Source: Bacteroidota bacterium (GTDB lineage Bacteria; Bacteroidota; Bacteroidia; Bacteroidales; Tenuifilaceae). Taken from it: DNA of 64,000 nt. Position 1 is the stretch's first letter. The number at the start of each line of letters is the position of its first letter. This document shows, in pieces, positions 1 through 64,000 of the stretch. The DNA lies in the NCBI GenBank assembly GCA_029560875.1, contig JAKQKB010000033.1:124001-188000 (forward strand), read 5' to 3'. Made by a program: the position numbers and the translations under genes. The notes beneath the pieces were generated by a model. It saw nothing but the letters and a program-made list of their open reading frames with translations, was not told the DNA's origin and ran no database searches.

Positions 1-470
1 AGCAAGTTGGAAGTTCAATAATGCCGGGAAAGGTTAACCCCGTTATTCCTGAGTTTGTAGTTAGCGTGGCACATAAGGTTTACGCAAATGATATGATAAT
101 TTCGGGTTTGGCAGGACAAGGAATGCTAGACTTAAATGCTTACATACCTACCATAGGTCACGCATTGCTGGAATCTATAAAATTGCTTATTGCAGCAAAC
201 AATACCGTTGCTCAAAATCTAGTGAATGGCATTGAGGTTGATATTGAGAAATCCAAACAACAACTATTAAGCAATCCATCAATTACAACTGCATTGCTTC
301 CATTTATTGGATTCAACAAGGCTGCAATTATTGCCAACGAGATGCGCCAATCCAAAATCGACATTTTTGAAGCCAACGCAAACTTAAAGTTGATTGACGA
401 GGAAAGACTACAGGAAATTATCAAACCTGAGAATTTGCTTAAGTTAGGTTACTCGCTCCGAGAAATTTAA
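1..470 (+). CDS. aspA: Aspartate ammonia-lyase (aspartase), 3' part
   Basis: The reading frame is open from the left edge, so only about the last 155 residues are present. They begin with the fumarase/aspartase superfamily signature GSSIMPGKVNPVIPE, the flexible loop that covers the active site and carries the catalytic serine. The PVIPE ending of the loop and the LLPFIGFNKAAIIANE segment fit aspartase (L-aspartate to fumarate plus ammonia) better than class II fumarase, which usually has NPTQCEA there. The C-terminal small domain is complete and the stop is at 468-470. The enzyme is cytoplasmic and links amino-acid use to fumarate supply. Family assignment is firm; aspartase rather than fumarase is likely but rests on this short part. 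Confidence 0.85.
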   Translation, partial: QVGSSIMPGKVNPVIPEFVVSVAHKVYANDMIISGLAGQGMLDLNAYIPTIGHALLESIKLLIAANNTVAQNLVNGIEVDIEKSKQQLLSNPSITTALLPFIGFNKAAIIANEMRQSKIDIFEANANLKLIDEERLQEIIKPENLLKLGYSLREI

Positions 471-505
471 ACTTGCATTCGCATTAAACAAGAGTCTTAC
501 AATAA

Positions 506-1993
506 ATGATGCAAATAAAACTCAGCAAAACCGACAAGTATGCCGCATTAATACTCTTTGTTTTTGCGCTGATATACTGCTCAATATCGCTAGTTAATCA
601 TTACCAATTCAGAACATATGCGCTTGATTTAGGGATGTTTAATAACGCCCTATACAATTACTCAATTTTTAATAACGCAACATTCACCCTCGATGCCCAA
701 GGCAAAACAATGCCTTTTTTGGCCACACACTTCTCCCCTATTACAATCCTTTACACTCCATTCTTTTACATTTTCGGAAGTTATACACTGCTAATTATAC
801 AAATTATTGCCGTTCTATTAGGAGGATTAGGAATTTACAAATACTCAAAGCTAAAATTCGAAGGAAACACATCACTACCATTAATTTCCGTCTTCCACTT
901 CTTCTCAATTTGGGGCATCTACTCTGCTCTATCGTTCGACTTTCACAACAATGTTATAGGAAGCATGATGGTTCCTTGGCTTATATACTTTTTAGAAAAA
1001 AGGAATCTTAAATTATCTATTATACTACTGATTTTAATTGCAACAGCAATGGAGACAATGCCAATATGGTTATTCTTCATTCTATTAGGTTTTATGCTAA
1101 AAAATAAACGCAGTATTTACGATTATATTAAGTTCGAGATTCCTGCTGCAATTTTATGCCTGATTTATGGAATCATTATCATTTTTGTTGTGATGCCTTA
1201 CCTGCAGGGAGCAGATAGCAATCATCAACTAGGCCGATACTCGGAATATGGCGATTCAGTTTTCCAAATCATCTACTCATTCATCAAAGAACCCCAACTA
1301 ATTTTCAAACTTTTATTTGTAAACACAAACCCCGACTCTATTTATGACTCCGTTAAGATTGAGACTCACCTGATGATTTTGCTCTCGGGAGGAGTATTCC
1401 TATTCTTCAAACCATCGTACCTTGTTATGCTCATTCCTATTTTGGGGCAAAAATTTTTATCGGACGATTATGGTATTTGGGGCATAAACAATCAGTACTC
1501 TATAGAGTTTGTTCCTATTCTAAGCCTTGTTGTTATTGACTCATTGAAAGAAATTGGCACAAAGTGGCGAATTCCAATTGGAATTGCAGTTGCAATCATT
1601 ACTCTTGGGGCTAACATTCAAACCATAGAAAGCAGAGCATCAAAGTGGTACGACTCAAAGAATACAAAATTCTACTCTAAAAGGCATTACATACCAGAGG
1701 TTGATGTTCGGAAAGTTAAAAAGGCGTTAGAATTAGTATCCAATGGAAATAGCGTTTCGGCAAGTTCTAGGCTTGCTTCGCATATAGTTTCGGTTGAAAA
1801 ACTTTACCATTTCCCTTACATCAACAATGCAGAATATATTGCATTAATGAAGAATTACGGTTTCTGGCCTTTATCTAAGGAAGCCTACTTTTCGAAAATC
1901 AACGAACTAATAACTAACCAATCGTACGTGAAAATTTATGAAGATGATGATTTGATTATCCTAAAAAGTTCAACACTTCTTTCAACGAAGTAG
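506..1993 (+). CDS. DUF2079 family integral membrane protein
   Basis: A 495-residue polytopic protein. It has an N-terminal membrane segment (about residues 12-32), a conserved luminal-type loop with YALDLGMFNNALYN and HFSPI motifs, and about ten hydrophobic segments in the first 370 residues, followed by a soluble C-terminal part. This matches DUF2079, a family distantly related to GT-C glycosyltransferases whose biochemical role is unknown. The start is one of two adjacent ATGs (506 or 509). It lies 35 bp after the aspartase stop on the same strand and could be cotranscribed. The DLG and HFSPI motifs resemble the first-loop acidic motifs of GT-C enzymes, but a sugar-transfer role is inference. 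Confidence 0.8.
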   Translation: MMQIKLSKTDKYAALILFVFALIYCSISLVNHYQFRTYALDLGMFNNALYNYSIFNNATFTLDAQGKTMPFLATHFSPITILYTPFFYIFGSYTLLIIQIIAVLLGGLGIYKYSKLKFEGNTSLPLISVFHFFSIWGIYSALSFDFHNNVIGSMMVPWLIYFLEKRNLKLSIILLILIATAMETMPIWLFFILLGFMLKNKRSIYDYIKFEIPAAILCLIYGIIIIFVVMPYLQGADSNHQLGRYSEYGDSVFQIIYSFIKEPQLIFKLLFVNTNPDSIYDSVKIETHLMILLSGGVFLFFKPSYLVMLIPILGQKFLSDDYGIWGINNQYSIEFVPILSLVVIDSLKEIGTKWRIPIGIAVAIITLGANIQTIESRASKWYDSKNTKFYSKRHYIPEVDVRKVKKALELVSNGNSVSASSRLASHIVSVEKLYHFPYINNAEYIALMKNYGFWPLSKEAYFSKINELITNQSYVKIYEDDDLIILKSSTLLSTK

Positions 1994-2084
1994 TTTAACA
2001 AAACAATTTGTGTATTCTTATGTATCTATAAAAATGAAAGTCATTGATTACGAATTTATCATAATGAGCAAGATTAGACTCATG

Positions 2085-2636
2085 TTAAATTTTAATCTGA
2101 GTCATTTCAACCAAATCAACCAACGCACCACTATTCTGCCCTGTAGTTTGAATGATTTTTACCCTTATAGAGTCCTTCGTATCCAAGAAAAGGGTATCAA
2201 TTACCTTAAATTTTCTCCAACCGTTAAAAGCCCAACTCATATCACATTTACTTTTTATCACTTGACCTTCTCTCACTTGTTCAAGCCAAAGATAAATTGG
2301 CTGCCCACCATATAATGATTTAACATACGCTGAAAGATTGATTATTTTGTTTCCTGCAATATTTGTCACACAACCTTCAACATAAGGTTCAAAATCAACA
2401 TCTTTGCCACCGCTTAGACTCAATGAAAAATTTCCGCCATTGGGGGGAACATCTGAGGAAAATAAATCAGGATAAGTTATATAATCATACCCAATCGTCC
2501 AACACTCAAGACTTCCTTGTCCATTAATTTCAAAACTAGGGTTACAGATAAGATTAGGATAAGTATTTACATCCTCTTTTTTACAAGAAAAAAGGAAAGT
2601 AACTACAATTAAAATTTTCAATGGGGTATATTTCAT
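2085..2636 (-). CDS. Surface-type lipoprotein, jelly-roll-like
   Basis: A 183-residue protein with a short hydrophobic signal ending in a lipobox (FLFSC) at about residue 18. The mature N-terminus reads C-K-K-E-D, which fits the Bacteroidota lipoprotein export signal of acidic residues just after the cysteine, so the protein is probably on the cell surface. The remainder (NLICNPSFEINGQGS and later beta-rich segments) looks like the N-terminal part of a carbohydrate-binding-module-type jelly roll, in which an N-P-S-F-E start is common. No catalytic motif is visible. It is convergent with the DUF2079 gene. Function unknown; a lone adhesion or glycan-binding lipoprotein is the best guess. Confidence 0.7.
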   Translation of the reverse strand: MKYTPLKILIVVTFLFSCKKEDVNTYPNLICNPSFEINGQGSLECWTIGYDYITYPDLFSSDVPPNGGNFSLSLSGGKDVDFEPYVEGCVTNIAGNKIINLSAYVKSLYGGQPIYLWLEQVREGQVIKSKCDMSWAFNGWRKFKVIDTLFLDTKDSIRVKIIQTTGQNSGALVDLVEMTQIKI

Positions 2637-2791
2637 AGTTTCAAATTACAAAACACTCTTAAACACCTTATAAGTTTCGGAATTCCTCCAATGAACTAGT
2701 TAGTATAATAAAAACAATATAAATAAAACACTCTTAACCAAGTGAGCCATTATTAATCAAACTACTATAAAACTACAAAAAAATCTTGTAA

Positions 2792-2959
2792 TTGGCAATA
2801 ATCCTTCTGGCAAACAGCGAACGGTACCAGCCTATACTTCCAAACTATTTTATAAGTAGGGACGAAGAATTAAGTCAAATACTAAATCCTATTTGGAGTA
2901 ATCCAACATTAAAAGAGGTTGAAAAACATGGGGGCTCATTCTGGCTAAGAATAGAGTAA
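2792..2959 (+). pseudogene. Possible 3' remnant of a gene
   Basis: This lies in the otherwise gene-free stretch 2637-3019. A 55-codon open frame begins with a TTG directly after an in-frame stop and ends at TAA 2957-2959. Its product contains NYFISRDEELSQILNPIW and a C-terminal EKHGGSFWLRIE, which has the composition of real protein rather than random frame. There is no ATG and no upstream frame to complete it. I read it as the tail of a degraded gene whose 5' part is lost. I do not recognise the family. The rest of the stretch is AT-rich with no other signal than the hairpin at 2971-3004. Confidence 0.3.
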
Positions 2960-2970
2960 TAGCAATAAAA

Positions 2971-3004
2971 AACCCTGTCAGAGTTTCGAAACTCTAACAG
3001 GGTT
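2971..3004. terminator. Hairpin downstream of C69 dipeptidase; dispersed repeat copy 1
   Basis: An inverted repeat with 16-base arms, one C/A mismatch and a 2-base CG turn lies just beyond the stop of the minus-strand dipeptidase gene. It probably ends that transcript. On the minus strand it is followed by a short T run (the A run at 2966-2972 on the plus strand). The first 20 bases, AACCCTGTCAGAGTTTCGAA, recur almost exactly at 11307-11326, so this is also a copy of a repeat. Confidence 0.6.
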
Positions 3005-3019
3005 ATATAGTATCATAAA

Positions 3020-4630
3020 CTAGAATCCCATTCCAAATTTATTCCAGTAGAATGTTTCCAACTCTTTCCAGCGCAAAATGGTTGCACCAGTAAAGTCCTT
3101 GGTGTAATGGGTTAGCAGTTTCTTGGCCTCATCAACCTTTCCTGCTTTAATCAATGCATCAACCTGTTGTTCAAGCATTTTTGACTCCATTTCAACTTTT
3201 TGCTCAAAGTATTTCACCTCGCCAATCATATCATCCTTTGTTTCTTGCCAAGCCAAAGTTGCTAACTTGTTGGCTTTGCGATACTGCCATAGCAAGGCAT
3301 CATCCCTGTACCGTTTCTGTCCACAATAGTTAAAGTAATCGGGTAGTTCAGTAATTCCTGAGAAGATTGGAATACGGGGACTTTGTCCAGGATTATCTAC
3401 TGAAAACCAAGCAAGTCCTCCAATCTCATCGGGCAACCAATCTCTTAACTGAACAATATGTGAGTACGAGCACCACGACACAGCCACAGTGCGCTGAAAA
3501 TTAATTGTACCATCCTTTAGGAAATTCAGCATATTGCGCTCGTGCCCTGTTAACCAGGGATGTGCAATTGGAGAAAGAACTGTATCCTGACTGATAACCT
3601 CGCGTTTATCGTTGTACTTTTTGAGGACATACTTCATGTTCTGGGTCATATCGTACTTTGTACCCTCATAAGTTTCGCGGTAAAGAGCCAATACATCGTA
3701 AACAGACACCTTTTTATCAGGCTTAACAGAGAAGGGCAACTCTTCCATCTCCATGCTTAAGTTTTGCGAAGGAGCCAATGTGTTTAGTATAAAAAATTCA
3801 CGAATCATATAGGGTTTCTTCACATTACCGTATGCTTTCCAAAACTTAAATGGCTCATTTCCATCCCAAAGGTTCAGTTTTTTTGCAACCTCAAAAACGT
3901 TCTCCGAAGCCATAAAATGCTCTTTATCCTTTAGGTTGATTGTAGATATCCTGGCGATATTAGCTGAAACACCAACATGGTCGTCAGGAACACGCTGAGC
4001 AGCCCAAACACCACCAATTTTATCGGGGCCTTCGCCAAAAATCTCCATTTGCCAAACCTCTTTTTTATCGGCAATGGTAATACACTCGCCCCAATCGCCA
4101 TAACCGTAATCCTTAATTAACTTTCCAATAAGTTGAATGGCATCGCGGGCAGTAGAGCAACGCTGAAGCGCAATTCGCTGCAACTCCTCAATAAGAAACA
4201 TCCCCTTTTCATTAACCAAAATTTTAGCACCAGTAATGGTAGTTTCACCCATTGCCAATTGCTTCTCGTTCAAAAAAGGATAAGCGGTATTAAAGAATGT
4301 GAAGGTTTCCTTTGCCTGTGGAATCTCCCCTACTTTTGTAACATTCTGCAAATCCCACTTCGATTCGGTTTTAAGCAAGCCTTTATAGATAGATGTAATA
4401 GTATCGTTCTTAAACTTTTGACCCTTTTCAATTGTCATCCAAGTGCGATATTTACCATCGCAGGTATGGCTGGTAATTACAGAACCGTCGGCTGATGCTT
4501 TCTTTCCAACAAGAATACTGGTACAGGTTTCGCCAAAATAGGGGTCGTTAACCTGGTCGAATATGCTTTGGGCAAAAGAGCCCTGATAAAGCAGTAAAAA
4601 TGTGAATAACGTTGTAACCAATTTACTCAT
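3020..4630 (-). CDS. C69-family dipeptidase
   Basis: A 536-residue Ntn-hydrolase of peptidase family C69 (PepD-like). An N-terminal signal peptide (about residues 1-21, ending SFA-Q) precedes the sequence ETCTSILVGKKASADGSVI. Cys36 in this CTS motif is the expected nucleophile exposed by maturation, and the DGS motif follows at the family's usual spacing. Family members hydrolyse dipeptides; with a signal peptide this one acts in the periplasm or at the envelope. Length is typical. A TAGTTTTG box at 4672-4679 on this strand lies about 40 bp upstream of the ATG, and the hairpin at 2971-3004 follows the stop, so it is probably monocistronic. Substrate specificity cannot be read from sequence. 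Confidence 0.9.
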   Translation of the reverse strand: MSKLVTTLFTFLLLYQGSFAQSIFDQVNDPYFGETCTSILVGKKASADGSVITSHTCDGKYRTWMTIEKGQKFKNDTITSIYKGLLKTESKWDLQNVTKVGEIPQAKETFTFFNTAYPFLNEKQLAMGETTITGAKILVNEKGMFLIEELQRIALQRCSTARDAIQLIGKLIKDYGYGDWGECITIADKKEVWQMEIFGEGPDKIGGVWAAQRVPDDHVGVSANIARISTINLKDKEHFMASENVFEVAKKLNLWDGNEPFKFWKAYGNVKKPYMIREFFILNTLAPSQNLSMEMEELPFSVKPDKKVSVYDVLALYRETYEGTKYDMTQNMKYVLKKYNDKREVISQDTVLSPIAHPWLTGHERNMLNFLKDGTINFQRTVAVSWCSYSHIVQLRDWLPDEIGGLAWFSVDNPGQSPRIPIFSGITELPDYFNYCGQKRYRDDALLWQYRKANKLATLAWQETKDDMIGEVKYFEQKVEMESKMLEQQVDALIKAGKVDEAKKLLTHYTKDFTGATILRWKELETFYWNKFGMGF

Positions 4631-4671
4631 ATACGGGTTGTTTTTAGGTTTCTGATTTAGTTAGATAATTT

Positions 4672-4679
4672 CAAAACTA
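4672..4679 (-). promoter_or_regulatory. -7 box for the C69 dipeptidase gene
   Basis: The plus strand reads CAAAACTA, i.e. TAGTTTTG on the minus strand, matching the Bacteroidota -7 consensus TAnnTTTG. It would give a leader of about 35 nt before the ATG at 4630. I see no clear TTG at -33. Confidence 0.45.
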
Positions 4680-4846
4680 ATAAGATTAATCAGATTTTAA
4701 ATAATTTATCGCTACTGTCCGATAAAACTCAATAGACACTACGCTATCGTTCAGCATGACAACGGCCAATTACAAATGAAAAATCTAACGCTAAATTAAA
4801 TTTTGTTAAAAATTCAAATTGCGTAACCAACATATAAAAAGGTACG

Positions 4847-4854
4847 TATATTTG
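4847..4854 (+). promoter_or_regulatory. -7 box of the tetR-type gene
   Basis: TATATTTG matches the Bacteroidota -7 consensus TAnnTTTG. It ends three bases before the operator at 4858, so the expected start of transcription falls inside the operator. A TTG at 4819-4821 could be the -33 element, although the 25-base spacing is long. Confidence 0.55.
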
Positions 4855-4857
4855 CAA

Positions 4858-4871
4858 ACCGAACGGTCGGT
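4858..4871. promoter_or_regulatory. TetR-family operator, copy 1
   Basis: ACCGAACGGTCGGT is a near-palindrome between the -7 box (4847-4854) and the ATG of the TetR gene (4895). The same 14-mer, differing at two central bases, lies at 5531-5544 before the efflux operon. Two copies that flank the regulator gene identify them as its binding sites; this copy implies autorepression. Confidence 0.75.
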
Positions 4872-4894
4872 TTTTGGTGTCAAAATCAATAAAA

Positions 4895-5488
4895 ATGAAA
4901 GAAACAAAAGACATAATCCTGCACACTGCTTACAGTATGTTCCTGAATAACAACTATGAAGCAGTTACAATTAACAGCATAATAAAAGCGGCAGGCATTA
5001 CTAAAGGGGGAATTTACCATTATTACGCCAGCAAGGAAGAACTTTTTAAGGCAGTTGTAGATAATTTTTTAATTGAAAACAGAACATCAATACACATTGA
5101 ATACTCTAGTCTTAAAGAGTTTATTGATAATAGTATTAATAAAGTGAAGGAAAAAATTCACCTTAAATCTAATAGCAACGATATAGACCTAAGCTCACCA
5201 GCTCAGCACATATCACTGTTTATGGCCGCTTTCAAATACTATCCAAACTTTTCGGAAATTGGACGCAAATTTTACAATGAGGAGCAAAGTATTTGGGTTG
5301 ATGCAATTGAACTAGCCAAAAAGAATGGTGAGGTTTCAAACAAGGTTAACGCTGAAATAATGGCAATGAACTTTATGGCCATTGGGACAAGTATCGTAAC
5401 AAACACAATGCTAGGAGGCTCAATTGACTATGCCTTAGAAATGCACTCTAAGCAACTACTTGAGCTATACCAAAGTATCAAAGTTTAA
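4895..5488 (+). CDS. TetR/AcrR-family transcriptional regulator of efflux operon
   Basis: A 197-residue regulator. The N-terminal helix-turn-helix (about residues 20-45: AVTINSIIKAAGITKGGIYH followed by YYASKEELF) is typical of TetR repressors. The C-terminal ligand-binding part is unlike any I can name. The ATG at 4895 is chosen over an upstream TTG at 4874 because the TTG would lie just after the operator, with no room for a leader. Two matching 14-bp palindromes, one before this gene and one before the downstream TolC/HlyD/RND operon, indicate that it represses both until a ligand, probably a pump substrate, releases it. A short hairpin terminator (5494-5515) separates it from the pump genes. 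Confidence 0.9.
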   Translation: MKETKDIILHTAYSMFLNNNYEAVTINSIIKAAGITKGGIYHYYASKEELFKAVVDNFLIENRTSIHIEYSSLKEFIDNSINKVKEKIHLKSNSNDIDLSSPAQHISLFMAAFKYYPNFSEIGRKFYNEEQSIWVDAIELAKKNGEVSNKVNAEIMAMNFMAIGTSIVTNTMLGGSIDYALEMHSKQLLELYQSIKV

Positions 5489-5493
5489 AACAT

Positions 5494-5515
5494 AAAAAGG
5501 CACTAGCCTTTTTTT
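5494..5515 (+). terminator. Terminator after the TetR gene
   Basis: An 8-bp stem (AAAAAGGC / GCCTTTTT) with a 4-base loop runs straight into further T residues six bases after the TetR stop. It implies that the efflux operon has its own promoter. Confidence 0.65.
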
Positions 5516-5530
5516 AAAGCACAAGAACAT

Positions 5531-5544
5531 ACCGACTGGTCGGT
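5531..5544. promoter_or_regulatory. TetR-family operator, copy 2 (efflux operon)
   Basis: ACCGACTGGTCGGT is the same near-palindrome as 4858-4871 apart from two central bases. It lies 35 bp before the TolC-family gene and after the TetR terminator, the position expected for control of the efflux operon. No canonical TAnnTTTG box is adjacent; the nearest match is TAATTTG at 5568-5574, too close to the ATG. Confidence 0.75.
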
Positions 5545-5579
5545 TTTTAAATAAAGTAAAGAACAAATAATTTGATAAT

Positions 5580-6980
5580 ATGAAAATAAAAGTTTTAAGT
5601 TTTTTTTCAGTTTTAGGACTTACCCTGTTTTGTTTTGATGCAAGCGCGCAAACAACACTTACAAGTCTTGTTAACTATGCACTTGAGCATAGCAGAGACA
5701 TTAAAAAATCGGAACTTCAACGCAAAGAGGCAGATTACATGCGTAAAGAAGCCATTGGCTATGGCCTACCACAGGTGGAAGCATCAGGAAGTTACAGTAA
5801 AATGAAGCTACCAGACATTGGAATATCCGATTCGGCATCTATCAAAATTGGAGGTTTTCTGGATATGATGATTAACGACGGCGTAAGTGCTGATGTTAGA
5901 CAGAATATTAAGGACCAATTAACTGGAATGATTGACCAGCTTGGCAGTATAGATGCACTTTACACTGCTAGTGCAGGAGTTCAAGTTACTCAACTTATTT
6001 ATAGCCAATCGTACTGGGTAGGGCTAAAAACCAGCAAAAAAGCACAGGAGCTATACTCAATCTTAAAAACAAAAAGCGAGGAAGATATTATTGCAGAGGT
6101 GGCATCGGGATACTATCAAGCTGGCTCGCTAATACTTCAACTTCAAACAGTTGATAAATCTATAAACAACCTCAAAGAGATTCACCGAATTGCAGAGCTA
6201 AGCTATAAAAACGATTTTATTAAAGAGAGTCAGGTTAACCGCTTAAAGGTTTCCATAGCAAATCTTGAGGTAACCCGCCAAACTATTCAGAATGGAGTAA
6301 ATATTCAGTTAAACTACCTAAAAGCCTTAGCAGGAATGCCTAGCGACAGTTTGATTGCTATTGATACACTCAACTTAGTAAACGATTTTATTAGTAATAA
6401 TAACGCCAATAACTTTAGTGTTGATAATGTTCCCGCCTACCAAGCGCTACTTAAGCAGAACGAAATTTACGGACAACAAGTAAAACTATCAAAGGCAAAG
6501 TTCTACCCCACCATCGCAGCCTTCGGGAAGTTAAGCTACTCATCGTACAACACCGAGGCCAAAATTAACGATTGGAGCAACTCTACAACCTTTGGGCTAA
6601 GCCTTACTATGCCAATATTTAGTTCGGGTGTTAACTACCACAAAGTAAAACAAACTCAAATTAAACAACTGCAATTGAAAGAGGATATTCTGAAAACAAA
6701 AGATTTACTGGAGGTAAGCTACAACAATGCTTTCTTAGAATATCAAACATCGCAGGGTATGCTTGCTCCACAAAAAGAAAATAAAGAATTGGCACTAAAA
6801 GTTTACAACCAAACGGCATCGCTATATAAGGAAGGCATGGCATCGCTTGCCGATTTGCTAAACGTCAACTCCGAATTTCTGCAAGCCGACAACTCGTACA
6901 ACCAACAAATCCTAAAGTGTAAAACAGCAGAAATTAAAATGCTTCAAGCATCCGGCAATTTAAAATCGATGCTTAAATAA
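5580..6980 (+). CDS. TolC-family outer-membrane efflux protein
   Basis: A 466-residue outer-membrane channel. It has a signal peptide (about residues 1-23, ending ASA-Q) and then the duplicated TolC/OEP arrangement of long amphipathic helices, with the typical start TLTSLVNYALEHSRDI. It forms the exit duct of a tripartite pump with the adaptor and RND genes immediately downstream (31-bp gaps). The second OEP half includes KAKFYPTIAAFGKLSY and LYKEGMASLADLLNV, both usual family segments. It is the first gene of the operon and lies behind the second TetR operator. Confidence 0.92.
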   Translation: MKIKVLSFFSVLGLTLFCFDASAQTTLTSLVNYALEHSRDIKKSELQRKEADYMRKEAIGYGLPQVEASGSYSKMKLPDIGISDSASIKIGGFLDMMINDGVSADVRQNIKDQLTGMIDQLGSIDALYTASAGVQVTQLIYSQSYWVGLKTSKKAQELYSILKTKSEEDIIAEVASGYYQAGSLILQLQTVDKSINNLKEIHRIAELSYKNDFIKESQVNRLKVSIANLEVTRQTIQNGVNIQLNYLKALAGMPSDSLIAIDTLNLVNDFISNNNANNFSVDNVPAYQALLKQNEIYGQQVKLSKAKFYPTIAAFGKLSYSSYNTEAKINDWSNSTTFGLSLTMPIFSSGVNYHKVKQTQIKQLQLKEDILKTKDLLEVSYNNAFLEYQTSQGMLAPQKENKELALKVYNQTASLYKEGMASLADLLNVNSEFLQADNSYNQQILKCKTAEIKMLQASGNLKSMLK

Positions 6981-7011
6981 CACAATTTCAGAACTCATAA
7001 AGAATAAAAAT

Positions 7012-8079
7012 ATGACAATCAAAAAATCACACGTATTCGCATTTACAGCGGTAATTATTGTTGCAGTTTTAATAGTATGGAAACTAGCCGACAACAAAAA
7101 AGAATTCCAAAACAATATTGCATACGCTCAACGAAAAGTTGAAAGCATTCCTGTGGCAGTTGAACCTGTAACAAAGGGAATTCTTTCGGAAAATGTTGTT
7201 GCAACTGGTACACTTGAGGCATCGGATGTACTTACTGTAGTATCGGAAACTCAAGGAAAAATCATCAAAATATATAAGGAAAAAGGGGATAAGGTTGTAT
7301 CGGGCGATATAATCGCAAAGGTTGACGACGAGGTTATTGCAGCAAATGTTCTTACGGCTGAAGCCAACTACTCACAATTCGAGAGAGATGTTGAAAGGTT
7401 AACCCGCCTTTCCGAGGAAAATGCTGTAACAAAACGCGATTTAGAACAAGCAACAATTGGACTAAAAAAGGCTAAAGCCGACCTTATTACTGCTAAAAAA
7501 GCGCTAAGTAACACAAGCATCAAAACACCAATTGCTGGCTACATCAACAACGATTTTATAACTGAGGGTCAACTGGTAAGTGGAGGCACCCAAATTTGTG
7601 AGGTTGTAAACAACAACAAGCTTAAACTAAACATCAAAATAACTGAGCAAGAGGTTTATAAAATATCAATTGGTCAAGCCGTAGAGGTAAATCTAAGCGT
7701 TTTCCCTGGACAGAAATTTACTGGTAAAATTACTGCAATAGCCGAAAAAGCTGATGCCGCTATGAAGTTTAATGTTGAAATAACCTTAAATAATGACGCA
7801 ACACACCTGAAAAGTGGACTATACGCCGAAGCCACATTACCAGTTAAAAACAGCGAAACTCTTTTGATAAATAAAGCAAGTATTGTTGGTAGCATGCTTA
7901 ACCCAGTTGTTTTTGTGGTTGAGAATGGAAAAGCCGTAAAGCGTCAACTTGTAACTGGACAGAGCAACAACAACCAAATTTCAGTTATAAATGGTTTAAC
8001 CGAAGGTGAACAGGTTATTGTTAGCGGACAATTGAACCTAAAGGATGGCGATGATGTAAAAATCATTGAGAAAAAGTAA
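7012..8079 (+). CDS. RND efflux periplasmic adaptor (HlyD/MFP family)
   Basis: A 355-residue adaptor with one N-terminal membrane anchor (about residues 8-24) and no lipobox. Domains in order are a lipoyl/barrel-sandwich half (about 60-100, GKIIKIYKEKGDKVVSGD), an alpha-helical hairpin (about 105-165), the second lipoyl half (TSIKTPIAGYI), a beta-barrel and the membrane-proximal domain (VVENGKAVKRQLVTG). It joins the RND pump in the inner membrane to the TolC channel. It is the middle gene of a three-gene operon, which is the usual order in Bacteroidota pumps. Confidence 0.92.
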   Translation: MTIKKSHVFAFTAVIIVAVLIVWKLADNKKEFQNNIAYAQRKVESIPVAVEPVTKGILSENVVATGTLEASDVLTVVSETQGKIIKIYKEKGDKVVSGDIIAKVDDEVIAANVLTAEANYSQFERDVERLTRLSEENAVTKRDLEQATIGLKKAKADLITAKKALSNTSIKTPIAGYINNDFITEGQLVSGGTQICEVVNNNKLKLNIKITEQEVYKISIGQAVEVNLSVFPGQKFTGKITAIAEKADAAMKFNVEITLNNDATHLKSGLYAEATLPVKNSETLLINKASIVGSMLNPVVFVVENGKAVKRQLVTGQSNNNQISVINGLTEGEQVIVSGQLNLKDGDDVKIIEKK

Positions 8080-8110
8080 TGCATTTTTCAAGAAAGTAAT
8101 CTGAGATAAA

Positions 8111-11100
8111 ATGAAATTAACAGAGATATCAATAAAACGCACAACAATTCCTGTTGTACTATTTATTATCCTTGCTCTTGGTGGCATATACAGCTACACC
8201 CTGCTGAACAAGGAGCTTATGCCCTCAATGGATATTCCTATAAATGCTGTAATGACTGTTTACCCTGGCGCAGCACCATCGGAAGTAGAAACAGCTCTGA
8301 CAGAAAAAATTGAGGAAGCGGTTTCATCACTAGAAGGAATCGACAAGATTAATGCTTACTCATTTGAAAGCATGTCGGTTGTGGTTATTTACTTCAACGA
8401 TGGCATTGATGTAGATTTATCGTTACAGGAGTGCGAACGTAAGGTTAATGCCATTAAGAATAACCTTCCTGCAAACAGCAAAGACCCACAGTTCATGAAG
8501 TTCGATATGGGTATGCTACCCGTTATGGATATTGCAGCAGAATCGAATATCCCTGAGAAAGAGTTCTACGACCTTATAGATAAAGACATTAAAACTAAAA
8601 TTGCTCAAATAAAGGGTATTGCTCAGGTTAATATTGTTGGAGGTAATCAGCGCGAAATTGAGGTTAAAGCCAATGCACAAAAGTTGGAACAGTACGGTAT
8701 ATCGTTACTTCAGCTTAAAACGATGATTGAGGCGGCCAACGTCGATTTCCCAACAGGAAAAATAAAGGACGACGAGAGCAAAACAATTATACGTATTGCC
8801 GGCAAATTCGAGAATCTAGATGAAATCAGAAACTTAGTTATTGGAGCAACCCGCGAGGGCACCTCAATTAAGGTTAGCGATGTGGCAACAGTTGTGGATG
8901 GAACGAGAAAGTCGGCTAAACTAGCCCGCATTAACGGACAGCCTGCTATTGGAATAAGCATACTTAAGCAGACCGATGGTAACGCTGTGGAAATTAGCAA
9001 GGAGGTTAAAGCAACGCTGGCTGATTTTGAAAAGCAGTACGCCGATAAAAATCTAAAATTCACAGTTGCAAACGACCTATCCGACTTCACACAAGATGCC
9101 ATTGATGGAGTTATGCTTGACCTTGTTTTTGCAATAATCCTGGTGTCTGTAACAATGCTACTATTCCTTCACACCTTCCGTAACCTAATATTTATCTTTG
9201 TATCAATTCCAACTTCAATTGTATCAACATTCACCTTCTTTTGGCTATTCGGATTCTCTTTAAACATCATGACATTACTTGCAATGTCCATTGTTGTTGG
9301 GGTTATTGTGGACGATGCCATTGTGGTACTCGAGAACACATACCGTCACCTCGAAATGGGAAAATCGCGCTGGAAGGCATCAATTGAATCAGTTAAAGAG
9401 ATTGGACTAACTGTAACATCTATCACCATAGTTCTTATAGCCGTGTTCTTGCCAATTGGTTTAACGTCGGGGATGACGGGGCAGATACTTCGCTCATTCT
9501 CACTGGTTATTGTTATTTCAATTCTGATAAGTCTTTTGGTATCGTTCACCCTGGTCCCACTACTTACATCGCGTTTTGGAAAACTAAAGGAGTGGGACGA
9601 AAAACGGCCCTTTGATAAATTTTTACTTTGGTTCGAGAAATTTGTAACAGCATTTAAAGACTTTATCATGTCGGCTCTAAACTGGGCTCTAGGACACAAA
9701 CTAGTTACAATGATTAGTGCTACAGTATTACTTTTTGGCTCGTTCTACCTAGTTGGTGGTGGTTTTATACAAACCGAGATGATGGACCAAGGCGACCGTG
9801 GCGAGTTTATCATCACCATGGAACTAGACAGGTCGGCTACCCTTGAGCAAACAAACAGTTTCTGCTTAGGCGTGGAGAAAAAGATGCTTGAGTTCTCTGA
9901 AATTGCACACGTATACACCAAAGTTGGTTCAAAAGGTGGAAGTATGGCAATTGCCGAAACACCATACGGAGCAGAGTTTAGCGTTAAGCTTGTACCAAAG
10001 GGAGAACGGGAGTTAAGCGCTAAACTGTTTGGCAAGAAACTTCAAAATGAATTAACCGAAACGTTTGTTGGGCCTAAATTCAAAGTGACAGAGGTAAGTA
10101 TGGTGGGAAGTACCTCAACCCCTATAGAAATCTACGTACGAAGCAATAACTTTGAGGAAGCTAAAGCCTACGGACAAATAGTTGCCGATGAGTTAAGAAG
10201 CATTGAGGGCACGGTAGACATTGAATCATCAGTGGAGGCTGGCGACAGGGAAATTGTAGTTCGATTCGACCGCGAAAAACTGGCGAAACTTGGACTTACC
10301 ATTGGCGAAATTGGCCAACAGATGTATATTGCCTACGAAGGTAACCGCGACTTAAAGTATCGCGATGGAAGCAACGAGTACGACCTATACATCTCACTCG
10401 ACGAATTTGACAGAAAAAGCAAATCCGATGTAGAGAACATTGCCTTTAGCAACCGTTCAGGACAAACCATAAAGCTATCGCAAGTAGCAACAATCACCGA
10501 AGGAGAAAGTCCTTCAACGCTTACACGATACAATAAACTACCTGCGGTTAAAATCACAGGAAACACTATTGGAAAAACCATTGGAACTGTTGGAAGCGAA
10601 ATTCAGGAAAAGCTTGCAAAAACAGATAAACCTGCAAGCGTTGATGTGGTTTATGCTGGAAGCATGGAACAACAAAGCAAATCGTTTGCAAGTCTTGGAA
10701 TAGCATTGTTGGCCTCAATTATCTTTATGTACCTAATAATGGTTGCACTTTACGACAGCTATATCTATCCACTGGTGGTAATGCTATCGCTTCCACTGTC
10801 CATAATTGGCGCACTTCTAGCATTGGCATTAGCAGGGAATTCGTTAAGTATTTTCTCAATTATGGGTGTCATAATGCTTATGGGGTTGGTTGCAAAGAAT
10901 GCAATTCTGGTTGTAGACTTTGCTAATAACCAACAAAAGGAAGGTAAACACCCTATAAAAGCTATTATCGAAGCAACATCCGTACGTTTTAGACCAATTT
11001 TAATGACTAACCTAGCATTAATTGTTGGACTACTACCAATTGCTCTTGGCTCTGGTGCAGGTGCAGAGTGGAAGAATGGATTGGGTTGGGTACTTATAGG

Positions 11101-11242
11101 AGGATTAACCAGTTCAATGTTCCTATCAATGATTATTGTTCCTGTACTATATATTTTACTCGATAAACTTGTAAAAAAAACACCCAAGGATAGCACGCAC
11201 TCAGAACTGGTTAATGCGAATGTACTTATCTCAGAAAACTAA
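8111..11242 (+). CDS. RND multidrug efflux permease (AcrB/HAE1 type)
   Basis: A 1043-residue inner-membrane antiporter of the hydrophobe/amphiphile RND family. It has the N-terminal transmembrane helix, two large periplasmic loops and two blocks of six membrane helices. The fourth helix carries the paired aspartates used for proton transfer (SIVVGVIVDDAIVVLEN). Length and architecture are full. With the adaptor and channel upstream it should export drugs, bile-type detergents or lipophilic metabolites; the real substrate is unknown, although control by a dedicated TetR protein suggests an inducible detoxification role. Transcription probably starts near 5531. Confidence 0.93.
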   Translation: MKLTEISIKRTTIPVVLFIILALGGIYSYTLLNKELMPSMDIPINAVMTVYPGAAPSEVETALTEKIEEAVSSLEGIDKINAYSFESMSVVVIYFNDGIDVDLSLQECERKVNAIKNNLPANSKDPQFMKFDMGMLPVMDIAAESNIPEKEFYDLIDKDIKTKIAQIKGIAQVNIVGGNQREIEVKANAQKLEQYGISLLQLKTMIEAANVDFPTGKIKDDESKTIIRIAGKFENLDEIRNLVIGATREGTSIKVSDVATVVDGTRKSAKLARINGQPAIGISILKQTDGNAVEISKEVKATLADFEKQYADKNLKFTVANDLSDFTQDAIDGVMLDLVFAIILVSVTMLLFLHTFRNLIFIFVSIPTSIVSTFTFFWLFGFSLNIMTLLAMSIVVGVIVDDAIVVLENTYRHLEMGKSRWKASIESVKEIGLTVTSITIVLIAVFLPIGLTSGMTGQILRSFSLVIVISILISLLVSFTLVPLLTSRFGKLKEWDEKRPFDKFLLWFEKFVTAFKDFIMSALNWALGHKLVTMISATVLLFGSFYLVGGGFIQTEMMDQGDRGEFIITMELDRSATLEQTNSFCLGVEKKMLEFSEIAHVYTKVGSKGGSMAIAETPYGAEFSVKLVPKGERELSAKLFGKKLQNELTETFVGPKFKVTEVSMVGSTSTPIEIYVRSNNFEEAKAYGQIVADELRSIEGTVDIESSVEAGDREIVVRFDREKLAKLGLTIGEIGQQMYIAYEGNRDLKYRDGSNEYDLYISLDEFDRKSKSDVENIAFSNRSGQTIKLSQVATITEGESPSTLTRYNKLPAVKITGNTIGKTIGTVGSEIQEKLAKTDKPASVDVVYAGSMEQQSKSFASLGIALLASIIFMYLIMVALYDSYIYPLVVMLSLPLSIIGALLALALAGNSLSIFSIMGVIMLMGLVAKNAILVVDFANNQQKEGKHPIKAIIEATSVRFRPILMTNLALIVGLLPIALGSGAGAEWKNGLGWVLIGGLTSSMFLSMIIVPVLYILLDKLVKKTPKDSTHSELVNANVLISEN

Positions 11243-11287
11243 ACGCATCATAAAGTGATTGTTCATCAAAAGGCAACCATACTCAAT

Positions 11288-11322
11288 AAACTCTGTCAGT
11301 ATTCAAAACCCTGACAGAGTTT
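11288..11322. repeat. Dispersed palindromic repeat, copy 2
   Basis: Perfect 12-base arms (AAACTCTGTCAG / CTGACAGAGTTT) surround an 11-base loop. The segment AACCCTGACAGAGTTTGGAA at 11307-11326 matches 18 of 20 bases of copy 1 (2971-2990). It lies between the RND stop and the next ATG and may weaken read-through to the kinase gene. Confidence 0.6.
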
Positions 11323-11339
11323 GGAATCCTTTTACAAAA

Positions 11340-12086
11340 ATGAAAAAAGAAATCTACATTAACCCTGCATTCAAACACCTATCCGCGGCTATAAATAGCA
11401 TCTCGGAAAACTTTGAAAACAAAGGAGAACTAACCCACACTGGCCGAAACCAAGTTAGGGTAATAGATGTAAATGGTTTTAAAATGGTGGCTAAATACTT
11501 TAAAAGGATAACTTTAGCCAACAGGTATATATACGCTACTATTCGAAAATCAAAAGCGCAACGGTCGTTTGAGAACTCTGTTTATCTTTTAAGCAGAGGG
11601 ATAAACACCCCCGAACCAATTGCATATATTAATTTATACAAGTTCGGAATGCTTTATAAGTGTTACTACATTAGCGTTTACACAGATTTTAAGCCATTAA
11701 CAGAAATTTTTGAACAAACAATACCCGAATCGGAAGGCGCGCTAAAAGCATTCGCCAAATTCACCTTCAAACTACACCGCTCGGGCATTGCGCACAACGA
11801 TTATACTGTTAACAACATTCTGTACACCCAAGAGAATGACAAATATAAATTCTCGCTAATCGACAATAATAGGATGACTTTCCGAAAGTATTCCTACACA
11901 AGAGGTATAAAAGATTTGGAGCGGCTAAAAATACCTGTGGATAAAATGGGAATAATTGCGGCGGAGTATGCTAAAGAGGCAAATACAAGCGATATAAGAA
12001 CCCTTAACGCTATGCTTTTTTTTAGAATTAGGTATCTGTTTAAAGGGCGATTAAGGGGGTGGGTAAAAGCATTCTTATCACTTTAG
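11340..12086 (+). CDS. WaaP/Kdo-kinase-like (InaA-type) lipopolysaccharide kinase
   Basis: A 248-residue protein-kinase-fold enzyme. The catalytic loop reads HRSGIAHNDYTVNNIL: the H-x-D is followed by the metal-binding Asn. The following FSLIDNNRM replaces the DFG segment and keeps its aspartate. This matches the lipopolysaccharide core heptose/Kdo kinase family, which phosphorylates inner-core sugars in the cytoplasm before export. The ATG at 11340 is preferred; an upstream in-frame TTG (11259) would force translation through the palindromic repeat. It follows the RND gene by 97 bp on the same strand and may or may not belong to the TetR operon. The sugar acceptor cannot be read from sequence. 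Confidence 0.8.
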   Translation: MKKEIYINPAFKHLSAAINSISENFENKGELTHTGRNQVRVIDVNGFKMVAKYFKRITLANRYIYATIRKSKAQRSFENSVYLLSRGINTPEPIAYINLYKFGMLYKCYYISVYTDFKPLTEIFEQTIPESEGALKAFAKFTFKLHRSGIAHNDYTVNNILYTQENDKYKFSLIDNNRMTFRKYSYTRGIKDLERLKIPVDKMGIIAAEYAKEANTSDIRTLNAMLFFRIRYLFKGRLRGWVKAFLSL

Positions 12087-12093
12087 CAAAAGG

Positions 12094-12124
12094 AAAGAGT
12101 CTATAGCAAGGCTATAGACTCTTT
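12094..12124. terminator. Bidirectional terminator
   Basis: A perfect 14-bp stem (AAAGAGTCTATAGC and its complement) with a 3-base loop lies between the convergent kinase and DUF5689 genes, with T-rich flanks on both strands. Confidence 0.85.
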
Positions 12125-12145
12125 CTATATTAATGTAATAATGTT

Positions 12146-14206
12146 CTATTGAAAAACGGTAACATCATCAATGCGATATGCAGTGGTTTGTGTACCACTA
12201 CCTGTATACTTAAATGCAATGTATACATCACCAGAGAAAGCAGAGAGGTCAACTTTACCAGACTTAACCCATTTGTTTGTACCATCGGCCTGAGTCACGA
12301 TTACAGCTTCAGTCAACTCGGTCATAGTAGCATTCCACGGACTTGAACCATCATAATTAGTTAAAATATATGCTTTAAGAGTTGAATTTGCCCAAAAGTT
12401 ATACTGCGATTCAAACATTAAATAGTAGGTAACCCCTGCTGGAATTGTAACTTTAGGCGAAACCAACCACGCAATATTACTAGCCTCTCCGGATTGATAT
12501 GGATTCATCTCGGCATAGGTATCGCCACTATACTGCTTAGCATTCCAAACCCTTGTACCAGCCTCGGCAATGGTTTGCCAGCCTCCCACTGAGATTGGAG
12601 AATTCACTGTTGCTGTAGTAAAATCCTGCGAAAGAGCTTTCAGAACTCTAGGCCCATTCATTTGCACATCAGTTACTTTTTGTAGGTACAACTGATAGTA
12701 GCTAGTGCTACCAACTGAATACTTTCCAAGCAAAGCCTTTACCGTCCCTCTACCGGAAGGTAATATACTAGTAGCAAAAGTTGAACGGTTACTATTACGA
12801 ACAACAATCTTATTGAAATCACCATCCTCAACGCTTCTATCTGTAGTAGCGCTAGTTTCTGAGTAACCACGGCCAACTTCTCCATCCAAGAATTGAACTC
12901 CTGAAAGTAAAATAACTTTACCCAACATAGAGTCGTTAATCTCTGGTATAGTTGTTTCAAGTGGAGCAATTGGTTCGCCAGAGCCAGTAATATAGATACT
13001 TTTATAAAACAAATCAGGAGCAAGGTTTCCTAAATATGAACCATCTAGTCCTCCTAATTTAGTTACACCATATGACTTTCCAATATATAAACCAGAGCAA
13101 TTAACTGTAACCATAGTCCCCACAGGGAAATCGGCATAAAGCATTGTTGTATAAATCTTATACTCAATTGCTCCTGTTTCGTCTTGAATGCAAAGCGACT
13201 GATATATATTACCATTCTCATCGTTAGCAACTACCATACCTTGAATTACAAACTCACCAGTAATTTGTACTGGACTTGAGCCTGTATTATAAGCCTTCAA
13301 TTGAGCAATTGTTTTATTGGCTACCGGTGCAGCAGTTCCAAAACGGGGATCAGTAAAATTTATATCGTTTAAATCGCGAATATAAAACTGGCGGGTTGTT
13401 CCATAAGTACTAAGCACACCAGTAATAGAGCCACTACCACTTGGCAACATTTCGTTTTTAAACTTGGCGTAACCACTATTACGTAGGGCAATTTGGTTGC
13501 CATACTTATCTATAACAATTCTATTGGTGGTTTCTCCATCTATGCTGAAGGGTAGTCCTGGATTCCAAAACTGAACGCTATCTATTGTAACAAGTTTGGA
13601 AACATGAGCATCGGTAATCTCATTAATCTTTAACTTAAGAGGCTCAAGATTCACCTTACGACCAGAGAGCTGAATACATTTATTAACATCACCCGGAAGG
13701 AGTTTATCTACCTTAATAATATTGTTACCATTATACACATCAGTTATTGCTAGCCCAAGTTGGTAAACGCCATTGTACTTATCCAACGCTAAATCGTTGG
13801 CCCGCACAAGCACCTTTTGTCCAGCTTTTAAGTTATACTTTAAGTATATCTCCGAGGAGTTAATTTTAAACTCAATACCGCCAGTTTCGTCCATTATGGT
13901 TACTGTCTCGTAGAAATTGCTTGCCGAATCCGATGAAATAACGTATCCCTCAAAAACAATAGAGGAATCAACTCCACCTTGAGCGATAATTGCATCCCAA
14001 AAAGCAGCATTGGCAAGTTTCTTAACAACACCAGCCTTATCTACATACAATGCATTTAACTGAGCAATTGTAACTGTTTTATTCCAAGTGGCTACATTCT
14101 CAAGAGGAGGTGTAGTGTCAAAATCCTCTTTTACGCATCCTGAGGGAATAAAAAATATTCCAAAAAAAACCACTGCTGAAAAAAGGGTTAATATTCTCTT
14201 TATCAT
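12146..14206 (-). CDS. DUF5689 lipoprotein with choice-of-anchor J domain
   Basis: A 686-residue SPII lipoprotein; the lipobox cysteine is Cys24 (PSGC), followed by V-K-E-D-F-D, an acidic surface-export-type tail. Two DUF5689 units are visible (about residues 38-280 and 293-510). Each starts with a T-I-A-Q-L segment and contains the pattern G-x-V-x-S/A-x-D ... Q/M-DETG-x-I-E-(F/Y)-KI, which resembles the OB-fold domains attached to extracellular nucleases. The last 165 residues look like a choice-of-anchor J beta-sandwich ending YRIDDVTVFQ. It is the last gene of an operon with a second DUF5689 lipoprotein and a TonB receptor. A ligand-capture role at the cell surface is inferred. Confidence 0.85.
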   Translation of the reverse strand: MIKRILTLFSAVVFFGIFFIPSGCVKEDFDTTPPLENVATWNKTVTIAQLNALYVDKAGVVKKLANAAFWDAIIAQGGVDSSIVFEGYVISSDSASNFYETVTIMDETGGIEFKINSSEIYLKYNLKAGQKVLVRANDLALDKYNGVYQLGLAITDVYNGNNIIKVDKLLPGDVNKCIQLSGRKVNLEPLKLKINEITDAHVSKLVTIDSVQFWNPGLPFSIDGETTNRIVIDKYGNQIALRNSGYAKFKNEMLPSGSGSITGVLSTYGTTRQFYIRDLNDINFTDPRFGTAAPVANKTIAQLKAYNTGSSPVQITGEFVIQGMVVANDENGNIYQSLCIQDETGAIEYKIYTTMLYADFPVGTMVTVNCSGLYIGKSYGVTKLGGLDGSYLGNLAPDLFYKSIYITGSGEPIAPLETTIPEINDSMLGKVILLSGVQFLDGEVGRGYSETSATTDRSVEDGDFNKIVVRNSNRSTFATSILPSGRGTVKALLGKYSVGSTSYYQLYLQKVTDVQMNGPRVLKALSQDFTTATVNSPISVGGWQTIAEAGTRVWNAKQYSGDTYAEMNPYQSGEASNIAWLVSPKVTIPAGVTYYLMFESQYNFWANSTLKAYILTNYDGSSPWNATMTELTEAVIVTQADGTNKWVKSGKVDLSAFSGDVYIAFKYTGSGTQTTAYRIDDVTVFQ

Positions 14207-14224
14207 GTTATATTCCTCCTTAGT

Positions 14225-15091
14225 TTAGATTTGAAAACGAGGTTGATCAAACTTCACATCAGCCAAATCTCTAATTATTAACTGATAAGTCCTATTGTAG
14301 TACGTTAAAATACCCACAATTGTTCCTTGTTTTGTATTAATTGTTGTTCCAGAAAAACGCGCATAGCCACTCGTTCTTAATACAATAGTACTAGTAAAAG
14401 ACTGTATTTGTGATTTTAATTCGTGATTTAAGGTTACCTTATTAACCGCATCGGCATATGTATAGGTTAATCCAGTAACCAATGAAAGGGTGTCCTTTAT
14501 CTGAACATTATCAAACTGAACCAAGCGACCAATATTTGCAGGATTCAACAAAGTTGGAGTCATAACAATTGGAGTAACCTCCTCAATATTTTTACCTTTT
14601 TTAAAGACGTGTTTCTTAATGATAACATCGCCCTCTAGGCTGCTAATTTCAATTACACCATTATTGCTGTAACTGGAACCCAACTGAATTTGTCCACCAT
14701 AATCGCCAAGGTGTAAACCGTTACAGTAAACAACCACTTTTTGACCAAGCTTATAGTCGTTATAAAGGGTTGTTTTATTTAACTTGATTTCGATACCGGC
14801 AGTACCATCTTCAATAAATAAACTCTTATAGATATTTCCCTCCTTATCGCTGGAAATAATACGGCCTTCAATTAACACAGAATCGCGTCCTGCAAAAGTG
14901 GTGCTGGTAATTTTATACAATTCGCCAGGGTATATGCCTTTTAACTCAGCAATAGTAGTATTAGCCTCAAGCGTTGTAGAATCAATCCTAGGCTCAATAT
15001 CGTCGTAGGAAAAATCAACACAGCTAGGCATTGCAAGCATAAAAGCAATTGCTGCAATTGCACCTGCAATAATATATTTTAACTTCTTCAT
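14225..15091 (-). CDS. DUF5689 domain lipoprotein
   Basis: A 288-residue lipoprotein with Cys24 in MPSC after a hydrophobic signal. The ATG at 15091 (MKKLKY) is chosen over 15106 because the signal peptide begins there. It contains a single DUF5689 unit with TTIAELKGIYPG, EGRIISSDKEGNIYKSLF and EDGTAGIEIKLN, clearly paralogous to the units of the next gene. It lies 26 bp after the TonB receptor gene and 18 bp before the larger DUF5689 gene, so the three form an operon. It probably works with the receptor as a surface binding subunit, analogous in position to a SusD protein but unrelated in sequence. Confidence 0.85.
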   Translation of the reverse strand: MKKLKYIIAGAIAAIAFMLAMPSCVDFSYDDIEPRIDSTTLEANTTIAELKGIYPGELYKITSTTFAGRDSVLIEGRIISSDKEGNIYKSLFIEDGTAGIEIKLNKTTLYNDYKLGQKVVVYCNGLHLGDYGGQIQLGSSYSNNGVIEISSLEGDVIIKKHVFKKGKNIEEVTPIVMTPTLLNPANIGRLVQFDNVQIKDTLSLVTGLTYTYADAVNKVTLNHELKSQIQSFTSTIVLRTSGYARFSGTTINTKQGTIVGILTYYNRTYQLIIRDLADVKFDQPRFQI

Positions 15092-15117
15092 ATCTATTAT
15101 TCTCATTTGTGTATCAA

Positions 15118-17835
15118 TTAAAATCTTAAACCAAGTATTAGGTAATAGGTTCGTCCGTATGCGTAGAAGTAACGAGGAGGGAATTTATTTGCAACCTCGT
15201 TAGAAACAGTATACCTTAACTGCTCATATCCACCAGTCTGAAACTCGGTATTATCTAACACATTAGCAACTTGGAAGTTTAGGTTAATATAGTAATTATT
15301 TATTCTCCACGATTTTCCAATGTTAGCATCAACAAGGAATGCAGAAGGTACGTTTGACTGTTTTGTAATAGCTTCTCTAGCAGGGTCGTCAGGTTCAAGG
15401 CCTGCAAGCACCTCTGCTGTACGACGTTCTGGAGCAAAGTCGATATAAATATCATCATAATAGCTAACCGATGCTCCAAGGAACCAATACTTTGGCGATG
15501 CATATCTAAATCCAAACATCGCGGCAGTTTGAGGAGTACTTGGAATATAGAAATTTTTAATATAGATAGTTCTGTTTGCAGCAACCACTGTTCCAAAATT
15601 ATCCTTAGTAATAGTAACGTTTGGTCTTGAAGTATACTGATAAGTACCCAATGCTGCCGCAGCATTCAATGTAATTGCAGGAGTTAACTTATACTCAGCA
15701 CCAATTTCCAAGCCCTTATGAACCTTATCGATACCCTTCATGGTATAATTCACAAAGGAATTTTCACTTTCCAAGTAAAACGATTTTTGTTCTGTTTGGT
15801 CCATAAACATTGTGTAGTAAGCGCTTATGCGCGCTTTTATATAAGGTGTACGAAGATTATAGTTCAAATCGGCACTCGCAATTTTCTCACTAGTAAGCTC
15901 CGGAATAACAAAGTTAGAAGTCCTTGGTGAAATGAATGAATTCCTGAAGAAAGGTGCTCTGGTCAAGTAAGCAACATTAGCATCAAGGTAGTTACGACCC
16001 GAAATTTTCCATGTTGCACCACCCTTTACACCATAATTATCGAAACGTTGTTTTTTTGAATCCCCTTTAGAATCATTAGGGAATCGACCATTTTTCATAT
16101 CACCGGTTCTCCAAAATTCAGTGTAAGTTGCATTTGCTCCAAAATAGTATTCAAACCTATTCTGAACATAATTGGCTACAGCCCACAAACCAGCATTATT
16201 AACATTGGCGGTATAATCATAGCCAAAAACATCGCCTTCTTTCACCATTCGATTTGGATTGTCCACATCGTTTTGAGATTCACCTGAACCTATATATGTA
16301 TCCCTCTCAATAAACTGATCCACATCCAACCAAAAATCTGCTCCAAGTAAATCGCTTATCTCCTTGTAGTTTCTCCCTTTGTACATTGAAGCCTCAATTC
16401 CTCCATTCAGTTTAAGATTTGGCATAATGCTCCAATTCGCAACGGATGAAAAAGAGAGTTGACGGGAATCTGTAATACGATTTTCAAGAATATATTTTGA
16501 TCTCAACAAGCCTGAAGTGTCTACACTGTTATAGTTAGTTTGGTACATATAATCCCAATCCAACTGGCGAACAGAAGCGTCGGTTCTGAAAGCATTTGTA
16601 ATCTCCTCAACTACTGAAGGGTCTGAAGTGTCCCAGTAGGAGGGAAGTTTGCGGTAATAGTCGGGACGAGGATCCTGAGCATCGTACCAGTTTAGCGCAG
16701 TAGTTTGGTATGTTCCAAAGGTATATCCTAGAGTAGATGTCAACTTCAAATCCTCGTTAACATTCCAAAAATGGTTAAAAATAAATGTGGGCTCCTGCTG
16801 GAAACGAACCTTAGCGTTACGTTTCTCACCATTTTGGTAACCCCAGTTAGGATTGTAATAATTTGTACCAGCTAAATCGTTAGCCTCATCGGTTGCAACA
16901 CCCTGCATACCTCTTTTAGTAGGTGCATTAAATGTTGTGAAAGCTACAGAATGGCGACTATTAAATTTCTTCTCAATTCCCACAAAGTATGCCCAACCAT
17001 CATAGTTAGTACCCTCTACGTAACCCTCTTCAGCCCAACGACGCGAGCCGCTAATAGTAAACGCTGTTCCATTCTCCATTAAACCTGTTGAATGGGTAAA
17101 CATTAAACGATTGGTATAGGTACGGTTAGTTGAAGCATAAGACACACGGGTACCCTTACGTTGCAGTGAAGCTCTTGAGTTAATATTGGTTGCACCGCCT
17201 AACCCTCCAAACGAAAATTCTGTTGGTGACAGGCCATTCACAGACTCTTTGTTACGTGTAACATCGTTTAATCCACCCCATGAACTCCAACCAGCGAATC
17301 CACTCTCAGGATCGTTAACAGGAATACCGTTCATGTAAAGTAATGAATAATCTGAATCGTAACCACGCACCTGAAAGCGAGCGGAACTAAATGTATAGGA
17401 CACGGCATTGTTAAAAGCATCCTGAGTTGACTGTAAAAGCCCTGCCACAGCCTGATTACTTCCCTCAGACTCTAAATCATCGGTAGAGATAGTAACTTCA
17501 CTTAACGAAAGTGATTGACCTTCATCTACCTGAGCTCTACGAATTGATACATCGGGCAACTTACCAGCTTCCGACACTTCAAACTCCAACTCGAACGACT
17601 GATAGCCTTGCGAAACAAATACAAAAACGTATTTACCTGCAGGTACAGTTAATGTGTACTCTCCGTTCTTATCGGTTGTTGCAGAAATGTTACTTCCCAC
17701 AACCTTAACAGAAACACCCAACAATGGATTGCTTGTGTCAGTATCCCTAACACTTCCACTAAGGGTTACTTGTGCATTCACATTAGCAACACCTATTATT
17801 AATGTTGCTAAAAGCGTTAACAAAAAACTCCTCAT
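15118..17835 (-). CDS. TonB-dependent outer-membrane receptor
   Basis: A 905-residue receptor. It has a signal peptide (residues 1-21, ending VNA-Q), a carboxypeptidase-D-regulatory-like beta-sandwich (about 22-110, VTLSGSVRDTDTSNPLLGVS), a plug domain (about 130-235, with RFQVRGYDSDYSLLYMNGIP) and a 22-strand-type barrel ending in the aromatic YYLILGLRF, as required for barrel insertion. It imports a ligand across the outer membrane using TonB energy. It heads an operon with two DUF5689 lipoproteins and is divergent from a secreted nuclease-family enzyme, suggesting that the substrate is a product of that enzyme. It is not a typical SusC, because no SusD partner is present. Confidence 0.9.
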   Translation of the reverse strand: MRSFLLTLLATLIIGVANVNAQVTLSGSVRDTDTSNPLLGVSVKVVGSNISATTDKNGEYTLTVPAGKYVFVFVSQGYQSFELEFEVSEAGKLPDVSIRRAQVDEGQSLSLSEVTISTDDLESEGSNQAVAGLLQSTQDAFNNAVSYTFSSARFQVRGYDSDYSLLYMNGIPVNDPESGFAGWSSWGGLNDVTRNKESVNGLSPTEFSFGGLGGATNINSRASLQRKGTRVSYASTNRTYTNRLMFTHSTGLMENGTAFTISGSRRWAEEGYVEGTNYDGWAYFVGIEKKFNSRHSVAFTTFNAPTKRGMQGVATDEANDLAGTNYYNPNWGYQNGEKRNAKVRFQQEPTFIFNHFWNVNEDLKLTSTLGYTFGTYQTTALNWYDAQDPRPDYYRKLPSYWDTSDPSVVEEITNAFRTDASVRQLDWDYMYQTNYNSVDTSGLLRSKYILENRITDSRQLSFSSVANWSIMPNLKLNGGIEASMYKGRNYKEISDLLGADFWLDVDQFIERDTYIGSGESQNDVDNPNRMVKEGDVFGYDYTANVNNAGLWAVANYVQNRFEYYFGANATYTEFWRTGDMKNGRFPNDSKGDSKKQRFDNYGVKGGATWKISGRNYLDANVAYLTRAPFFRNSFISPRTSNFVIPELTSEKIASADLNYNLRTPYIKARISAYYTMFMDQTEQKSFYLESENSFVNYTMKGIDKVHKGLEIGAEYKLTPAITLNAAAALGTYQYTSRPNVTITKDNFGTVVAANRTIYIKNFYIPSTPQTAAMFGFRYASPKYWFLGASVSYYDDIYIDFAPERRTAEVLAGLEPDDPAREAITKQSNVPSAFLVDANIGKSWRINNYYINLNFQVANVLDNTEFQTGGYEQLRYTVSNEVANKFPPRYFYAYGRTYYLILGLRF

Positions 17836-17888
17836 TTACAGTTTATTTATTGATTAATTTATTCTTCAATTATGATGATACGATACAC

Positions 17889-17896
17889 CAAATTTA
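17889..17896 (-). promoter_or_regulatory. -7 box for the TonB/DUF5689 operon
   Basis: The plus strand CAAATTTA gives TAAATTTG on the minus strand, matching TAnnTTTG. The expected leader is about 48 nt before the ATG at 17835. No good -33 element is visible. Confidence 0.4.
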
Positions 17897-17963
17897 AAGA
17901 TGCAAAAAAATAACTTTTTTACTAATTATTATCAATTTTGATGTCTTTTTTTACGGATATAAC

Positions 17964-17971
17964 TATCTTTG
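17964..17971 (+). promoter_or_regulatory. -7 box for the EEP-family gene
   Basis: TATCTTTG matches TAnnTTTG, with a TTTG at 17937-17940 as a candidate -33 element (23-base spacing). The leader would be about 25 nt. The divergent operon's box lies about 70 bp away, so both may be controlled from this region. Confidence 0.6.
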
Positions 17972-18001
17972 CTCGGTTGTTTATCCTAAGAACTTTTAAA
18001 T

Positions 18002-19048
18002 ATGTATAGATTATTTCTAAAGAATTCGTTGCTGCTCATAGCCTTGACGCTAATTTGCGGTGCAAATGTAGCACAAGATAAGAAGTTGTACAAAGTTAGC
18101 TGTATTGGTTTTTACAACTTAGAGAATCTTTTTGATACCATACCAGGACCTAATGATACTGAATTTACTCCCGAGGGGATTAATCAGTTCACCTCCTCGC
18201 GCTACTGGCATAAAATGAACAACATGGCCGATGTTATATCACAAATAGGCAATGAAATGTTCCCTGGTGGTCCAGTAATTCTTGGTGTATGCGAAATTGA
18301 GAACAGAACTGTACTTGAAGATTTAACCAAGAACACTAAGCTTAAGGAATCAAAGTATGATATTGTTCATTACGATTCTCCTGATGCCAGAGGAGTTGAC
18401 GTTGGGTTAATATACCGCCCAGATTTTTTTACTGTTACATCATCGCGCTCTGCCCGCTTAACTATGCCTGATAACCCAAATTTTAAGTCGCGCGATCAAC
18501 TTGTGGTTACCGGATTGCTCGATGGTGAACAAATACACATTATTGTAGGGCACTGGCCTTCGCGTAGAGGTGGCGAGAAAAGGAGCCTCCCATTCAGGGT
18601 TGCTGCTGCAAAATTAACAAAATCGATCGTTGACTCAATTCAGCAAACCGAGCCCAATGCTAAAATTGTAATTATGGGCGACTTAAATGATGACCCCGAT
18701 AGCAAAAGTATAGTTGGCACACTCGGCGCAAAAAGAGGCTCAAAAAATTTAAAGCAAGGGGAGCTTTTCAACACAATGTTCGATCTTTACAAAAGTGGCA
18801 TTGGCTCGTTGGCATATCAGGATTCATGGAATCTTTTCGATAACCTTATTATATCTCAACCTTTAGTGAACGAGGATAAAACAAATTGGGTTTTCTTTAA
18901 ATCAAAGGTGTTCAACAAACCTTTCCTACAACAATCTAGCGGTCAGTTTGCTGGTTATCCTTTCCGCACATATGTTGGCAATAATTTTACGGGTGGTTAC
19001 TCCGACCACTTCCCTGTTTACTTATTCCTAATAAAGGAGAAGAAATAG
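18002..19048 (+). CDS. Secreted endonuclease/exonuclease/phosphatase-family protein
   Basis: A 348-residue enzyme with a signal peptide (about residues 1-24). The EEP-fold catalytic motifs appear in order: FYNLENLFD (Asn, then metal-binding Glu), CEIEN, the histidine in GHWPSRRGG, MGDLNDDP and the C-terminal YSDHFPVYL, whose SDH is the general-base motif. The family cleaves phosphodiester or phosphomonoester bonds in nucleic acids, sphingomyelin or inositol phosphates with Mg2+. With export and the neighbouring TonB/DUF5689 operon, an extracytoplasmic nuclease or phosphodiesterase that releases importable products is the likely role. The exact substrate is open. A terminator follows at 19067. 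Confidence 0.88.
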   Translation: MYRLFLKNSLLLIALTLICGANVAQDKKLYKVSCIGFYNLENLFDTIPGPNDTEFTPEGINQFTSSRYWHKMNNMADVISQIGNEMFPGGPVILGVCEIENRTVLEDLTKNTKLKESKYDIVHYDSPDARGVDVGLIYRPDFFTVTSSRSARLTMPDNPNFKSRDQLVVTGLLDGEQIHIIVGHWPSRRGGEKRSLPFRVAAAKLTKSIVDSIQQTEPNAKIVIMGDLNDDPDSKSIVGTLGAKRGSKNLKQGELFNTMFDLYKSGIGSLAYQDSWNLFDNLIISQPLVNEDKTNWVFFKSKVFNKPFLQQSSGQFAGYPFRTYVGNNFTGGYSDHFPVYLFLIKEKK

Positions 19049-19066
19049 AAAAATATTCCAAAAAAG

Positions 19067-19094
19067 AAAAGGACACAGCAATTTGTGTCCTTTT
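19067..19094. terminator. Bidirectional terminator
   Basis: An 11-bp stem (AAAAGGACACA / TGTGTCCTTTT) with a 6-base loop lies between the convergent EEP and kdsB genes, with an A run before and a T run after. Confidence 0.85.
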
Positions 19095-19115
19095 TCTTTT
19101 GCTAAGTTTCGCCAA

Positions 19116-19889
19116 CTAATCTTTTTCTTTATCGTAAAGCATACTTGTTGCGTAAACCTTTACCCTTTCCAAATCCTCAGGGGTATCAACCGCCAGTGTC
19201 TCTAAATTGGTTTCAAAGACTTTTATTTTATATCCGTTTTCAATCCACCGAAGTTGCTCTAGCGATTCCGCTAACTCAAGCGAAGACTGTGGAAGTTTTG
19301 TAATTTCCCTTAGTACATCTGCTCTATAGGCATAAAGCCCAATATGCTTATAGTATTTACGATTATACTTCCAATCCTCACGCTCCTTACCTCTTATGAA
19401 AGGGATTGCTGCTCGGCTAAAATAAATAGCCTCATTTTGAGTATTGAAAATTACCTTAGGCGAGTTTGGATTAAAAATATCTTCGCTTGCGCAAAATGCC
19501 TTAACCAGTGTTGCAATCTGAACCGTATCATCAGTAAAACATCCCGAAACATTCATTAACTGTTGAGCTTGAATAAAGGGCTCATCACCCTGGATATTTA
19601 CCACAACATCAAACTTAATTGAAGTTAAAGTAGTCACTTTTTCTAATGCTTCGGCGCATCTATCGGTGCCACTCTGATGTTTGTCAGAGGTCATCACAAC
19701 CCTTCCACCAAAGGATTCCACAGCCTTGGCAATCCTTTCGTCATCGGTAGCCACATAAGTGTAATCAAAAACTTCAGAAGCCCTTTGATAAACCCATTGA
19801 ATCATTGGCTTGTCGGCAATTAAGGCCAAAGGTTTACCAGGGAAACGAGTCGAAGCATATCGTGCTGGAATTAGTCCTAATATTTTCAT
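19116..19889 (-). CDS. kdsB: 3-deoxy-manno-octulosonate cytidylyltransferase
   Basis: A 257-residue cytoplasmic enzyme that activates Kdo to CMP-Kdo for lipopolysaccharide inner-core synthesis. The N-terminal nucleotide-binding signature IPARYASTRFPGKPL is exact for the family. It is followed by TDDERI, MTSDKHQSGTDRCAEA and the metal-binding NIQGDEPF. Length is normal. It is monocistronic here, convergent with the EEP-family gene. It shows, together with lptE and the WaaP-like kinase, that the organism makes a Kdo-containing LPS or lipooligosaccharide. Confidence 0.97.
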   Translation of the reverse strand: MKILGLIPARYASTRFPGKPLALIADKPMIQWVYQRASEVFDYTYVATDDERIAKAVESFGGRVVMTSDKHQSGTDRCAEALEKVTTLTSIKFDVVVNIQGDEPFIQAQQLMNVSGCFTDDTVQIATLVKAFCASEDIFNPNSPKVIFNTQNEAIYFSRAAIPFIRGKEREDWKYNRKYYKHIGLYAYRADVLREITKLPQSSLELAESLEQLRWIENGYKIKVFETNLETLAVDTPEDLERVKVYATSMLYDKEKD

Positions 19890-19914
19890 ACCATAAATTA
19901 TGCATTTTCAATTA

Positions 19915-19922
19915 CAAATTTA
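19915..19922 (-). promoter_or_regulatory. -7 box for kdsB
   Basis: The plus strand CAAATTTA reads TAAATTTG on the minus strand, matching TAnnTTTG. The leader would be about 20 nt before the ATG at 19889. Confidence 0.4.
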
Positions 19923-20103
19923 GTATCAAACTTTCAATTGCATACTATGTATAAGTTTATTTTAAAAACGGCAATCCTAAATGCGGCAATATTGTCAGTT
20001 CCATTCTTTGAATATCAAGAAAAACTCTCTGTAACTAGCAATAAGCAACAAACTGTTTTATGAAATTTAACTATTTCTAATTTTAGGAAATAATTAAAAA
20101 ATG

Positions 20104-20111
20104 TAATTTTG
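20104..20111 (+). promoter_or_regulatory. -7 box for the sigma-54 activator operon
   Basis: TAATTTTG matches TAnnTTTG and would start transcription near 20117, giving a leader of about 30 nt before the ATG at 20148. It also argues against the in-frame TTG at 20109 as the start codon. Confidence 0.55.
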
Positions 20112-20147
20112 TCAGTTACATTGAATACAAACAGCCCCTATTTTAAA

Positions 20148-21386
20148 ATGGAACTGCAAAGCATTAAGCAACGTTTTGGAATTATTGGTAATGCAACAGG
20201 CCTTAACCGTGCTATAGATATAGCCCGACAAGTGGCACATACCGACCTTTCGGTTCTGATTACTGGTGAAAGCGGAACCGGAAAAGAAGTTTTTCCACAG
20301 ATAGTGCATCAGTATAGCGCCCGCAAACATGGGGCATACATTGCCGTTAACTGCGGTGCAATTCCCGAAGGAACAATCGATTCAGAACTTTTCGGCCACG
20401 AAAAAGGTGCATTTACCGGCGCTACCGATAGTCGTCAGGGTTACTTTGAGGTTGCCAATGGTGGTACAATATTTCTTGACGAGGTGGCCGAATTGCCTCT
20501 ATCCACACAGGTTCGACTTCTAAGAGTTTTAGAAACTGGTGAGTTCATCAGAGTTGGCTCATCAAAGGTTCAAAAAACAAATGTTAGGGTTGTTGCAGCC
20601 ACCAACGTAAACGTTCCAGAGGCAATTCAGGAAGGCAAATTTCGCGAAGACCTTTACTACCGACTAAACACAGTGCCAATCCACATACCCCCATTACGCG
20701 AAAGAGTTGAGGATATCCCATTGCTTTTCAGAAAGTTCGCCAGTGATTTTGCCGAAAAATACCGAATGCCTTCAATATCTCTCGATGATGATGCTCGTAG
20801 AGCACTAGTTAACTACAAATGGCCAGGTAATATTCGTCAACTCAAAAATGTAACAGAACAAATATCAATAATAGAGCAAAGTAGGATAATAACTGCTGAA
20901 ATACTATTAAGGTACCTGCCGGATTTTGCAGTCTCCAAACTTCCTACACTATACGGCAAGAAGGGGATTGATGAGCAAACATTTGCATCGGAACGGGAAA
21001 TACTCTATAAAATCCTTTTCGACATGAGAAACGACGTGAACGATTTAAAAAAGTTAGTAAACGATTTAATGTCAAATGGGGTTAGTAATATCGACCCACA
21101 AATTCAGAATGCTCCTGTCTTTCAAAACCTATACAACTCTAACGACACAATAATAACAAAAACCCCAACAGTTCAGTTCGACAGCAAACCATTTGTTCAA
21201 AATGCAAATGATATTCAGGATACCGAAGAAATTATTGAGGAATCGTTATCTTTGGAGGAAAAAGAGGTAGAGTTAATCAAAAAGGCTTTAGAAAAACATA
21301 AAGGCCGAAGAAAAAATGCTGCAGCCGAATTGGGAATCTCGGAGCGTACACTTTACAGGAAAATAAAGGAGTTTAATATAGAATAG
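20148..21386 (+). CDS. Sigma-54-dependent Fis-family transcriptional activator
   Basis: A 412-residue bacterial enhancer-binding protein. It has no N-terminal receiver or sensor domain. The AAA+ domain begins almost at once: Walker A GESGTGKE (about residues 40-47), the sigma-54 contact loop GAFTGA, Walker B TIFLDEVAELP, then the arginine-finger region. After a linker of about 110 residues there is a C-terminal Fis-type helix-turn-helix (RRKNAAAELGISERTLYRKI). It should activate RpoN promoters, with activity set by expression level or a partner rather than phosphorylation. It is the first gene of a row with lptE and the TPR-like protein. This form is common next to lptE and secG in Bacteroidales; its targets are not known from this window. 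Confidence 0.92.
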   Translation: MELQSIKQRFGIIGNATGLNRAIDIARQVAHTDLSVLITGESGTGKEVFPQIVHQYSARKHGAYIAVNCGAIPEGTIDSELFGHEKGAFTGATDSRQGYFEVANGGTIFLDEVAELPLSTQVRLLRVLETGEFIRVGSSKVQKTNVRVVAATNVNVPEAIQEGKFREDLYYRLNTVPIHIPPLRERVEDIPLLFRKFASDFAEKYRMPSISLDDDARRALVNYKWPGNIRQLKNVTEQISIIEQSRIITAEILLRYLPDFAVSKLPTLYGKKGIDEQTFASEREILYKILFDMRNDVNDLKKLVNDLMSNGVSNIDPQIQNAPVFQNLYNSNDTIITKTPTVQFDSKPFVQNANDIQDTEEIIEESLSLEEKEVELIKKALEKHKGRRKNAAAELGISERTLYRKIKEFNIE

Positions 21387-21392
21387 CACATT

Positions 21393-21905
21393 ATGAAAGT
21401 TACAAAACATATTTTTCTGCTGTTAATTTTAGCATTACCCCTGCATCATGGCTGCAGCGTAAAATACTCATTCACAGGAGCATCAATTCCCACAGAGGCA
21501 AACACTGTAAGTGTTCAACTTTTTCAGAATTTGGCCAGCATTGTAAATCCAACGCTAAGTAGTCAAATAACCGAAGATCTTAAAAACAGATTTGTTTCCC
21601 AAACCCGCTTATCGGTAGTAAGAGACTTTGGCGATTTGGCTTTCTCTGGCCAAATAACCCAGTACACTTTTGCTCCGGTTGCAATCCAAGGCAATGAAAT
21701 TGCTGCTGAAAACAGATTTACCATTTCGGTAAAAGTAAAGTTTGTCAACACTATTGATCCGACAAAAAACTACGACAAAACATTTACTCAATACGAAAAT
21801 TATAGTAGCAGTCAAAACTTCACATCAATAGAGAGTGAACTTGTAGGCAAAATTCTAGAAAAATTAGTTGATGATATTTTCAATGCAGCAGTTGCAAATT
21901 GGTAA
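21393..21905 (+). CDS. lptE: LptE-family LPS assembly lipoprotein
   Basis: A 170-residue lipoprotein; the lipobox HHGC places the cysteine at about residue 21. The body (YSFTGASIP, then SQITEDLKNRFVSQTRL and LVDDIFNAAVANW) follows the Bacteroidota LptE family. LptE plugs the LptD barrel and assists delivery of LPS to the outer leaflet. It starts six bases after the sigma-54 activator stop, so the two are cotranscribed, and the next ATG follows four bases after its stop. Confidence 0.85.
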   Translation: MKVTKHIFLLLILALPLHHGCSVKYSFTGASIPTEANTVSVQLFQNLASIVNPTLSSQITEDLKNRFVSQTRLSVVRDFGDLAFSGQITQYTFAPVAIQGNEIAAENRFTISVKVKFVNTIDPTKNYDKTFTQYENYSSSQNFTSIESELVGKILEKLVDDIFNAAVANW

Positions 21906-21909
21906 AACT

Positions 21910-22665
21910 ATGGAAAAAGAAACCTTTTATGACCTAATAGATTCATCCAGCAAGTTTTCCTCAACTAGCCTGGAACAGATTAAAGACTTAATTGAAAAAT
22001 ATCCTTATTTTCAAGGTGCCAGAGCGCTCTATCTGCTGAATTTAAAGCAGCTCGGGAACGAATCCTTAAACCACCAAATTCAAAATCAGGCAAGTTTAAT
22101 CCCTAGCCGCCAACACCTTTACAAATTGCTCAACCCTACTACGCCAATTATGATTAATCTTGAAGCGGCTCAGGAGGTGGTTGAAGCCAAGAAACCAACG
22201 AAAGGAAGGCCTAAAACAAAGAAATCCTCATCCGAAGCATCGTTCGTACTCCTTGAGGACTCAAACCATACCGATGCTGTAACAATAACTGCTGAAGCCA
22301 CATCAGATTCAACAGATACGGATATACTTGAACTAATTGACGGTGACGTTGAAAATTCCATATCGGAATCCAGTGCTAATTCATCTAGTTTAATTGATGC
22401 ATTTTTAAGCAACATTCCAAAAATTGAACGCCCCACAATGCCTCAGCCAGGCGAAGTTATTGAGAACGAAGATATTTCCACAAAATCCATAGAGGAGCCC
22501 GAAGAGTTGGCAAGTGAGCCTTTGGCTCAGATTTACATCTCACAAGGATATTTTGAAAAAGCTTTAGCTGTTTACGAAAAATTATGTTTGAAATATCCAG
22601 AAAAAAGTAGTTACTTTGCCGATCGAATTCAAAAAGTTAAAGAGCAAATAAATAGTAAACATTAA
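21910..22665 (+). CDS. Tetratricopeptide-like cytoplasmic protein
   Basis: A 251-residue protein with no signal peptide. The N-terminal region (MEKETFYDLIDSSS, then EQIKDLIEKYPYFQGARALY) is a family conserved in this position in Bacteroidales. A central low-complexity acidic and serine-rich stretch (about residues 95-190) links to a C-terminal TPR-like unit (LAQIYISQGYFEKALAVYEKLCLKYPEKSSYFADRI). The ATG at 21910 is chosen over one at 21868, which lies inside lptE. It sits in the lptE-secG operon. A scaffold or assembly role is plausible but unproven. Confidence 0.75.
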   Translation: MEKETFYDLIDSSSKFSSTSLEQIKDLIEKYPYFQGARALYLLNLKQLGNESLNHQIQNQASLIPSRQHLYKLLNPTTPIMINLEAAQEVVEAKKPTKGRPKTKKSSSEASFVLLEDSNHTDAVTITAEATSDSTDTDILELIDGDVENSISESSANSSSLIDAFLSNIPKIERPTMPQPGEVIENEDISTKSIEEPEELASEPLAQIYISQGYFEKALAVYEKLCLKYPEKSSYFADRIQKVKEQINSKH

Positions 22666-22676
22666 TATTTTAAACG

Positions 22677-23021
22677 ATGTACACATTATTTTCTGTATTG
22701 ATACTCATTGTCTGCATTCTACTAATTCTAATTGTACTAGTGCAGAATCCTAAGGGAGGCGGTTTAGCATCAAATTTTGCTGGATCCAACCAAATTATGG
22801 GCGTTAGAAAAACTGCCGATTTATTAGAAAAAGCAACATGGACACTTGCTGTTAGCCTAGTTGTTCTTGCTTTCTTGGCAACTTTAACTATGCCAACTAA
22901 AACTGTTGTTGAGCAAAAGTCTATCCTTGAGTCAAAAATGAAGGATACCCCTAGCGAGAATGCATTACCTGATTTCCAGACACCAGCATCGGGAACCGCT
23001 TCGCAAGATTCTACAAAATAA
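22677..23021 (+). CDS. secG: Preprotein translocase subunit SecG
   Basis: A 114-residue inner-membrane protein with two hydrophobic helices (about residues 3-22 and 55-75) joined by the family's conserved loop QNPKGGGLASNF, then a charged tail rich in Ser, Thr and Pro. SecG joins SecYE and stimulates SecA-driven translocation. It is 11 bp after the TPR-like gene and is the last gene before a strong terminator. Confidence 0.95.
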   Translation: MYTLFSVLILIVCILLILIVLVQNPKGGGLASNFAGSNQIMGVRKTADLLEKATWTLAVSLVVLAFLATLTMPTKTVVEQKSILESKMKDTPSENALPDFQTPASGTASQDSTK

Positions 23022-23044
23022 TTTTTGAGTAACTTCAATAAATC

Positions 23045-23074
23045 AAGTGTCAGCAGTGTAAAATGCTGACACTT
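23045..23074 (+). terminator. Terminator after secG
   Basis: An 11-bp stem (AAGTGTCAGCA / TGCTGACACTT) with an 8-base loop is followed by a T run, closing the rpoN-activator/lptE/secG operon. Confidence 0.85.
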
Positions 23075-23176
23075 TTTTATTTATAATATTTGAACTACTT
23101 TTATTGACAATATTCGCGTCATCACCACTGTCAGTTATGACATCAAACCTATGCAAAAAAGTCAGTTTTCCTGTTT

Positions 23177-23190
23177 GGCATAGCTTATGT
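23177..23190 (+). promoter_or_regulatory. Possible sigma-54-like -24/-12 element before groES
   Basis: TTGGCA followed by a second element places GG (23177-23178) and GT (23189-23190) with exactly ten bases between, the spacing of a -24/-12 promoter, but the -12 GC is GT. Three copies of GTCAGT surround it (about 23127, 23161 and 23205). No CIRCE element and no clear TAnnTTTG box were seen before groES. Confidence 0.25.
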
Positions 23191-23242
23191 AAGTTTCCCT
23201 CTGTCAGTAAAAATGATTAACTAACAATTAAAACTTAAAAAT

Positions 23243-23521
23243 ATGTCAGAAGTAAAAATTAAACCATTGGCCGATAGAGTATTAATTCTTCCTATGGAGG
23301 CCGAAGAGAAAACATCAAGCGGCATTTTCATTCCCGACACTGCAAAGGAAAAACCACAACGTGGAACCATTGTTGCTGCTGGCCCAGGCACTAAAGACGT
23401 TGCTATGGAGGTTAAGGTTGGTGATGTTGTTCTTTACGGGAAGTACGCTGGTACCGAAATCTCAGTTGATGGCAAGGATTATTTGATTATGAAACAATCC
23501 GACGTTCTTGCAATTATTTAA
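23243..23521 (+). CDS. groES: Co-chaperonin GroES
   Basis: A 92-residue GroES. The N-terminal core [19 protein letters not shown] is followed by the mobile loop [15 protein letters not shown], which contacts GroEL, and the closing [20 protein letters not shown]. As a heptameric lid it closes the GroEL chamber. It is 37 bp before groEL in the usual order. Regulation is unclear: no CIRCE repeat is present upstream. Confidence 0.98.
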
Positions 23522-23540
23522 TTATCAAACTATTGTATAA

Positions 23541-25196
<1,656 letters not shown>

Positions 25197-25216
25197 TATT
25201 TTATCACATAGAATTG

Positions 25217-25244
25217 AAAAAGCGGAGACAACTCTCCGCTTTTT
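25217..25244 (+). terminator. Terminator after groEL
   Basis: A stem of AAAAAGCGGAGA and its complement with a CAAC loop ends in a T run. Confidence 0.88.
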
Positions 25245-25294
25245 TATTGTGGGTCAAACCGCCACAACCTATTTCAGAATCATCAAATTTTCAA

Positions 25295-25302
25295 TATCTT
25301 TG
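25295..25302 (+). promoter_or_regulatory. -7 box for lepA
   Basis: TATCTTTG matches TAnnTTTG; transcription would begin near 25308, about 17 nt before the lepA ATG. It lies between the groEL terminator and lepA. Confidence 0.6.
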
Positions 25303-25324
25303 CACTCCAATTTAGGAACTGAGG

Positions 25325-27112
25325 ATGGAGAATATCAGAAACTTTTGCATTATTGCACATATCGACCACGGGAAAAGTACCCTGGCCGACCGTTTACTTG
25401 AAAGTACTCATACGCTTACCGAGCGCGAGTCGCAAAATCAGGTACTCGACAGCATGGACCTTGAACGCGAGAAAGGAATTACCATTAAAAGTCACGCCAT
25501 ACAAATGCAGTACAAGAATGGCGGGAAAAGCTACACGCTTAACCTAATTGATACTCCTGGTCACGTGGATTTCTCCTACGAGGTTTCGCGCGCAATTGCA
25601 TCGTGCGAAGGCGCGTTGCTTGTAGTTGATGCAACTCAGGGAATTCAGGCCCAAACCATATCGAACCTTTACCTTGCACTTAATCACGACCTTGAGATTA
25701 TTCCTGTTATCAATAAAATTGATATGGAAGCGGCTATGGTTGAGGATGTAAAGGACCAAATTGTTGACTTAATTGGCTGCAAACGCGATGATATTTTGCC
25801 CGTTAGTGCTAAAACTGGCGAGGGTGTTGATGCAATTCTTGAAGCAATTATAGCAAGGATTAAGCCTCCAAAAGGCGACCCTAATGCACCTTTGCAAGCA
25901 CTTATCTTCGACTCTGTATTCAACTCATTCAGAGGTATCATTGCATATTTCAAGGTGGCTAACGGCACTATTCGCCCTGGCGATAAGGTAAAATTCTTCA
26001 ACACAGGTAAAGAGTACACTGCCGACGAAGTTGGAATTTTAAGGTTGAAACTTCAACCTCGCGATTCAATTGGCGCAGGCGATGTAGGCTATATTATATC
26101 AGGAATAAAAGAATCTACCGAAGTTAAGGTAGGCGATACCATAACTCATGTTGATAGACCCTGCAACACATCTATCGCTGGTTTCGAGGATGTTAAACCC
26201 ATGGTTTTTGCTGGCGTTTACCCTGTAGATGCCGATGATTACGAGGACTTACGAGCATCACTTGACAAACTTAAACTCAACGATGCATCGCTCAGCTACG
26301 AGCCAGAGTCTTCGTTAGCTTTAGGCTTTGGTTTCCGATGCGGATTCCTAGGGCTTCTCCATATGGAAATTATCCAGGAAAGGCTTTACCGCGAATTCGA
26401 TATGGATGTAATTACCACGGTTCCTAACGTTTCGTACAAAGTACACACCACAAAAGGAGAGATTATTGAAGTTCACAACCCCAGCGGACTGCCGGGACCA
26501 ACAATAATCGATTTTATTGAGGAACCCGTTATCAACGCACAAATCATTACAAAATCTGACTACTTGGGTGCTGTAATGAAACTTTGTATTGATAAGCGAG
26601 GAATTCTTAAAAATCAAGTTTTCATTACATCCGATAGGGTTGAAGTTACATTCCGTATGCCTCTAAGTGATATTGTTTTTGACTTCTACGACAAGTTGAA
26701 ATCTATTTCGCGCGGATACGCATCGTTCGACTACTTTATGGACGGTTACGCTGAAGCTAAACTAGTAAAACTTGACATACTCCTTAACGGCGAAATGGTT
26801 GATGCCTTATCGTCACTAATCCACTTCGATTACGCGTACGATTTTGGTCGGAAAATGTGCGAAAAGTTGAAAGAACTAATACCTCGCCAACAGTTCGATA
26901 TTGCCATTCAAGCCGCAATTGGCGCAAAAATTATTGCCCGCGAAACAGTTAAGGCATTACGTAAGGACGTTACCGCAAAATGTTACGGTGGCGACATTAC
27001 CCGTAAACGCAAACTTTTGGAGAAGCAAAAGAAAGGAAAGAAACGAATGCGTCAGGTTGGTTCTGTTGAAGTTCCACAGGAAGCATTCCTTGCGGTTCTT
27101 AAGATGGACTAG
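25325..27112 (+). CDS. lepA: Elongation factor 4 (LepA)
   Basis: A 595-residue translational GTPase. The G1 motif [15 protein letters not shown] is near the N-terminus, with DTPGHVDF (G3) and NKIDM (G4) following. The LepA-specific C-terminal domain ends with [27 protein letters not shown]. It back-translocates stalled ribosomes and assists ribosome assembly under ionic or cold stress. Length and motif order are typical. It has its own -7 box and a terminator at 27138. Confidence 0.98.
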
Positions 27113-27137
27113 GAAGATTTTAAAGAACATAAAAATG

Positions 27138-27161
27138 AAAAGAAGCAGCAATGCTTCTTTT
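27138..27161 (+). terminator. Terminator after lepA
   Basis: A 10-bp stem (AAAAGAAGCA / TGCTTCTTTT) with a GCAA loop runs into a long T stretch. An ATG at 27151 lies inside this hairpin and is therefore not a start codon. Confidence 0.88.
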
Positions 27162-27177
27162 TTTTTACTTTTATGCA

Positions 27178-27939
27178 ATGATAAAGGAGTGGCTACGAAA
27201 TATCAGGATGAATTACGCCTCGGAGCAAACCTACATTGCTCAAAGGATGTTGCAGGAGCAGGGTGGTTGGCAATCGCATCTGAAAAACTCAAAAAAATTC
27301 ATTGAGGAATTCATTTCTGAGCATCCGTCAAAATCAATCAATATTCTTGGCAGCGGTTGGCTGCTCGATGTTCCAATGGATAAAATTATTGAGCAATTCG
27401 ACAGCGTTGTTTTAACCGATATTTACCACCCAAAGCAAATTGTAAACCGATACTCAAAATATCCAAATGTTGAATTCAAAACAGCCGACTTAACCTACGG
27501 AGCAGTTGATTTAACTTACGCTGTAAATAAAAGGAATTTCAACCTCGAAGAATATCTCACTAAAATTAAGGCGATTAAGCGTGTTAATTACGATGCGGAT
27601 TTAGTAGTATCATTAAACCTGCTGAGCCAACTCAGCATATTTATAACAGACTACCTTACAAACAAAGTTGCTCTAGACAATAATCAGATTATCGAAATAG
27701 CATCTGTAATACAACTAAATCACTTAAAATGGTTGCCACAAAACAGGTCGGTATTGATTACTGATTATGAGGAGGAGTTCGTTGATGAGGACAACAAGTT
27801 TATAGGCTCAAAACCAACTATTTTTATTGATATACCTAAGAGTAATGGCACCAAGGAATGGACTTGGAAGTTCGATTCTCAAATGACTTACCGAGAGGAT
27901 TGTAAAACATACCTAAAAGTGGTCGCAACAAAAATATAA
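27178..27939 (+). CDS. Uncharacterised protein, methyltransferase-like Rossmann fold
   Basis: A 253-residue soluble protein from the ATG at 27178, just after the lepA terminator. The segment KSINILGSGWLLDVPMDKI resembles motif I of class I SAM-dependent methyltransferases, with VVLTDIYHP in the place of the acidic residue that binds the ribose and VEFKTADLTYGAVDL after it. The catalytic half is not recognisable and no substrate motif is visible. The family seems Bacteroidota-typical but I cannot name it. A methyltransferase-like fold without proof of activity is the fair call. A terminator overlaps its stop. Confidence 0.6.
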   Translation: MIKEWLRNIRMNYASEQTYIAQRMLQEQGGWQSHLKNSKKFIEEFISEHPSKSINILGSGWLLDVPMDKIIEQFDSVVLTDIYHPKQIVNRYSKYPNVEFKTADLTYGAVDLTYAVNKRNFNLEEYLTKIKAIKRVNYDADLVVSLNLLSQLSIFITDYLTNKVALDNNQIIEIASVIQLNHLKWLPQNRSVLITDYEEEFVDEDNKFIGSKPTIFIDIPKSNGTKEWTWKFDSQMTYREDCKTYLKVVATKI

Positions 27940-27961
27940 AAGGGAGCACTTGGCTCCCTTT
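27939..27961. terminator. Bidirectional terminator
   Basis: A 9-bp stem (AAAGGGAGC / GCTCCCTTT) with a 5-base loop lies between the convergent methyltransferase-like and GH16-like genes. Confidence 0.8.
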
Positions 27962-27972
27962 GCAATATCAAT

Positions 27973-29445
27973 TTATGATTTTTTCCAGCACTTAACCCAA
28001 TCTATTTCCATGTAGGCTGGCAATTTTGACTCATCTATATTGCCATTCACTCCCGAAGCAAATACAAGGTAAAGTGGCACATTAGGACTTAGGTTTGGCT
28101 GAATTTTATAAGGTGTTCCATTGATTGTCCATACAATAGCTTTCGCATCCCATTCAACGCCTAAAACATAGAATTTTGAGTCCAATTTCAGTCCACCAAT
28201 GCTATGAACAGACTTGCGTACTTTAGCAGAACCATTAGTCCAAAAATAAGCGCCAGAAATTGAATTTTGCTTAGAATCGGATTTCAAGAAAACATCTAAC
28301 TCTGGCAACATCTTATCTCCAACAAGGTAAAATGCATGGCTAACACCATTTACACAGGACATTTTTACCTTAGCCTCAATTTTTCCCTCAGCTTGCCTAT
28401 AAATATGTCCTGTATTTATAACACCTGAAGTATAGTTAAAGGTTTTTGAAATAAAACCAAATTTCTTATCCCAAGCCAGTCCTTCAGCCTTTTCCTTTCG
28501 TGTAACAATTTTAAGTGTTCCGTTTTTCAACTCTAAATTGCCACCATCGGAATAAAATTGCTCATTTGTTGCAAAGGAGTAGGCTTTGTTAATTAGAGCA
28601 TCGCCCCAGAAAAACTTTGTAAGCCATCGTTGGGTGTCAATGGTTTTGCCATCAAAATCATCGTGAAACAACAAACTCCAATGCTTCAACTCGTCAAACT
28701 TATGGCTGTCCTTCACCTTAAAGTACCATTTCACTTTCTCAGATGATTCGAGAGTTCTGAACTCCTGAAGTTTTTTGTAAGCCTCAGTTTGCTCAAACTT
28801 ATTCTTACTCAAAAGATATTTCTTCCTTTCGGCAAACTCAGCAGAATCAACCTTAGCCTTTAGCTCATTATAGCGTTGAAGTGTTTGTGAGCCCTCAATA
28901 CTGAAGTAGTCCTTTAATGGCTTAAAATTAAGCAGTTTGAAGTAACGCTTTAAATCAGAATTAGAATTCAACTCATTAAACCTAATCTCCTTTTGGTACT
29001 CCTCGGTGTTGTCTTTTTTGTAAGCACTCCTATTCTTCTTATAATCGGCACTAGAAATAAAGTCTTTCAAGTTGTTATACTCCTCAACAAGGCCAGATTG
29101 CTCAATCTTTCTGATAAATATTGGATTATCGGTTGCGGATTGCTTAATATAGTTTTTAAGAGCACCATTCGACAAAAACTTTTTTAGTTCCTGTTCCTCT
29201 TTAAACTCATTAGAATTTTTGTAAGTAACAGCCTCTAGTTCCTGTTTAACCTTAAGATGCTCCTTAGTCTCAACCCAAGTCTTCAACTCCTGATATCTAG
29301 CCCATTCGTCGGATTGAGAGTATGTAAGCAATTCTTCGTACTCAGTTTCAAGGGCCTTTTGGGCTATTTCCACGGTTTCGGTATCCTTAAAACTACCGAA
29401 TAAGCGATTGGTAAATACTTTAAAGGTTGAAGGAGTTGTTGCCAT
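27973..29445 (-). CDS. GH16-like concanavalin-fold protein with N-terminal threefold repeat, no signal peptide
   Basis: A 490-residue protein. Residues about 255-490 have the GH16 laminarinase-like beta-jelly-roll pattern: FHDDFDGKTIDTQRW, then YRQAEGKIEAKVKM, then MEIDWVKCW near the end. At the active-site strand it reads PELDVFLK, so the nucleophile (E382) and D384 of the usual E-x-D-x-x-E are present, but the acid/base position (387) is Leu. Residues 50-256 hold three imperfect repeats of about 65 residues, each with a Y-x-x-L-K...S-x-x-(F/Y) segment and ending L-K-x-Y-(F/I)-K. No signal peptide or lipobox is seen, unlike secreted GH16 enzymes. It lies 24 bp after a SiaC-type regulator on the same strand. 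A degenerate or non-catalytic glycan-binding domain is possible. Confidence 0.75.
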   Translation of the reverse strand: MATTPSTFKVFTNRLFGSFKDTETVEIAQKALETEYEELLTYSQSDEWARYQELKTWVETKEHLKVKQELEAVTYKNSNEFKEEQELKKFLSNGALKNYIKQSATDNPIFIRKIEQSGLVEEYNNLKDFISSADYKKNRSAYKKDNTEEYQKEIRFNELNSNSDLKRYFKLLNFKPLKDYFSIEGSQTLQRYNELKAKVDSAEFAERKKYLLSKNKFEQTEAYKKLQEFRTLESSEKVKWYFKVKDSHKFDELKHWSLLFHDDFDGKTIDTQRWLTKFFWGDALINKAYSFATNEQFYSDGGNLELKNGTLKIVTRKEKAEGLAWDKKFGFISKTFNYTSGVINTGHIYRQAEGKIEAKVKMSCVNGVSHAFYLVGDKMLPELDVFLKSDSKQNSISGAYFWTNGSAKVRKSVHSIGGLKLDSKFYVLGVEWDAKAIVWTINGTPYKIQPNLSPNVPLYLVFASGVNGNIDESKLPAYMEIDWVKCWKKS

Positions 29446-29469
29446 CTGAAAAACTTTTGTGTTGTAAAT

Positions 29470-29853
29470 TTATTGTCGTTGACTTGCAATAAAGTTGAAA
29501 GGTAACTTTAAGTGTTCGGCATAATCCTCACCTGCTTCAACCATATCTTCATCATCCTCCATGTAATGCCAGTTCACCACAACGGTATAACCTTTACGAT
29601 GAATCTCCCTAAATTTCTCCAATATTTTTAAAATCATTTTTGAGGAGGATGTATTGTAATAATCAAAGCTCAGGTCCAACTCTGTTTTCTGGTTTGGATT
29701 TGCCATATAATCATCAATCCACTCCATTATTGGGTTGTAGAAGGAAGTTACATCTTCAGGTAAAGAGTTACCCGCAAACTCAAAAATTGACTTTTCCTTA
29801 TCGAGAACCACTTTTGGAGTTTCAGTGGTTGGTTCTAAAATAATCGATTCCAT
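29470..29853 (-). CDS. SiaC-family (DUF1987) regulatory protein
   Basis: A 127-residue cytoplasmic protein. The ATG at 29853 (MESIILEP) is preferred over an in-frame TTG at 29880. It has the DUF1987/SiaC pattern: an opening beta-strand pair, the FEFAGNSLPEDV segment, then YNTSSSKMILKILEKF and GYTVVVNWHYMEDDEDMVEAG. SiaC proteins in other bacteria are phosphorylated on a serine or threonine here (the TSSSK region) and act as switches controlling signalling enzymes such as diguanylate cyclases. Here no SiaA or SiaB partner is adjacent; the following gene is the GH16-like protein, 24 bp downstream, with which it is probably cotranscribed. Confidence 0.8.
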   Translation of the reverse strand: MESIILEPTTETPKVVLDKEKSIFEFAGNSLPEDVTSFYNPIMEWIDDYMANPNQKTELDLSFDYYNTSSSKMILKILEKFREIHRKGYTVVVNWHYMEDDEDMVEAGEDYAEHLKLPFNFIASQRQ

Positions 29854-29914
29854 AACACCTACATTTTTTCCAGCCAACAATAATGTTAAAGTTATGTAAT
29901 ATTCTTAAATAAAC

Positions 29915-29948
29915 CAAAAATAACCTCTTTTAACATATGTTACGCAAA
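29915..29948 (-). promoter_or_regulatory. Promoter for the SiaC/GH16-like operon
   Basis: On the minus strand a TTTG (plus 29945-29948) lies 22 bases before TATTTTTG (plus 29915-29922), the -33 and TAnnTTTG -7 pattern. Transcription would begin near 29909, about 55 nt before the ATG. Confidence 0.55.
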
Positions 29949-29982
29949 TATAAACGCAAATTCTTTTTTAGAGTTATAAAAA

Positions 29983-30021
29983 TATAAAAGTATTTGATGT
30001 AAACCACCAAATACTTTTATA
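29983..30021 (-). terminator. Terminator after the response regulator gene
   Basis: A perfect 14-bp stem (TATAAAAGTATTTG and its complement) with an 11-base loop lies just after the rprY-like stop. It isolates the two-component operon from the SiaC promoter. Confidence 0.75.
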
Positions 30022-30032
30022 GCAGAATCAAA

Positions 30033-30725
30033 TTAGTAAATTAGTTTAAACCCTTTACCTCGTACATTGATAATTTCGATAGTTGGGTCATCGCTCAAAT
30101 ACTTACGTAGTTTAGTGATGTAAACGTCCATGCTACGCGCATTAAAATAGCTATCGTCAACCCAAATGGTTTTAAGAGCAAAATTTCGGTCAAGCAACGA
30201 ATTTTTGTTGATGCAAAGATACTTAAGAAGTTCACTCTCCTTGGTGGTTAACTTCCTAACATCATTATCAATCTGGAGAGTTTGCTTAGTCGCATCAAAA
30301 ATGTACTTACCAATTTGAAACTGCGACTGCTCTGTCAAAGGAGAATCTTTTCGGGTTCTGCGAAGAATAGCCTCAAGTCTCATAAGTAGTTCTTCAATGC
30401 TAAACGGCTTTGTCATATAATCATCGGCACCCAACGCAAAGCCTTCGATTACATCCTCTTTCATTGATTTAGCGGTAAGGAAAAGAATTGGCATTGTGCC
30501 ATTAGACATGCGAATTTCCTTTGCCAAAGTAAACCCATCCTTAATGGGCATCATAACATCTAAAATGCAGATATCGTAGTAGTTATTTTGAAATCCCTTG
30601 AAGGCCTTCTCTCCATCCTTATATAGGTCTACCTCGTAATCTTTTGCTTGAAGGTACTCCTTAAGAAGAAAGCCTAAATTCTCATCGTCCTCTGCAAGTA
30701 GGACACGGATTTTTCTATTTTCCAT
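30033..30725 (-). CDS. rprY: OmpR-family response regulator, RprY-like
   Basis: A 230-residue two-component regulator. The receiver has the acidic pocket (AEDDEN), the phosphoacceptor Asp56 in DICILDVMMP, and TAK with the conserved Lys in TKPFSIEELL. The C-terminal winged helix holds RSMDVYITKLRKYL and IINVRGKGFKLIY, which bind DNA. Overall wording closely resembles RprY of Bacteroides, a regulator linked to stress and antibiotic phenotypes. It follows its sensor by 20 bp and is in the same operon. The symbol is by resemblance; a paralogue cannot be excluded. Confidence 0.85.
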   Translation of the reverse strand: MENRKIRVLLAEDDENLGFLLKEYLQAKDYEVDLYKDGEKAFKGFQNNYYDICILDVMMPIKDGFTLAKEIRMSNGTMPILFLTAKSMKEDVIEGFALGADDYMTKPFSIEELLMRLEAILRRTRKDSPLTEQSQFQIGKYIFDATKQTLQIDNDVRKLTTKESELLKYLCINKNSLLDRNFALKTIWVDDSYFNARSMDVYITKLRKYLSDDPTIEIINVRGKGFKLIY

Positions 30726-30745
30726 GGCGTTGCTTATTAATTATT

Positions 30746-32344
30746 TTAACTATTTCTTTCTGTTGGGCCACTCCACGGTAAGAATATTGAGAAAGTACTG
30801 CCAATACCAAGTGTACTATCCACCCAAATTCTACCGCCATGAGCTTCAACAATTTTTTTTACGTAACTTAAGCCTAAACCAAATCCTTTAACATTATGAA
30901 TATTGCCGCTGGGAACCCGATAAAATTGGTCGAAAATCTTTCGGATATTATCGCGGCTAATACCTATTCCATTATCCTTAAAGGCAATAACAATTCCACC
31001 CGTTGCATTCTTTGTAAATATAGTAATTTCTGGATTGCCATTTTTATACTTTACAGCATTATCTAGCAGATTATTAACCACATTGGTAACATGAACCTCG
31101 TCTGCAACTATTAGTGGGTTATTTGCATTTAGCTCTGTGATAAGAATTCCGTTTTGCGATTGAAGTTGCAGCGCAAAATTTGCCGAAACCTTTTTAACTA
31201 CCTCATGAATATCAATATCCTTCAACTTCAGTTTCAACTTCGTTTTTTCGAATATTGCCATTTGAAGCACTTTTTCAACCTGAAGTCCAAGCCGTTTGCT
31301 TTCATCAGCAATAACTCCCCCCAAGTAGGTTAAATTCTTCCGTTCAATTGGAATGCTTTTGTCGTTTAGCATTTGTGCTGCTAACGATATGGTTGATATG
31401 GGCGTTTTTAATTCGTGGGTCATGTTGCTCACAAAATCGTTCTTAATCTCCGACACTCTTTTTTGCCTGAATATAATGTACAACGTAACGGAGAAACTAA
31501 GTATTATAAGCAATGTGAGTAAAAAGGTAGAGAAAGTCATTAATCCTAACGAACTTATAACATATGTTTTTTGGTTTGGGAAGTAAATGGTTAAAAAGTA
31601 TCGCCGAGCAAAAAAATCGTTAGGGAAAAGTTTGTCTTTTAGCACAAGACCTTTATGATTCGACTTAAACTTTTCGCTCTTGTAAATTGCACTATCTTTC
31701 TCGTTAGTTACCTTATACTCAAACCTAGCCTCAATGCCTTTTCGGATTAGCTCTCTTCGGATAATTGAATCGAGTAGTTCTTCTGAAATTCGCTCCTGAA
31801 TAGGCAATTCCACCCGGATAAGTTTATCGACAATATTCTCAACAAAAACAGTTTTATTCAAAACCTTTCCATCTAAACCTAGGTCTAAATTTATGGAACC
31901 AGCACTATTTTTACTATTACCAGTCCTATTTATTGAAAGACTTGAACCAGAATTAAGGGCATTTAAGGTGCTATCGAATAAATTACGGGTCAGTGTCGGG
32001 AGTTTTATCGTATCAAGATTACTAACGGTAAGAACCTGCTGGCTAATTTGCTTTGTACGAATGCCACTTTTTGTTTTATTGAGTATTCCCTGATGGTAGG
32101 ACATCCGCGCATCGCCTTTTGTACTTACAGAGTAATAGGGCTTTATTTCGTCAATAATCTGAACTACGGTTTCCTGCTTTTCAATCTCCTCAACGATGTT
32201 TTGCATAGCGAGGCTTGCCGACTGAGCAAACTGTTCCTCTTTGGTTTGTACAGCAATACGAACCCACTTAGATTGTACCAAAACCAACCCAAGCGAGGCC
32301 AATGAAATAATAACCGTTAATACCCAAAGAAGTTTTCTACTCAT
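30746..32344 (-). CDS. rprX: Membrane sensor histidine kinase, RprX-like
   Basis: A 532-residue sensor. It has a first membrane helix at about residues 5-24, a periplasmic domain of about 230 residues, and a second helix near 263-292, then HisKA with phosphoacceptor His310 (FVSNMTHELKTPIS) and a HATPase_c domain with the N box (NVVNNLLDNAVKYK) and the G boxes (KDNGIGI, GFGLGLSYVKKI). It should autophosphorylate and pass phosphate to the adjacent RprY-like regulator. A TATCTTTG box ends only five bases before its ATG, which suggests a leaderless or very short-leader transcript. The signal sensed is unknown. Confidence 0.88.
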   Translation of the reverse strand: MSRKLLWVLTVIISLASLGLVLVQSKWVRIAVQTKEEQFAQSASLAMQNIVEEIEKQETVVQIIDEIKPYYSVSTKGDARMSYHQGILNKTKSGIRTKQISQQVLTVSNLDTIKLPTLTRNLFDSTLNALNSGSSLSINRTGNSKNSAGSINLDLGLDGKVLNKTVFVENIVDKLIRVELPIQERISEELLDSIIRRELIRKGIEARFEYKVTNEKDSAIYKSEKFKSNHKGLVLKDKLFPNDFFARRYFLTIYFPNQKTYVISSLGLMTFSTFLLTLLIILSFSVTLYIIFRQKRVSEIKNDFVSNMTHELKTPISTISLAAQMLNDKSIPIERKNLTYLGGVIADESKRLGLQVEKVLQMAIFEKTKLKLKLKDIDIHEVVKKVSANFALQLQSQNGILITELNANNPLIVADEVHVTNVVNNLLDNAVKYKNGNPEITIFTKNATGGIVIAFKDNGIGISRDNIRKIFDQFYRVPSGNIHNVKGFGLGLSYVKKIVEAHGGRIWVDSTLGIGSTFSIFLPWSGPTERNS

Positions 32345-32349
32345 ATCAA

Positions 32350-32357
32350 CAAAGATA
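32350..32357 (-). promoter_or_regulatory. -7 box immediately upstream of the rprX ATG
   Basis: The plus strand CAAAGATA gives TATCTTTG on the minus strand, a good TAnnTTTG match. It ends five bases before the ATG, so the transcript would have essentially no leader. No -33 element is obvious. Confidence 0.35.
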
Positions 32358-32509
32358 ATCTTTATGCTATGGACTCCTAAAGGGTTAACACAGTTTAACA
32401 GACTGTTAAAATAATGTGACAGAAAAAGGTGAAAAGTTAAATTTAAGGAGAAACTTTAAGCACGTAACATTTTAGTAGCAAGGGATAAACAGAAACTATT
32501 GGGGTTAAT

Positions 32510-32920
32510 TTATTCAGGACAAAAAGGTTCGTTCCGTTTAATTGAAGAGGGTACAATCTCTATTGCCGCAATAACATTAGAAATTTTTTTAACGACTTGC
32601 ATGTGCGTTTTAAAGTCATGGGGTAATAGTTCTCCAGTAAACTCTAGAACAAAATCAACATTGCTTAATTGCTTCACAAGCATTTTACCCTCGTACTTAT
32701 TCTGAATAAGAGATACAACAATAGCCGATTTTGTATCTCTGAAGGAAAAAGTTGGAAACCCAGTGACTCTTTCCAAATCAGCATTTCGAACTAGTTTCAA
32801 GTCCAAGGCACTATTCAACTCCCAAACCAACTTATTGATGTTGTGCTGTGCAGAGATTGCAATTAACTTAAAATTACAATGGTTCTCAAGATTGAGTACT
32901 TCTTTATTTTTTTTTGCCAA
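32510..32920 (-). CDS. IPExxxVDY-family protein
   Basis: A protein of about 136 residues from a TTG at 32920 (AKKNKEVLNLE..), or 149 from an ATG at 32959. The family usually begins with a short Lys-rich stretch, then a beta-strand and an ISxxx motif (here CNFKLIAISAQHNINKLVWELNSAL), so the TTG start looks better; it is a judgement. The usual IPExxxVDY motif is changed here: the place reads VKQLSNVDFVLEFTGE, keeping only VD. This small family of Bacteroidota is of unknown function and is often found next to rnc. Here a frameshifted beta-barrel gene on the other strand separates the two. Confidence 0.65.
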   Translation of the reverse strand: MAKKNKEVLNLENHCNFKLIAISAQHNINKLVWELNSALDLKLVRNADLERVTGFPTFSFRDTKSAIVVSLIQNKYEGKMLVKQLSNVDFVLEFTGELLPHDFKTHMQVVKKISNVIAAIEIVPSSIKRNEPFCPE

Positions 32921-33095
32921 AATCCTGCTGATAAAGATTAACGGAAGCAAGATACCCAAAATAATAAATGAAAATTATTCCATCTGTCAAAAAAACTTAT
33001 AAATAATTGACTGACATTACTTTTTGCCCTAATTTTAATTTGATAATGAATACATTATAAAATTAAGCCTTTAAAAAACTAAAACTATCCAAGCC

Positions 33096-33638
33096 ATGAA
33101 AAAAAGTTTATTCACACTTGTTCTAATGATGCTTACCATAGCATTGTACTCACAAGAACCTCCATCATCGTTTGCATTAAGTTTAAAGGTGGATTACAAT
33201 TCCCAGGTCCAGGACAGCCAAACATTGGTGGATTTGAGCCTGAACTTAAAACTTCGCCATTCATAAAAGGCGATATAGACGGAATACTTGTTCCAAAACT
33301 ATCAATGGGACTCTATTTCTGCTACACTCCAATGAAAATAGAAGAAATGGATGAAAACAACAACTTCTTCTCAGTTGGGATGACAATAAAACCTCGCTTT
33401 ACTGTAGCCGAAGGAGTTCAGGTAGTCCCCGAACCACATTAAAAATGACTTAATGGAAGACCCAAGCAATGGACTAAATGTTGGGTTCCAGATAGAGGTA
33501 TCCAAACAAATGAAAGACAACCTTGGCATTGTTGGTGAATTTGGATTTTTTAGTCAGCCAGTTGGTGGCGACGGAGTTATCGATATAACTTTTCCTCCAA
33601 TAATGTACCTATGCGTAGGTATTCAGTTTGGGAAATAG
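33096..33638 (+). pseudogene. Outer-membrane beta-barrel gene broken by two frameshifts
   Basis: An ATG at 33096 starts a signal peptide (MKKSLFTLVLMMLTIALYS). The frame then closes early, while a different frame (from about 33175) continues with GGLQFPGPGQPNIGGFEP to a stop at 33440-33442. The first frame then resumes as SPNHIKNDLMEDPSNG and ends FPPIMYLCVGIQFGK at 33638. Joining the three pieces gives a plausible exported beta-barrel protein of about 180 residues. One base seems missing near 33170-33185 and one extra in the C run at 33427-33430. Either this is a decayed gene or the assembly has two compensating errors. It lies on the opposite strand between rnc and the IPExxxVDY gene. Confidence 0.75.
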
Positions 33639-33648
33639 CAATAAAACA

Positions 33649-33681
33649 AAAAGGCGCAATATCAATTAATTTGCGCCTTTT
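33649..33681. terminator. Bidirectional terminator
   Basis: An 11-bp stem (AAAAGGCGCAA / TTGCGCCTTTT) with an 11-base loop overlaps the end of rnc and lies after the broken barrel gene. Confidence 0.8.
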
Positions 33682-34435
33682 ACTTAATATATTCAGAAAT
33701 ATTATCCTCTATCTTCTCCAAAGCAATCATACTGGCCTGCTGTTCTGCTTCTTTTTTTGAAAATCCATATCCAACGGACATCTCCTTTCCATCAAAGATA
33801 AGATTCGATAAGAACCGGGGAGGATTAGATTCTCCGGAAGTATCCTCGTGTGTGTCAAAACTGAGAGAAAGTTTGTGTTTTTGAGCAAACTCTATCAACT
33901 TGCTCTTGTAATCGGTATCAAGCGCCTGCAAGTCATCCAAGTTAATAAACCTGTCCAAAATATTATTTACCACAACCATATTTGTAAACTGGTAGCCTTT
34001 ATCAAGAAATATGGCGCCAATTAATGCCTCCAAGGCATTGCCAAAAATATTCTTGTGAGTGGTAATGGTACCATTGCTTATTTTTACCAAAGAATCAAGC
34101 CCCATGCTTATGGCAAGCTGGTTTAAACTTGAGCGGCTTACTATTTTAGCCCGCATTTTAGTAAGAAAGCCTTCCTTTTGGTTTGGATAGCGTTCAAAAA
34201 GGTAATCGGCCACTATAGCATCTAGCACAGCATCACCGAGGTACTCCAAACGCTCATTATCAACCCGTTTACCCTTGGGTAAAACGAAAGAAGCTGACCG
34301 ATGAACCATGGCCAGCTTATACAATTCAATATTTTTTGGTGAAAATCCTAAAATTCTCTTCAGTTGAACGAACAATTCCCTATCCGCTGATTTTACGCGG
34401 AAACGCTCAATTGGACGTGATAAAAATCTTAACAC
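33680..34435 (-). CDS. rnc: Ribonuclease III
   Basis: A 251-residue double-strand-specific endoribonuclease. The catalytic signature NERLEYLGDAVLDAIVADYL is intact, with the second acidic cluster in IFGNALEALIGAIFLDKGYQ; a C-terminal double-stranded-RNA-binding domain (about residues 175-245) ends the protein. It processes rRNA precursors and other duplex RNA with Mg2+. It follows fabF by seven bases in the acpP-fabF-rnc operon, a standard order in Bacteroidota. Confidence 0.97.
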   Translation of the reverse strand: MLRFLSRPIERFRVKSADRELFVQLKRILGFSPKNIELYKLAMVHRSASFVLPKGKRVDNERLEYLGDAVLDAIVADYLFERYPNQKEGFLTKMRAKIVSRSSLNQLAISMGLDSLVKISNGTITTHKNIFGNALEALIGAIFLDKGYQFTNMVVVNNILDRFINLDDLQALDTDYKSKLIEFAQKHKLSLSFDTHEDTSGESNPPRFLSNLIFDGKEMSVGYGFSKKEAEQQASMIALEKIEDNISEYIK

Positions 34436-34442
34436 CTAGTAA

Positions 34443-35687
34443 CTAGGAAATCTTTTTAACGATAATTGATGCATTATGACCACCAAATCCAAAAGTATTA
34501 CTCAAGGCTGCTCTTACAGTACGTTTTTGAGCTTTATTTGGAGTCAAATTAAGTTTGCTGTCAATCTCAGGGTCAACATTTTGCAAGTTAATGGTTGGAG
34601 GAACGATGTCCTTATAAACCGCCATTACAGTGGCTAAAGCTTCAATTGCACCAGCAGCTCCAAGCAAGTGACCTGTCATAGACTTAGTAGAACTAATGTT
34701 AAGTTTGTACGCGTGCTCTCCGAATACAGAAAGGATAGCCTTAGTTTCAGCAATATCGCCAAGAGGAGTAGATGTACCGTGTACATTAACATAGTCGATA
34801 TCCTCTGGTTTAAGATTTGCATCTTTAATTGCATTCTCCATAACCTTTCTTGCACCCAATCCATCGGGGTGTGGTGCTGTCAAGTGATAAGCATCGGCAG
34901 TCATACCGCCACCTACCAATTCACAGTAAATTTTTGCCCCACGGGCTTTAGCATGTTCGTACTCTTCAAGAATAAGACATCCCGCTCCTTCTCCCATAAC
35001 AAAACCATCACGGGAAACATCAAACGGACGCGATGCGCTCTTAAACTCATCATTATTAGTTGACAACGCTTGTAGGGCGTTAAAACCTGCAACACCAACC
35101 TCATTAACAGAAGCTTCTGAACCGCCACTAATAATAATGCTTGCCTTACCAGTACGGATAATATCCATAGCGCAAATTAATCCATTAGTTGCTGAAGCAC
35201 AAGCAGAAACTGTGGAAAAGTTTGGACCACGGAAACCATACTTCATGGAAATGTGTCCAGCTGCAATATCAGAAATCATTCTAGGAATAAAGAAAGGGCT
35301 AAATCGGGGTGTACCATCACCCGCGAAGTAGCCTCTTAGTTCTTCAGTCATGGTCTGTAAACCACCAATACCTGAAGCCCAAATAACTCCAGCCGCATCT
35401 AAATCAATAGACTCAAGGTTAAAAGCAGCGTCCTTCATAGCCTCGTCTACAGCCACCAGCGCAAACTGGGTGTAAGGATCTATCTTTTTTGCCTCTTTAC
35501 GGTCGAAGTAATTATTTGGATCAAAATTCTTTACCATACAGGCAAATTTTGTTTTAAACTTTGAAGTGTCGAAACTGGTAATTAGTTCACAACCACTCAC
35601 CCCGTTCTCGAGGTTAGTCCAATACTCTTGAATATTGTTACCTAAAGGATTAATTGTACCAACACCTGTAACTACAACACGCTTCAT
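34443..35687 (-). CDS. fabF: 3-oxoacyl-ACP synthase II
   Basis: A 414-residue condensing enzyme of fatty-acid elongation. The ATG at 35687 (MKRVVVTG) is preferred over one two codons upstream because it gives the standard start and puts the nucleophile at Cys163 in STVSACASATNG. The two active-site histidines lie in VNVHGTSTPLGD and SMTGHLLGAAGAIE. It extends acyl-ACP with malonyl-ACP in the cytoplasm. It sits between acpP, its carrier, and rnc in one operon. Confidence 0.97.
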   Translation of the reverse strand: MKRVVVTGVGTINPLGNNIQEYWTNLENGVSGCELITSFDTSKFKTKFACMVKNFDPNNYFDRKEAKKIDPYTQFALVAVDEAMKDAAFNLESIDLDAAGVIWASGIGGLQTMTEELRGYFAGDGTPRFSPFFIPRMISDIAAGHISMKYGFRGPNFSTVSACASATNGLICAMDIIRTGKASIIISGGSEASVNEVGVAGFNALQALSTNNDEFKSASRPFDVSRDGFVMGEGAGCLILEEYEHAKARGAKIYCELVGGGMTADAYHLTAPHPDGLGARKVMENAIKDANLKPEDIDYVNVHGTSTPLGDIAETKAILSVFGEHAYKLNISSTKSMTGHLLGAAGAIEALATVMAVYKDIVPPTINLQNVDPEIDSKLNLTPNKAQKRTVRAALSNTFGFGGHNASIIVKKIS

Positions 35688-35750
35688 TTCCATAAAGTGA
35701 AATTTTAGTTTAAAACTAGTTTGCTTGTAAGGATTTTTTAATTTTTGATA

Positions 35751-35987
35751 TTACTTGCTGTGGCTTTCGATGTAATTGATAGCATCTCCAACAGTACCAA
35801 TCTTTTCAGCCTCATCGTCTGGAATAGAAAGGTTGAATTCTTTCTCGAATTCCATAATTAACTCAACGGTGTCAAGTGAATCAGCACCTAAATCATTGGT
35901 AAAGCTTGCTTCTGGAGTTACTTCGTTCTCGTCTACTCCGAGTTTGTCAACGATAATTGACTTTACTCTTGTTGCAATATCCGACAT
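35751..35987 (-). CDS. acpP: Acyl carrier protein
   Basis: A 78-residue acidic protein. The phosphopantetheine attachment serine is Ser37 in [15 protein letters not shown]. It carries growing acyl chains for FabF and the other fatty-acid synthases and supplies lipid A acyltransferases. It is the first gene of the operon; a TACTTTTG box at 36075-36082 on this strand would give a leader of about 80 nt. Confidence 0.97.
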
Positions 35988-36074
35988 AGTTTTTAAAATT
36001 TAGTTAATAAATAAAGTTTTCAATCGCAAAGAAAAAAATTTCACCTGATAATAATCAGATGACAAATTCAGCCG

Positions 36075-36082
36075 CAAAAGTA
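36075..36082 (-). promoter_or_regulatory. -7 box for acpP-fabF-rnc
   Basis: The plus strand CAAAAGTA reads TACTTTTG on the minus strand, matching TAnnTTTG. It is only 13 bases from the divergent purN box, so the two promoters nearly overlap. Confidence 0.5.
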
Positions 36083-36095
36083 ATTTTTTTGTTCA

Positions 36096-36103
36096 TATTT
36101 TTG
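36096..36103 (+). promoter_or_regulatory. -7 box for purN
   Basis: TATTTTTG matches TAnnTTTG and would start transcription near 36110, about 50 nt before the purN ATG. It is back-to-back with the acpP box. Confidence 0.5.
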
Positions 36104-36161
36104 TCATCTCAAAAACTTTTTTTTGACAATCGTTTAACTTTAATTTAATAAATATCTAATA

Positions 36162-36722
36162 ATGAATAATATAGCAATTATAGCATCAGGGTCAGGTAGT
36201 AATGCGGAGAACATTGTGAACTATTTTAGTGACAAACAAGGAGTTAAAATAGTCCTATTTGCCACAGAAAACCCTAAAGCCTTTGTAATTGAACGGGCAA
36301 AAAAACTTGGTGTAAATTGCGAAGTTTTCAGCATGGATGCTTTTAGGAACGGAGATTTCATTAAAGTACTCAATTCATATAAGGTAGATTTTATTGTTCT
36401 AGCTGGATTCCTTAAGTTAGTGCCAGAGTATTTAATTAATGCGTATCCTAATAAAATTGTCAACATTCACCCCGCACTTTTGCCAAAATATGGTGGAAAA
36501 GGAATGTATGGCAACAAGGTGCACGAGGCAGTTATTGCCAACAACGAGGCTGAAAGCGGAATAACTATTCATTACGTGAACAACAATTACGATGAGGGTG
36601 GAATCATTTTTCAAGCAAAATGTTCGATAGATAAAAACGACACACCCGAAACCCTTGCCCAAAAGGTTCACAAACTGGAGTACGAGCACTATCCAAAAGT
36701 AATTGAATGGATACTTCTTTAA
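36162..36722 (+). CDS. purN: Phosphoribosylglycinamide formyltransferase
   Basis: A 186-residue cytoplasmic enzyme that transfers the formyl group of 10-formyl-THF to GAR in purine synthesis. The N-terminal phosphate-binding loop ASGSGSNAENIV is followed by the formyltransferase signature: INIHPALLPKYGGKGMYG, then a V-H-E-A-V and GITIHYVNNNYDEGGIIFQ, where the catalytic Asn/His and Asp are found. Length is typical. It is divergent from acpP, a neighbour relation often seen in Bacteroidota. Confidence 0.97.
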   Translation: MNNIAIIASGSGSNAENIVNYFSDKQGVKIVLFATENPKAFVIERAKKLGVNCEVFSMDAFRNGDFIKVLNSYKVDFIVLAGFLKLVPEYLINAYPNKIVNIHPALLPKYGGKGMYGNKVHEAVIANNEAESGITIHYVNNNYDEGGIIFQAKCSIDKNDTPETLAQKVHKLEYEHYPKVIEWILL

Positions 36723-36726
36723 TTGA

Positions 36727-37401
36727 TTATTCCTCTAAGCGCTTTCCAAAGTTAAAGTGTATCCCTATGGAGAACATTATAGGGTTGTGGTTCCACTTTT
36801 GGTCATCGTATTTTTCAAACGGAATAGATAAACCTATACAGGAATAAAAGCGCAAACGCTTATATCCCATTTTAGCCATAAAGCCTGGTTCGTAGAACCA
36901 GTTTGTTTCTCCTCCAATGCTTACAGCCGATAATCGGCTAAGAATGCTTATGTCTAGCCAATCGTTATAAAATCCTAGGCCTGGCTGTATAAAGTATCTA
37001 GTTATTTGTGTAGTAGAAACTCCATCGTAATCAATTTTCCTGTAATCGGCTGGCACCTCTCCCACTCCTGCTCCACCAAAAATTTCAAAAATACCATTAT
37101 CACTAAACTTCTCGGTATAACCCAAACCCAACTCAAAAAGTGTTCTCTGCTGCTTTAAAGTATCGTGCTCGGTAGTCTTTAGAACTTGACCATTAGCCAT
37201 TATTCCAACATTGTCGGTAATAGCATAAGCCGTTTGCACTTCAAAGCCCGATATACCAGTAGTAACATTAATTTGACCATCACCCTTATTCCTTAACAAT
37301 GGAGAATTAAAACTATTAGGAACATACAACATGTGGCACGATGTTGTGCCTACCCCCATTATAATTGGAATTAAGACTTTGAGACAAACTTTAGGTCTCA
37401 T
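36727..37401 (-). CDS. Outer-membrane beta-barrel-like lipoprotein
   Basis: A 224-residue protein. The N-terminal signal ends at a lipobox-like TTSC (Cys22). The rest is made of alternating short strands and turns (QTAYAITDNVGIMANGQV, then LFELGLGYTEKF and MFSIGIHFNFG), the usual look of an 8- to 10-strand outer-membrane barrel. A cysteine-lipid plus a barrel is common in these organisms. The family was not recognised. It is convergent with purN, four bases apart, without a clear terminator. Role unknown. Confidence 0.65.
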   Translation of the reverse strand: MRPKVCLKVLIPIIMGVGTTSCHMLYVPNSFNSPLLRNKGDGQINVTTGISGFEVQTAYAITDNVGIMANGQVLKTTEHDTLKQQRTLFELGLGYTEKFSDNGIFEIFGGAGVGEVPADYRKIDYDGVSTTQITRYFIQPGLGFYNDWLDISILSRLSAVSIGGETNWFYEPGFMAKMGYKRLRFYSCIGLSIPFEKYDDQKWNHNPIMFSIGIHFNFGKRLEE

Positions 37402-37521
37402 GCTTGCTGTTTTTGAACAAGTTATGCAAATTGTCGAGTTTTGTCAAGAGAAAAAGATAAAATTCTTAAACAAAAAAGCCCTGGTTTATCACCAAGGCTA
37501 AATATCAATATAAATGAGGAT

Positions 37522-38400
37522 TTAGTGCCGAATCCGTTCAAAACCTCTTCCATAAACACCCATAACACTTGCTACCGAAATAAACGCCTCGGGGTCAACC
37601 TCCTTAATTACTCTATAAACGTCGTTAGCTTCGTGCTTGCGAACCAGAGTAATTAAAACCTTTTGGTTCTCCTTGGTAAACCAGCCTTGACCATCGATTA
37701 CTGTAACGCCCCTATTCAGTTCGGCTGTAATTCTATCGGCAATTACTTGGTATTGCTTCGAGAACACAAAAACCTGCACGGATTGTTTGCTTCCTGACAA
37801 CACTGCATCGAGAGAGTAGGCTGTAATTGCCATGGCAACATATCCGTAAACAATAGTCTCAATACGCTTTGCAGGGTCTAAGTCGAGCAACACAAGGAAG
37901 GAAGAACCAATTATAAACACATCGCACATCAATATAACCCTACCAGGGCTGATGTTTCGGTACTTGTTGATTATCATCGCAATGATATCGGTACCACCAG
38001 TGCTACCGCCCTGTGTAAACACAATCCCCAAGCCAACACCAGCAATTGCTCCGCCAATAATAGTCGACATAAACTTATCGTCCACCACTGGTTGTTTTAT
38101 TGTTGCCTGAAGTACAGACAGCAAAACAGAGCCAACAATTACACCGAATACTGTTTTTACGCCAAAGTTCGCCCCAAGCATTTTAATGGCGATGAAGATT
38201 AAACCTATGTTCACTAAAAAATATGTATAACCCATAGGAAAACCTGTGGCATAGTATATTAGTGCTCCAATGCCAGAAACTCCACCTCCCGTTATTTTGT
38301 GTGGAATAAGAAATGCGGTCCACGATAGAGCATATAACAACAACCCAAATACTATAATGGTATATGAACGAGTTGTTTTGAAAATTTTACTACTTGTCAT
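37522..38400 (-). CDS. YitT-family membrane protein (DUF2179)
   Basis: A 292-residue inner-membrane protein with five to six hydrophobic segments in the first 190 residues. Characteristic family segments are GGVSGIGALIYYATGFPMG and FTQGGSTGGTDIIAMIINKY. The C-terminal soluble DUF2179 domain includes GVTVIDGQGWFTKENQKVLI and RKHEANDVYRVIKEVDPEAF. The YitT family is widespread and of unknown substrate. It is followed by a hairpin-like inverted repeat in a T-rich context (about 37480-37510). A four-helix-bundle gene lies upstream on the same strand, 15 bp away. Confidence 0.9.
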   Translation of the reverse strand: MTSSKIFKTTRSYTIIVFGLLLYALSWTAFLIPHKITGGGVSGIGALIYYATGFPMGYTYFLVNIGLIFIAIKMLGANFGVKTVFGVIVGSVLLSVLQATIKQPVVDDKFMSTIIGGAIAGVGLGIVFTQGGSTGGTDIIAMIINKYRNISPGRVILMCDVFIIGSSFLVLLDLDPAKRIETIVYGYVAMAITAYSLDAVLSGSKQSVQVFVFSKQYQVIADRITAELNRGVTVIDGQGWFTKENQKVLITLVRKHEANDVYRVIKEVDPEAFISVASVMGVYGRGFERIRH

Positions 38401-38415
38401 ACTCTATATAAAATA

Positions 38416-38826
38416 CTAGTATTGATTTTCGTTTCTACTATCCTCTTCCTTCCTACGTTGGATTGATTTTGCGTAAGAATTTAGCAAATAACTAACTTCG
38501 CCAATAGCATTTTCGAGGTCATCGGCCTGATATTGGTCAAACAAACCTAAGTCGTTGGCAAGGATAATGTAGTAGCGGCATTCCTCTAGGGCATCCTGTG
38601 CTGTTGAAAGGAACATCAATTTTTCGTCTCTATCCTTTTTTCTATAACCGCCAACAATGTTTGTAGCTATGGCTGTAGCGCTCTCGCAAAGCATATCGCC
38701 CACAAATGATTGATTATCTTCGGGGATGTGTTTCACCTGCTGGTAAATGTTTAGTACGAACGCATGGGCTTTTTGCCAAACCACTAAATCCTTAAATGAT
38801 TTGGTTTTGCTTTCTGTTCTCTCCAT
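38416..38826 (-). CDS. Four-helix-bundle protein (23S rRNA IVS-type)
   Basis: A 136-residue helical protein with FKDLVVWQKAHAFVLNIYQ at the N-terminus, then SATAIATNIVGGYRKKD and FLSTAQDALEECRYYIILANDLGLF. This is the S23/four-helix-bundle family first noted in 23S rRNA intervening sequences and common in Bacteroidota as a stand-alone gene. Function is unknown; no rRNA gene is nearby, so the chromosomal copy is not in an rRNA insert. It precedes the YitT gene on the same strand. Confidence 0.88.
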   Translation of the reverse strand: MERTESKTKSFKDLVVWQKAHAFVLNIYQQVKHIPEDNQSFVGDMLCESATAIATNIVGGYRKKDRDEKLMFLSTAQDALEECRYYIILANDLGLFDQYQADDLENAIGEVSYLLNSYAKSIQRRKEEDSRNENQY

Positions 38827-38976
38827 AGTTATATCGTTTAAGATGATTTAAAGTGATTAATGATTCCGAAATGGGATAACTAAAATTAAACTATTTTTAT
38901 GCACTCACCAAATAAAATTGACCAAGTGTTTGTATTGACACGTTTTCGGATATTTTGGCGATGCTAATATCTAAAA

Positions 38977-39013
38977 GTTGATGGTTAAAAGAGCAAATCC
39001 TTTAACCATCAAC
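38977..39013 (-). terminator. Terminator after leuS
   Basis: A perfect 13-bp stem (GTTGATGGTTAAA and its complement) with an 11-base loop lies 20 bases past the leuS stop. The T run on the minus strand is short. Confidence 0.65.
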
Positions 39014-39032
39014 CTATAAGTTCAAAACATAA

Positions 39033-41816
39033 CTACATTACAATATTGACAATTTTGTTTGGAACAACAATAATTTTCTTGGGTTGCTTACCCTCCAAGA
39101 ACTTCTGCGTATTGGCATCGGCTAGCACAATTTTCTCAACTTCTGCCTGAGGTATATTCAAAGGAATCTCCAGTGTGAATCGGGTTTTTCCGTTAAATGA
39201 AACAGGACAAGTATAGGTGCTCTCCTGCAAGTACTTCTCATCGTACTTAGGCCATTTTGCATCGCAAACCGATGTGCTGTGACCCAACAAATGCCATAAC
39301 TCTTCAGCAATATGCGGAGCATACGATGCTATAAGCGCACAAAGAGGCTCAAGGATTGCTCGTTTGTTACACTTTAACTCGGTTAGTTCATTTACGCAAA
39401 TCATAAATGCAGAAACGCCGGTGTTAAAGCTGAATTTCTCGATATCCTCGGTAATTTTCTTGATAGTTTTGTGAAGTACTTTTAGCTCCTGCGCTGTGGG
39501 CTCAGCATCGGAAACCTCAAACTGGTTGTTGGCATTGTGGTATAAACGCCAGAAACGACGGAAGAACTTGTGTACACCATCAATCCCGTTTGTATCCCAA
39601 GGCTTACTTTGCTCAAGAGGTCCCAAGAACATCTCGTACATACGAAGCGTATCGGCACCATACTTATCAACAATAACATCGGGGTTTACAACGTTCCACA
39701 TACTCTTACTCATCTTCTCCACAGCCCAACCGCAGATGTACTTACCATCTTCAAGTATAAACTCAGCATCGCTGAACTCTGGACGCCACTTGCGGAATGC
39801 CTCTATATCCAAAATATCGTTGCTTACAATGTTAACATCAACGTGAATTGGAGTAACATCGTGCTTATCCTTTAGGTTCAGAGAAACATAAGTATTAGTA
39901 TTCTTGATTCTATAAACAAAATTCGAACGACCCTGAATCATTCCCTGGTTAATCAATTTTTTGAATGGCTCATTCTTACAAACATGGCCAAGGTCAAAAA
40001 GGAATTTATTCCAGAAACGTGAATATATAAGGTGTCCAACAGCGTGTTCGGTTCCACCAATGTATAAATCCACATTTTCCCAATAGTTATTCGCCTCCTT
40101 GGATACCAAGCCGTTGTTATTGTGAGGGTCCATATAGCGCAAGTAGTATGCCGATGAACCTGCAAAACCAGGCATTGTGCTTAATTCGTAGCCATAGCCA
40201 ACTTCATTCTTCCAGTTTTTAGCGCGACCAAGTGGTGGTTCGCCTTTCTCGGTGGGCAAAAAGGCATCAACCTCGGGCAACTCCAACGGAAGTTTGCTCT
40301 CATCAATTGCGTATGGCATTCCATCCTTATAGTAAACGGGGAACGGTTCGCCCCAGTAACGTTGACGGCTGAAAATAGCATCGCGTAAGCGATAGTTTAT
40401 TTTGCGCTTACCCAATCCACGCGATTCAATCACCTCGTTTATTTTGCTGATGGCCTGTTTTACATCCAAACCATTAATCAAAGTGCTATTGATAACAACA
40501 CCCTCTTTCGAATCGTAAGATTCACTCCAACTCTTTGGGTCTGTAGCCTGTTCGCCGGGTCGAATTACGGTTTGAATAATTGGCAAATTGAATGTGCGTG
40601 CAAAAACAAAGTCGCGACTATCGTGTGCAGGAACAGCCATAATAGCGCCTGTACCGTAGCCTGCCAATACATACTCACTAATCCAAATAGGAATACGCTC
40701 GTTAGTAAAAGGATTTATGGCGTAACTACCTGTGAACTGACCTGTAACCTTTTTGGCCTCGGCCATACGTTCACGCTCCGTTTTACGTTTAACCTCATCG
40801 CGATATGCGCTAACTTTCTCTGCGTACTCAGGAGTGGTTAATTCATCAACCAACTCACTTTCTGGAGCAAGTACCATAAAGGTTGCACCGTAAATAGTGT
40901 CGGGACGGGTAGTGAAAATCAGGATTTTCATATCTGACCCATCAATTTTGAAGTACACCTCAGCACCCTCGGAACGGCCAATCCAGTTGCGCTGTATCTC
41001 TTTTAAAGAGTCAGTCCACTCTAGGGTCTCCATATCGTTAAGCAAGCGCTCTGCATACGCAGAAATACGCAAGCACCACTGACGCATCTTGCGTTGCTCC
41101 ACAGGATGGCCACCACGTACTGAAAAACCCTCCTTAACCTCATCGTTCGCAAGTACAGTTCCTAATGCAGGACACCAGTTTACCATTACATCGGCAAGGT
41201 AAGCCAAGCGATATGCGAGGAGAACCTCTTGCTGTTCAACCTCAGTCATAGATTTCCAATCTTCGGCAGTAAATGCTTTTACTTCGCTACAAACTGCATC
41301 AACCTTAGAATTACCGTGCTTCTCAAACTCGGCAATCAACTTCTCAATAGGCTCAGCCTTCTGGGCTTGATTATTGTACCAATGCTTGAACATTTGGATA
41401 AATGCCCACTGTGTCCACTTGTAGTACGATGGGTCGCAGGTGCGGAACTCGCGGTCCCAATCGTAACTGAATCCAATTTTATCGAGCTGTTCGCGGTAAC
41501 GCTTAATATTGTTATCGGTAGTGATGGCTGGGTGCTGGCCAGTTTGAATTGCATACTGCTCTGCAGGCAAACCAAAAGCATCGTAACCCATTGGGTGTAA
41601 AACGTTAAAGCCCTGCAAACGCTTAAAGCGTGAATATATATCGGATGCAATATAACCAAGTGGATGTCCAACGTGCAACCCTGCCCCTGAAGGATAAGGG
41701 AACATATCGAGCACATAGAATTTTGGGCGCGAAGGGTCTATATCTACTTTGTAAGTTTTGTTATTCTTCCAGTATTCCTGCCACTTACTCTCAATCTCTT
41801 TAAAATTGTAATCCAT
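39033..41816 (-). CDS. leuS: Leucyl-tRNA synthetase
   Basis: A 927-residue class I synthetase. The HIGH-type motif lies in [14 protein letters not shown] (about residues 42-55) and the KMSKS loop in [11 protein letters not shown] (about residue 700). Between them is the CP1 editing domain with [17 protein letters not shown] and the Leu-specific insertion region; the C-terminal anticodon-binding and tRNA-binding domains complete the protein. It is longer than the E. coli enzyme, as usual for Bacteroidota. It charges tRNA-Leu in the cytoplasm. It has its own -7 box (41873-41880). Confidence 0.98.
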
Positions 41817-41872
41817 AGTATTTATATTAAATGCTAGTTATCAGACTAAAAAAATCAAACCAAAATAAGTTG

Positions 41873-41880
41873 CAAAGATA
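41873..41880 (-). promoter_or_regulatory. -7 box for leuS
   Basis: The plus strand CAAAGATA reads TATCTTTG on the minus strand, matching TAnnTTTG; the leader would be about 50 nt. A CAA at about 41904 on the plus strand could be the -33 element. Confidence 0.5.
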
Positions 41881-42010
41881 ATCATCAATGAAAAAGTATA
41901 ATACAATCGCAAATAAATAGTTTTTAGCATTTTCTGTAATCATAAAAAATATATAGTTTGACTTAAAAAAATAATTTCCGAACTTTAAATCACATAAAAA
42001 TATTATTGAG

Positions 42011-42988
42011 ATGAACTTTAAATTGATGTTTACACTGATAGTTGTGGCTACAGGACTATCAACCAAAGCACAAACCGTATACCTCTCCGACCACGAAGGA
42101 CATACAGTATATGAGTACAATGAAGAAAGGTCCAAATCGGACTATGCTTTAAAAGTCACAGTACAGGAAGAGGCCACCATAAAAAAGAAACTGGAAAACT
42201 TTGCAAAATATCTTAAATCGTATAGTTCGTCAAATAACCCGAAAGGATTTGAGGTAATTCATCGGGGAGAAATTGGTCAAACACAAGAATTTTTCCATTG
42301 GAGCAAAAACATACACTTCGAACTCTTCGTAATTATTTTCCCTTGGGCTAATTATGATGGTAAAATAATGTGGCATTGCGCTGAGTGCAGCGCATACTTT
42401 AGCATACTGTTCAACAGACCCGATAGAGCCCTAATGGGCTATACTATAGGCGATGTGTTCGACAAAGATGGTATGCTAATCAACACCGAACCTATTGAAG
42501 TTGGGGAGCAAAATGGATGTAAACTATACAGCAATGGGATAGCGATAATATCAAACGGAAATCCACTATGGGTTCCAATAACAGTAAAGGAATACATAGA
42601 AGCACTTTTGCGCAGAAGCAAAAAACAACTAGAAAAAGGTGAACTGGACCAAACACTTTATAAAATGTTCGTAGATAAAATTAACGAGGAAAAGGCCACT
42701 TACACCGAAGAGGAACTTAATAGTCCAGCATATGAGGGTGACAAAATGTGTGGCTGTCCCTATAGGCTTGAAGGGGCAAGAGCCTTTGTTAAAATGAACA
42801 AGGACTATTTCGATAAAACCAAACCAAATACTGCAATTCAGCTAATTATAGTTGACGCGGATTGCATTCAGCAAATGGATTATGGAGAGTTATACTTCAA
42901 AAACGAATACTCTTCACCAGAGGATATTAAAGCTGTTGAAATGCTTAAGGAGTTCAACTATACTGATTTTAAGAAATTCTTAGAATAG
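42011..42988 (+). CDS. Exported protein of unknown family
   Basis: A 325-residue protein with an N-terminal signal (MNFKLMFTLIVVATGLSTKA). I do not recognise the family. Visible features are a WHCAECSAYF segment with two cysteines three apart (about residue 122-125), a second pair in KMCGCPY (about residue 247-249) that could bind metal or form disulfides, and a Lys/Glu-rich helical C-terminal third. It is flanked by leuS (divergent) and the beta-propeller gene (convergent), and ends at a hairpin terminator. No promoter box of TAnnTTTG form is present at a good distance. Confidence 0.6.
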   Translation: MNFKLMFTLIVVATGLSTKAQTVYLSDHEGHTVYEYNEERSKSDYALKVTVQEEATIKKKLENFAKYLKSYSSSNNPKGFEVIHRGEIGQTQEFFHWSKNIHFELFVIIFPWANYDGKIMWHCAECSAYFSILFNRPDRALMGYTIGDVFDKDGMLINTEPIEVGEQNGCKLYSNGIAIISNGNPLWVPITVKEYIEALLRRSKKQLEKGELDQTLYKMFVDKINEEKATYTEEELNSPAYEGDKMCGCPYRLEGARAFVKMNKDYFDKTKPNTAIQLIIVDADCIQQMDYGELYFKNEYSSPEDIKAVEMLKEFNYTDFKKFLE

Positions 42989-43000
42989 ATAAATAAAAGA

Positions 43001-43024
43001 AAGGTCAACTGTGAGGTTGACCTT
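43001..43024. terminator. Bidirectional terminator
   Basis: A 9-bp stem (AAGGTCAAC / GTTGACCTT) with a 6-base loop lies between convergent genes, flanked by A-rich and T-rich bases. Confidence 0.72.
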
Positions 43025-43035
43025 CTCTATTACTA

Positions 43036-44223
43036 TTAGTTCGCTTTTACTTTAAATTTAACCAACTGCAACGGTTGCATTTTATCTGATTTTGGATGAA
43101 GCAGCCCGTAAGCAAAGCCATTGAAGAAACATAAATCCTCGAAGCGATAATTTAGGCTCAATTTAAACCCAGAAACATCCAAGGTAGTTTCTGCTAAAGA
43201 TTTTCCATTGCTATCGAAACTGTAAACTCTAAACTTATGGTCAACATCCTCGTCGATAAATCGAAATACTAGTAAATTTCCATCGCTGTCGACTAAGAAA
43301 TTGTAATAGTAAGGAGTGTTTTTGGGGAAAAAGTTGGGTTCGTAAACCTCGGAAACATCCTCCTTGGTGAATTTATTTTCAGCAACACTTTTTTCTATTC
43401 GTGCAACAAACTCTTTCTTTGACTCTTCGGGGTAGGCCGGAGGATTAAAGTCTAAGTTAAATGATTTGAGCAACTTGCCTTCAGCTGAGTAGGTTTCAAT
43501 TATGTTGAGAGTATTAATACCCACAATCAAATTCCCGTTGGGTAAGGCCCGCATTATCAATTCCGTTTTGGTGAAAAACGGTGAACTAGAATACATATAG
43601 TTATCCTTGTTTACAACAACCATTGAGCCTTTGGAGACATTGTCGTACTTCTTAATTATTTTTTGCTCCTCAGTTTCAGGGTCGATTATGGTAATAACTC
43701 TCCTGTCGTTCGTTCTTGCTACAACAAATCCTACAAGCGCAATTTTTGTTCCACAAGCAATGGTTTTCAGTGGCATATAGTCCACCTTAATGGTTTTTAT
43801 GTAATTTCCATCTGTTGAAAATATTTTAATATGACCATTAAGTTCGTGAGTGAAAACATATTTATTTCCTATTACGCCTCCAAGAGTTGGTCGCTCACTG
43901 AATTCGCCAACACCCTTTCCTTTCTTTCCAAAAGTTAGGACTAATTCTCCCTTAGAGTTGAATTTTTGAATTGTGTACGAACTGTAATTTCCCACAAAAA
44001 CACTCCCGTCGGAGGCAACTGCTATACTTTTATAATAGCCAATAGAGTTGCCATATGAAACTTCTAAATAATCGGGGAATATTTTCTCCCAATTTGCACC
44101 AACCGCAAAACTGCTTTCAGGCTCAAGGGAAGCCTTTCCAGATTTATAAATATCGAGCAAGGATTGACCTTTTACAGCATATAAAAATGCCATTGTCATT
44201 AAAAATACCGTTAGTTTTTTCAT
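43036..44223 (-). CDS. Exported six-bladed beta-propeller protein
   Basis: A 395-residue protein with a signal peptide (about residues 1-19, ending VKG-Q). The body shows NHL/BF3164-type propeller repeats, e.g. IAVASDGSVFVGNYSSYTI, FNSKGELVLTFGKKGKGVG, FSTDGNYIKTI and VDSDGNLLVFRFID. Such proteins bind ligands or partners at the envelope. It lies 48 bp after the anti-sigma gene in a sigma / anti-sigma / propeller order, so it may be the regulon product or an external sensor for that sigma factor. No catalytic motif visible. Confidence 0.75.
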   Translation of the reverse strand: MKKLTVFLMTMAFLYAVKGQSLLDIYKSGKASLEPESSFAVGANWEKIFPDYLEVSYGNSIGYYKSIAVASDGSVFVGNYSSYTIQKFNSKGELVLTFGKKGKGVGEFSERPTLGGVIGNKYVFTHELNGHIKIFSTDGNYIKTIKVDYMPLKTIACGTKIALVGFVVARTNDRRVITIIDPETEEQKIIKKYDNVSKGSMVVVNKDNYMYSSSPFFTKTELIMRALPNGNLIVGINTLNIIETYSAEGKLLKSFNLDFNPPAYPEESKKEFVARIEKSVAENKFTKEDVSEVYEPNFFPKNTPYYYNFLVDSDGNLLVFRFIDEDVDHKFRVYSFDSNGKSLAETTLDVSGFKLSLNYRFEDLCFFNGFAYGLLHPKSDKMQPLQLVKFKVKAN

Positions 44224-44271
44224 AGTTCAAAATTTAAAGTTGATAATGTACTTTGCGGATTGGCCAATCCT

Positions 44272-44769
44272 TTATTGTTTGCAAGTTTTTACTAAGTATG
44301 TGACACGTACTAAACTATCTCTTGATAATTCTTCGCACTTTACAGCGCGCATTCTCAACAATCGATTTGGAGACTCCAGTTCAGGTTGAAATTCGTTGCT
44401 GCTTAATGCAACCCACTTGCAATCATCCTCGGAAATCGAAGTTGAATTATTGGTTTGATGCTTGAAGAATAATACTGCAATTACTATCGATGCGGCAACA
44501 CTTACACCAATAATATAGTTTTTAAAATTTCGAATTGTTGGTTTCGGATTTTTGTCTAAACCACCAGCAAAACTGTAGTTTTGTATGATATTCAAAGACC
44601 CAATTACAGTCTCAATTCTTTTCCTTTTAGCCTCAACCCGCTTTTTACAGTAATCACATTTTTCGATATGAGCACTGAACAACAATAGCGTATCATCGTC
44701 TAGTTCTTTATCGATATATGCTTGAATCTGCCAGTCTTTTAAACATTTATTTTTTCCAAACATTTTCAT
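44272..44769 (-). CDS. Zinc-finger anti-sigma factor
   Basis: A 165-residue single-pass membrane protein. The cytoplasmic N-terminal part holds a zf-HC2-like site, FSAHIEKCDYCKKRVEA, with the H-x3-C-x2-C pattern of ZAS-domain anti-sigma factors. One membrane helix lies at about residues 85-105 (GVSVAASIVIAVLFF). The periplasmic tail is short. It should hold the upstream sigma factor inactive until an envelope signal releases it. It is 11 bp after the sigma gene and 48 bp before the propeller gene, in one operon. Confidence 0.8.
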   Translation of the reverse strand: MKMFGKNKCLKDWQIQAYIDKELDDDTLLLFSAHIEKCDYCKKRVEAKRKRIETVIGSLNIIQNYSFAGGLDKNPKPTIRNFKNYIIGVSVAASIVIAVLFFKHQTNNSTSISEDDCKWVALSSNEFQPELESPNRLLRMRAVKCEELSRDSLVRVTYLVKTCKQ

Positions 44770-44780
44770 ACAACCTCCAT

Positions 44781-45242
44781 TTAAACCAACAGTTTTGTCA
44801 TTTTATCAATCGCCCGCGAAAGAGTTTTTCCGACTGAATTCTCGTTAATTTCAATAACAGCCGACATCTCCTTGTAGGAAAAACCTTCTTTGTAAAGTAT
44901 CACCAGGGCCCGCTCCTTTTCACTTAGCTTATCCATTGCTTTGCGCACTCTCAGAAATTGCTCACGTCTCTCTAAGCTATCATCAACATCAACTTGAGCA
45001 ATCAGAAGGTCACCATACATTAACCGTTGCTTCCTCTTATGAAGATTGATGCATCTATTGTATGCCACCCTATAAATCCACGCTCGAGGATTAATAAAAT
45101 CAGCCTGCTTTGTTAGCCTTTCAAATAACTCGGTGAATACCTCCTGCGCAATATCCTTGGCATCGTCGGAATTGCCAGTCCACTGCAAGCAGAATCTGTA
45201 AATGCAAGAATAATTGTCGTTATAAAAGCCATTAAAATTCAT
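44781..45242 (-). CDS. ECF-type RNA polymerase sigma factor
   Basis: A 153-residue sigma-70 family protein of the extracytoplasmic-function class. Region 2 is seen in YRFCLQWTGNSDDAKDIAQEVFTELFERL and PRAWIYRVAYNRCINLHKRKQR. Region 4 has a helix-turn-helix in LVILYKEGFSYKEMSAVIE with NSVGKTLSRA as recognition helix. No region 3 or extension is present. It pairs with the zf-HC2 anti-sigma factor immediately downstream. No matching promoter was identified in the window. Confidence 0.88.
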   Translation of the reverse strand: MNFNGFYNDNYSCIYRFCLQWTGNSDDAKDIAQEVFTELFERLTKQADFINPRAWIYRVAYNRCINLHKRKQRLMYGDLLIAQVDVDDSLERREQFLRVRKAMDKLSEKERALVILYKEGFSYKEMSAVIEINENSVGKTLSRAIDKMTKLLV

Positions 45243-45323
45243 AATCAGAAATCACAACTATAAGACAAACGAAAATAAACTTTGTGACAGGAGACAAAAA
45301 ATAAAGTTATCAATACTTCGCAA

Positions 45324-45369
45324 TAAAAAAACTTACAAGCAATGCTTTGAATAGCAAACCTTGTAAGTT
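45324..45369 (-). terminator. Terminator after the LytTR regulator gene
   Basis: A 10-bp stem (AACTTACAAG / CTTGTAAGTT) encloses a smaller TGCT/AGCA stem, and on the minus strand the sequence runs into a T stretch. It ends the macAB/LytS/LytTR operon. Confidence 0.7.
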
Positions 45370-45401
45370 GAGAGTATTTCTTTTAAATATTTATTCTGTC
45401 A

Positions 45402-46130
45402 CTACTCCATAAACCTCTTATCCAAGAAACCTTGAAATTTCTCCTTATACCCGTCGGCAATTGGAATGTATGTTGAGCCAAATACAATTCTATTCCGCTC
45501 AATAATGCTTATTTTATTCAAGTTTACGATGTATGAACGATGAACCCGCATAAAATTATGTGGTGTTAACTTTTCCTCCAACGATTTAAGGGTCATCAGG
45601 GTTAAAACTGGCCGTGGTTGGTCCGTTAAATATATTTTCACATAGTCCTTTAGCCCTTCGATATAGATTATTTTTTCGTACTCAATCTTAAGCAATTTGT
45701 ATTCCGATTTAACAAAAATGGCATTATCGTCAGAGTCCACCTTTTTCTCTTCGGGCTGCTTGTTCAACATCCCAAACCAAGTCAGGGCTTTGTTTGCCGC
45801 CTTTAGAAACTCCTGATAGTTGAATGGTTTTACCAAATAATCGAGCGCATCAACCTTAAAACCTTCCAGTGCATACTGGCTATAAGCGGTTGTAAAAATC
45901 ACTTTTGGCCCATGCTGCAAAATTCGGGAGAATTCAATTCCAGTAATTCCGGGCATCTGAATATCGAGAAATATTAAGTCGACCTTGTTTGCAGTTACAT
46001 ACTGCATTGCCTCAAAAGGCGAGGTGAATTTGCTCATCAACTCCAGAAAGGGAGTTTTTAGAACATAGCTCTCCAGCAAATCGAGTGCAAGAGGCTCGTC
46101 ATCAACAATTATACATTTTATGCTTATCAT
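45402..46130 (-). CDS. LytTR-family response regulator
   Basis: A 242-residue regulator. The receiver has the acidic pair in VDDEP, phosphoacceptor Asp56 in LIFLDIQMPG and the conserved lysine in LVKPFNYQEF. The C-terminal LytTR DNA-binding domain includes KSEYKLLKIEYEKIIYIE, MTLKSLEEKL and FMRVHRSYIVNL. Its ATG overlaps the sensor's stop by three bases (ATGA), so the two are translationally coupled. It probably controls the upstream MacAB-type export operon, of which it is the last gene. Confidence 0.93.
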   Translation of the reverse strand: MISIKCIIVDDEPLALDLLESYVLKTPFLELMSKFTSPFEAMQYVTANKVDLIFLDIQMPGITGIEFSRILQHGPKVIFTTAYSQYALEGFKVDALDYLVKPFNYQEFLKAANKALTWFGMLNKQPEEKKVDSDDNAIFVKSEYKLLKIEYEKIIYIEGLKDYVKIYLTDQPRPVLTLMTLKSLEEKLTPHNFMRVHRSYIVNLNKISIIERNRIVFGSTYIPIADGYKEKFQGFLDKRFME

Positions 46131-47227
46131 AGCTGTATTACAACTTTAATGTGAAAAAGACCATCAACAACATCTTTTACCAAGATATACCGTCCAGGAT
46201 ATATCAGGGAAAGACGCTTTTGAATATTATCGAGACCTATTCCATTGGCATCACCACCCTTGTCGGTCTCATATTTCTGTGGAAAATTCGAATTAAACGA
46301 CTCGAATGATAGAACGTGATTTTTTTCTTCGAGCGTTATTTTGATAATTGATTTTTCGTTAGGGCTAATTCCGTGCTTAAAGGCATTCTCAATTATTGGG
46401 ATAAATAAAAGCGGAGCAACTGAAACCTCATGGCTCTGAACACTGAAACTGGAATAAACCTCAGTATTTGCTGATAACCGCAATTTCATCAGAGCAATGT
46501 AACTCTTCATAAACTCAACTTCACCATTGAGTAGAACCTTATCTTCATTTGTTTCATAAAGATGATAACGCATCAGTTTGGCTAAACCGTGAACCGACTC
46601 CTGAGCTTTATCGGGCGAAGTTTGAATTAGCGAGTAAATGTTATTCAACGTATTAAAGAAGAAATGTGGGTTAAGCTGCATTTTAAGATTGTTCAGTTCC
46701 GATTTTAAATTTTCGTTCTCTAAGTTTTTTCGTTGATTTTCAGACACAAACCAACGACTTGTTGTGCGTATAGCAACACTTATGCTAACCACAAAAAAGA
46801 ATGTAAGGTTATGAACTCCAAACATAAAATTCTTGGGAGGCTTTGGCTTAAATGCCTCGTTAAATCCATTGGGATTTGGTTCTCTCATATCGGGCATATC
46901 AGGTTTAAATAAGCCAAACAGTTCCCTTACATAATCAGTAAAAAATGACAAACTAATAATCAAGACAAGGTTGATAAGAATAAACCATAACACTTTTTTT
47001 TGGAACAAATACCTCTCTATTAGCCAAAAATAGTTGGTATAGAACAATATCATTGATAACGACATTGGAATCCAAATGAAAAAGTAGAAGTTGGGGTCGC
47101 GAGGAGGTTCATTGCCCTGAGGATTGCTAAGCGAAAAGAGAAACGGTATAGCAAACCAAAACAACCAAACAAGTATATGAAGCGCTATACTTGCTACTTT
47201 TTTTGATTTGGAATTTAGTGTTATCAT
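46127..47227 (-). CDS. LytS-type sensor histidine kinase
   Basis: A 366-residue membrane kinase. Four hydrophobic segments fill the first 155 residues with a proline-rich loop (DMPDMREPNPN) between the third and fourth. The His_kinase domain has the phosphoacceptor His188 in QLNPHFFFNTLNNIYSL, followed by an HATPase with IPIIENAFKHGI and GIGLDNIQKRL. It belongs to the LytS/YehU class that partners with LytTR regulators, here the next gene. It has no large external sensor domain, so the signal may be sensed in the membrane or relayed by the pump proteins encoded upstream. Confidence 0.92.
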   Translation of the reverse strand: MITLNSKSKKVASIALHILVWLFWFAIPFLFSLSNPQGNEPPRDPNFYFFIWIPMSLSMILFYTNYFWLIERYLFQKKVLWFILINLVLIISLSFFTDYVRELFGLFKPDMPDMREPNPNGFNEAFKPKPPKNFMFGVHNLTFFFVVSISVAIRTTSRWFVSENQRKNLENENLKSELNNLKMQLNPHFFFNTLNNIYSLIQTSPDKAQESVHGLAKLMRYHLYETNEDKVLLNGEVEFMKSYIALMKLRLSANTEVYSSFSVQSHEVSVAPLLFIPIIENAFKHGISPNEKSIIKITLEEKNHVLSFESFNSNFPQKYETDKGGDANGIGLDNIQKRLSLIYPGRYILVKDVVDGLFHIKVVIQL

Positions 47228-47256
47228 CGTTGTAAATTTTATAGAAACTACATTAT

Positions 47257-47643
47257 TTAAAATCGCCTAGGAGAACGTCCATTCATATTTTCATTACTTG
47301 GACCTTCGCCCTTAGGTTTTCTTTCCTCCATAAATTTAGAATAAATTTTAAACTGTTCATCGGAAAGGAAAGTTTTAACCTTTAAGTCGCGTTCCTTTTC
47401 GAAATTTAAAATATTTGGCCTACCATCCGATTGCCTATCGCTATTCATTTTATTAAAGAATGTAATAAGCGCAAGTTTTACCGAGTCCTGAACCGAGGTT
47501 GACATCTCAATCTTCTCGCTCAACTCGTTTACCGTTTTTGAGGCCATTTCGTTGGCATCAAACTTTGGTCGCTCAGGGCGTTGTGCACTTAAACTCAATG
47601 AACTAGCCAACGCAATGATAACTAAAAATATAACTCTCTTCAT
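47257..47643 (-). CDS. Small exported Spy/DUF4890-like protein
   Basis: A 128-residue protein with a signal peptide (about residues 1-20, ending LSA-Q). The mature part is helical and charged, with VNELSEKIEMSTSVQDSVK and a LSDEQFKIYSKFMEERK segment that resembles the LTxxQ pattern of Spy/CpxP periplasmic proteins. It sits between the MacB permease and the LytS kinase, 30 bp before the kinase. A periplasmic chaperone or signal modulator is plausible but not shown. Confidence 0.6.
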   Translation of the reverse strand: MKRVIFLVIIALASSLSLSAQRPERPKFDANEMASKTVNELSEKIEMSTSVQDSVKLALITFFNKMNSDRQSDGRPNILNFEKERDLKVKTFLSDEQFKIYSKFMEERKPKGEGPSNENMNGRSPRRF

Positions 47644-47665
47644 ATACTACGATTTAATTAACTGA

Positions 47666-48886
47666 TTATTCATAACGTAACGCTTCAATTGGGTCGAGGT
47701 ACGATGCTTTTCGAGCAGGATACCATCCAAAAAACACGCCTGTGGCCAAACAAACAATAAACGATAAGATTACGGAGAATGATGTTATTGCGATGGGCCA
47801 GCCAAATATTGCAGAAACACCATAGGCAAAAATAAATCCAAACATCACCCCAATTAGTCCACCAGCAAAACTTATCATAACCGATTCTATTAGGAACTGA
47901 AGCATAATATCAACCTCTCGTCCACCAATTGCCATACGTAATCCAATTTCGCGAGTACGCTCGGTTACCGAAACAAACATAATGTTCATAATACCAATTC
48001 CACCCACAAACAACGATATACTTGCTATTGCTGCAAGGAGTATTGTTAGCATATTGGTAATGGAACTGAATGTGTTTATTAGTTCGGCTTGAGAACGAAC
48101 CTCAAAATCATCAGCCTCTGTGCTTTTCAACTTATGACTTTTCCTTAACGCTTCAGATATTTCATCAACAGCCTTGGATGAGGCTTCTTCGCTAACGGCT
48201 GAGGTAAAAATGCTTTGAACCCAAGTAATAGCCATTATTCGTTTCTGAACGGTTGTGTAAGGCGCAATAATTATATCGTCCTGGTCCTGTCCAAATGTAT
48301 TTTCGCCTTTCTCTGCAAGCACGCCAATAACCTTAAAAGGAATTTTGTTAAAACGGATTGTTTTTCCAATGGGCGATTCCCCATTTGTGAATAAATTCTC
48401 CACAACAGTTTGACCTAAAACACAAACCTTGCTGGAGTTATTCAGTTCTTGCTCGTTAAAAATCCGTCCATCTTTCAGCGATAGTTTGCGGATGCTCAAA
48501 TAATCGGCGTTAACTCCTTGCATTGATGTAGGCCAGTTATTTGAACTATAAATTACCTGACCGCCAGAACTAACCTGTGGCGAAACTGCGGAAACACTTG
48601 GACAACTCTTTTTGATTGCCTCCACATCGGCAATTTCTAGAGTTTGCATACTGCTAGCATCCATTCTTACGCCTTCGCGCATATCGCTGTTTGGGCGTAC
48701 AAATATCATATTGGAGCCCATGCTGGATATCTGGTTTTGGATGCTTTTCTTGGAGCCCTGACCAATTGCTAACATCACAATAACCGAAGCAACTCCAATT
48801 ATAATACCCAGCATTGTGAGGAACGTTCTCATTTTGTTCCTTACCATCGCCTTAAGGGCTATTTTTGCCAAATTGCTAGTGTTCAT
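47666..48886 (-). CDS. MacB-type ABC transporter permease
   Basis: A 406-residue membrane protein. It has an N-terminal helix (about residues 18-42, TFLTMLGIIIGVASVIVMLAIGQGS), a large periplasmic MacB-PCD domain (about 45-270) and three C-terminal helices with FVGGIGIMNIMFVSVTERTREIGLRMAIGG, the FtsX signature. In this set the ATPase is encoded separately. It works as a mechanotransmitter that passes periplasmic substrate, via the MacA adaptor, to TolC rather than moving it through the membrane. It starts directly after the ATPase stop. Confidence 0.9.
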   Translation of the reverse strand: MNTSNLAKIALKAMVRNKMRTFLTMLGIIIGVASVIVMLAIGQGSKKSIQNQISSMGSNMIFVRPNSDMREGVRMDASSMQTLEIADVEAIKKSCPSVSAVSPQVSSGGQVIYSSNNWPTSMQGVNADYLSIRKLSLKDGRIFNEQELNNSSKVCVLGQTVVENLFTNGESPIGKTIRFNKIPFKVIGVLAEKGENTFGQDQDDIIIAPYTTVQKRIMAITWVQSIFTSAVSEEASSKAVDEISEALRKSHKLKSTEADDFEVRSQAELINTFSSITNMLTILLAAIASISLFVGGIGIMNIMFVSVTERTREIGLRMAIGGREVDIMLQFLIESVMISFAGGLIGVMFGFIFAYGVSAIFGWPIAITSFSVILSFIVCLATGVFFGWYPARKASYLDPIEALRYE

Positions 48887-48887
48887 C

Positions 48888-49634
48888 TTAAATGTTGTTA
48901 CTTGTTGGAATACTTAAACTCTCCAATAGTTTTGCCTTTTTATTCTCGGCCAGAGTATCGCTAATAACTAAACCATCCCTCAATGTTACAGTTCGTTTAC
49001 TCATCGATGCTATTTCCGGTTCGTGTGTTACAAATACAATAGTTTTTCCTTGCTGATTTAGTTCCTGAAATAGATGCATAATCTCGTAGCTTGTTTTTGT
49101 ATCAAGATTTCCTGTGGCCTCGTCGGCAAGTATCATTACAGGGTCATTAACCAGCGCCCTAGCAATGGCAACCCGCTGCTGCTGTCCTCCGGAAAGTTGA
49201 TTGGGTTTATGGTCCATTCTATTTTCTAGACCAACAGCCTTTAGTGCTCTTTTTGCCCTTTCGCGCCTGTCCCTCGATGAAACATTTGAATTGTACAGCA
49301 AGGGTAACTCTACATTCTCCAATGCTGAAGTGCGCGATAAAAGGTTGAATGATTGAAAAACAAAACCAATCTTTTCGTTCCTAATTCTGGCTAGTTCGTT
49401 CTTGTTTAATGTTGAAATAGATGTACTATCGATAAAATATTTTCCATCGGTTGGTTTATCCAAACATCCAAGAATATTTAGCAGGGTTGTTTTCCCCGAA
49501 CCGCTTGCTCCCATGATAGTCAAGAACTCGCCCTTGTCAACATCAAACGAAACACCTCGCAAAGCATGAACAACCTCACTTCCAACCAAAAAGTTTCGCT
49601 TTAAATCTTCAATATGAATTATTGATTGGCTCAT
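48888..49634 (-). CDS. MacB/LolD-type ABC ATPase
   Basis: A 248-residue ATP-binding subunit. The ATG at 49634 ([10 protein letters not shown]) is chosen over 49652, which would overlap the adaptor gene by 14 bases. Walker A is in [16 protein letters not shown], the signature [17 protein letters not shown] is intact, and Walker B reads [15 protein letters not shown]. It powers the permease encoded next. Typical of MacB/LolD-like systems that export peptides or act on outer-membrane components. Confidence 0.93.
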
Positions 49635-49638
49635 AATC

Positions 49639-50868
49639 TTATTGTTTTGCATTACCTGGTTTTGGTGGTGTTGGAAGGAAAGGACTTTTACTTTCTTTAG
49701 ATGTAGATTTGGCTACAACTTTAACTGCGGATGTAACCACGGAATCTCCATCGTTCAACCCTTCCATAATCTCGGTATAAGCACCATCGTCCATTCCTAC
49801 TTTAACCCTTTGGGGTTTAATAATTTCTCCATTCTTTAGCCAAACTGTGCCAAAACCACTGTCAGCTTGAACTTCATCCATTGGCATTGCTTCTGGGATT
49901 CCATTGGGCATTCCGTCTGGCTTGCCTTTTGGTTTTGGCAAGTACTTCATCGCCACATCCATATCGGGTTTGAATTGCAATGCTTTCGATGCTACCTTAA
50001 ACACATTCTTTGCCTGTTTTGTAATTATACTGATGCTTGCAGTTAAGCCGGGCATTAGTTTTAAATCAGGGTTTGGAGCTTCAACAATCACCTTGTAGGT
50101 TACCACACTCGATGATACTGTTGGATTCAACCTTATTTGCGATACAGTCCCTCCAAAGGTGTCGCTTGGGAAGGCATCAACGGTGAAGGTTACCTCCTGA
50201 CCCATTTTCACTTGGCCTATATCGGCCTCATCCACGTTGGCCTCCACCTTCATTTTGGTTAAATCTCTGGCAATGGTAAAAAGTGTAGGTGTGCTAAAAC
50301 TTGCCGCAACGGTTTGTCCTTCCTCTACATTCCGTGCTAGAATAACCCCATCAATGGGTGAGTAAATTGACGCATACGAAAGATTTACCTCGGCCTGTTC
50401 CAACTCAGAAATCAACCTATCGACACTTGCTTTGGCATTGTTATACTTGTACTGTGCTGACTCAATATCAACATCGCTTACAGCCTTTGTTTCGTATAGT
50501 TTTTTAGTTCTATTCAGGTTTTGCTCCTGGTAGGTTAACTCATTCTGAGCAGATGCCAAACTGGCTTTCGATTGCAAAACCCTTGCTTTCAACGTCGACT
50601 TATCGAGTTCGGCCAGCAATTGCCCTTTCTTAACCTGCGAGTTAAAATCCGCATAAATTCCATTAATTACACCCGAAACCTGCGTTCCCACCTCAATCTT
50701 ATCAATTGGTTCAATGGTACCTGTTGCCGTTACGGTGTTAATTATGCTACCTCTTTCAACTAGCGCCGTTTCCAGACTTATTACATCCTTTTTACCCTTT
50801 GCAAACACAAAAAACATGATGATTGCAACTAACACGGGGATGCCTATTAAAAGTGATTTCTTCTTCAT
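49639..50868 (-). CDS. MacA-type periplasmic adaptor
   Basis: A 409-residue adaptor. It is anchored by an N-terminal helix (about residues 5-22). A lipoyl half (about 60-95, VSGVINGIYADFNSQVKKGQ), a helical hairpin (about 100-165), the second lipoyl half (YASIYSPIDGVI), a beta-barrel and membrane-proximal domain follow. A Met/Pro-rich insert (KGKPDGMPNGIPEAMPMD) interrupts the membrane-proximal domain. It connects TolC, encoded upstream, with the MacB permease. It is the second gene of the operon. Confidence 0.9.
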   Translation of the reverse strand: MKKKSLLIGIPVLVAIIMFFVFAKGKKDVISLETALVERGSIINTVTATGTIEPIDKIEVGTQVSGVINGIYADFNSQVKKGQLLAELDKSTLKARVLQSKASLASAQNELTYQEQNLNRTKKLYETKAVSDVDIESAQYKYNNAKASVDRLISELEQAEVNLSYASIYSPIDGVILARNVEEGQTVAASFSTPTLFTIARDLTKMKVEANVDEADIGQVKMGQEVTFTVDAFPSDTFGGTVSQIRLNPTVSSSVVTYKVIVEAPNPDLKLMPGLTASISIITKQAKNVFKVASKALQFKPDMDVAMKYLPKPKGKPDGMPNGIPEAMPMDEVQADSGFGTVWLKNGEIIKPQRVKVGMDDGAYTEIMEGLNDGDSVVTSAVKVVAKSTSKESKSPFLPTPPKPGNAKQ

Positions 50869-50878
50869 TTTTTACTTC

Positions 50879-52207
50879 TTAAAGTGTTATTGTTTTTCCC
50901 ATATAGTAATCAAGAATCTTAAGATTCAGTATTGCAGAGTATTTCGACTGAATTAGTTCCATTTTAGAGTTGAGCAAACTAGTTTTAACTTTTAGCAATT
51001 CCACAGCATTAATCATCCCTAAGTTGAACTGCTGTTCCGATAATCGGTAACTCTCATCGGCCAATTCCATTTGGGTTTTAGCCGATTTATAGCGATAAAT
51101 TCCCGCCACGGCATCCTGATAAATAGTTTCGACCTGTTGCTGAAGGTTCTTTTCAGTCTCTAGCGCCGATAGCCTTGCCTGCTCCATCCCAATTTTCGAT
51201 TGCTGAACCGATGTTTTCGTTGAGAATCTATTGAAAATTGGCACATTAAGAGTTAGCCCAACTTTTTGAAGTTGATTGTTCGAAAGTTGATTGCTAAAAC
51301 CTCCACTCAAACTAGAACTATAGTCGGTTGAATAACCTGCATTGAGACTCAGCGAAGGCAAGTAACCTGATTTTGTTATTCTAAAATTCACCTCAGCAAT
51401 TTGATTATTTACCTGACTGTTCCTTATCTCGGGCATTATTGATATGGCGGCATTAATTGCCTCCAACTTAGAAGGAAAACTTGCTAAACTATCAATCACC
51501 TGCACCTCAGGGAAGGATACAGCAAAAGTATCGGCAACAGGAATTTCCAATAGCTGCTTTAAATCGGTTGTTCGTGAAGTGAGGTTATTTCTGGCAACAG
51601 TTAATGAGTAGTTATCGCTTGCAAGCTGAGCCTCCATTTGCGCCAAATCCTTGCGAACAATTGAACCCGCATTAAAAAGGTCTTTTGAGCGCTCTACCTG
51701 TTTTTGAGAGGCCAATACAACCTCGCCATAGTAGTCGACTGACTCCTTTGTGTAGAGCACATCTAAATACGCCTGAACAATTGAAAGAATTATTGATTTT
51801 TGGGTGATTTCAACCTCAACGTTAGCCTGCTCAACAGAAAGTTGGCTTTTCCGGATATTATTTTTAATAGTGCCACCCTGATATATTGGCATACTTGCCG
51901 TTAATGAAAAACTAGTACCATTGGATGCAGCCCAACTATCGGCATTAGTTTTATCTTTAGAGTTCGAGAGGTTTTCAGAAACTGATGCATTGAGGGAGGG
52001 CAACCAAGCCGATTTATCTTCTGATAAATCAAGTTCATTTGAAGTTACACTCAACTTTTTCTGCTTAACTTGGATGTTATTTTCTAGAGCATAGTTGATG
52101 CAATTATTTAAATCCCAAATCCTATTGGAATAGTTTTGCGCCAATAAATTTTTGCAGAAAAGAAAATTGGCAATAATTAAAACTAAAAATGTAAGTAACC
52201 TTTGCAT
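50879..52207 (-). CDS. TolC-family outer-membrane protein of the MacAB set
   Basis: A 442-residue OEP channel with a signal peptide (about residues 1-23). It starts with IWDLNNCINYALENNIQVKQKK, the usual opening of the family, and has duplicated helical halves (SAWLPSLNASVSENLS, then SGYLPSLSLNAGYSTD). It heads an operon of TolC, MacA, ATPase, permease, Spy-like, LytS and LytTR genes. The gap to the next gene upstream (239 bp) is gene-free; I see no clear TAnnTTTG box in it. Confidence 0.92.
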   Translation of the reverse strand: MQRLLTFLVLIIANFLFCKNLLAQNYSNRIWDLNNCINYALENNIQVKQKKLSVTSNELDLSEDKSAWLPSLNASVSENLSNSKDKTNADSWAASNGTSFSLTASMPIYQGGTIKNNIRKSQLSVEQANVEVEITQKSIILSIVQAYLDVLYTKESVDYYGEVVLASQKQVERSKDLFNAGSIVRKDLAQMEAQLASDNYSLTVARNNLTSRTTDLKQLLEIPVADTFAVSFPEVQVIDSLASFPSKLEAINAAISIMPEIRNSQVNNQIAEVNFRITKSGYLPSLSLNAGYSTDYSSSLSGGFSNQLSNNQLQKVGLTLNVPIFNRFSTKTSVQQSKIGMEQARLSALETEKNLQQQVETIYQDAVAGIYRYKSAKTQMELADESYRLSEQQFNLGMINAVELLKVKTSLLNSKMELIQSKYSAILNLKILDYYMGKTITL

Positions 52208-52446
52208 AAAAATAAATTTTTAAACAAAAGTCAACTTGAATTTTAACCAATACAAAAAAACTAGATGATTGCTGGATTGTAGTAGATTAATTAGATGAAT
52301 TAATCGACCTAATAAGAATTTTCAGCAAGGATATTTAGGTAAAACATCTTTCTGTTAGTCCTTTAATTACTTAGAACAAAAGCCAGTTAGAATGCAAATA
52401 TCAAACTATGCAAAGTATGCTTTTGTGTTAAGTTATAAAAGCGTAT

Positions 52447-53154
52447 TTAACTCATAGGAACTTCCATTAGCAGAATCTCGGAACTTGAAATTGACTTAAT
52501 ACTAAGTTGACGTATATCCAATATCCCTAAACCATCACGAGAATCGAGTTCTATGCCATCTACAGAGACCTTGCCGTTCAAAACAAAGATATATATTCCG
52601 TTGCCGTCCTTTTTAAGCTGATAACTTACCTCGCTATTACCATCAAACTTGCCAAGGTGAAACCATGCTTCCTGATGAATCCAAACTCCCTCATCATCCT
52701 TATTGGGGGAAAGAATTTGCTGAAAGCGGTTAAATCTATCCGACACATTCAGGGTTAATTGGTCGTAACGGGGAGTAACATTTCTCTTGTTTGGGAAAAT
52801 CCATATTTGAAGAAACTTCACCACGCTATCCTTGTTTTTATTGTACTCGCTATGAGTAATGCCAGAGCCAGCGCTCATTACCTGAATATCGCCATTTTTT
52901 ATTACAGCCACATTCCCCATACTATCGCGATGTTCCAAATCGCCCTCAAGCGGAATACTTACTATTTCCATATTATCGTGAGGGTGTGTATCGAAACCCA
53001 TACCCCCAGCAACCTCGTCATCGTTTAAAACTCTAAGCACTCCAAAATGAATCCTTTCAGGATTATAGTAGCCTCCAAAACTAAACGTGTGATAACTTTT
53101 TAGCCACCCAAAACTTGAAAAGCCTCTGCTATCAGATTTATGAATTACTTTCAT
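52447..53154 (-). CDS. Pirin-family protein
   Basis: A 235-residue cupin-fold protein. The ATG at 53154 (MKVIHKSDSRG) is chosen over 53181, since bicupin pirins start with this segment. The metal site lies in DTHPHDNMEIVSIPLEGDLEHRDSMGN (two His, then His and Glu). It also has GSGITHSE and LQIWIFP segments. Bacterial pirins include quercetin dioxygenases and redox-linked regulators; the role here is open. It is followed by a stop at 52447 and no clear terminator. Confidence 0.9.
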   Translation of the reverse strand: MKVIHKSDSRGFSSFGWLKSYHTFSFGGYYNPERIHFGVLRVLNDDEVAGGMGFDTHPHDNMEIVSIPLEGDLEHRDSMGNVAVIKNGDIQVMSAGSGITHSEYNKNKDSVVKFLQIWIFPNKRNVTPRYDQLTLNVSDRFNRFQQILSPNKDDEGVWIHQEAWFHLGKFDGNSEVSYQLKKDGNGIYIFVLNGKVSVDGIELDSRDGLGILDIRQLSIKSISSSEILLMEVPMS

Positions 53155-53214
53155 AATAAAACTTTTTAATAGAAACCCCAAATTAATGCAATTGGTTCAT
53201 AAATAATAAAAAAA

Positions 53215-53239
53215 CACCCGAAACAAAATGTCTCGGGTG
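53215..53239 (-). terminator. Terminator after the kelch gene
   Basis: An 11-bp stem with one mismatch (CACCCGAAACA / TGTCTCGGGTG) and a 3-base loop is followed on the minus strand by a T run. It lies between the kelch and pirin genes. Confidence 0.7.
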
Positions 53240-53271
53240 CCTTAGAGCCGATAAACTAATTATTAACCCAA

Positions 53272-54303
53272 TTAATCATTATCCACCTGCTCTGCAAAGG
53301 GATAAAACTCCCAAACATCATCAAGGTAAAGGCTACTAGTTTTTCCTGTTAAAACGAAACCTCTATTGTTAATTGTAAACCCAACCGCATTTGTTCTTGC
53401 TGTTCCCTCAAACTCTGTTTTTTTTGTCCATAAATCTTTAGCAGGGTTATACTCCCAAGTAGTATTAACAAGACTACTCTCATCTCCAGTTGCAATATAT
53501 CCGTAACCGTTTATTACAAAAGTCACTCCACACTGCCTAATTATTGATGTATAATCATCATCATATTCATCATCTGAATTATCAGCAATATCGCGTTTAT
53601 TAGTCCAAGTATCTGCGCTGCAATCATAAGCCCAAAAATCATCAACGTAAGTTCCGTTATTATTTCCTCCGAAAACATAGGCAATATCATCAATCACAAA
53701 CACATGAGCATTAAATCGTTTAGAGCCCGGAAGGCTTGTTTTCTGAGTCCAAGTGTCTGTTTCAGCATTATACTCCCATAGATCTTTAAGATAATTCCCA
53801 TCAAAACCGCCACAAACGAAACCCTTTCCTCCAATAGTAAATGAAACAGCTCCATAACGTGCAGAGGCAGGAAAATCATTTTTCTGAGTCCAACTATCGT
53901 TAATCGGATCGTATTCCCAAACATCGTTTAATTTTGTTGAGCCATCGTAACCACAACCAACATAGCCTTTCCCATTTGCCGAAAAACTAAAAGCAGATGT
54001 TCTTCCTAATCCCGGAAAAGATGCTTTTTGTAACCATTGATTTTGGTCAGGGTTATATTCCCAGCAATCCTGCAATCTAACTCTTTCATCACCATCGTAA
54101 CCGGATACAACATAGGCCTTATCCCCTATTACAAAGGAAACAGCATGGCTTCTGGCAACACCTTCAAACTCCCACAAGGTTTTCCAGTTACCAACCAAAT
54201 CTGCGTCATCGTCATCGTCATCATCATTACACGACACCATAAATAGGGCCATGAATAATAAAAGCACTGAGACTTTTAAGTAATTCAATTTTCTGTTCAT
54301 CAT
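53272..54303 (-). CDS. Kelch-repeat surface lipoprotein
   Basis: A 343-residue lipoprotein. The lipobox MVSC puts the cysteine at residue 25, followed by N and seven consecutive Asp, the strongest surface-export-type signal in the window. Five to six kelch units follow, each with a G-K/D-G/A-Y-V core, then a W-E-Y-N/D-P segment and W-T/L-Q/K-K, e.g. NDVWEYDPINDSWTQKNDF and KDLWEYNAETDTWTQKTSL. They should fold as a single beta-propeller. No enzyme motif is present. It is divergent from the DUF4270 operon, with which such proteins often occur. Ligand unknown. Confidence 0.85.
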   Translation of the reverse strand: MMNRKLNYLKVSVLLLFMALFMVSCNDDDDDDDADLVGNWKTLWEFEGVARSHAVSFVIGDKAYVVSGYDGDERVRLQDCWEYNPDQNQWLQKASFPGLGRTSAFSFSANGKGYVGCGYDGSTKLNDVWEYDPINDSWTQKNDFPASARYGAVSFTIGGKGFVCGGFDGNYLKDLWEYNAETDTWTQKTSLPGSKRFNAHVFVIDDIAYVFGGNNNGTYVDDFWAYDCSADTWTNKRDIADNSDDEYDDDYTSIIRQCGVTFVINGYGYIATGDESSLVNTTWEYNPAKDLWTKKTEFEGTARTNAVGFTINNRGFVLTGKTSSLYLDDVWEFYPFAEQVDND

Positions 54304-54329
54304 AACTAGTTAAAAGATAATTGTTTTTG

Positions 54330-54545
54330 ATGCTCGAATGTAGTATTGAAACATCTTTCACAAATAATAATATCGACAAAATCCTTTGTTTTATATACAA
54401 ATTATCCTCCAAGGTCTACAAACCTTCCGTTGCACCCAATAGCAATCAAATCTATAGCATTAATAAGATTGTCGATAAAAGTTATCCTAATATCGATTTC
54501 GTTTTTCATGAACACTCAATACTCTTTATTTTGAAAGAAAATTGA
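54330..54545 (+). CDS. Small ORF of doubtful reality upstream of DUF4270 gene
   Basis: A 71-codon frame from ATG 54330 to TGA 54545, ending 11 bases before the DUF4270 ATG. The C-terminal half reads like protein (YPNIDFVFHEHSILFILKEN), but no domain, signal peptide or RBS-like site is clear, and a second frame is also open over most of the span. It may be the remnant of an upstream operon gene, or chance. No other feature is seen in the 253 bp between the kelch and DUF4270 genes. Confidence 0.25.
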   Translation: MLECSIETSFTNNNIDKILCFIYKLSSKVYKPSVAPNSNQIYSINKIVDKSYPNIDFVFHEHSILFILKEN

Positions 54546-54556
54546 ATTTAGTAACA

Positions 54557-55843
54557 ATGAAAAACCAACTATTCTTAATTGCTGCAATTAGCATCTTTTC
54601 GCTTTTATCATGCAATACCAGTAATGATCTTGAAATTGGAACCGACTTCATAGAGTCGGATGCGAGTTTAGTGCTATGCGATACATTTTCCGTAAAACTC
54701 TCAACATTAATTCTTGATTCTTTAGAAACCTCGGGGAAATCCATTGCTCTTGTTGGTCGATATAGCGACAACAACATAGGTATACTGAATTCAAAAAGTT
54801 ATGTTTTGTTGAATCCAAGCATTTACACACTTGAAGAAGAAACTGTTTATGACTCGCTAGTCCTTATCGTAGTACCTTCTGGATATTATTATGGCGACAC
54901 ACTAGCAAATTACAGCATCAAGGTACATAGAGTTACAGAAGCAATAGAAAAAGAAAAGTATGATGGATTACTTAGCAATAATTCACACTTTGAATACGAC
55001 ACAAATCCAATTGGAGAAAAAACATTTAAGCCAAGACCTAAATCAGGGAATGAAATTAGAATTCCAATGAACGATGATTTAGGGCTTGAACTTACAAACA
55101 AGTTTAAGTCCAGCTCTAATCCATTCTCTGAAGAGAGTTTTACATATTATTTCAAAGGCATTCAACTAGAAACCTCGGAAACCACAAATTGCATTCTAGG
55201 TTATACTGTTAATGACACGTCACTTTATTTTAGGCTATACTATCATCTCGAGGGTTACGATGAAACAAAATATCTTGACATGAAAGCCTCTTCAACAAAT
55301 TTGCAATTCAATCAAATTACTGCAGACAGTACTAATTCAGTTATAAGTAAACTTTCTCAAGAAACAACTGATTCTGAAATATTGAATAACAATGCTTACG
55401 TACAAGGTGGGACAGGGATTGTTACTAGAATAGATTTCCCTACATTAAAGACGTTGTTGCTTCAAAACCGGAAATTTGAAGTTATAAAAGCGGAACTGTC
55501 AATACAACCTTCGGCAGAAATGGATTTCAGCTACCTACCATCTAACCTATATTTATACTTATCAAACAAACATAACGATTTTATTACCCAACTCACCGAC
55601 AATGACGGCAATGCTGTTAATGGCTCATTGAACAAAGATTATATATATAGAGAAAATACAACTTACTCTTGGGATATAACATCATACATCAACCTGATAG
55701 TTGAAAATCCAGAAAGTGAATACAATGGGCTATTGCTACTTCCAGAAAATTACGACAAAGAATTTAACCACGTAGTAATTGCCAACCAGCAAAAATCAAA
55801 ATACAGAACAAAACTCAAACTTCTTATCCTATACTATGAATAA
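54557..55843 (+). CDS. DUF4270-family lipoprotein
   Basis: A 428-residue lipoprotein from the ATG at 54557 (an upstream in-frame TTG at 54542 is rejected because the signal peptide begins at 54557). The lipobox is LLSC (about Cys19). It opens with LEIGTDFIESDASLVLCDTFSVKLST, then GRYSDNNIGILNSKSYVLL, typical of DUF4270. The C-terminal half is beta-rich and ends in a KYRTKLKLLILYYE strand. It is probably outer-membrane attached. Its stop overlaps the ATG of the beta-barrel gene (ATGAATAA), so the two are translationally coupled. Confidence 0.85.
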   Translation: MKNQLFLIAAISIFSLLSCNTSNDLEIGTDFIESDASLVLCDTFSVKLSTLILDSLETSGKSIALVGRYSDNNIGILNSKSYVLLNPSIYTLEEETVYDSLVLIVVPSGYYYGDTLANYSIKVHRVTEAIEKEKYDGLLSNNSHFEYDTNPIGEKTFKPRPKSGNEIRIPMNDDLGLELTNKFKSSSNPFSEESFTYYFKGIQLETSETTNCILGYTVNDTSLYFRLYYHLEGYDETKYLDMKASSTNLQFNQITADSTNSVISKLSQETTDSEILNNNAYVQGGTGIVTRIDFPTLKTLLLQNRKFEVIKAELSIQPSAEMDFSYLPSNLYLYLSNKHNDFITQLTDNDGNAVNGSLNKDYIYRENTTYSWDITSYINLIVENPESEYNGLLLLPENYDKEFNHVVIANQQKSKYRTKLKLLILYYE

Positions 55844-57083
55844 GTATTCTAGATGCACAGTTGCAACAATTTTTCTTATTTTGGGAATATCTAAAACTTA
55901 TTCCCAAAACTCAACAAACTCACCTTATACTTATTATGGCATTGGCGAGTTTGTCAATTCTGACCACAGCCGAACATCAGGCATGGGCGGAATAGGAATT
56001 GGGATTAAGTCAAAAGGCTTTATTAATTATCAAAACCCTTCATCTTACAGTGCTTTTGACAGTTTAAACGTTATTCTCGACGTGGCTTATAGTGGTTCTT
56101 TATCAAAAATAGAATCCTCTAACAACTCATACAAGACAATTAATGGAAATTTAAAAAAAATAGCATTAGGCTTCAGATTATCTCCAAAATGGGCAATAAG
56201 CGCAGGATTAGTACCATTTACGAATGTTGGTTACAAAACCGTTACTGAAAAAGGAATTGAGGGTTTAAGTGATAATTTTACCATTACAAGCGAAGGCAAA
56301 GGCGGTTTAAGCAAGGTGTTCATTGGCAACTCCTTAAAACTAGGCAATAATATTTCAATAGGATTTAACACAAATCTGCTGGTTGGTTATTACGAAAAGA
56401 ATGAAACCTATACATTCGACGAATACTCTACAGACTACAAGGAAACAATACGCAAGTACAAGCCATCCTCAACATTTACCATGGACTTTGGTCTACAGTA
56501 CACCGATACAATTAACTCGAAATGGGGCTATACTGTTGGATTTACTGGAGGAACAAATACTAAATTAAGAATGCGCGAATACGTTAACTACAACTCGGAA
56601 TCGAGCACCGAGGATGAACTAACAAACAGTTACAATTTTTGGACTCCCGCATTTATTGGATTAGGATTCTCCATAAATTCTCAAAATTGGACATTTGGCG
56701 CCGATTACAAGATTCAATACTGGGAGAACTTAATCAACAAAAATGGAATAAACTACCTAAACAATAGCCACCATCTTGCATTTGGAACAGAATACACTCC
56801 AAAAGGAATTTTTGGACGAACAATACTACAAAGAATGTCGTACCAAATCGGGGGTCATTTCGACAGGTCATATCTAAAAATAAACTCCATGAATTTTGAC
56901 ACCTATGGTTTTTCAGCAGGGGTTTTAATACCTATTAAAAATCAAGGTTCAAGGATTGGCGTCTCATTCGATATGGGGAAAAAAGGTAGAGTGGATAATG
57001 GAATGTTTAAAGAGAACTACTACCAGCTTAACCTATCGCTCAACTTTTCTGATTTTTGGTTTCAAAAACGCAAATTTAATTAA
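55836..57083 (+). CDS. Outer-membrane transport-like beta-barrel protein
   Basis: A 415-residue protein with a signal peptide (about residues 1-23, ending TYS-Q) from the ATG at 55836. The body starts SPYTYYGIGEFVNSDHSRTSGMGGIGIGIKS, followed by alternating strands (ALGFRLSPKWAISAGLVPF, WTFGADYKIQYW, LNLSLNFSDFWF), which resembles the OmpP1/FadL-like barrels of Bacteroidota. An upstream frame to 55779 lies within DUF4270 and is rejected. Long-chain-fatty-acid or other hydrophobic transport is a family-level guess only. It sits between DUF4270 and the carbohydrate-binding lipoprotein in one operon. Confidence 0.75.
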   Translation: MNKYSRCTVATIFLILGISKTYSQNSTNSPYTYYGIGEFVNSDHSRTSGMGGIGIGIKSKGFINYQNPSSYSAFDSLNVILDVAYSGSLSKIESSNNSYKTINGNLKKIALGFRLSPKWAISAGLVPFTNVGYKTVTEKGIEGLSDNFTITSEGKGGLSKVFIGNSLKLGNNISIGFNTNLLVGYYEKNETYTFDEYSTDYKETIRKYKPSSTFTMDFGLQYTDTINSKWGYTVGFTGGTNTKLRMREYVNYNSESSTEDELTNSYNFWTPAFIGLGFSINSQNWTFGADYKIQYWENLINKNGINYLNNSHHLAFGTEYTPKGIFGRTILQRMSYQIGGHFDRSYLKINSMNFDTYGFSAGVLIPIKNQGSRIGVSFDMGKKGRVDNGMFKENYYQLNLSLNFSDFWFQKRKFN

Positions 57084-58783
57084 TGTCAAATATGAAAACT
57101 AAAAGTTTTTTTCTTTTGATAGTAATTGCCTTACATCTTTTGGCTTGCGAAAAGCATCTTGAAGTAACCAATGAACCCATAGTTGTTAACGAAGACGACG
57201 ATGATTATACATGGAATGAATCCAATGCAATTTCCATAGTGCTCAATGGTAATTCTATTGAATGTAATTCTAGTAAAGTTAGCATCGATGGCACAAAAGC
57301 AACAATATTATCGGCTGGGCAATATTTAATCTCTGGGACATTAACTAACGGGCAAATAATTGTTAATACCCAGGACGAATCAACCGTAAAGTTATTAACG
57401 AAAGGAGTAAACATTAGTTGCAGCAATAACGCTCCTCTATATATCTACAATGCTAAAAAATCGGTTTTAGTGCTACTAGAAAATACAGAAAATGTTTTTA
57501 CGGATGGTTCAGCCTACACTTTTGCAAGCGGAGAGGATGAACCCAATGCAACAATATACAGCAAAGCCGACTTAACTATCTACGGAGATGGAAAACTTAC
57601 CGTAAACGGAAATTACAACGATGGTATTACTAGCAAGGATGGACTAATTATAAAGAATGCTAATTTATCTGTAACAGCAAAAGATGATGGCATTAGAGGA
57701 AAAGACTACTTAATCACGGACGCATCGGCTTTTACAATAAACGCTGGCGGAGATGGAATAAAATCCGACAATGATGAAAACGCTACTGCTGGCTATATCA
57801 ATATTGGGTCAGGCACATTCAACATCACATCTGTGGGTGACGGGATTTCGGCTATAACCGATATTAACATAACCGATGGTAGTTTTGATATAAAAACAGG
57901 AGGAGGAAGCAATTACACGACCTCAACATCCGCAAAAGGATTAAAAGCAGGCAACAACTTATCAATTCACTGCGAAACGCTTTCGGTAAATTCGGCCGAC
58001 GATGCGTTACACTCTAACAACACTCTTGAATTTAATTATGGTGATGCATATATTAGTGCGGCAGATGATGGGATTCACGCAGACAACTCGGCCACAATAA
58101 ATAATGGAACCATAACCATTTCAAAATCTTACGAGGGTCTTGAAAGCGCATTAATCACAGTAAATAGCGGCAACATCCATATCACTGCAAGCGATGATGG
58201 CATAAATGGTGCTGGTGGTTCGGTTATTTCAACTCAATATGGCAATGTTGCATCGGGCAATATGTTCATTAATGGAGGCTACATCTATGTCAATGCTAGT
58301 GGCGACGGAGTCGACATAAATGGTTCTATAACCATGACAGATGGAAAACTTATTGTTCACGGCCCAACCAACAATGGCAATGGAGCAATTGATTACGATG
58401 GAACATTCAAACTAACCGGAGGTTATTTAGTTGCAGTTGGTAGTTCTGGAATGGCTCAAGCACCAAGTACATCATCTACCCAGTATTCTGTTATTGTAAA
58501 CCTAACCTCATCGCAACAGGCTACAACCCCAATAAGCATCTTGAATACTGATGGAACTCAAGTTTTGAGTTTCAAATCTAACAAAACCTATCAATCCTTA
58601 GTGTTTTCATCGCCAGCAATTACAAGCGGACAAAGCTACAATGTGTATCTTGGTGGAAATTGCACAGGAACACTTACAGATGGGATATACGAAGGAGGAA
58701 CCTATACTGCTGGAACAAAATACACAACATTCACGGTATCCAGCATAGTTACAAAGATTGGAGACACAGGTGGACGGCCATAA
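57083..58783 (+). CDS. Carbohydrate-binding (DUF4353-like) lipoprotein
   Basis: A 566-residue lipoprotein; the lipobox LLAC puts the lipid cysteine near residue 22, followed by EKHLEVTNE. An acidic spacer (NEDDDD) precedes a parallel-beta-helix-type array of Gly/Asp-rich repeats, e.g. DGKLTVNGNYNDGITSKDG, TAKDDGIRGKD and NAGGDGIKSDN. Each repeat has a D-G-I turn, as in the PF14262-type carbohydrate-binding proteins. The C-terminal 100 residues (ISILNTDGTQVLSFKSNKT) form a separate beta domain. Its ATG overlaps the preceding stop by one base. Adhesion or glycan binding at the surface is inferred. Confidence 0.8.
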   Translation: MSNMKTKSFFLLIVIALHLLACEKHLEVTNEPIVVNEDDDDYTWNESNAISIVLNGNSIECNSSKVSIDGTKATILSAGQYLISGTLTNGQIIVNTQDESTVKLLTKGVNISCSNNAPLYIYNAKKSVLVLLENTENVFTDGSAYTFASGEDEPNATIYSKADLTIYGDGKLTVNGNYNDGITSKDGLIIKNANLSVTAKDDGIRGKDYLITDASAFTINAGGDGIKSDNDENATAGYINIGSGTFNITSVGDGISAITDINITDGSFDIKTGGGSNYTTSTSAKGLKAGNNLSIHCETLSVNSADDALHSNNTLEFNYGDAYISAADDGIHADNSATINNGTITISKSYEGLESALITVNSGNIHITASDDGINGAGGSVISTQYGNVASGNMFINGGYIYVNASGDGVDINGSITMTDGKLIVHGPTNNGNGAIDYDGTFKLTGGYLVAVGSSGMAQAPSTSSTQYSVIVNLTSSQQATTPISILNTDGTQVLSFKSNKTYQSLVFSSPAITSGQSYNVYLGGNCTGTLTDGIYEGGTYTAGTKYTTFTVSSIVTKIGDTGGRP

Positions 58784-58811
58784 AATCATTGAACTATCTG
58801 GTAAAGAGGAT

Positions 58812-58838
58812 AAAGGGCTATAAGCCCTTTATTTTTTT
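58812..58838 (+). terminator. Terminator after the DUF4270 operon
   Basis: An 8-bp stem (AAAGGGCT / AGCCCTTT) with a 3-base loop is followed by a T run. Confidence 0.82.
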
Positions 58839-58891
58839 GCATGCATTCTTCAAAACTCATTAACTTTACAGTGCATCAATTGATTTTGACT

Positions 58892-59239
58892 ATGAGCGAA
58901 GTTGAAAAATACATAGCCACCTTTCCGGTTGAAGTACAAATACTTTTACATCAAATTCGCGGTGTTATAAAAGAAAAAGCCCCCAGTGCTGCTGAAACTA
59001 TAAAGTATGCAATACCCACCTATGTTCAAAAAGAGAACTTAGTCCATTTTGCAGGCTATAAGAACCACATTGGGTTTTACCCAACTCCTTCGGGCATAGA
59101 AACGTTTAAAAATGAAATTGCCGAATACAAATGGTCAAAAGGCGCTGTGCAGTTTCCCATAGACAAACCTTTACCACTTGATTTGATTGGAAGGATAGTA
59201 GAGTATAGAGTAAACGAGGTGATAAATAAAAACAAATAA
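58892..59239 (+). CDS. DUF1801-family (YdhG-like) protein
   Basis: A 115-residue cytoplasmic protein from the ATG at 58892 (MSEVEKYIATFP), preferred over 58841, which adds an unrelated tail. The family pattern EVQILLHQIRGVIKEKAPSAAETIKYAIPTY, then HFAGYKNHIGFYPTPSGIE and YKWSKGAVQFPIDKPLPLDLI, is clear. The fold is like YdhG/iron-chaperone-like proteins but the function is unproven. It is followed by the glycosyltransferase gene, 12 bp away. Confidence 0.9.
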   Translation: MSEVEKYIATFPVEVQILLHQIRGVIKEKAPSAAETIKYAIPTYVQKENLVHFAGYKNHIGFYPTPSGIETFKNEIAEYKWSKGAVQFPIDKPLPLDLIGRIVEYRVNEVINKNK

Positions 59240-59251
59240 CCATTATTAATA

Positions 59252-60781
59252 ATGAATATCAAAAAATCTAACGATAGGATACTGCTCTTAATCATATCAT
59301 TTATCAGTGTAATTTTTCAACTCAGTTTTTACAGTTTGTTTGAGTTTCATCGCGATGAACTACTTTACTTCTCGCTAGGACAACACTTGGCATTGGGATA
59401 CCATTCTGTACCTCCATTCATAGGTTTTTTGGCCTTTGTATCAACAAAACTTTTTGGGTACACGCTATTTGCAGCGAAGTTCTTCCCTGCGCTTGCGGGG
59501 GGTATACTTATCTATCTTAGTGGAATAATTGCAAAAGAGCTAAAGGGTGGGTTATACGCTCAAATCCTTACCGCAATATCACTACTTGTTTCGCTGCTTT
59601 TTATCAGAGCATTTGGATTATTCCAACCAGTTGTTTTCGATATTCTGTTCTGGACATTAGCTATTTATCTTTTTATCCGATATCTGAATTCAAATCAACC
59701 TAGATACATACTTCATTTTGGAGTCGCAATTGGTATCGGGTTCTTAAATAAATACAATATCTTATTCCTAGTTATTTCCCTTTTCACCGCAATCATTTTC
59801 ACCCAGCACCGAAAGATTTACACATTAAAACATCTTTACTTTGCAGTCCTAGTTGCATTTGCAATAGTATTGCCAAATATTGTTTGGCAAATCAACCACG
59901 GATTTCCTGTTATTAGTCACATGACAGAACTACGCAATTCGCAGTTAGTAAATATGAGCCCTGCTACGTTTCTTACGGAACAATTGCTTATGGTTATTCC
60001 ATCAACCATAATTGTAATTCCAGCGATATTCTTTCTATTAATATCTAATCACTTTAAAGATTACCGGGTACTTGGTTACTATGCAATTGCTGTGATAGTA
60101 ATTTTTATGCTTTTACAGGGGAAAACTTACTATACAGCAGGAATATACCCAATGCTAATTGCCAGTGGCGCGGTAACTTTCGAGAAAATTTTAAAAAGAT
60201 TATACTCTAGGATAATACTTATTGCAATTCTACTTCTGCTCGGCTACATAAACCTTCCAATGGGAAAGCCAATTTATAAACCAGAGAAATTAGTTGCGTA
60301 TTTTGATAAAGTTGAAAAATTAACGGGTAATAACGCTGTAAGACGCGACGAGAATAACAACTATAATAAGTTACCACAGGATTACTCCGATATGCTTGGC
60401 TGGGAAGAACTTACCAGCATTACAAAAAAGGCTTGGCAAATGGTGCAAAATAAGAATAGTTCCATTATTTATGCTGAAAACTACGGGCAAGCAGGTGCTA
60501 TTTGTGTTATTGGCAAAAGATACAATCTACCAAACGCTCTAAGTTTTAGCGATAACTTTAGGTTTTGGCTTCCAAAATCATTTTCAACTGAAATAACTGA
60601 GGTTATATACATCAACGATGAGGTTGGAGAAGATGTTCGTGAATTATTTATGGATATTCAGGAAGTTGGAAAAATCAGCAACCCTCTGGCTCGTGAGTTT
60701 GGAACTACAGTGTACCTATGCAGAAATCCAAAAAGAAGTTTTAATAAGTTTTGGGAAGAAGTAATAAATAGCCAAGAATAG
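59252..60781 (+). CDS. GT39-family (ArnT/PMT-like) glycosyltransferase
   Basis: A 509-residue polytopic membrane protein with about eleven hydrophobic segments. The first loop contains FEFHRDELLYFSLGQHLALGYHSVPPF: the acidic pair in R-D-E and the later His/Pro pattern match GT39/GT-C enzymes, which use polyprenyl-phosphate sugars and act at the outer face of the inner membrane. The C-terminal 180 residues are soluble. It may glycosylate a lipid or protein; the substrate is unknown. It is separated by eight bases from the small gene that follows. Confidence 0.85.
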   Translation: MNIKKSNDRILLLIISFISVIFQLSFYSLFEFHRDELLYFSLGQHLALGYHSVPPFIGFLAFVSTKLFGYTLFAAKFFPALAGGILIYLSGIIAKELKGGLYAQILTAISLLVSLLFIRAFGLFQPVVFDILFWTLAIYLFIRYLNSNQPRYILHFGVAIGIGFLNKYNILFLVISLFTAIIFTQHRKIYTLKHLYFAVLVAFAIVLPNIVWQINHGFPVISHMTELRNSQLVNMSPATFLTEQLLMVIPSTIIVIPAIFFLLISNHFKDYRVLGYYAIAVIVIFMLLQGKTYYTAGIYPMLIASGAVTFEKILKRLYSRIILIAILLLLGYINLPMGKPIYKPEKLVAYFDKVEKLTGNNAVRRDENNNYNKLPQDYSDMLGWEELTSITKKAWQMVQNKNSSIIYAENYGQAGAICVIGKRYNLPNALSFSDNFRFWLPKSFSTEITEVIYINDEVGEDVRELFMDIQEVGKISNPLAREFGTTVYLCRNPKRSFNKFWEEVINSQE

Positions 60782-60789
60782 AAAAAATT

Positions 60790-61089
60790 ATGAAAATACT
60801 AGCGCTAGAAAAAGAAGTTGACGGAGTTGATTGGAGTAACTGCGATGAAGTTTTAAAACAGGAGGCACTTCAAGTGTATCAACTCCAAAAGTCTGGAATA
60901 ATTAGGGAGATTTACTTCAACCAGAACCATTGTGCTATAATAATACTTGAGTGCGAAAGCACATCTGTGGCAAAAAACACTTTAAATAAGTTACCTCTGG
61001 TAAAGAGTGGCTTAATAAATTTCGAAGTAATGGAACTAACCCCTTACAATGGTTTTGACAGAATTATCGAAAAACAAATTTTGCTATGA
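60790..61089 (+). CDS. Small muconolactone-isomerase-like fold protein
   Basis: A 99-residue protein. The pattern MKILALEKEVDGVDWSNCDE, then YQLQKSGIIREIYFNQNHCAIIILECES and LPLVKSGLINFEVMELTPYNGFDR, matches small ferredoxin-like-fold proteins related to muconolactone isomerase, often annotated by similarity as superoxide-dismutase-like. No catalytic residue can be asserted. Its stop overlaps the next ATG by four bases (ATGA), so the two are coupled. Confidence 0.75.
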   Translation: MKILALEKEVDGVDWSNCDEVLKQEALQVYQLQKSGIIREIYFNQNHCAIIILECESTSVAKNTLNKLPLVKSGLINFEVMELTPYNGFDRIIEKQILL

Positions 61090-61448
61090 CAAAATTAACC
61101 GATAATAAACTGTTGCTGATAGAGCAATGCCTGCTCAAATGCTGGAGCATAGAAACAAGCAGCAAGTGGACACCGGAAAAGCCTTACAAAGGGCAATGTG
61201 GAGTTACCTCGCTCGTAATTAACGATTTGTTTGGTGGCAACATACTGAGAACCGAAGTGGAGGGACAATGGCATTTCTACAACAGAATTGAAGGCGAACG
61301 TTATGATTTCACTAGAAAACAGTTCAACTTCGAAATTTACTATCAGGATATTGAATCGAATAGAGAGGAAGCGTTTGCCGATACTGATGAATGCCAGTAT
61401 TCAACATTAAAAAAATTGATGTATCAGAAATACACCCAACATTTATGA
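61086..61448 (+). CDS. YunG-like protein with Q-C-H-D arrangement
   Basis: A 120-residue cytoplasmic protein. It shares with the Bacillus YunG type the segment CWSIETSSKWTPEKPYKGQCGVTS and WHFYNRIEGERYDFT. Gln37, Cys38, His63 and Asp74 occur in the order of a papain-like or transglutaminase-like catalytic set, and Q-C-G with W-H-F-Y-N are the most conserved blocks I recognise. No function is established. It is coupled to the upstream small gene and is followed by a new promoter (61491-61522). Confidence 0.7.
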   Translation: MTKLTDNKLLLIEQCLLKCWSIETSSKWTPEKPYKGQCGVTSLVINDLFGGNILRTEVEGQWHFYNRIEGERYDFTRKQFNFEIYYQDIESNREEAFADTDECQYSTLKKLMYQKYTQHL

Positions 61449-61490
61449 ACATGTTAGATATTTATTTGCCCACATACTGATAACCTAAAA

Positions 61491-61522
61491 TTGGGAAAAT
61501 CTTTTCATTTTATTTACTTTTG
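61491..61522 (+). promoter_or_regulatory. Promoter for the membrane protein/dprA genes
   Basis: TTG at 61491-61493 and TACTTTTG at 61515-61522 are separated by 21 bases, the Bacteroidota -33/-7 arrangement. Transcription would begin near 61529, about 20 nt before the GTG at 61548. Confidence 0.6.
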
Positions 61523-61547
61523 ACATAAACTTTAAACTCACATCAAA

Positions 61548-62030
61548 GTGAAATTCGATAACGAACCTACAGTATACGGTATACATATGGCCAAACTCAT
61601 TCTGGCCTTCTTTGTTCTCATTTTCATTCTGTTTATGCTAATTACAGAATTACCTAATTTCATTGAACGCAATACAGGCATTACAACAGGGTGGTCCATA
61701 GGCATTGTACTTGGCTCTTACTTTCTTTTCTTTTTCTACTTTATTATAAAAGGCTCAGCATTCGTATCGTACAACGATGAGGGATCTAAAATGATCATAC
61801 GCACATTTAAGATTAAACCTTTTAACTCAACAAAAATATCACTAGAAATTCCAAAGAATGAGTTTTACAAGTACTCAGTAACAAAGAAAAACCTTAAGGA
61901 GGAGTTGCACCTATATGTGCGGAAAGGAAATAAAATCTCCAAGTATCCACCCATATCCATTGTATCGCTCACTAAAGAGCAAAAACAACAACTACTTGAC
62001 ACTCTCAACAAACTCGCCGAAGTAAACTAA
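61548..62030 (+). CDS. Two-helix membrane protein, PH-like C-terminus
   Basis: A 160-residue protein from a GTG start (61548), about 20 nt after the inferred transcription start; an ATG at 61578 is an alternative that would shorten the N-terminus by ten residues. Two hydrophobic segments (about residues 13-35 and 48-70) precede a soluble part with beta-strand character (GSKMIIRTFKIKPFNSTKISLEI). The layout resembles bacterial PH-like membrane proteins. Function unknown. The dprA TTG start follows six bases after its stop. Confidence 0.65.
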   Translation: MKFDNEPTVYGIHMAKLILAFFVLIFILFMLITELPNFIERNTGITTGWSIGIVLGSYFLFFFYFIIKGSAFVSYNDEGSKMIIRTFKIKPFNSTKISLEIPKNEFYKYSVTKKNLKEELHLYVRKGNKISKYPPISIVSLTKEQKQQLLDTLNKLAEVN

Positions 62031-62035
62031 AAAAT

Positions 62036-63157
62036 TTGAAAGACCCCGAACTTAAATATAAGATTGGAATAGAGCTTATTCCCAAGATTGGCAGCATAAA
62101 TGCCAAAAAATTAATTGCATACTGCGGAAGCCCTGAAGCTGTTTTCAAGGAACATAAAAAAAATTTACTAAAAATTCCTGGCATTGGAGAGGTTATAGCC
62201 ACTGAAATTATTAATCAGAAAATTCTCGATAAGGCTGAAGCAGAAATTGAATTCATTGAGAAGTACAGGATAAAAGCACTATATTATATTGATACAGAAT
62301 ACCCCGAACGGTTAAAGCAATGCGAAGACGGGCCAGTAGTTCTATTCGTGAAATCAAACCAAAACTTCAACTTCAATACCGATAAAATAATAAGCATTGT
62401 AGGCACCCGCAAAGCAACCACCTATGGTAAAATCATTTGCGATGAATTAATTGGCGGCATTGCTTCAAAAGGTTATTTACCACTAGTGGTAAGCGGATTA
62501 GCATACGGAATAGACGTTGCAGCACATAAAGCCGCAATTAAACATCAACTTCCTACCATTGCAGTGCTTGGTCATGGACTCAACACAATATATCCAAGTG
62601 CGCACAGGAATGTTGCAAAGGAGATAGCGAATCATGGGGCACTGGTTACAGATTTTATATCTGAGACACCTTTCGACAGGAATAATTTCTTACGCCGTAA
62701 TAGAATTATTGCAGGCTTAGCGGATGCTACAATTGTTGTAGAAAGTGCCGAGGAGGGAGGCGCCCTTGTTACTGCCGATATCGCAAACTCATACAACCGT
62801 GAAGTTTTTGCTGTACCTGGCAATGTAACATCGAGCTACTCTAAAGGATGCAACCAACTTATTAAGCAGAATAAAGCGGCTTTAATAGAATCGGCCGATG
62901 ATATAGAATTCCTGCTTGGTTGGAAACCTAACGTAAAAAATACACCAAAGCAAACTAGCATTAATTTTAACACTTTCAATACCGAGGAACAAATAATCCT
63001 CAACTATTTACGTAACAACGGCGAAGAAACAATAGATTTAATTTCAATAAACACTGGCATTCCAGTATCTAAAGCACTATCGATGCTACTTAACCTGGAA
63101 TTCTCAGGAGCAGTAATTAGCAAACCAGGTAAAATATTTGCTTTAAGTTCAATGTAG
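62036..63157 (+). CDS. dprA: DNA-processing protein DprA
   Basis: A 373-residue protein that loads RecA onto incoming single-stranded DNA during transformation. The Rossmann-like core holds IVGTRKATTYGK, SGLAYGIDVAAHKAA, the nucleotide- and DNA-binding NNFLRRNRIIAGLADATIVVE, and EGGALVTADIA. An N-terminal HhH/SAM-like part (PKIGSINAKKLIAYCGSPEA) and a C-terminal winged-helix domain (about residues 308-373) complete it. No ATG exists near the start; a TTG at 62036, six bases after the previous stop, is the best start. It is consistent with natural transformation ability but does not prove it. Confidence 0.95.
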   Translation: MKDPELKYKIGIELIPKIGSINAKKLIAYCGSPEAVFKEHKKNLLKIPGIGEVIATEIINQKILDKAEAEIEFIEKYRIKALYYIDTEYPERLKQCEDGPVVLFVKSNQNFNFNTDKIISIVGTRKATTYGKIICDELIGGIASKGYLPLVVSGLAYGIDVAAHKAAIKHQLPTIAVLGHGLNTIYPSAHRNVAKEIANHGALVTDFISETPFDRNNFLRRNRIIAGLADATIVVESAEEGGALVTADIANSYNREVFAVPGNVTSSYSKGCNQLIKQNKAALIESADDIEFLLGWKPNVKNTPKQTSINFNTFNTEEQIILNYLRNNGEETIDLISINTGIPVSKALSMLLNLEFSGAVISKPGKIFALSSM

Positions 63158-63180
63158 ACGTAACTTCGAAAAAAAATCCT

Positions 63181-64000
63181 ATGGCTAAAAAAGAGAGCAG
63201 AGTAAAGCGAGTAATGCAAACCATTAACAAGGTAAATAAATTTATTACTCACGATGTATGGAGCACTCGTTTGGATGACCTCCCCCCAAAACTCCGAGCT
63301 CCGTTTAAGTATCTCAGAGTTATACTACTCGCGCTCCGTGGATTTAACGAGGACAAAGTCCAGGTTAAAGCATCTGCTCTTACTTACTATACCCTGATGT
63401 CCATAGTGCCTGTATTTGCACTGATTTTTGGCATAGCTAAAGGATTTGGAGTTGGAAAATATCTTGAGCAGCAAATTATCACCAATTTTAAAGGACAGGA
63501 AGAGGTGATGAATCAAGTAATAAGTTTTTCACACTCTCTACTAGCACGAACAGGTGGAGGCGTTATTGCTGGAATTGGTATTGTTCTTTTATTCTGGTCG
63601 GTAATTAAGGTACTAAATAACATCGAGAATTCTTTCAACGATATATGGCAAGTTGAGAAACCCAGAACATGGACAAGAAAGTTTACCGATTACCTATCCA
63701 TAATGCTTATTGCACCAATACTTTTAATTGCATCGAGCGGTATTCATGTATTCTTGGCCACTCAAATTAGTTCAATAGCACAAGAGGTAGAGATTATTGG
63801 GTATGTGAGCCCATTACTAATATCAGCATTACAATTCCTTCCTTATCTATTAATATGGGTACTGTTTAGTTTCATATTTATTGCAATGCCTAACACTAAA
63901 GTGTCATACGCATCAGGAATTATTGCCGGGGTTATTTCAGGTTCCGGATTCGTAATTGTGCAATGGGCATATATTTTCCTACAAATAGGCGTTTCCAAGT
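63181..64000 (+). CDS. YihY/BrkB-family membrane protein, 5' part
   Basis: The frame opens at ATG 63181 (MAKKESRVKRV) and runs off the window, so 273 residues are visible. After a soluble N-terminal stretch comes the YihY/BrkB core: KASALTYYTLMSIVPVFALIFG, then the amphipathic NNIENSFNDIWQVEK segment and several hydrophobic helices (about residues 175-200, 215-240, 245-270). Members are inner-membrane proteins with unclear roles, some once mislabelled RNase BN. It follows dprA by 23 bp and is probably in the same transcript. Confidence 0.9.
   Translation, partial: MAKKESRVKRVMQTINKVNKFITHDVWSTRLDDLPPKLRAPFKYLRVILLALRGFNEDKVQVKASALTYYTLMSIVPVFALIFGIAKGFGVGKYLEQQIITNFKGQEEVMNQVISFSHSLLARTGGGVIAGIGIVLLFWSVIKVLNNIENSFNDIWQVEKPRTWTRKFTDYLSIMLIAPILLIASSGIHVFLATQISSIAQEVEIIGYVSPLLISALQFLPYLLIWVLFSFIFIAMPNTKVSYASGIIAGVISGSGFVIVQWAYIFLQIGVSK

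Follow-up and report, generated by a model that had tools for sequence, protein, structure and literature searches.

The siaC and GH16-like genes and their surroundings

The window, by which we mean the whole stretch of 64,000 nucleotides that was analysed, carries on its minus strand a SiaC/DUF1987 gene and, downstream of it, a gene encoding a 490-residue GH16-like protein, a pair that had been proposed from the open reading frames and that the Pfam searches also return. The region originally delimited for the pair, 27973-29948, does contain both genes, but its upper end lies ~95 bp beyond the SiaC start, in an intergenic stretch. The features of the locus are as follows, in window coordinates.

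27939-27961, minus strand: terminator-like hairpin (weak), 3' of the GH16-like gene
27973-29445, minus strand: gene for the GH16-like protein, 490 residues (PF00722, E 1.6e-10; AlphaFold pLDDT 92.3)
27976-28692, minus strand: predicted GH16 jelly roll lacking the acid/base Glu, residues 252-490 (Z 26.9, rmsd 1.5 over 207 residues to 6jhj)
28282-28305, minus strand: PELDVFLK, residues 381-388, at the place of the catalytic strand (alignment)
28696-29382, minus strand: predicted alpha-helical rod, residues 22-250, with units from near residues 45, 117, and 186 (repeat HMM and model helices)
29386-29445, minus strand: short hydrophobic/basic N-terminal peptide, residues 1-20 (low model confidence)
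29470-29853, minus strand: SiaC/DUF1987 gene, 127 residues, ATG start (PF09345, E 4.2e-41)
29983-30021, minus strand: terminator-like hairpin (weak), between rprY and siaC
30033-30725, minus strand: RprY-type response regulator (NCBIfam RprY, 365.3 bits, slightly below the cut-off of 370), a neighbour whose membership is not implied
30746-32344, minus strand: sensor histidine kinase at the RprX position (HisKA and HATPase_c), likewise only a neighbour

The mechanical SiaC ORF starts upstream of the ATG, at a TTG at 29880. The Pfam domain PF09345 is recognized with 139.8 bits (cut-off 24.5), while the NCBIfam SiaC equivalog model NF038265 returns 92 bits, below the cut-off of 150 for a SiaABCD equivalog. 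The N-T-S triplet occupies residues 67-69 of the window SiaC, with the same numbering as the switch site of the Pseudomonas aeruginosa protein (counted by eye, unaligned), so the window copy appears to possess the Thr68 expected of a SiaC. The gap between siaC and the GH16-like gene is 24 bp, and together they look like a two-gene unit of their own. The two hairpins bracketing them compare with 1.2 expected in a scan of the window, barely above chance, and the nine promoter-like sites found in the window are no excess over the 8.2 expected. A Bacteroidota-like promoter motif lies upstream of SiaC in some loci and is absent in others, a comparison made with no control set and not counted as evidence. 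Two further proteins flank this region. Convergent with the GH16-like gene, a 262-residue protein (27151-27939, plus strand) matches nothing in Pfam below E 0.03, and its relatives occur at 21 loci of the set, window counted. Upstream of the histidine kinase, a 149-residue protein (32510-32959, minus strand) likewise matches no Pfam family at E 0.01, and has relatives at 22 loci.

The open frame of the GH16-like gene comprises 498 codons, only eight of them 5' of the ATG, which leaves no room for a missed signal-peptide start; the original prediction of a protein devoid of a signal peptide thus holds for the window gene. A crude hydropathy count across the family sees no export signals, the sole exported-looking protein being one (L176) that was dropped. 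The protein is therefore apparently cytoplasmic, as had been suggested, to judge from the window frame and the hydropathy of its relatives. A canonical secreted GH16 was considered as the identity of the window protein and is excluded by the short 5' frame, the hydropathy, and the missing catalytic pair. The N-terminal peptide was considered as a possible membrane peptide. With rough picking of starts, it has a hydropathy of 0.17, as compared with -0.29 for the rod, and is net positive in 89 of 120 members; its amphipathic moment is no higher (0.23 versus 0.21). The gene is present in a single copy in the window's genome.

A predicted GH16 jelly roll on a helical repeat rod

Pfam reports Glyco_hydro_16 (PF00722) at residues 304-484 with 41.2 bits (cut-off 22). 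An AlphaFold2 model built on 61 family sequences (pLDDT 92.3) supports the GH16-like jelly roll proposed originally: the predicted C-terminal domain superimposes on the laminarinase 6jhj with a Z-score of 26.9 and an rmsd of 1.5 Å over 207 residues, at 24% identity, and Foldseek relates it to 4dfs (E 1.9e-18). Both the model and the PF00722 score thus point to the beta-jelly-roll of GH16. A search of viral folds returns GH16 or laminarinase-like structures on top, followed by tail and uncharacterised proteins (best 50 of 186, E 0.001 or better). The jelly-roll fold is shared with the GH16 laminarinases 6jhj, 4crq, and 3azx, which we presume to belong to subfamily GH16_3. The family differs from them in the absence of a full E-x-D-x-x-E motif in 120 members, a changed cleft, the absence of a secretion signal, and the presence of a helical rod.

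This rod was not part of the original prediction. Residues 1-250 are helical in the model, and a repeat HMM counts three units in the window protein; of the 122 proteins, 120 give a match, with between one and nine units each. The unit comprises ~70 residues, since the number of units correlates with protein length (r 0.95) with a slope of 70 residues among these 120 proteins. Modelled alone, the rod reaches a pLDDT of 91.5; Foldseek finds nothing at or below E 0.001, and the best VIA-align score is a Z of 7.2 to an SMC coiled coil. A known fold for the rod was thus sought and rejected, only generic coiled coils being matched, and the predicted resemblance to these may reflect a common arrangement only. 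A search with the rod alignment matches at least 98 of 386 genomes, every one of which is also among those listed as encoding the GH16-like protein. One match (G114:C112) lies on a different contig from the GH16-like gene of that genome, which a contig end cuts, and is taken, unchecked, as the other half of the cut gene.

Distribution and constraint

Within the window's taxonomic family, 26 of 27 genomes encode the protein, the missing genome being 63% complete. A search of the order, probably Bacteroidales to judge from the related loci L031 and L032, matches 103 of 393 sampled genomes at E 1e-15 or better, or 102 after removal of L176 (genome G231), an ordinary secreted GH16. For the comparison of loci, 120 regions were fetched, covering all 97 matching genomes of the order outside the window's family; with L031 (Marinilabiliaceae), L032, and the window itself, the set comprises 123 loci, or 122 after L176, which was left out of every family count. 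L159 and L076 (truncated) were left out of the residue counts and the gene tree. Beyond the order, a phylum search with the family alignment matches 27 of 395 genomes, a sample with few genomes of the same order; among the matches listed, none outside the window's genome covers the rod, all of them starting at model position 236 or later. A weak match of 77 residues occurs in Clostridia (L033).

A polysaccharide-utilisation locus was considered and rejected, as the commonest neighbours at other loci look like atpD/atpC, fmt, gyrB, and lepA, judged from protein starts and, for some neighbour clusters, from Pfam. The dN/dS ratio is 0.056-0.12 in five close pairs, which indicates that the gene is under purifying selection despite the lost site; comparisons against the window itself are mostly saturated at synonymous sites.

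Loss of the catalytic site

The PELDVFLK segment reads as first reported, E382 and D384 being kept and Leu standing at 387 in place of Glu. The alignment of 120 members extends this observation, beyond the original prediction, to the family. The nucleophile position 382 is occupied by His in 55 members, Glu in 29, and Gln in 27; position 384 by Asp in 86 and Asn in 21; and the acid/base position 387 by Lys in 57, Arg in 29, and Glu in only six. Glu is never found at both 382 and 387 (0/120), so that the protein, as first proposed, is dead by the canonical criterion. Nor does any of the 120 have Glu at 386, which covers as well the E-x-D-x-E variant of the GH16 motif described in excerpts of PMC6827312. 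Neither version of the motif of active GH16 enzymes therefore occurs in the window protein or in the 120 members, while the full motif is present at all 19 canonical GH16 loci used as controls (19 fetched of the 28 non-window phylum matches). E382 and D384 are retained together in 29 of the 120, that is, the window protein and 28 others. Canonical residues are also altered within 292-298, 363-370, and 463-468 and at 401 and 426, and the family has residues of its own (W325, G330, F331, R350, Q351, P381, and N442). Going by its aligned residues, the whole family, beyond the window copy, is devoid of the canonical catalytic site.

Loss of catalysis in the GH16 fold has precedents, such as the insect beta-glucan recognition/Gram-negative binding proteins and other noncatalytic GH16_4 members, which likewise keep the fold. 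The sections available of PMC6827312 report that one or both catalytic residues are lost in ~9% of GH16_4, 0.7% of GH16_3, and 1% of other GH16, and that the noncatalytic GH16_4 members, the main record of noncatalytic GH16, are animal and fungal and form no monophyletic groups. In contrast, the family described here is bacterial, the pair is absent in every member examined, and a rod is present. Searches of the open-licence literature turned up no account of a cytoplasmic pseudo-GH16 in bacteria.

SiaC pairing across genomes

Conserved adjacency to SiaC had been put forward as a check on the pairing; it stands in two taxonomic families and lacks support as a general rule. A SiaC gene is located directly upstream, in the same direction, at 26 of 122 loci, 24 of them in the window's family and two in family f80. 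Two more genomes of the window's family, for which wide flanks are lacking (G015 and G016), likewise have SiaC upstream, so that the pairing is present in every one of the 26 genomes of the window's family with a match, and in both of those of family f80. No SiaC was found at the remaining 96 loci, in flanks of mostly ~5 kb, some shorter at contig ends, one locus (L097) being cut 5' and unjudgeable; in the window's genome, the SiaC HMM used here finds each of the 15 further SiaC genes. Moreover, 26 of the 102 genomes carrying the family return no SiaC anywhere. The protein therefore does not need SiaC, which can be no more than a lineage-specific addition.

Where the two genes adjoin, the distance between them is 17-34 bp at all but one of the 26 loci mapped, the exception (L077) having an over-called start codon, while the gap between rprY and siaC varies from 43 to 512 bp (all from mechanical ORF starts). 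The block of rprX, rprY, siaC, and the GH16-like gene, with lepA convergent, is conserved as a whole, so that synteny alone explains some of the adjacency. The order rprXY, GH16-like gene, and lepA also occurs devoid of SiaC, at six loci of families f82 and f93. A quickly built gene tree requires three changes in the presence of SiaC, which makes both gain and loss possible. The YYNTSSSK segment, whose Thr is residue 68 in the window copy, is kept in all 26 SiaC orthologues adjoining the GH16-like gene. Among the matches listed, near orthologues of this SiaC (at least 59% identity) are located at the GH16-like locus only, in eight of eight genomes, all other SiaC matches being at or below 55% identity. 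SiaC and the family co-occur more than expected (76 of 102 versus 87 of 291 genomes; Fisher p 5e-15), but this statistic ignores phylogeny and is thus not counted as support.

A probable non-catalytic scaffold and its possible control by SiaC

The GH16-like protein is very probably a non-catalytic scaffold with a GH16 fold, whether or not SiaC takes part in its function. The complete reading, namely a scaffold or sensor with the GH16 fold that is cytoplasmic and non-hydrolytic, carried on a repeat rod, and controlled by SiaC, has in our judgment about an even chance of being right; we infer the cytoplasmic location, the binding role, and both the contact with SiaC and the control by it. The GH16-fold module on its rod would serve as a binding scaffold or sensor, not as an enzyme, and the best reading of the SiaC distribution is that one lineage acquired SiaC as a phospho-switch that would exert this control.

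The model for such a switch is the SiaABCD system of P. aeruginosa, in which, according to the portions of PMC8457831 available, SiaC binds to the paired helices of the SiaD stalk via N67, T68, and S69, phosphorylation of T68 blocks this binding, and DUF1987 proteins are suggested to be common modulators of adjacent proteins. The accessible part of PMC7647112 contains no mention of "Bacteroid-". The window SiaC has N67-T68-S69 in common with this system, and SiaB-family and PAS-SpoIIE (SiaA-like) genes occur elsewhere in its genome. Unlike in SiaABCD, the gene adjoining siaC does not encode a diguanylate cyclase, and neither siaA nor siaB lies beside siaC, whose neighbours are rprXY and the GH16-like gene. 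By analogy, a helical rod together with a SiaC bearing N67-T68-S69 would fit the SiaC-SiaD picture: in its unphosphorylated state SiaC would bind to the rod, much as the P. aeruginosa protein binds to the stalk helices of SiaD, and it would be released once a SiaB kinase, encoded at another locus, had phosphorylated T68. A more specific version is unlikely and is put forward tentatively. It assumes that SiaC has been recruited to a non-cyclase target by binding the rod of an intracellular pseudo-GH16, that the remodelled and often basic cleft accommodates an anionic cytoplasmic ligand, and that T68 phosphorylation sets the assembly of the rod. If so, rods of one to nine units would provide a tunable number of docking sites.

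The same non-catalytic scaffold may instead have no relation to SiaC, the two genes being cotranscribed as the result of an ancient insertion 3' of rprY, with SiaC having another target. The 96 loci at which no SiaC was found, together with the six that keep rprXY, the GH16-like gene, and lepA without it, speak for such an accident, and the window's genome contains 16 SiaC genes, which makes one adjoining any given gene less telling. This explanation is nevertheless rather doubtful, as the tight siaC spacing persists beside widely varying flanking gaps and the near SiaC orthologue is unseen elsewhere among the matches listed; the window hairpins on both sides of the pair argue weakly in the same direction.

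The two remaining explanations concern the GH16 module itself, and both appear highly improbable. An enzyme with an altered mechanism could use other acidic residues, for example E318 (101 of 120 members) with D384, and E382 is indeed retained in 15 of 25 SiaC-paired members. However, E318 is equally common in canonical GH16 (18 of 19) and is thus likely structural, the nucleophile position is mostly His or Gln and the acid/base position mostly Lys or Arg, and canonical residues are altered in all three segments listed above. An intracellular beta-glucan lectin would parallel the insect recognition proteins, which share the fold, have lost the catalytic Glu, and bind beta-glucan, as reported in the part of PMC6403176 available. 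Against it, canonical cleft residues are altered, those of 292-298 and 463-468 included, and Lys or Arg at 387 in 86 of 120 members would better suit an anionic ligand. The scaffold reading is the one that we retain for the module. A bacterial family in which the catalytic pair is absent in all members examined, with no visible export signal, under purifying selection, and with a rod that, among the matches listed, occurs only in genomes encoding this protein, offers a testable case of a glycosidase fold turned intracellular scaffold. The SiaD cyclase aside, it is also a candidate for a second type of target of SiaC.

Other SiaC and SiaB-family genes of the genome

Besides its SiaC genes, the window's genome contains five DUF6272 genes, and the three tested all exceed the SiaB-family cut-off. 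In one region (L223, 1516-8259), the genes for a PAS-SpoIIE protein, a SiaB-family kinase, a SiaC, and a TerB-domain ABC transporter follow one another, a row resembling a SiaABC module with the transporter as a possible target. The location of this SiaB-SiaC pair between the PAS-SpoIIE and transporter genes suggests that SiaC probably serves several partners in this genome. SiaC genes also occur in tandem: three are consecutive in L222 (5584-6863), and L224 contains two pairs (3986-4831 and 11290-12231), one of which lies directly 3' of a Polysacc_synt gene.
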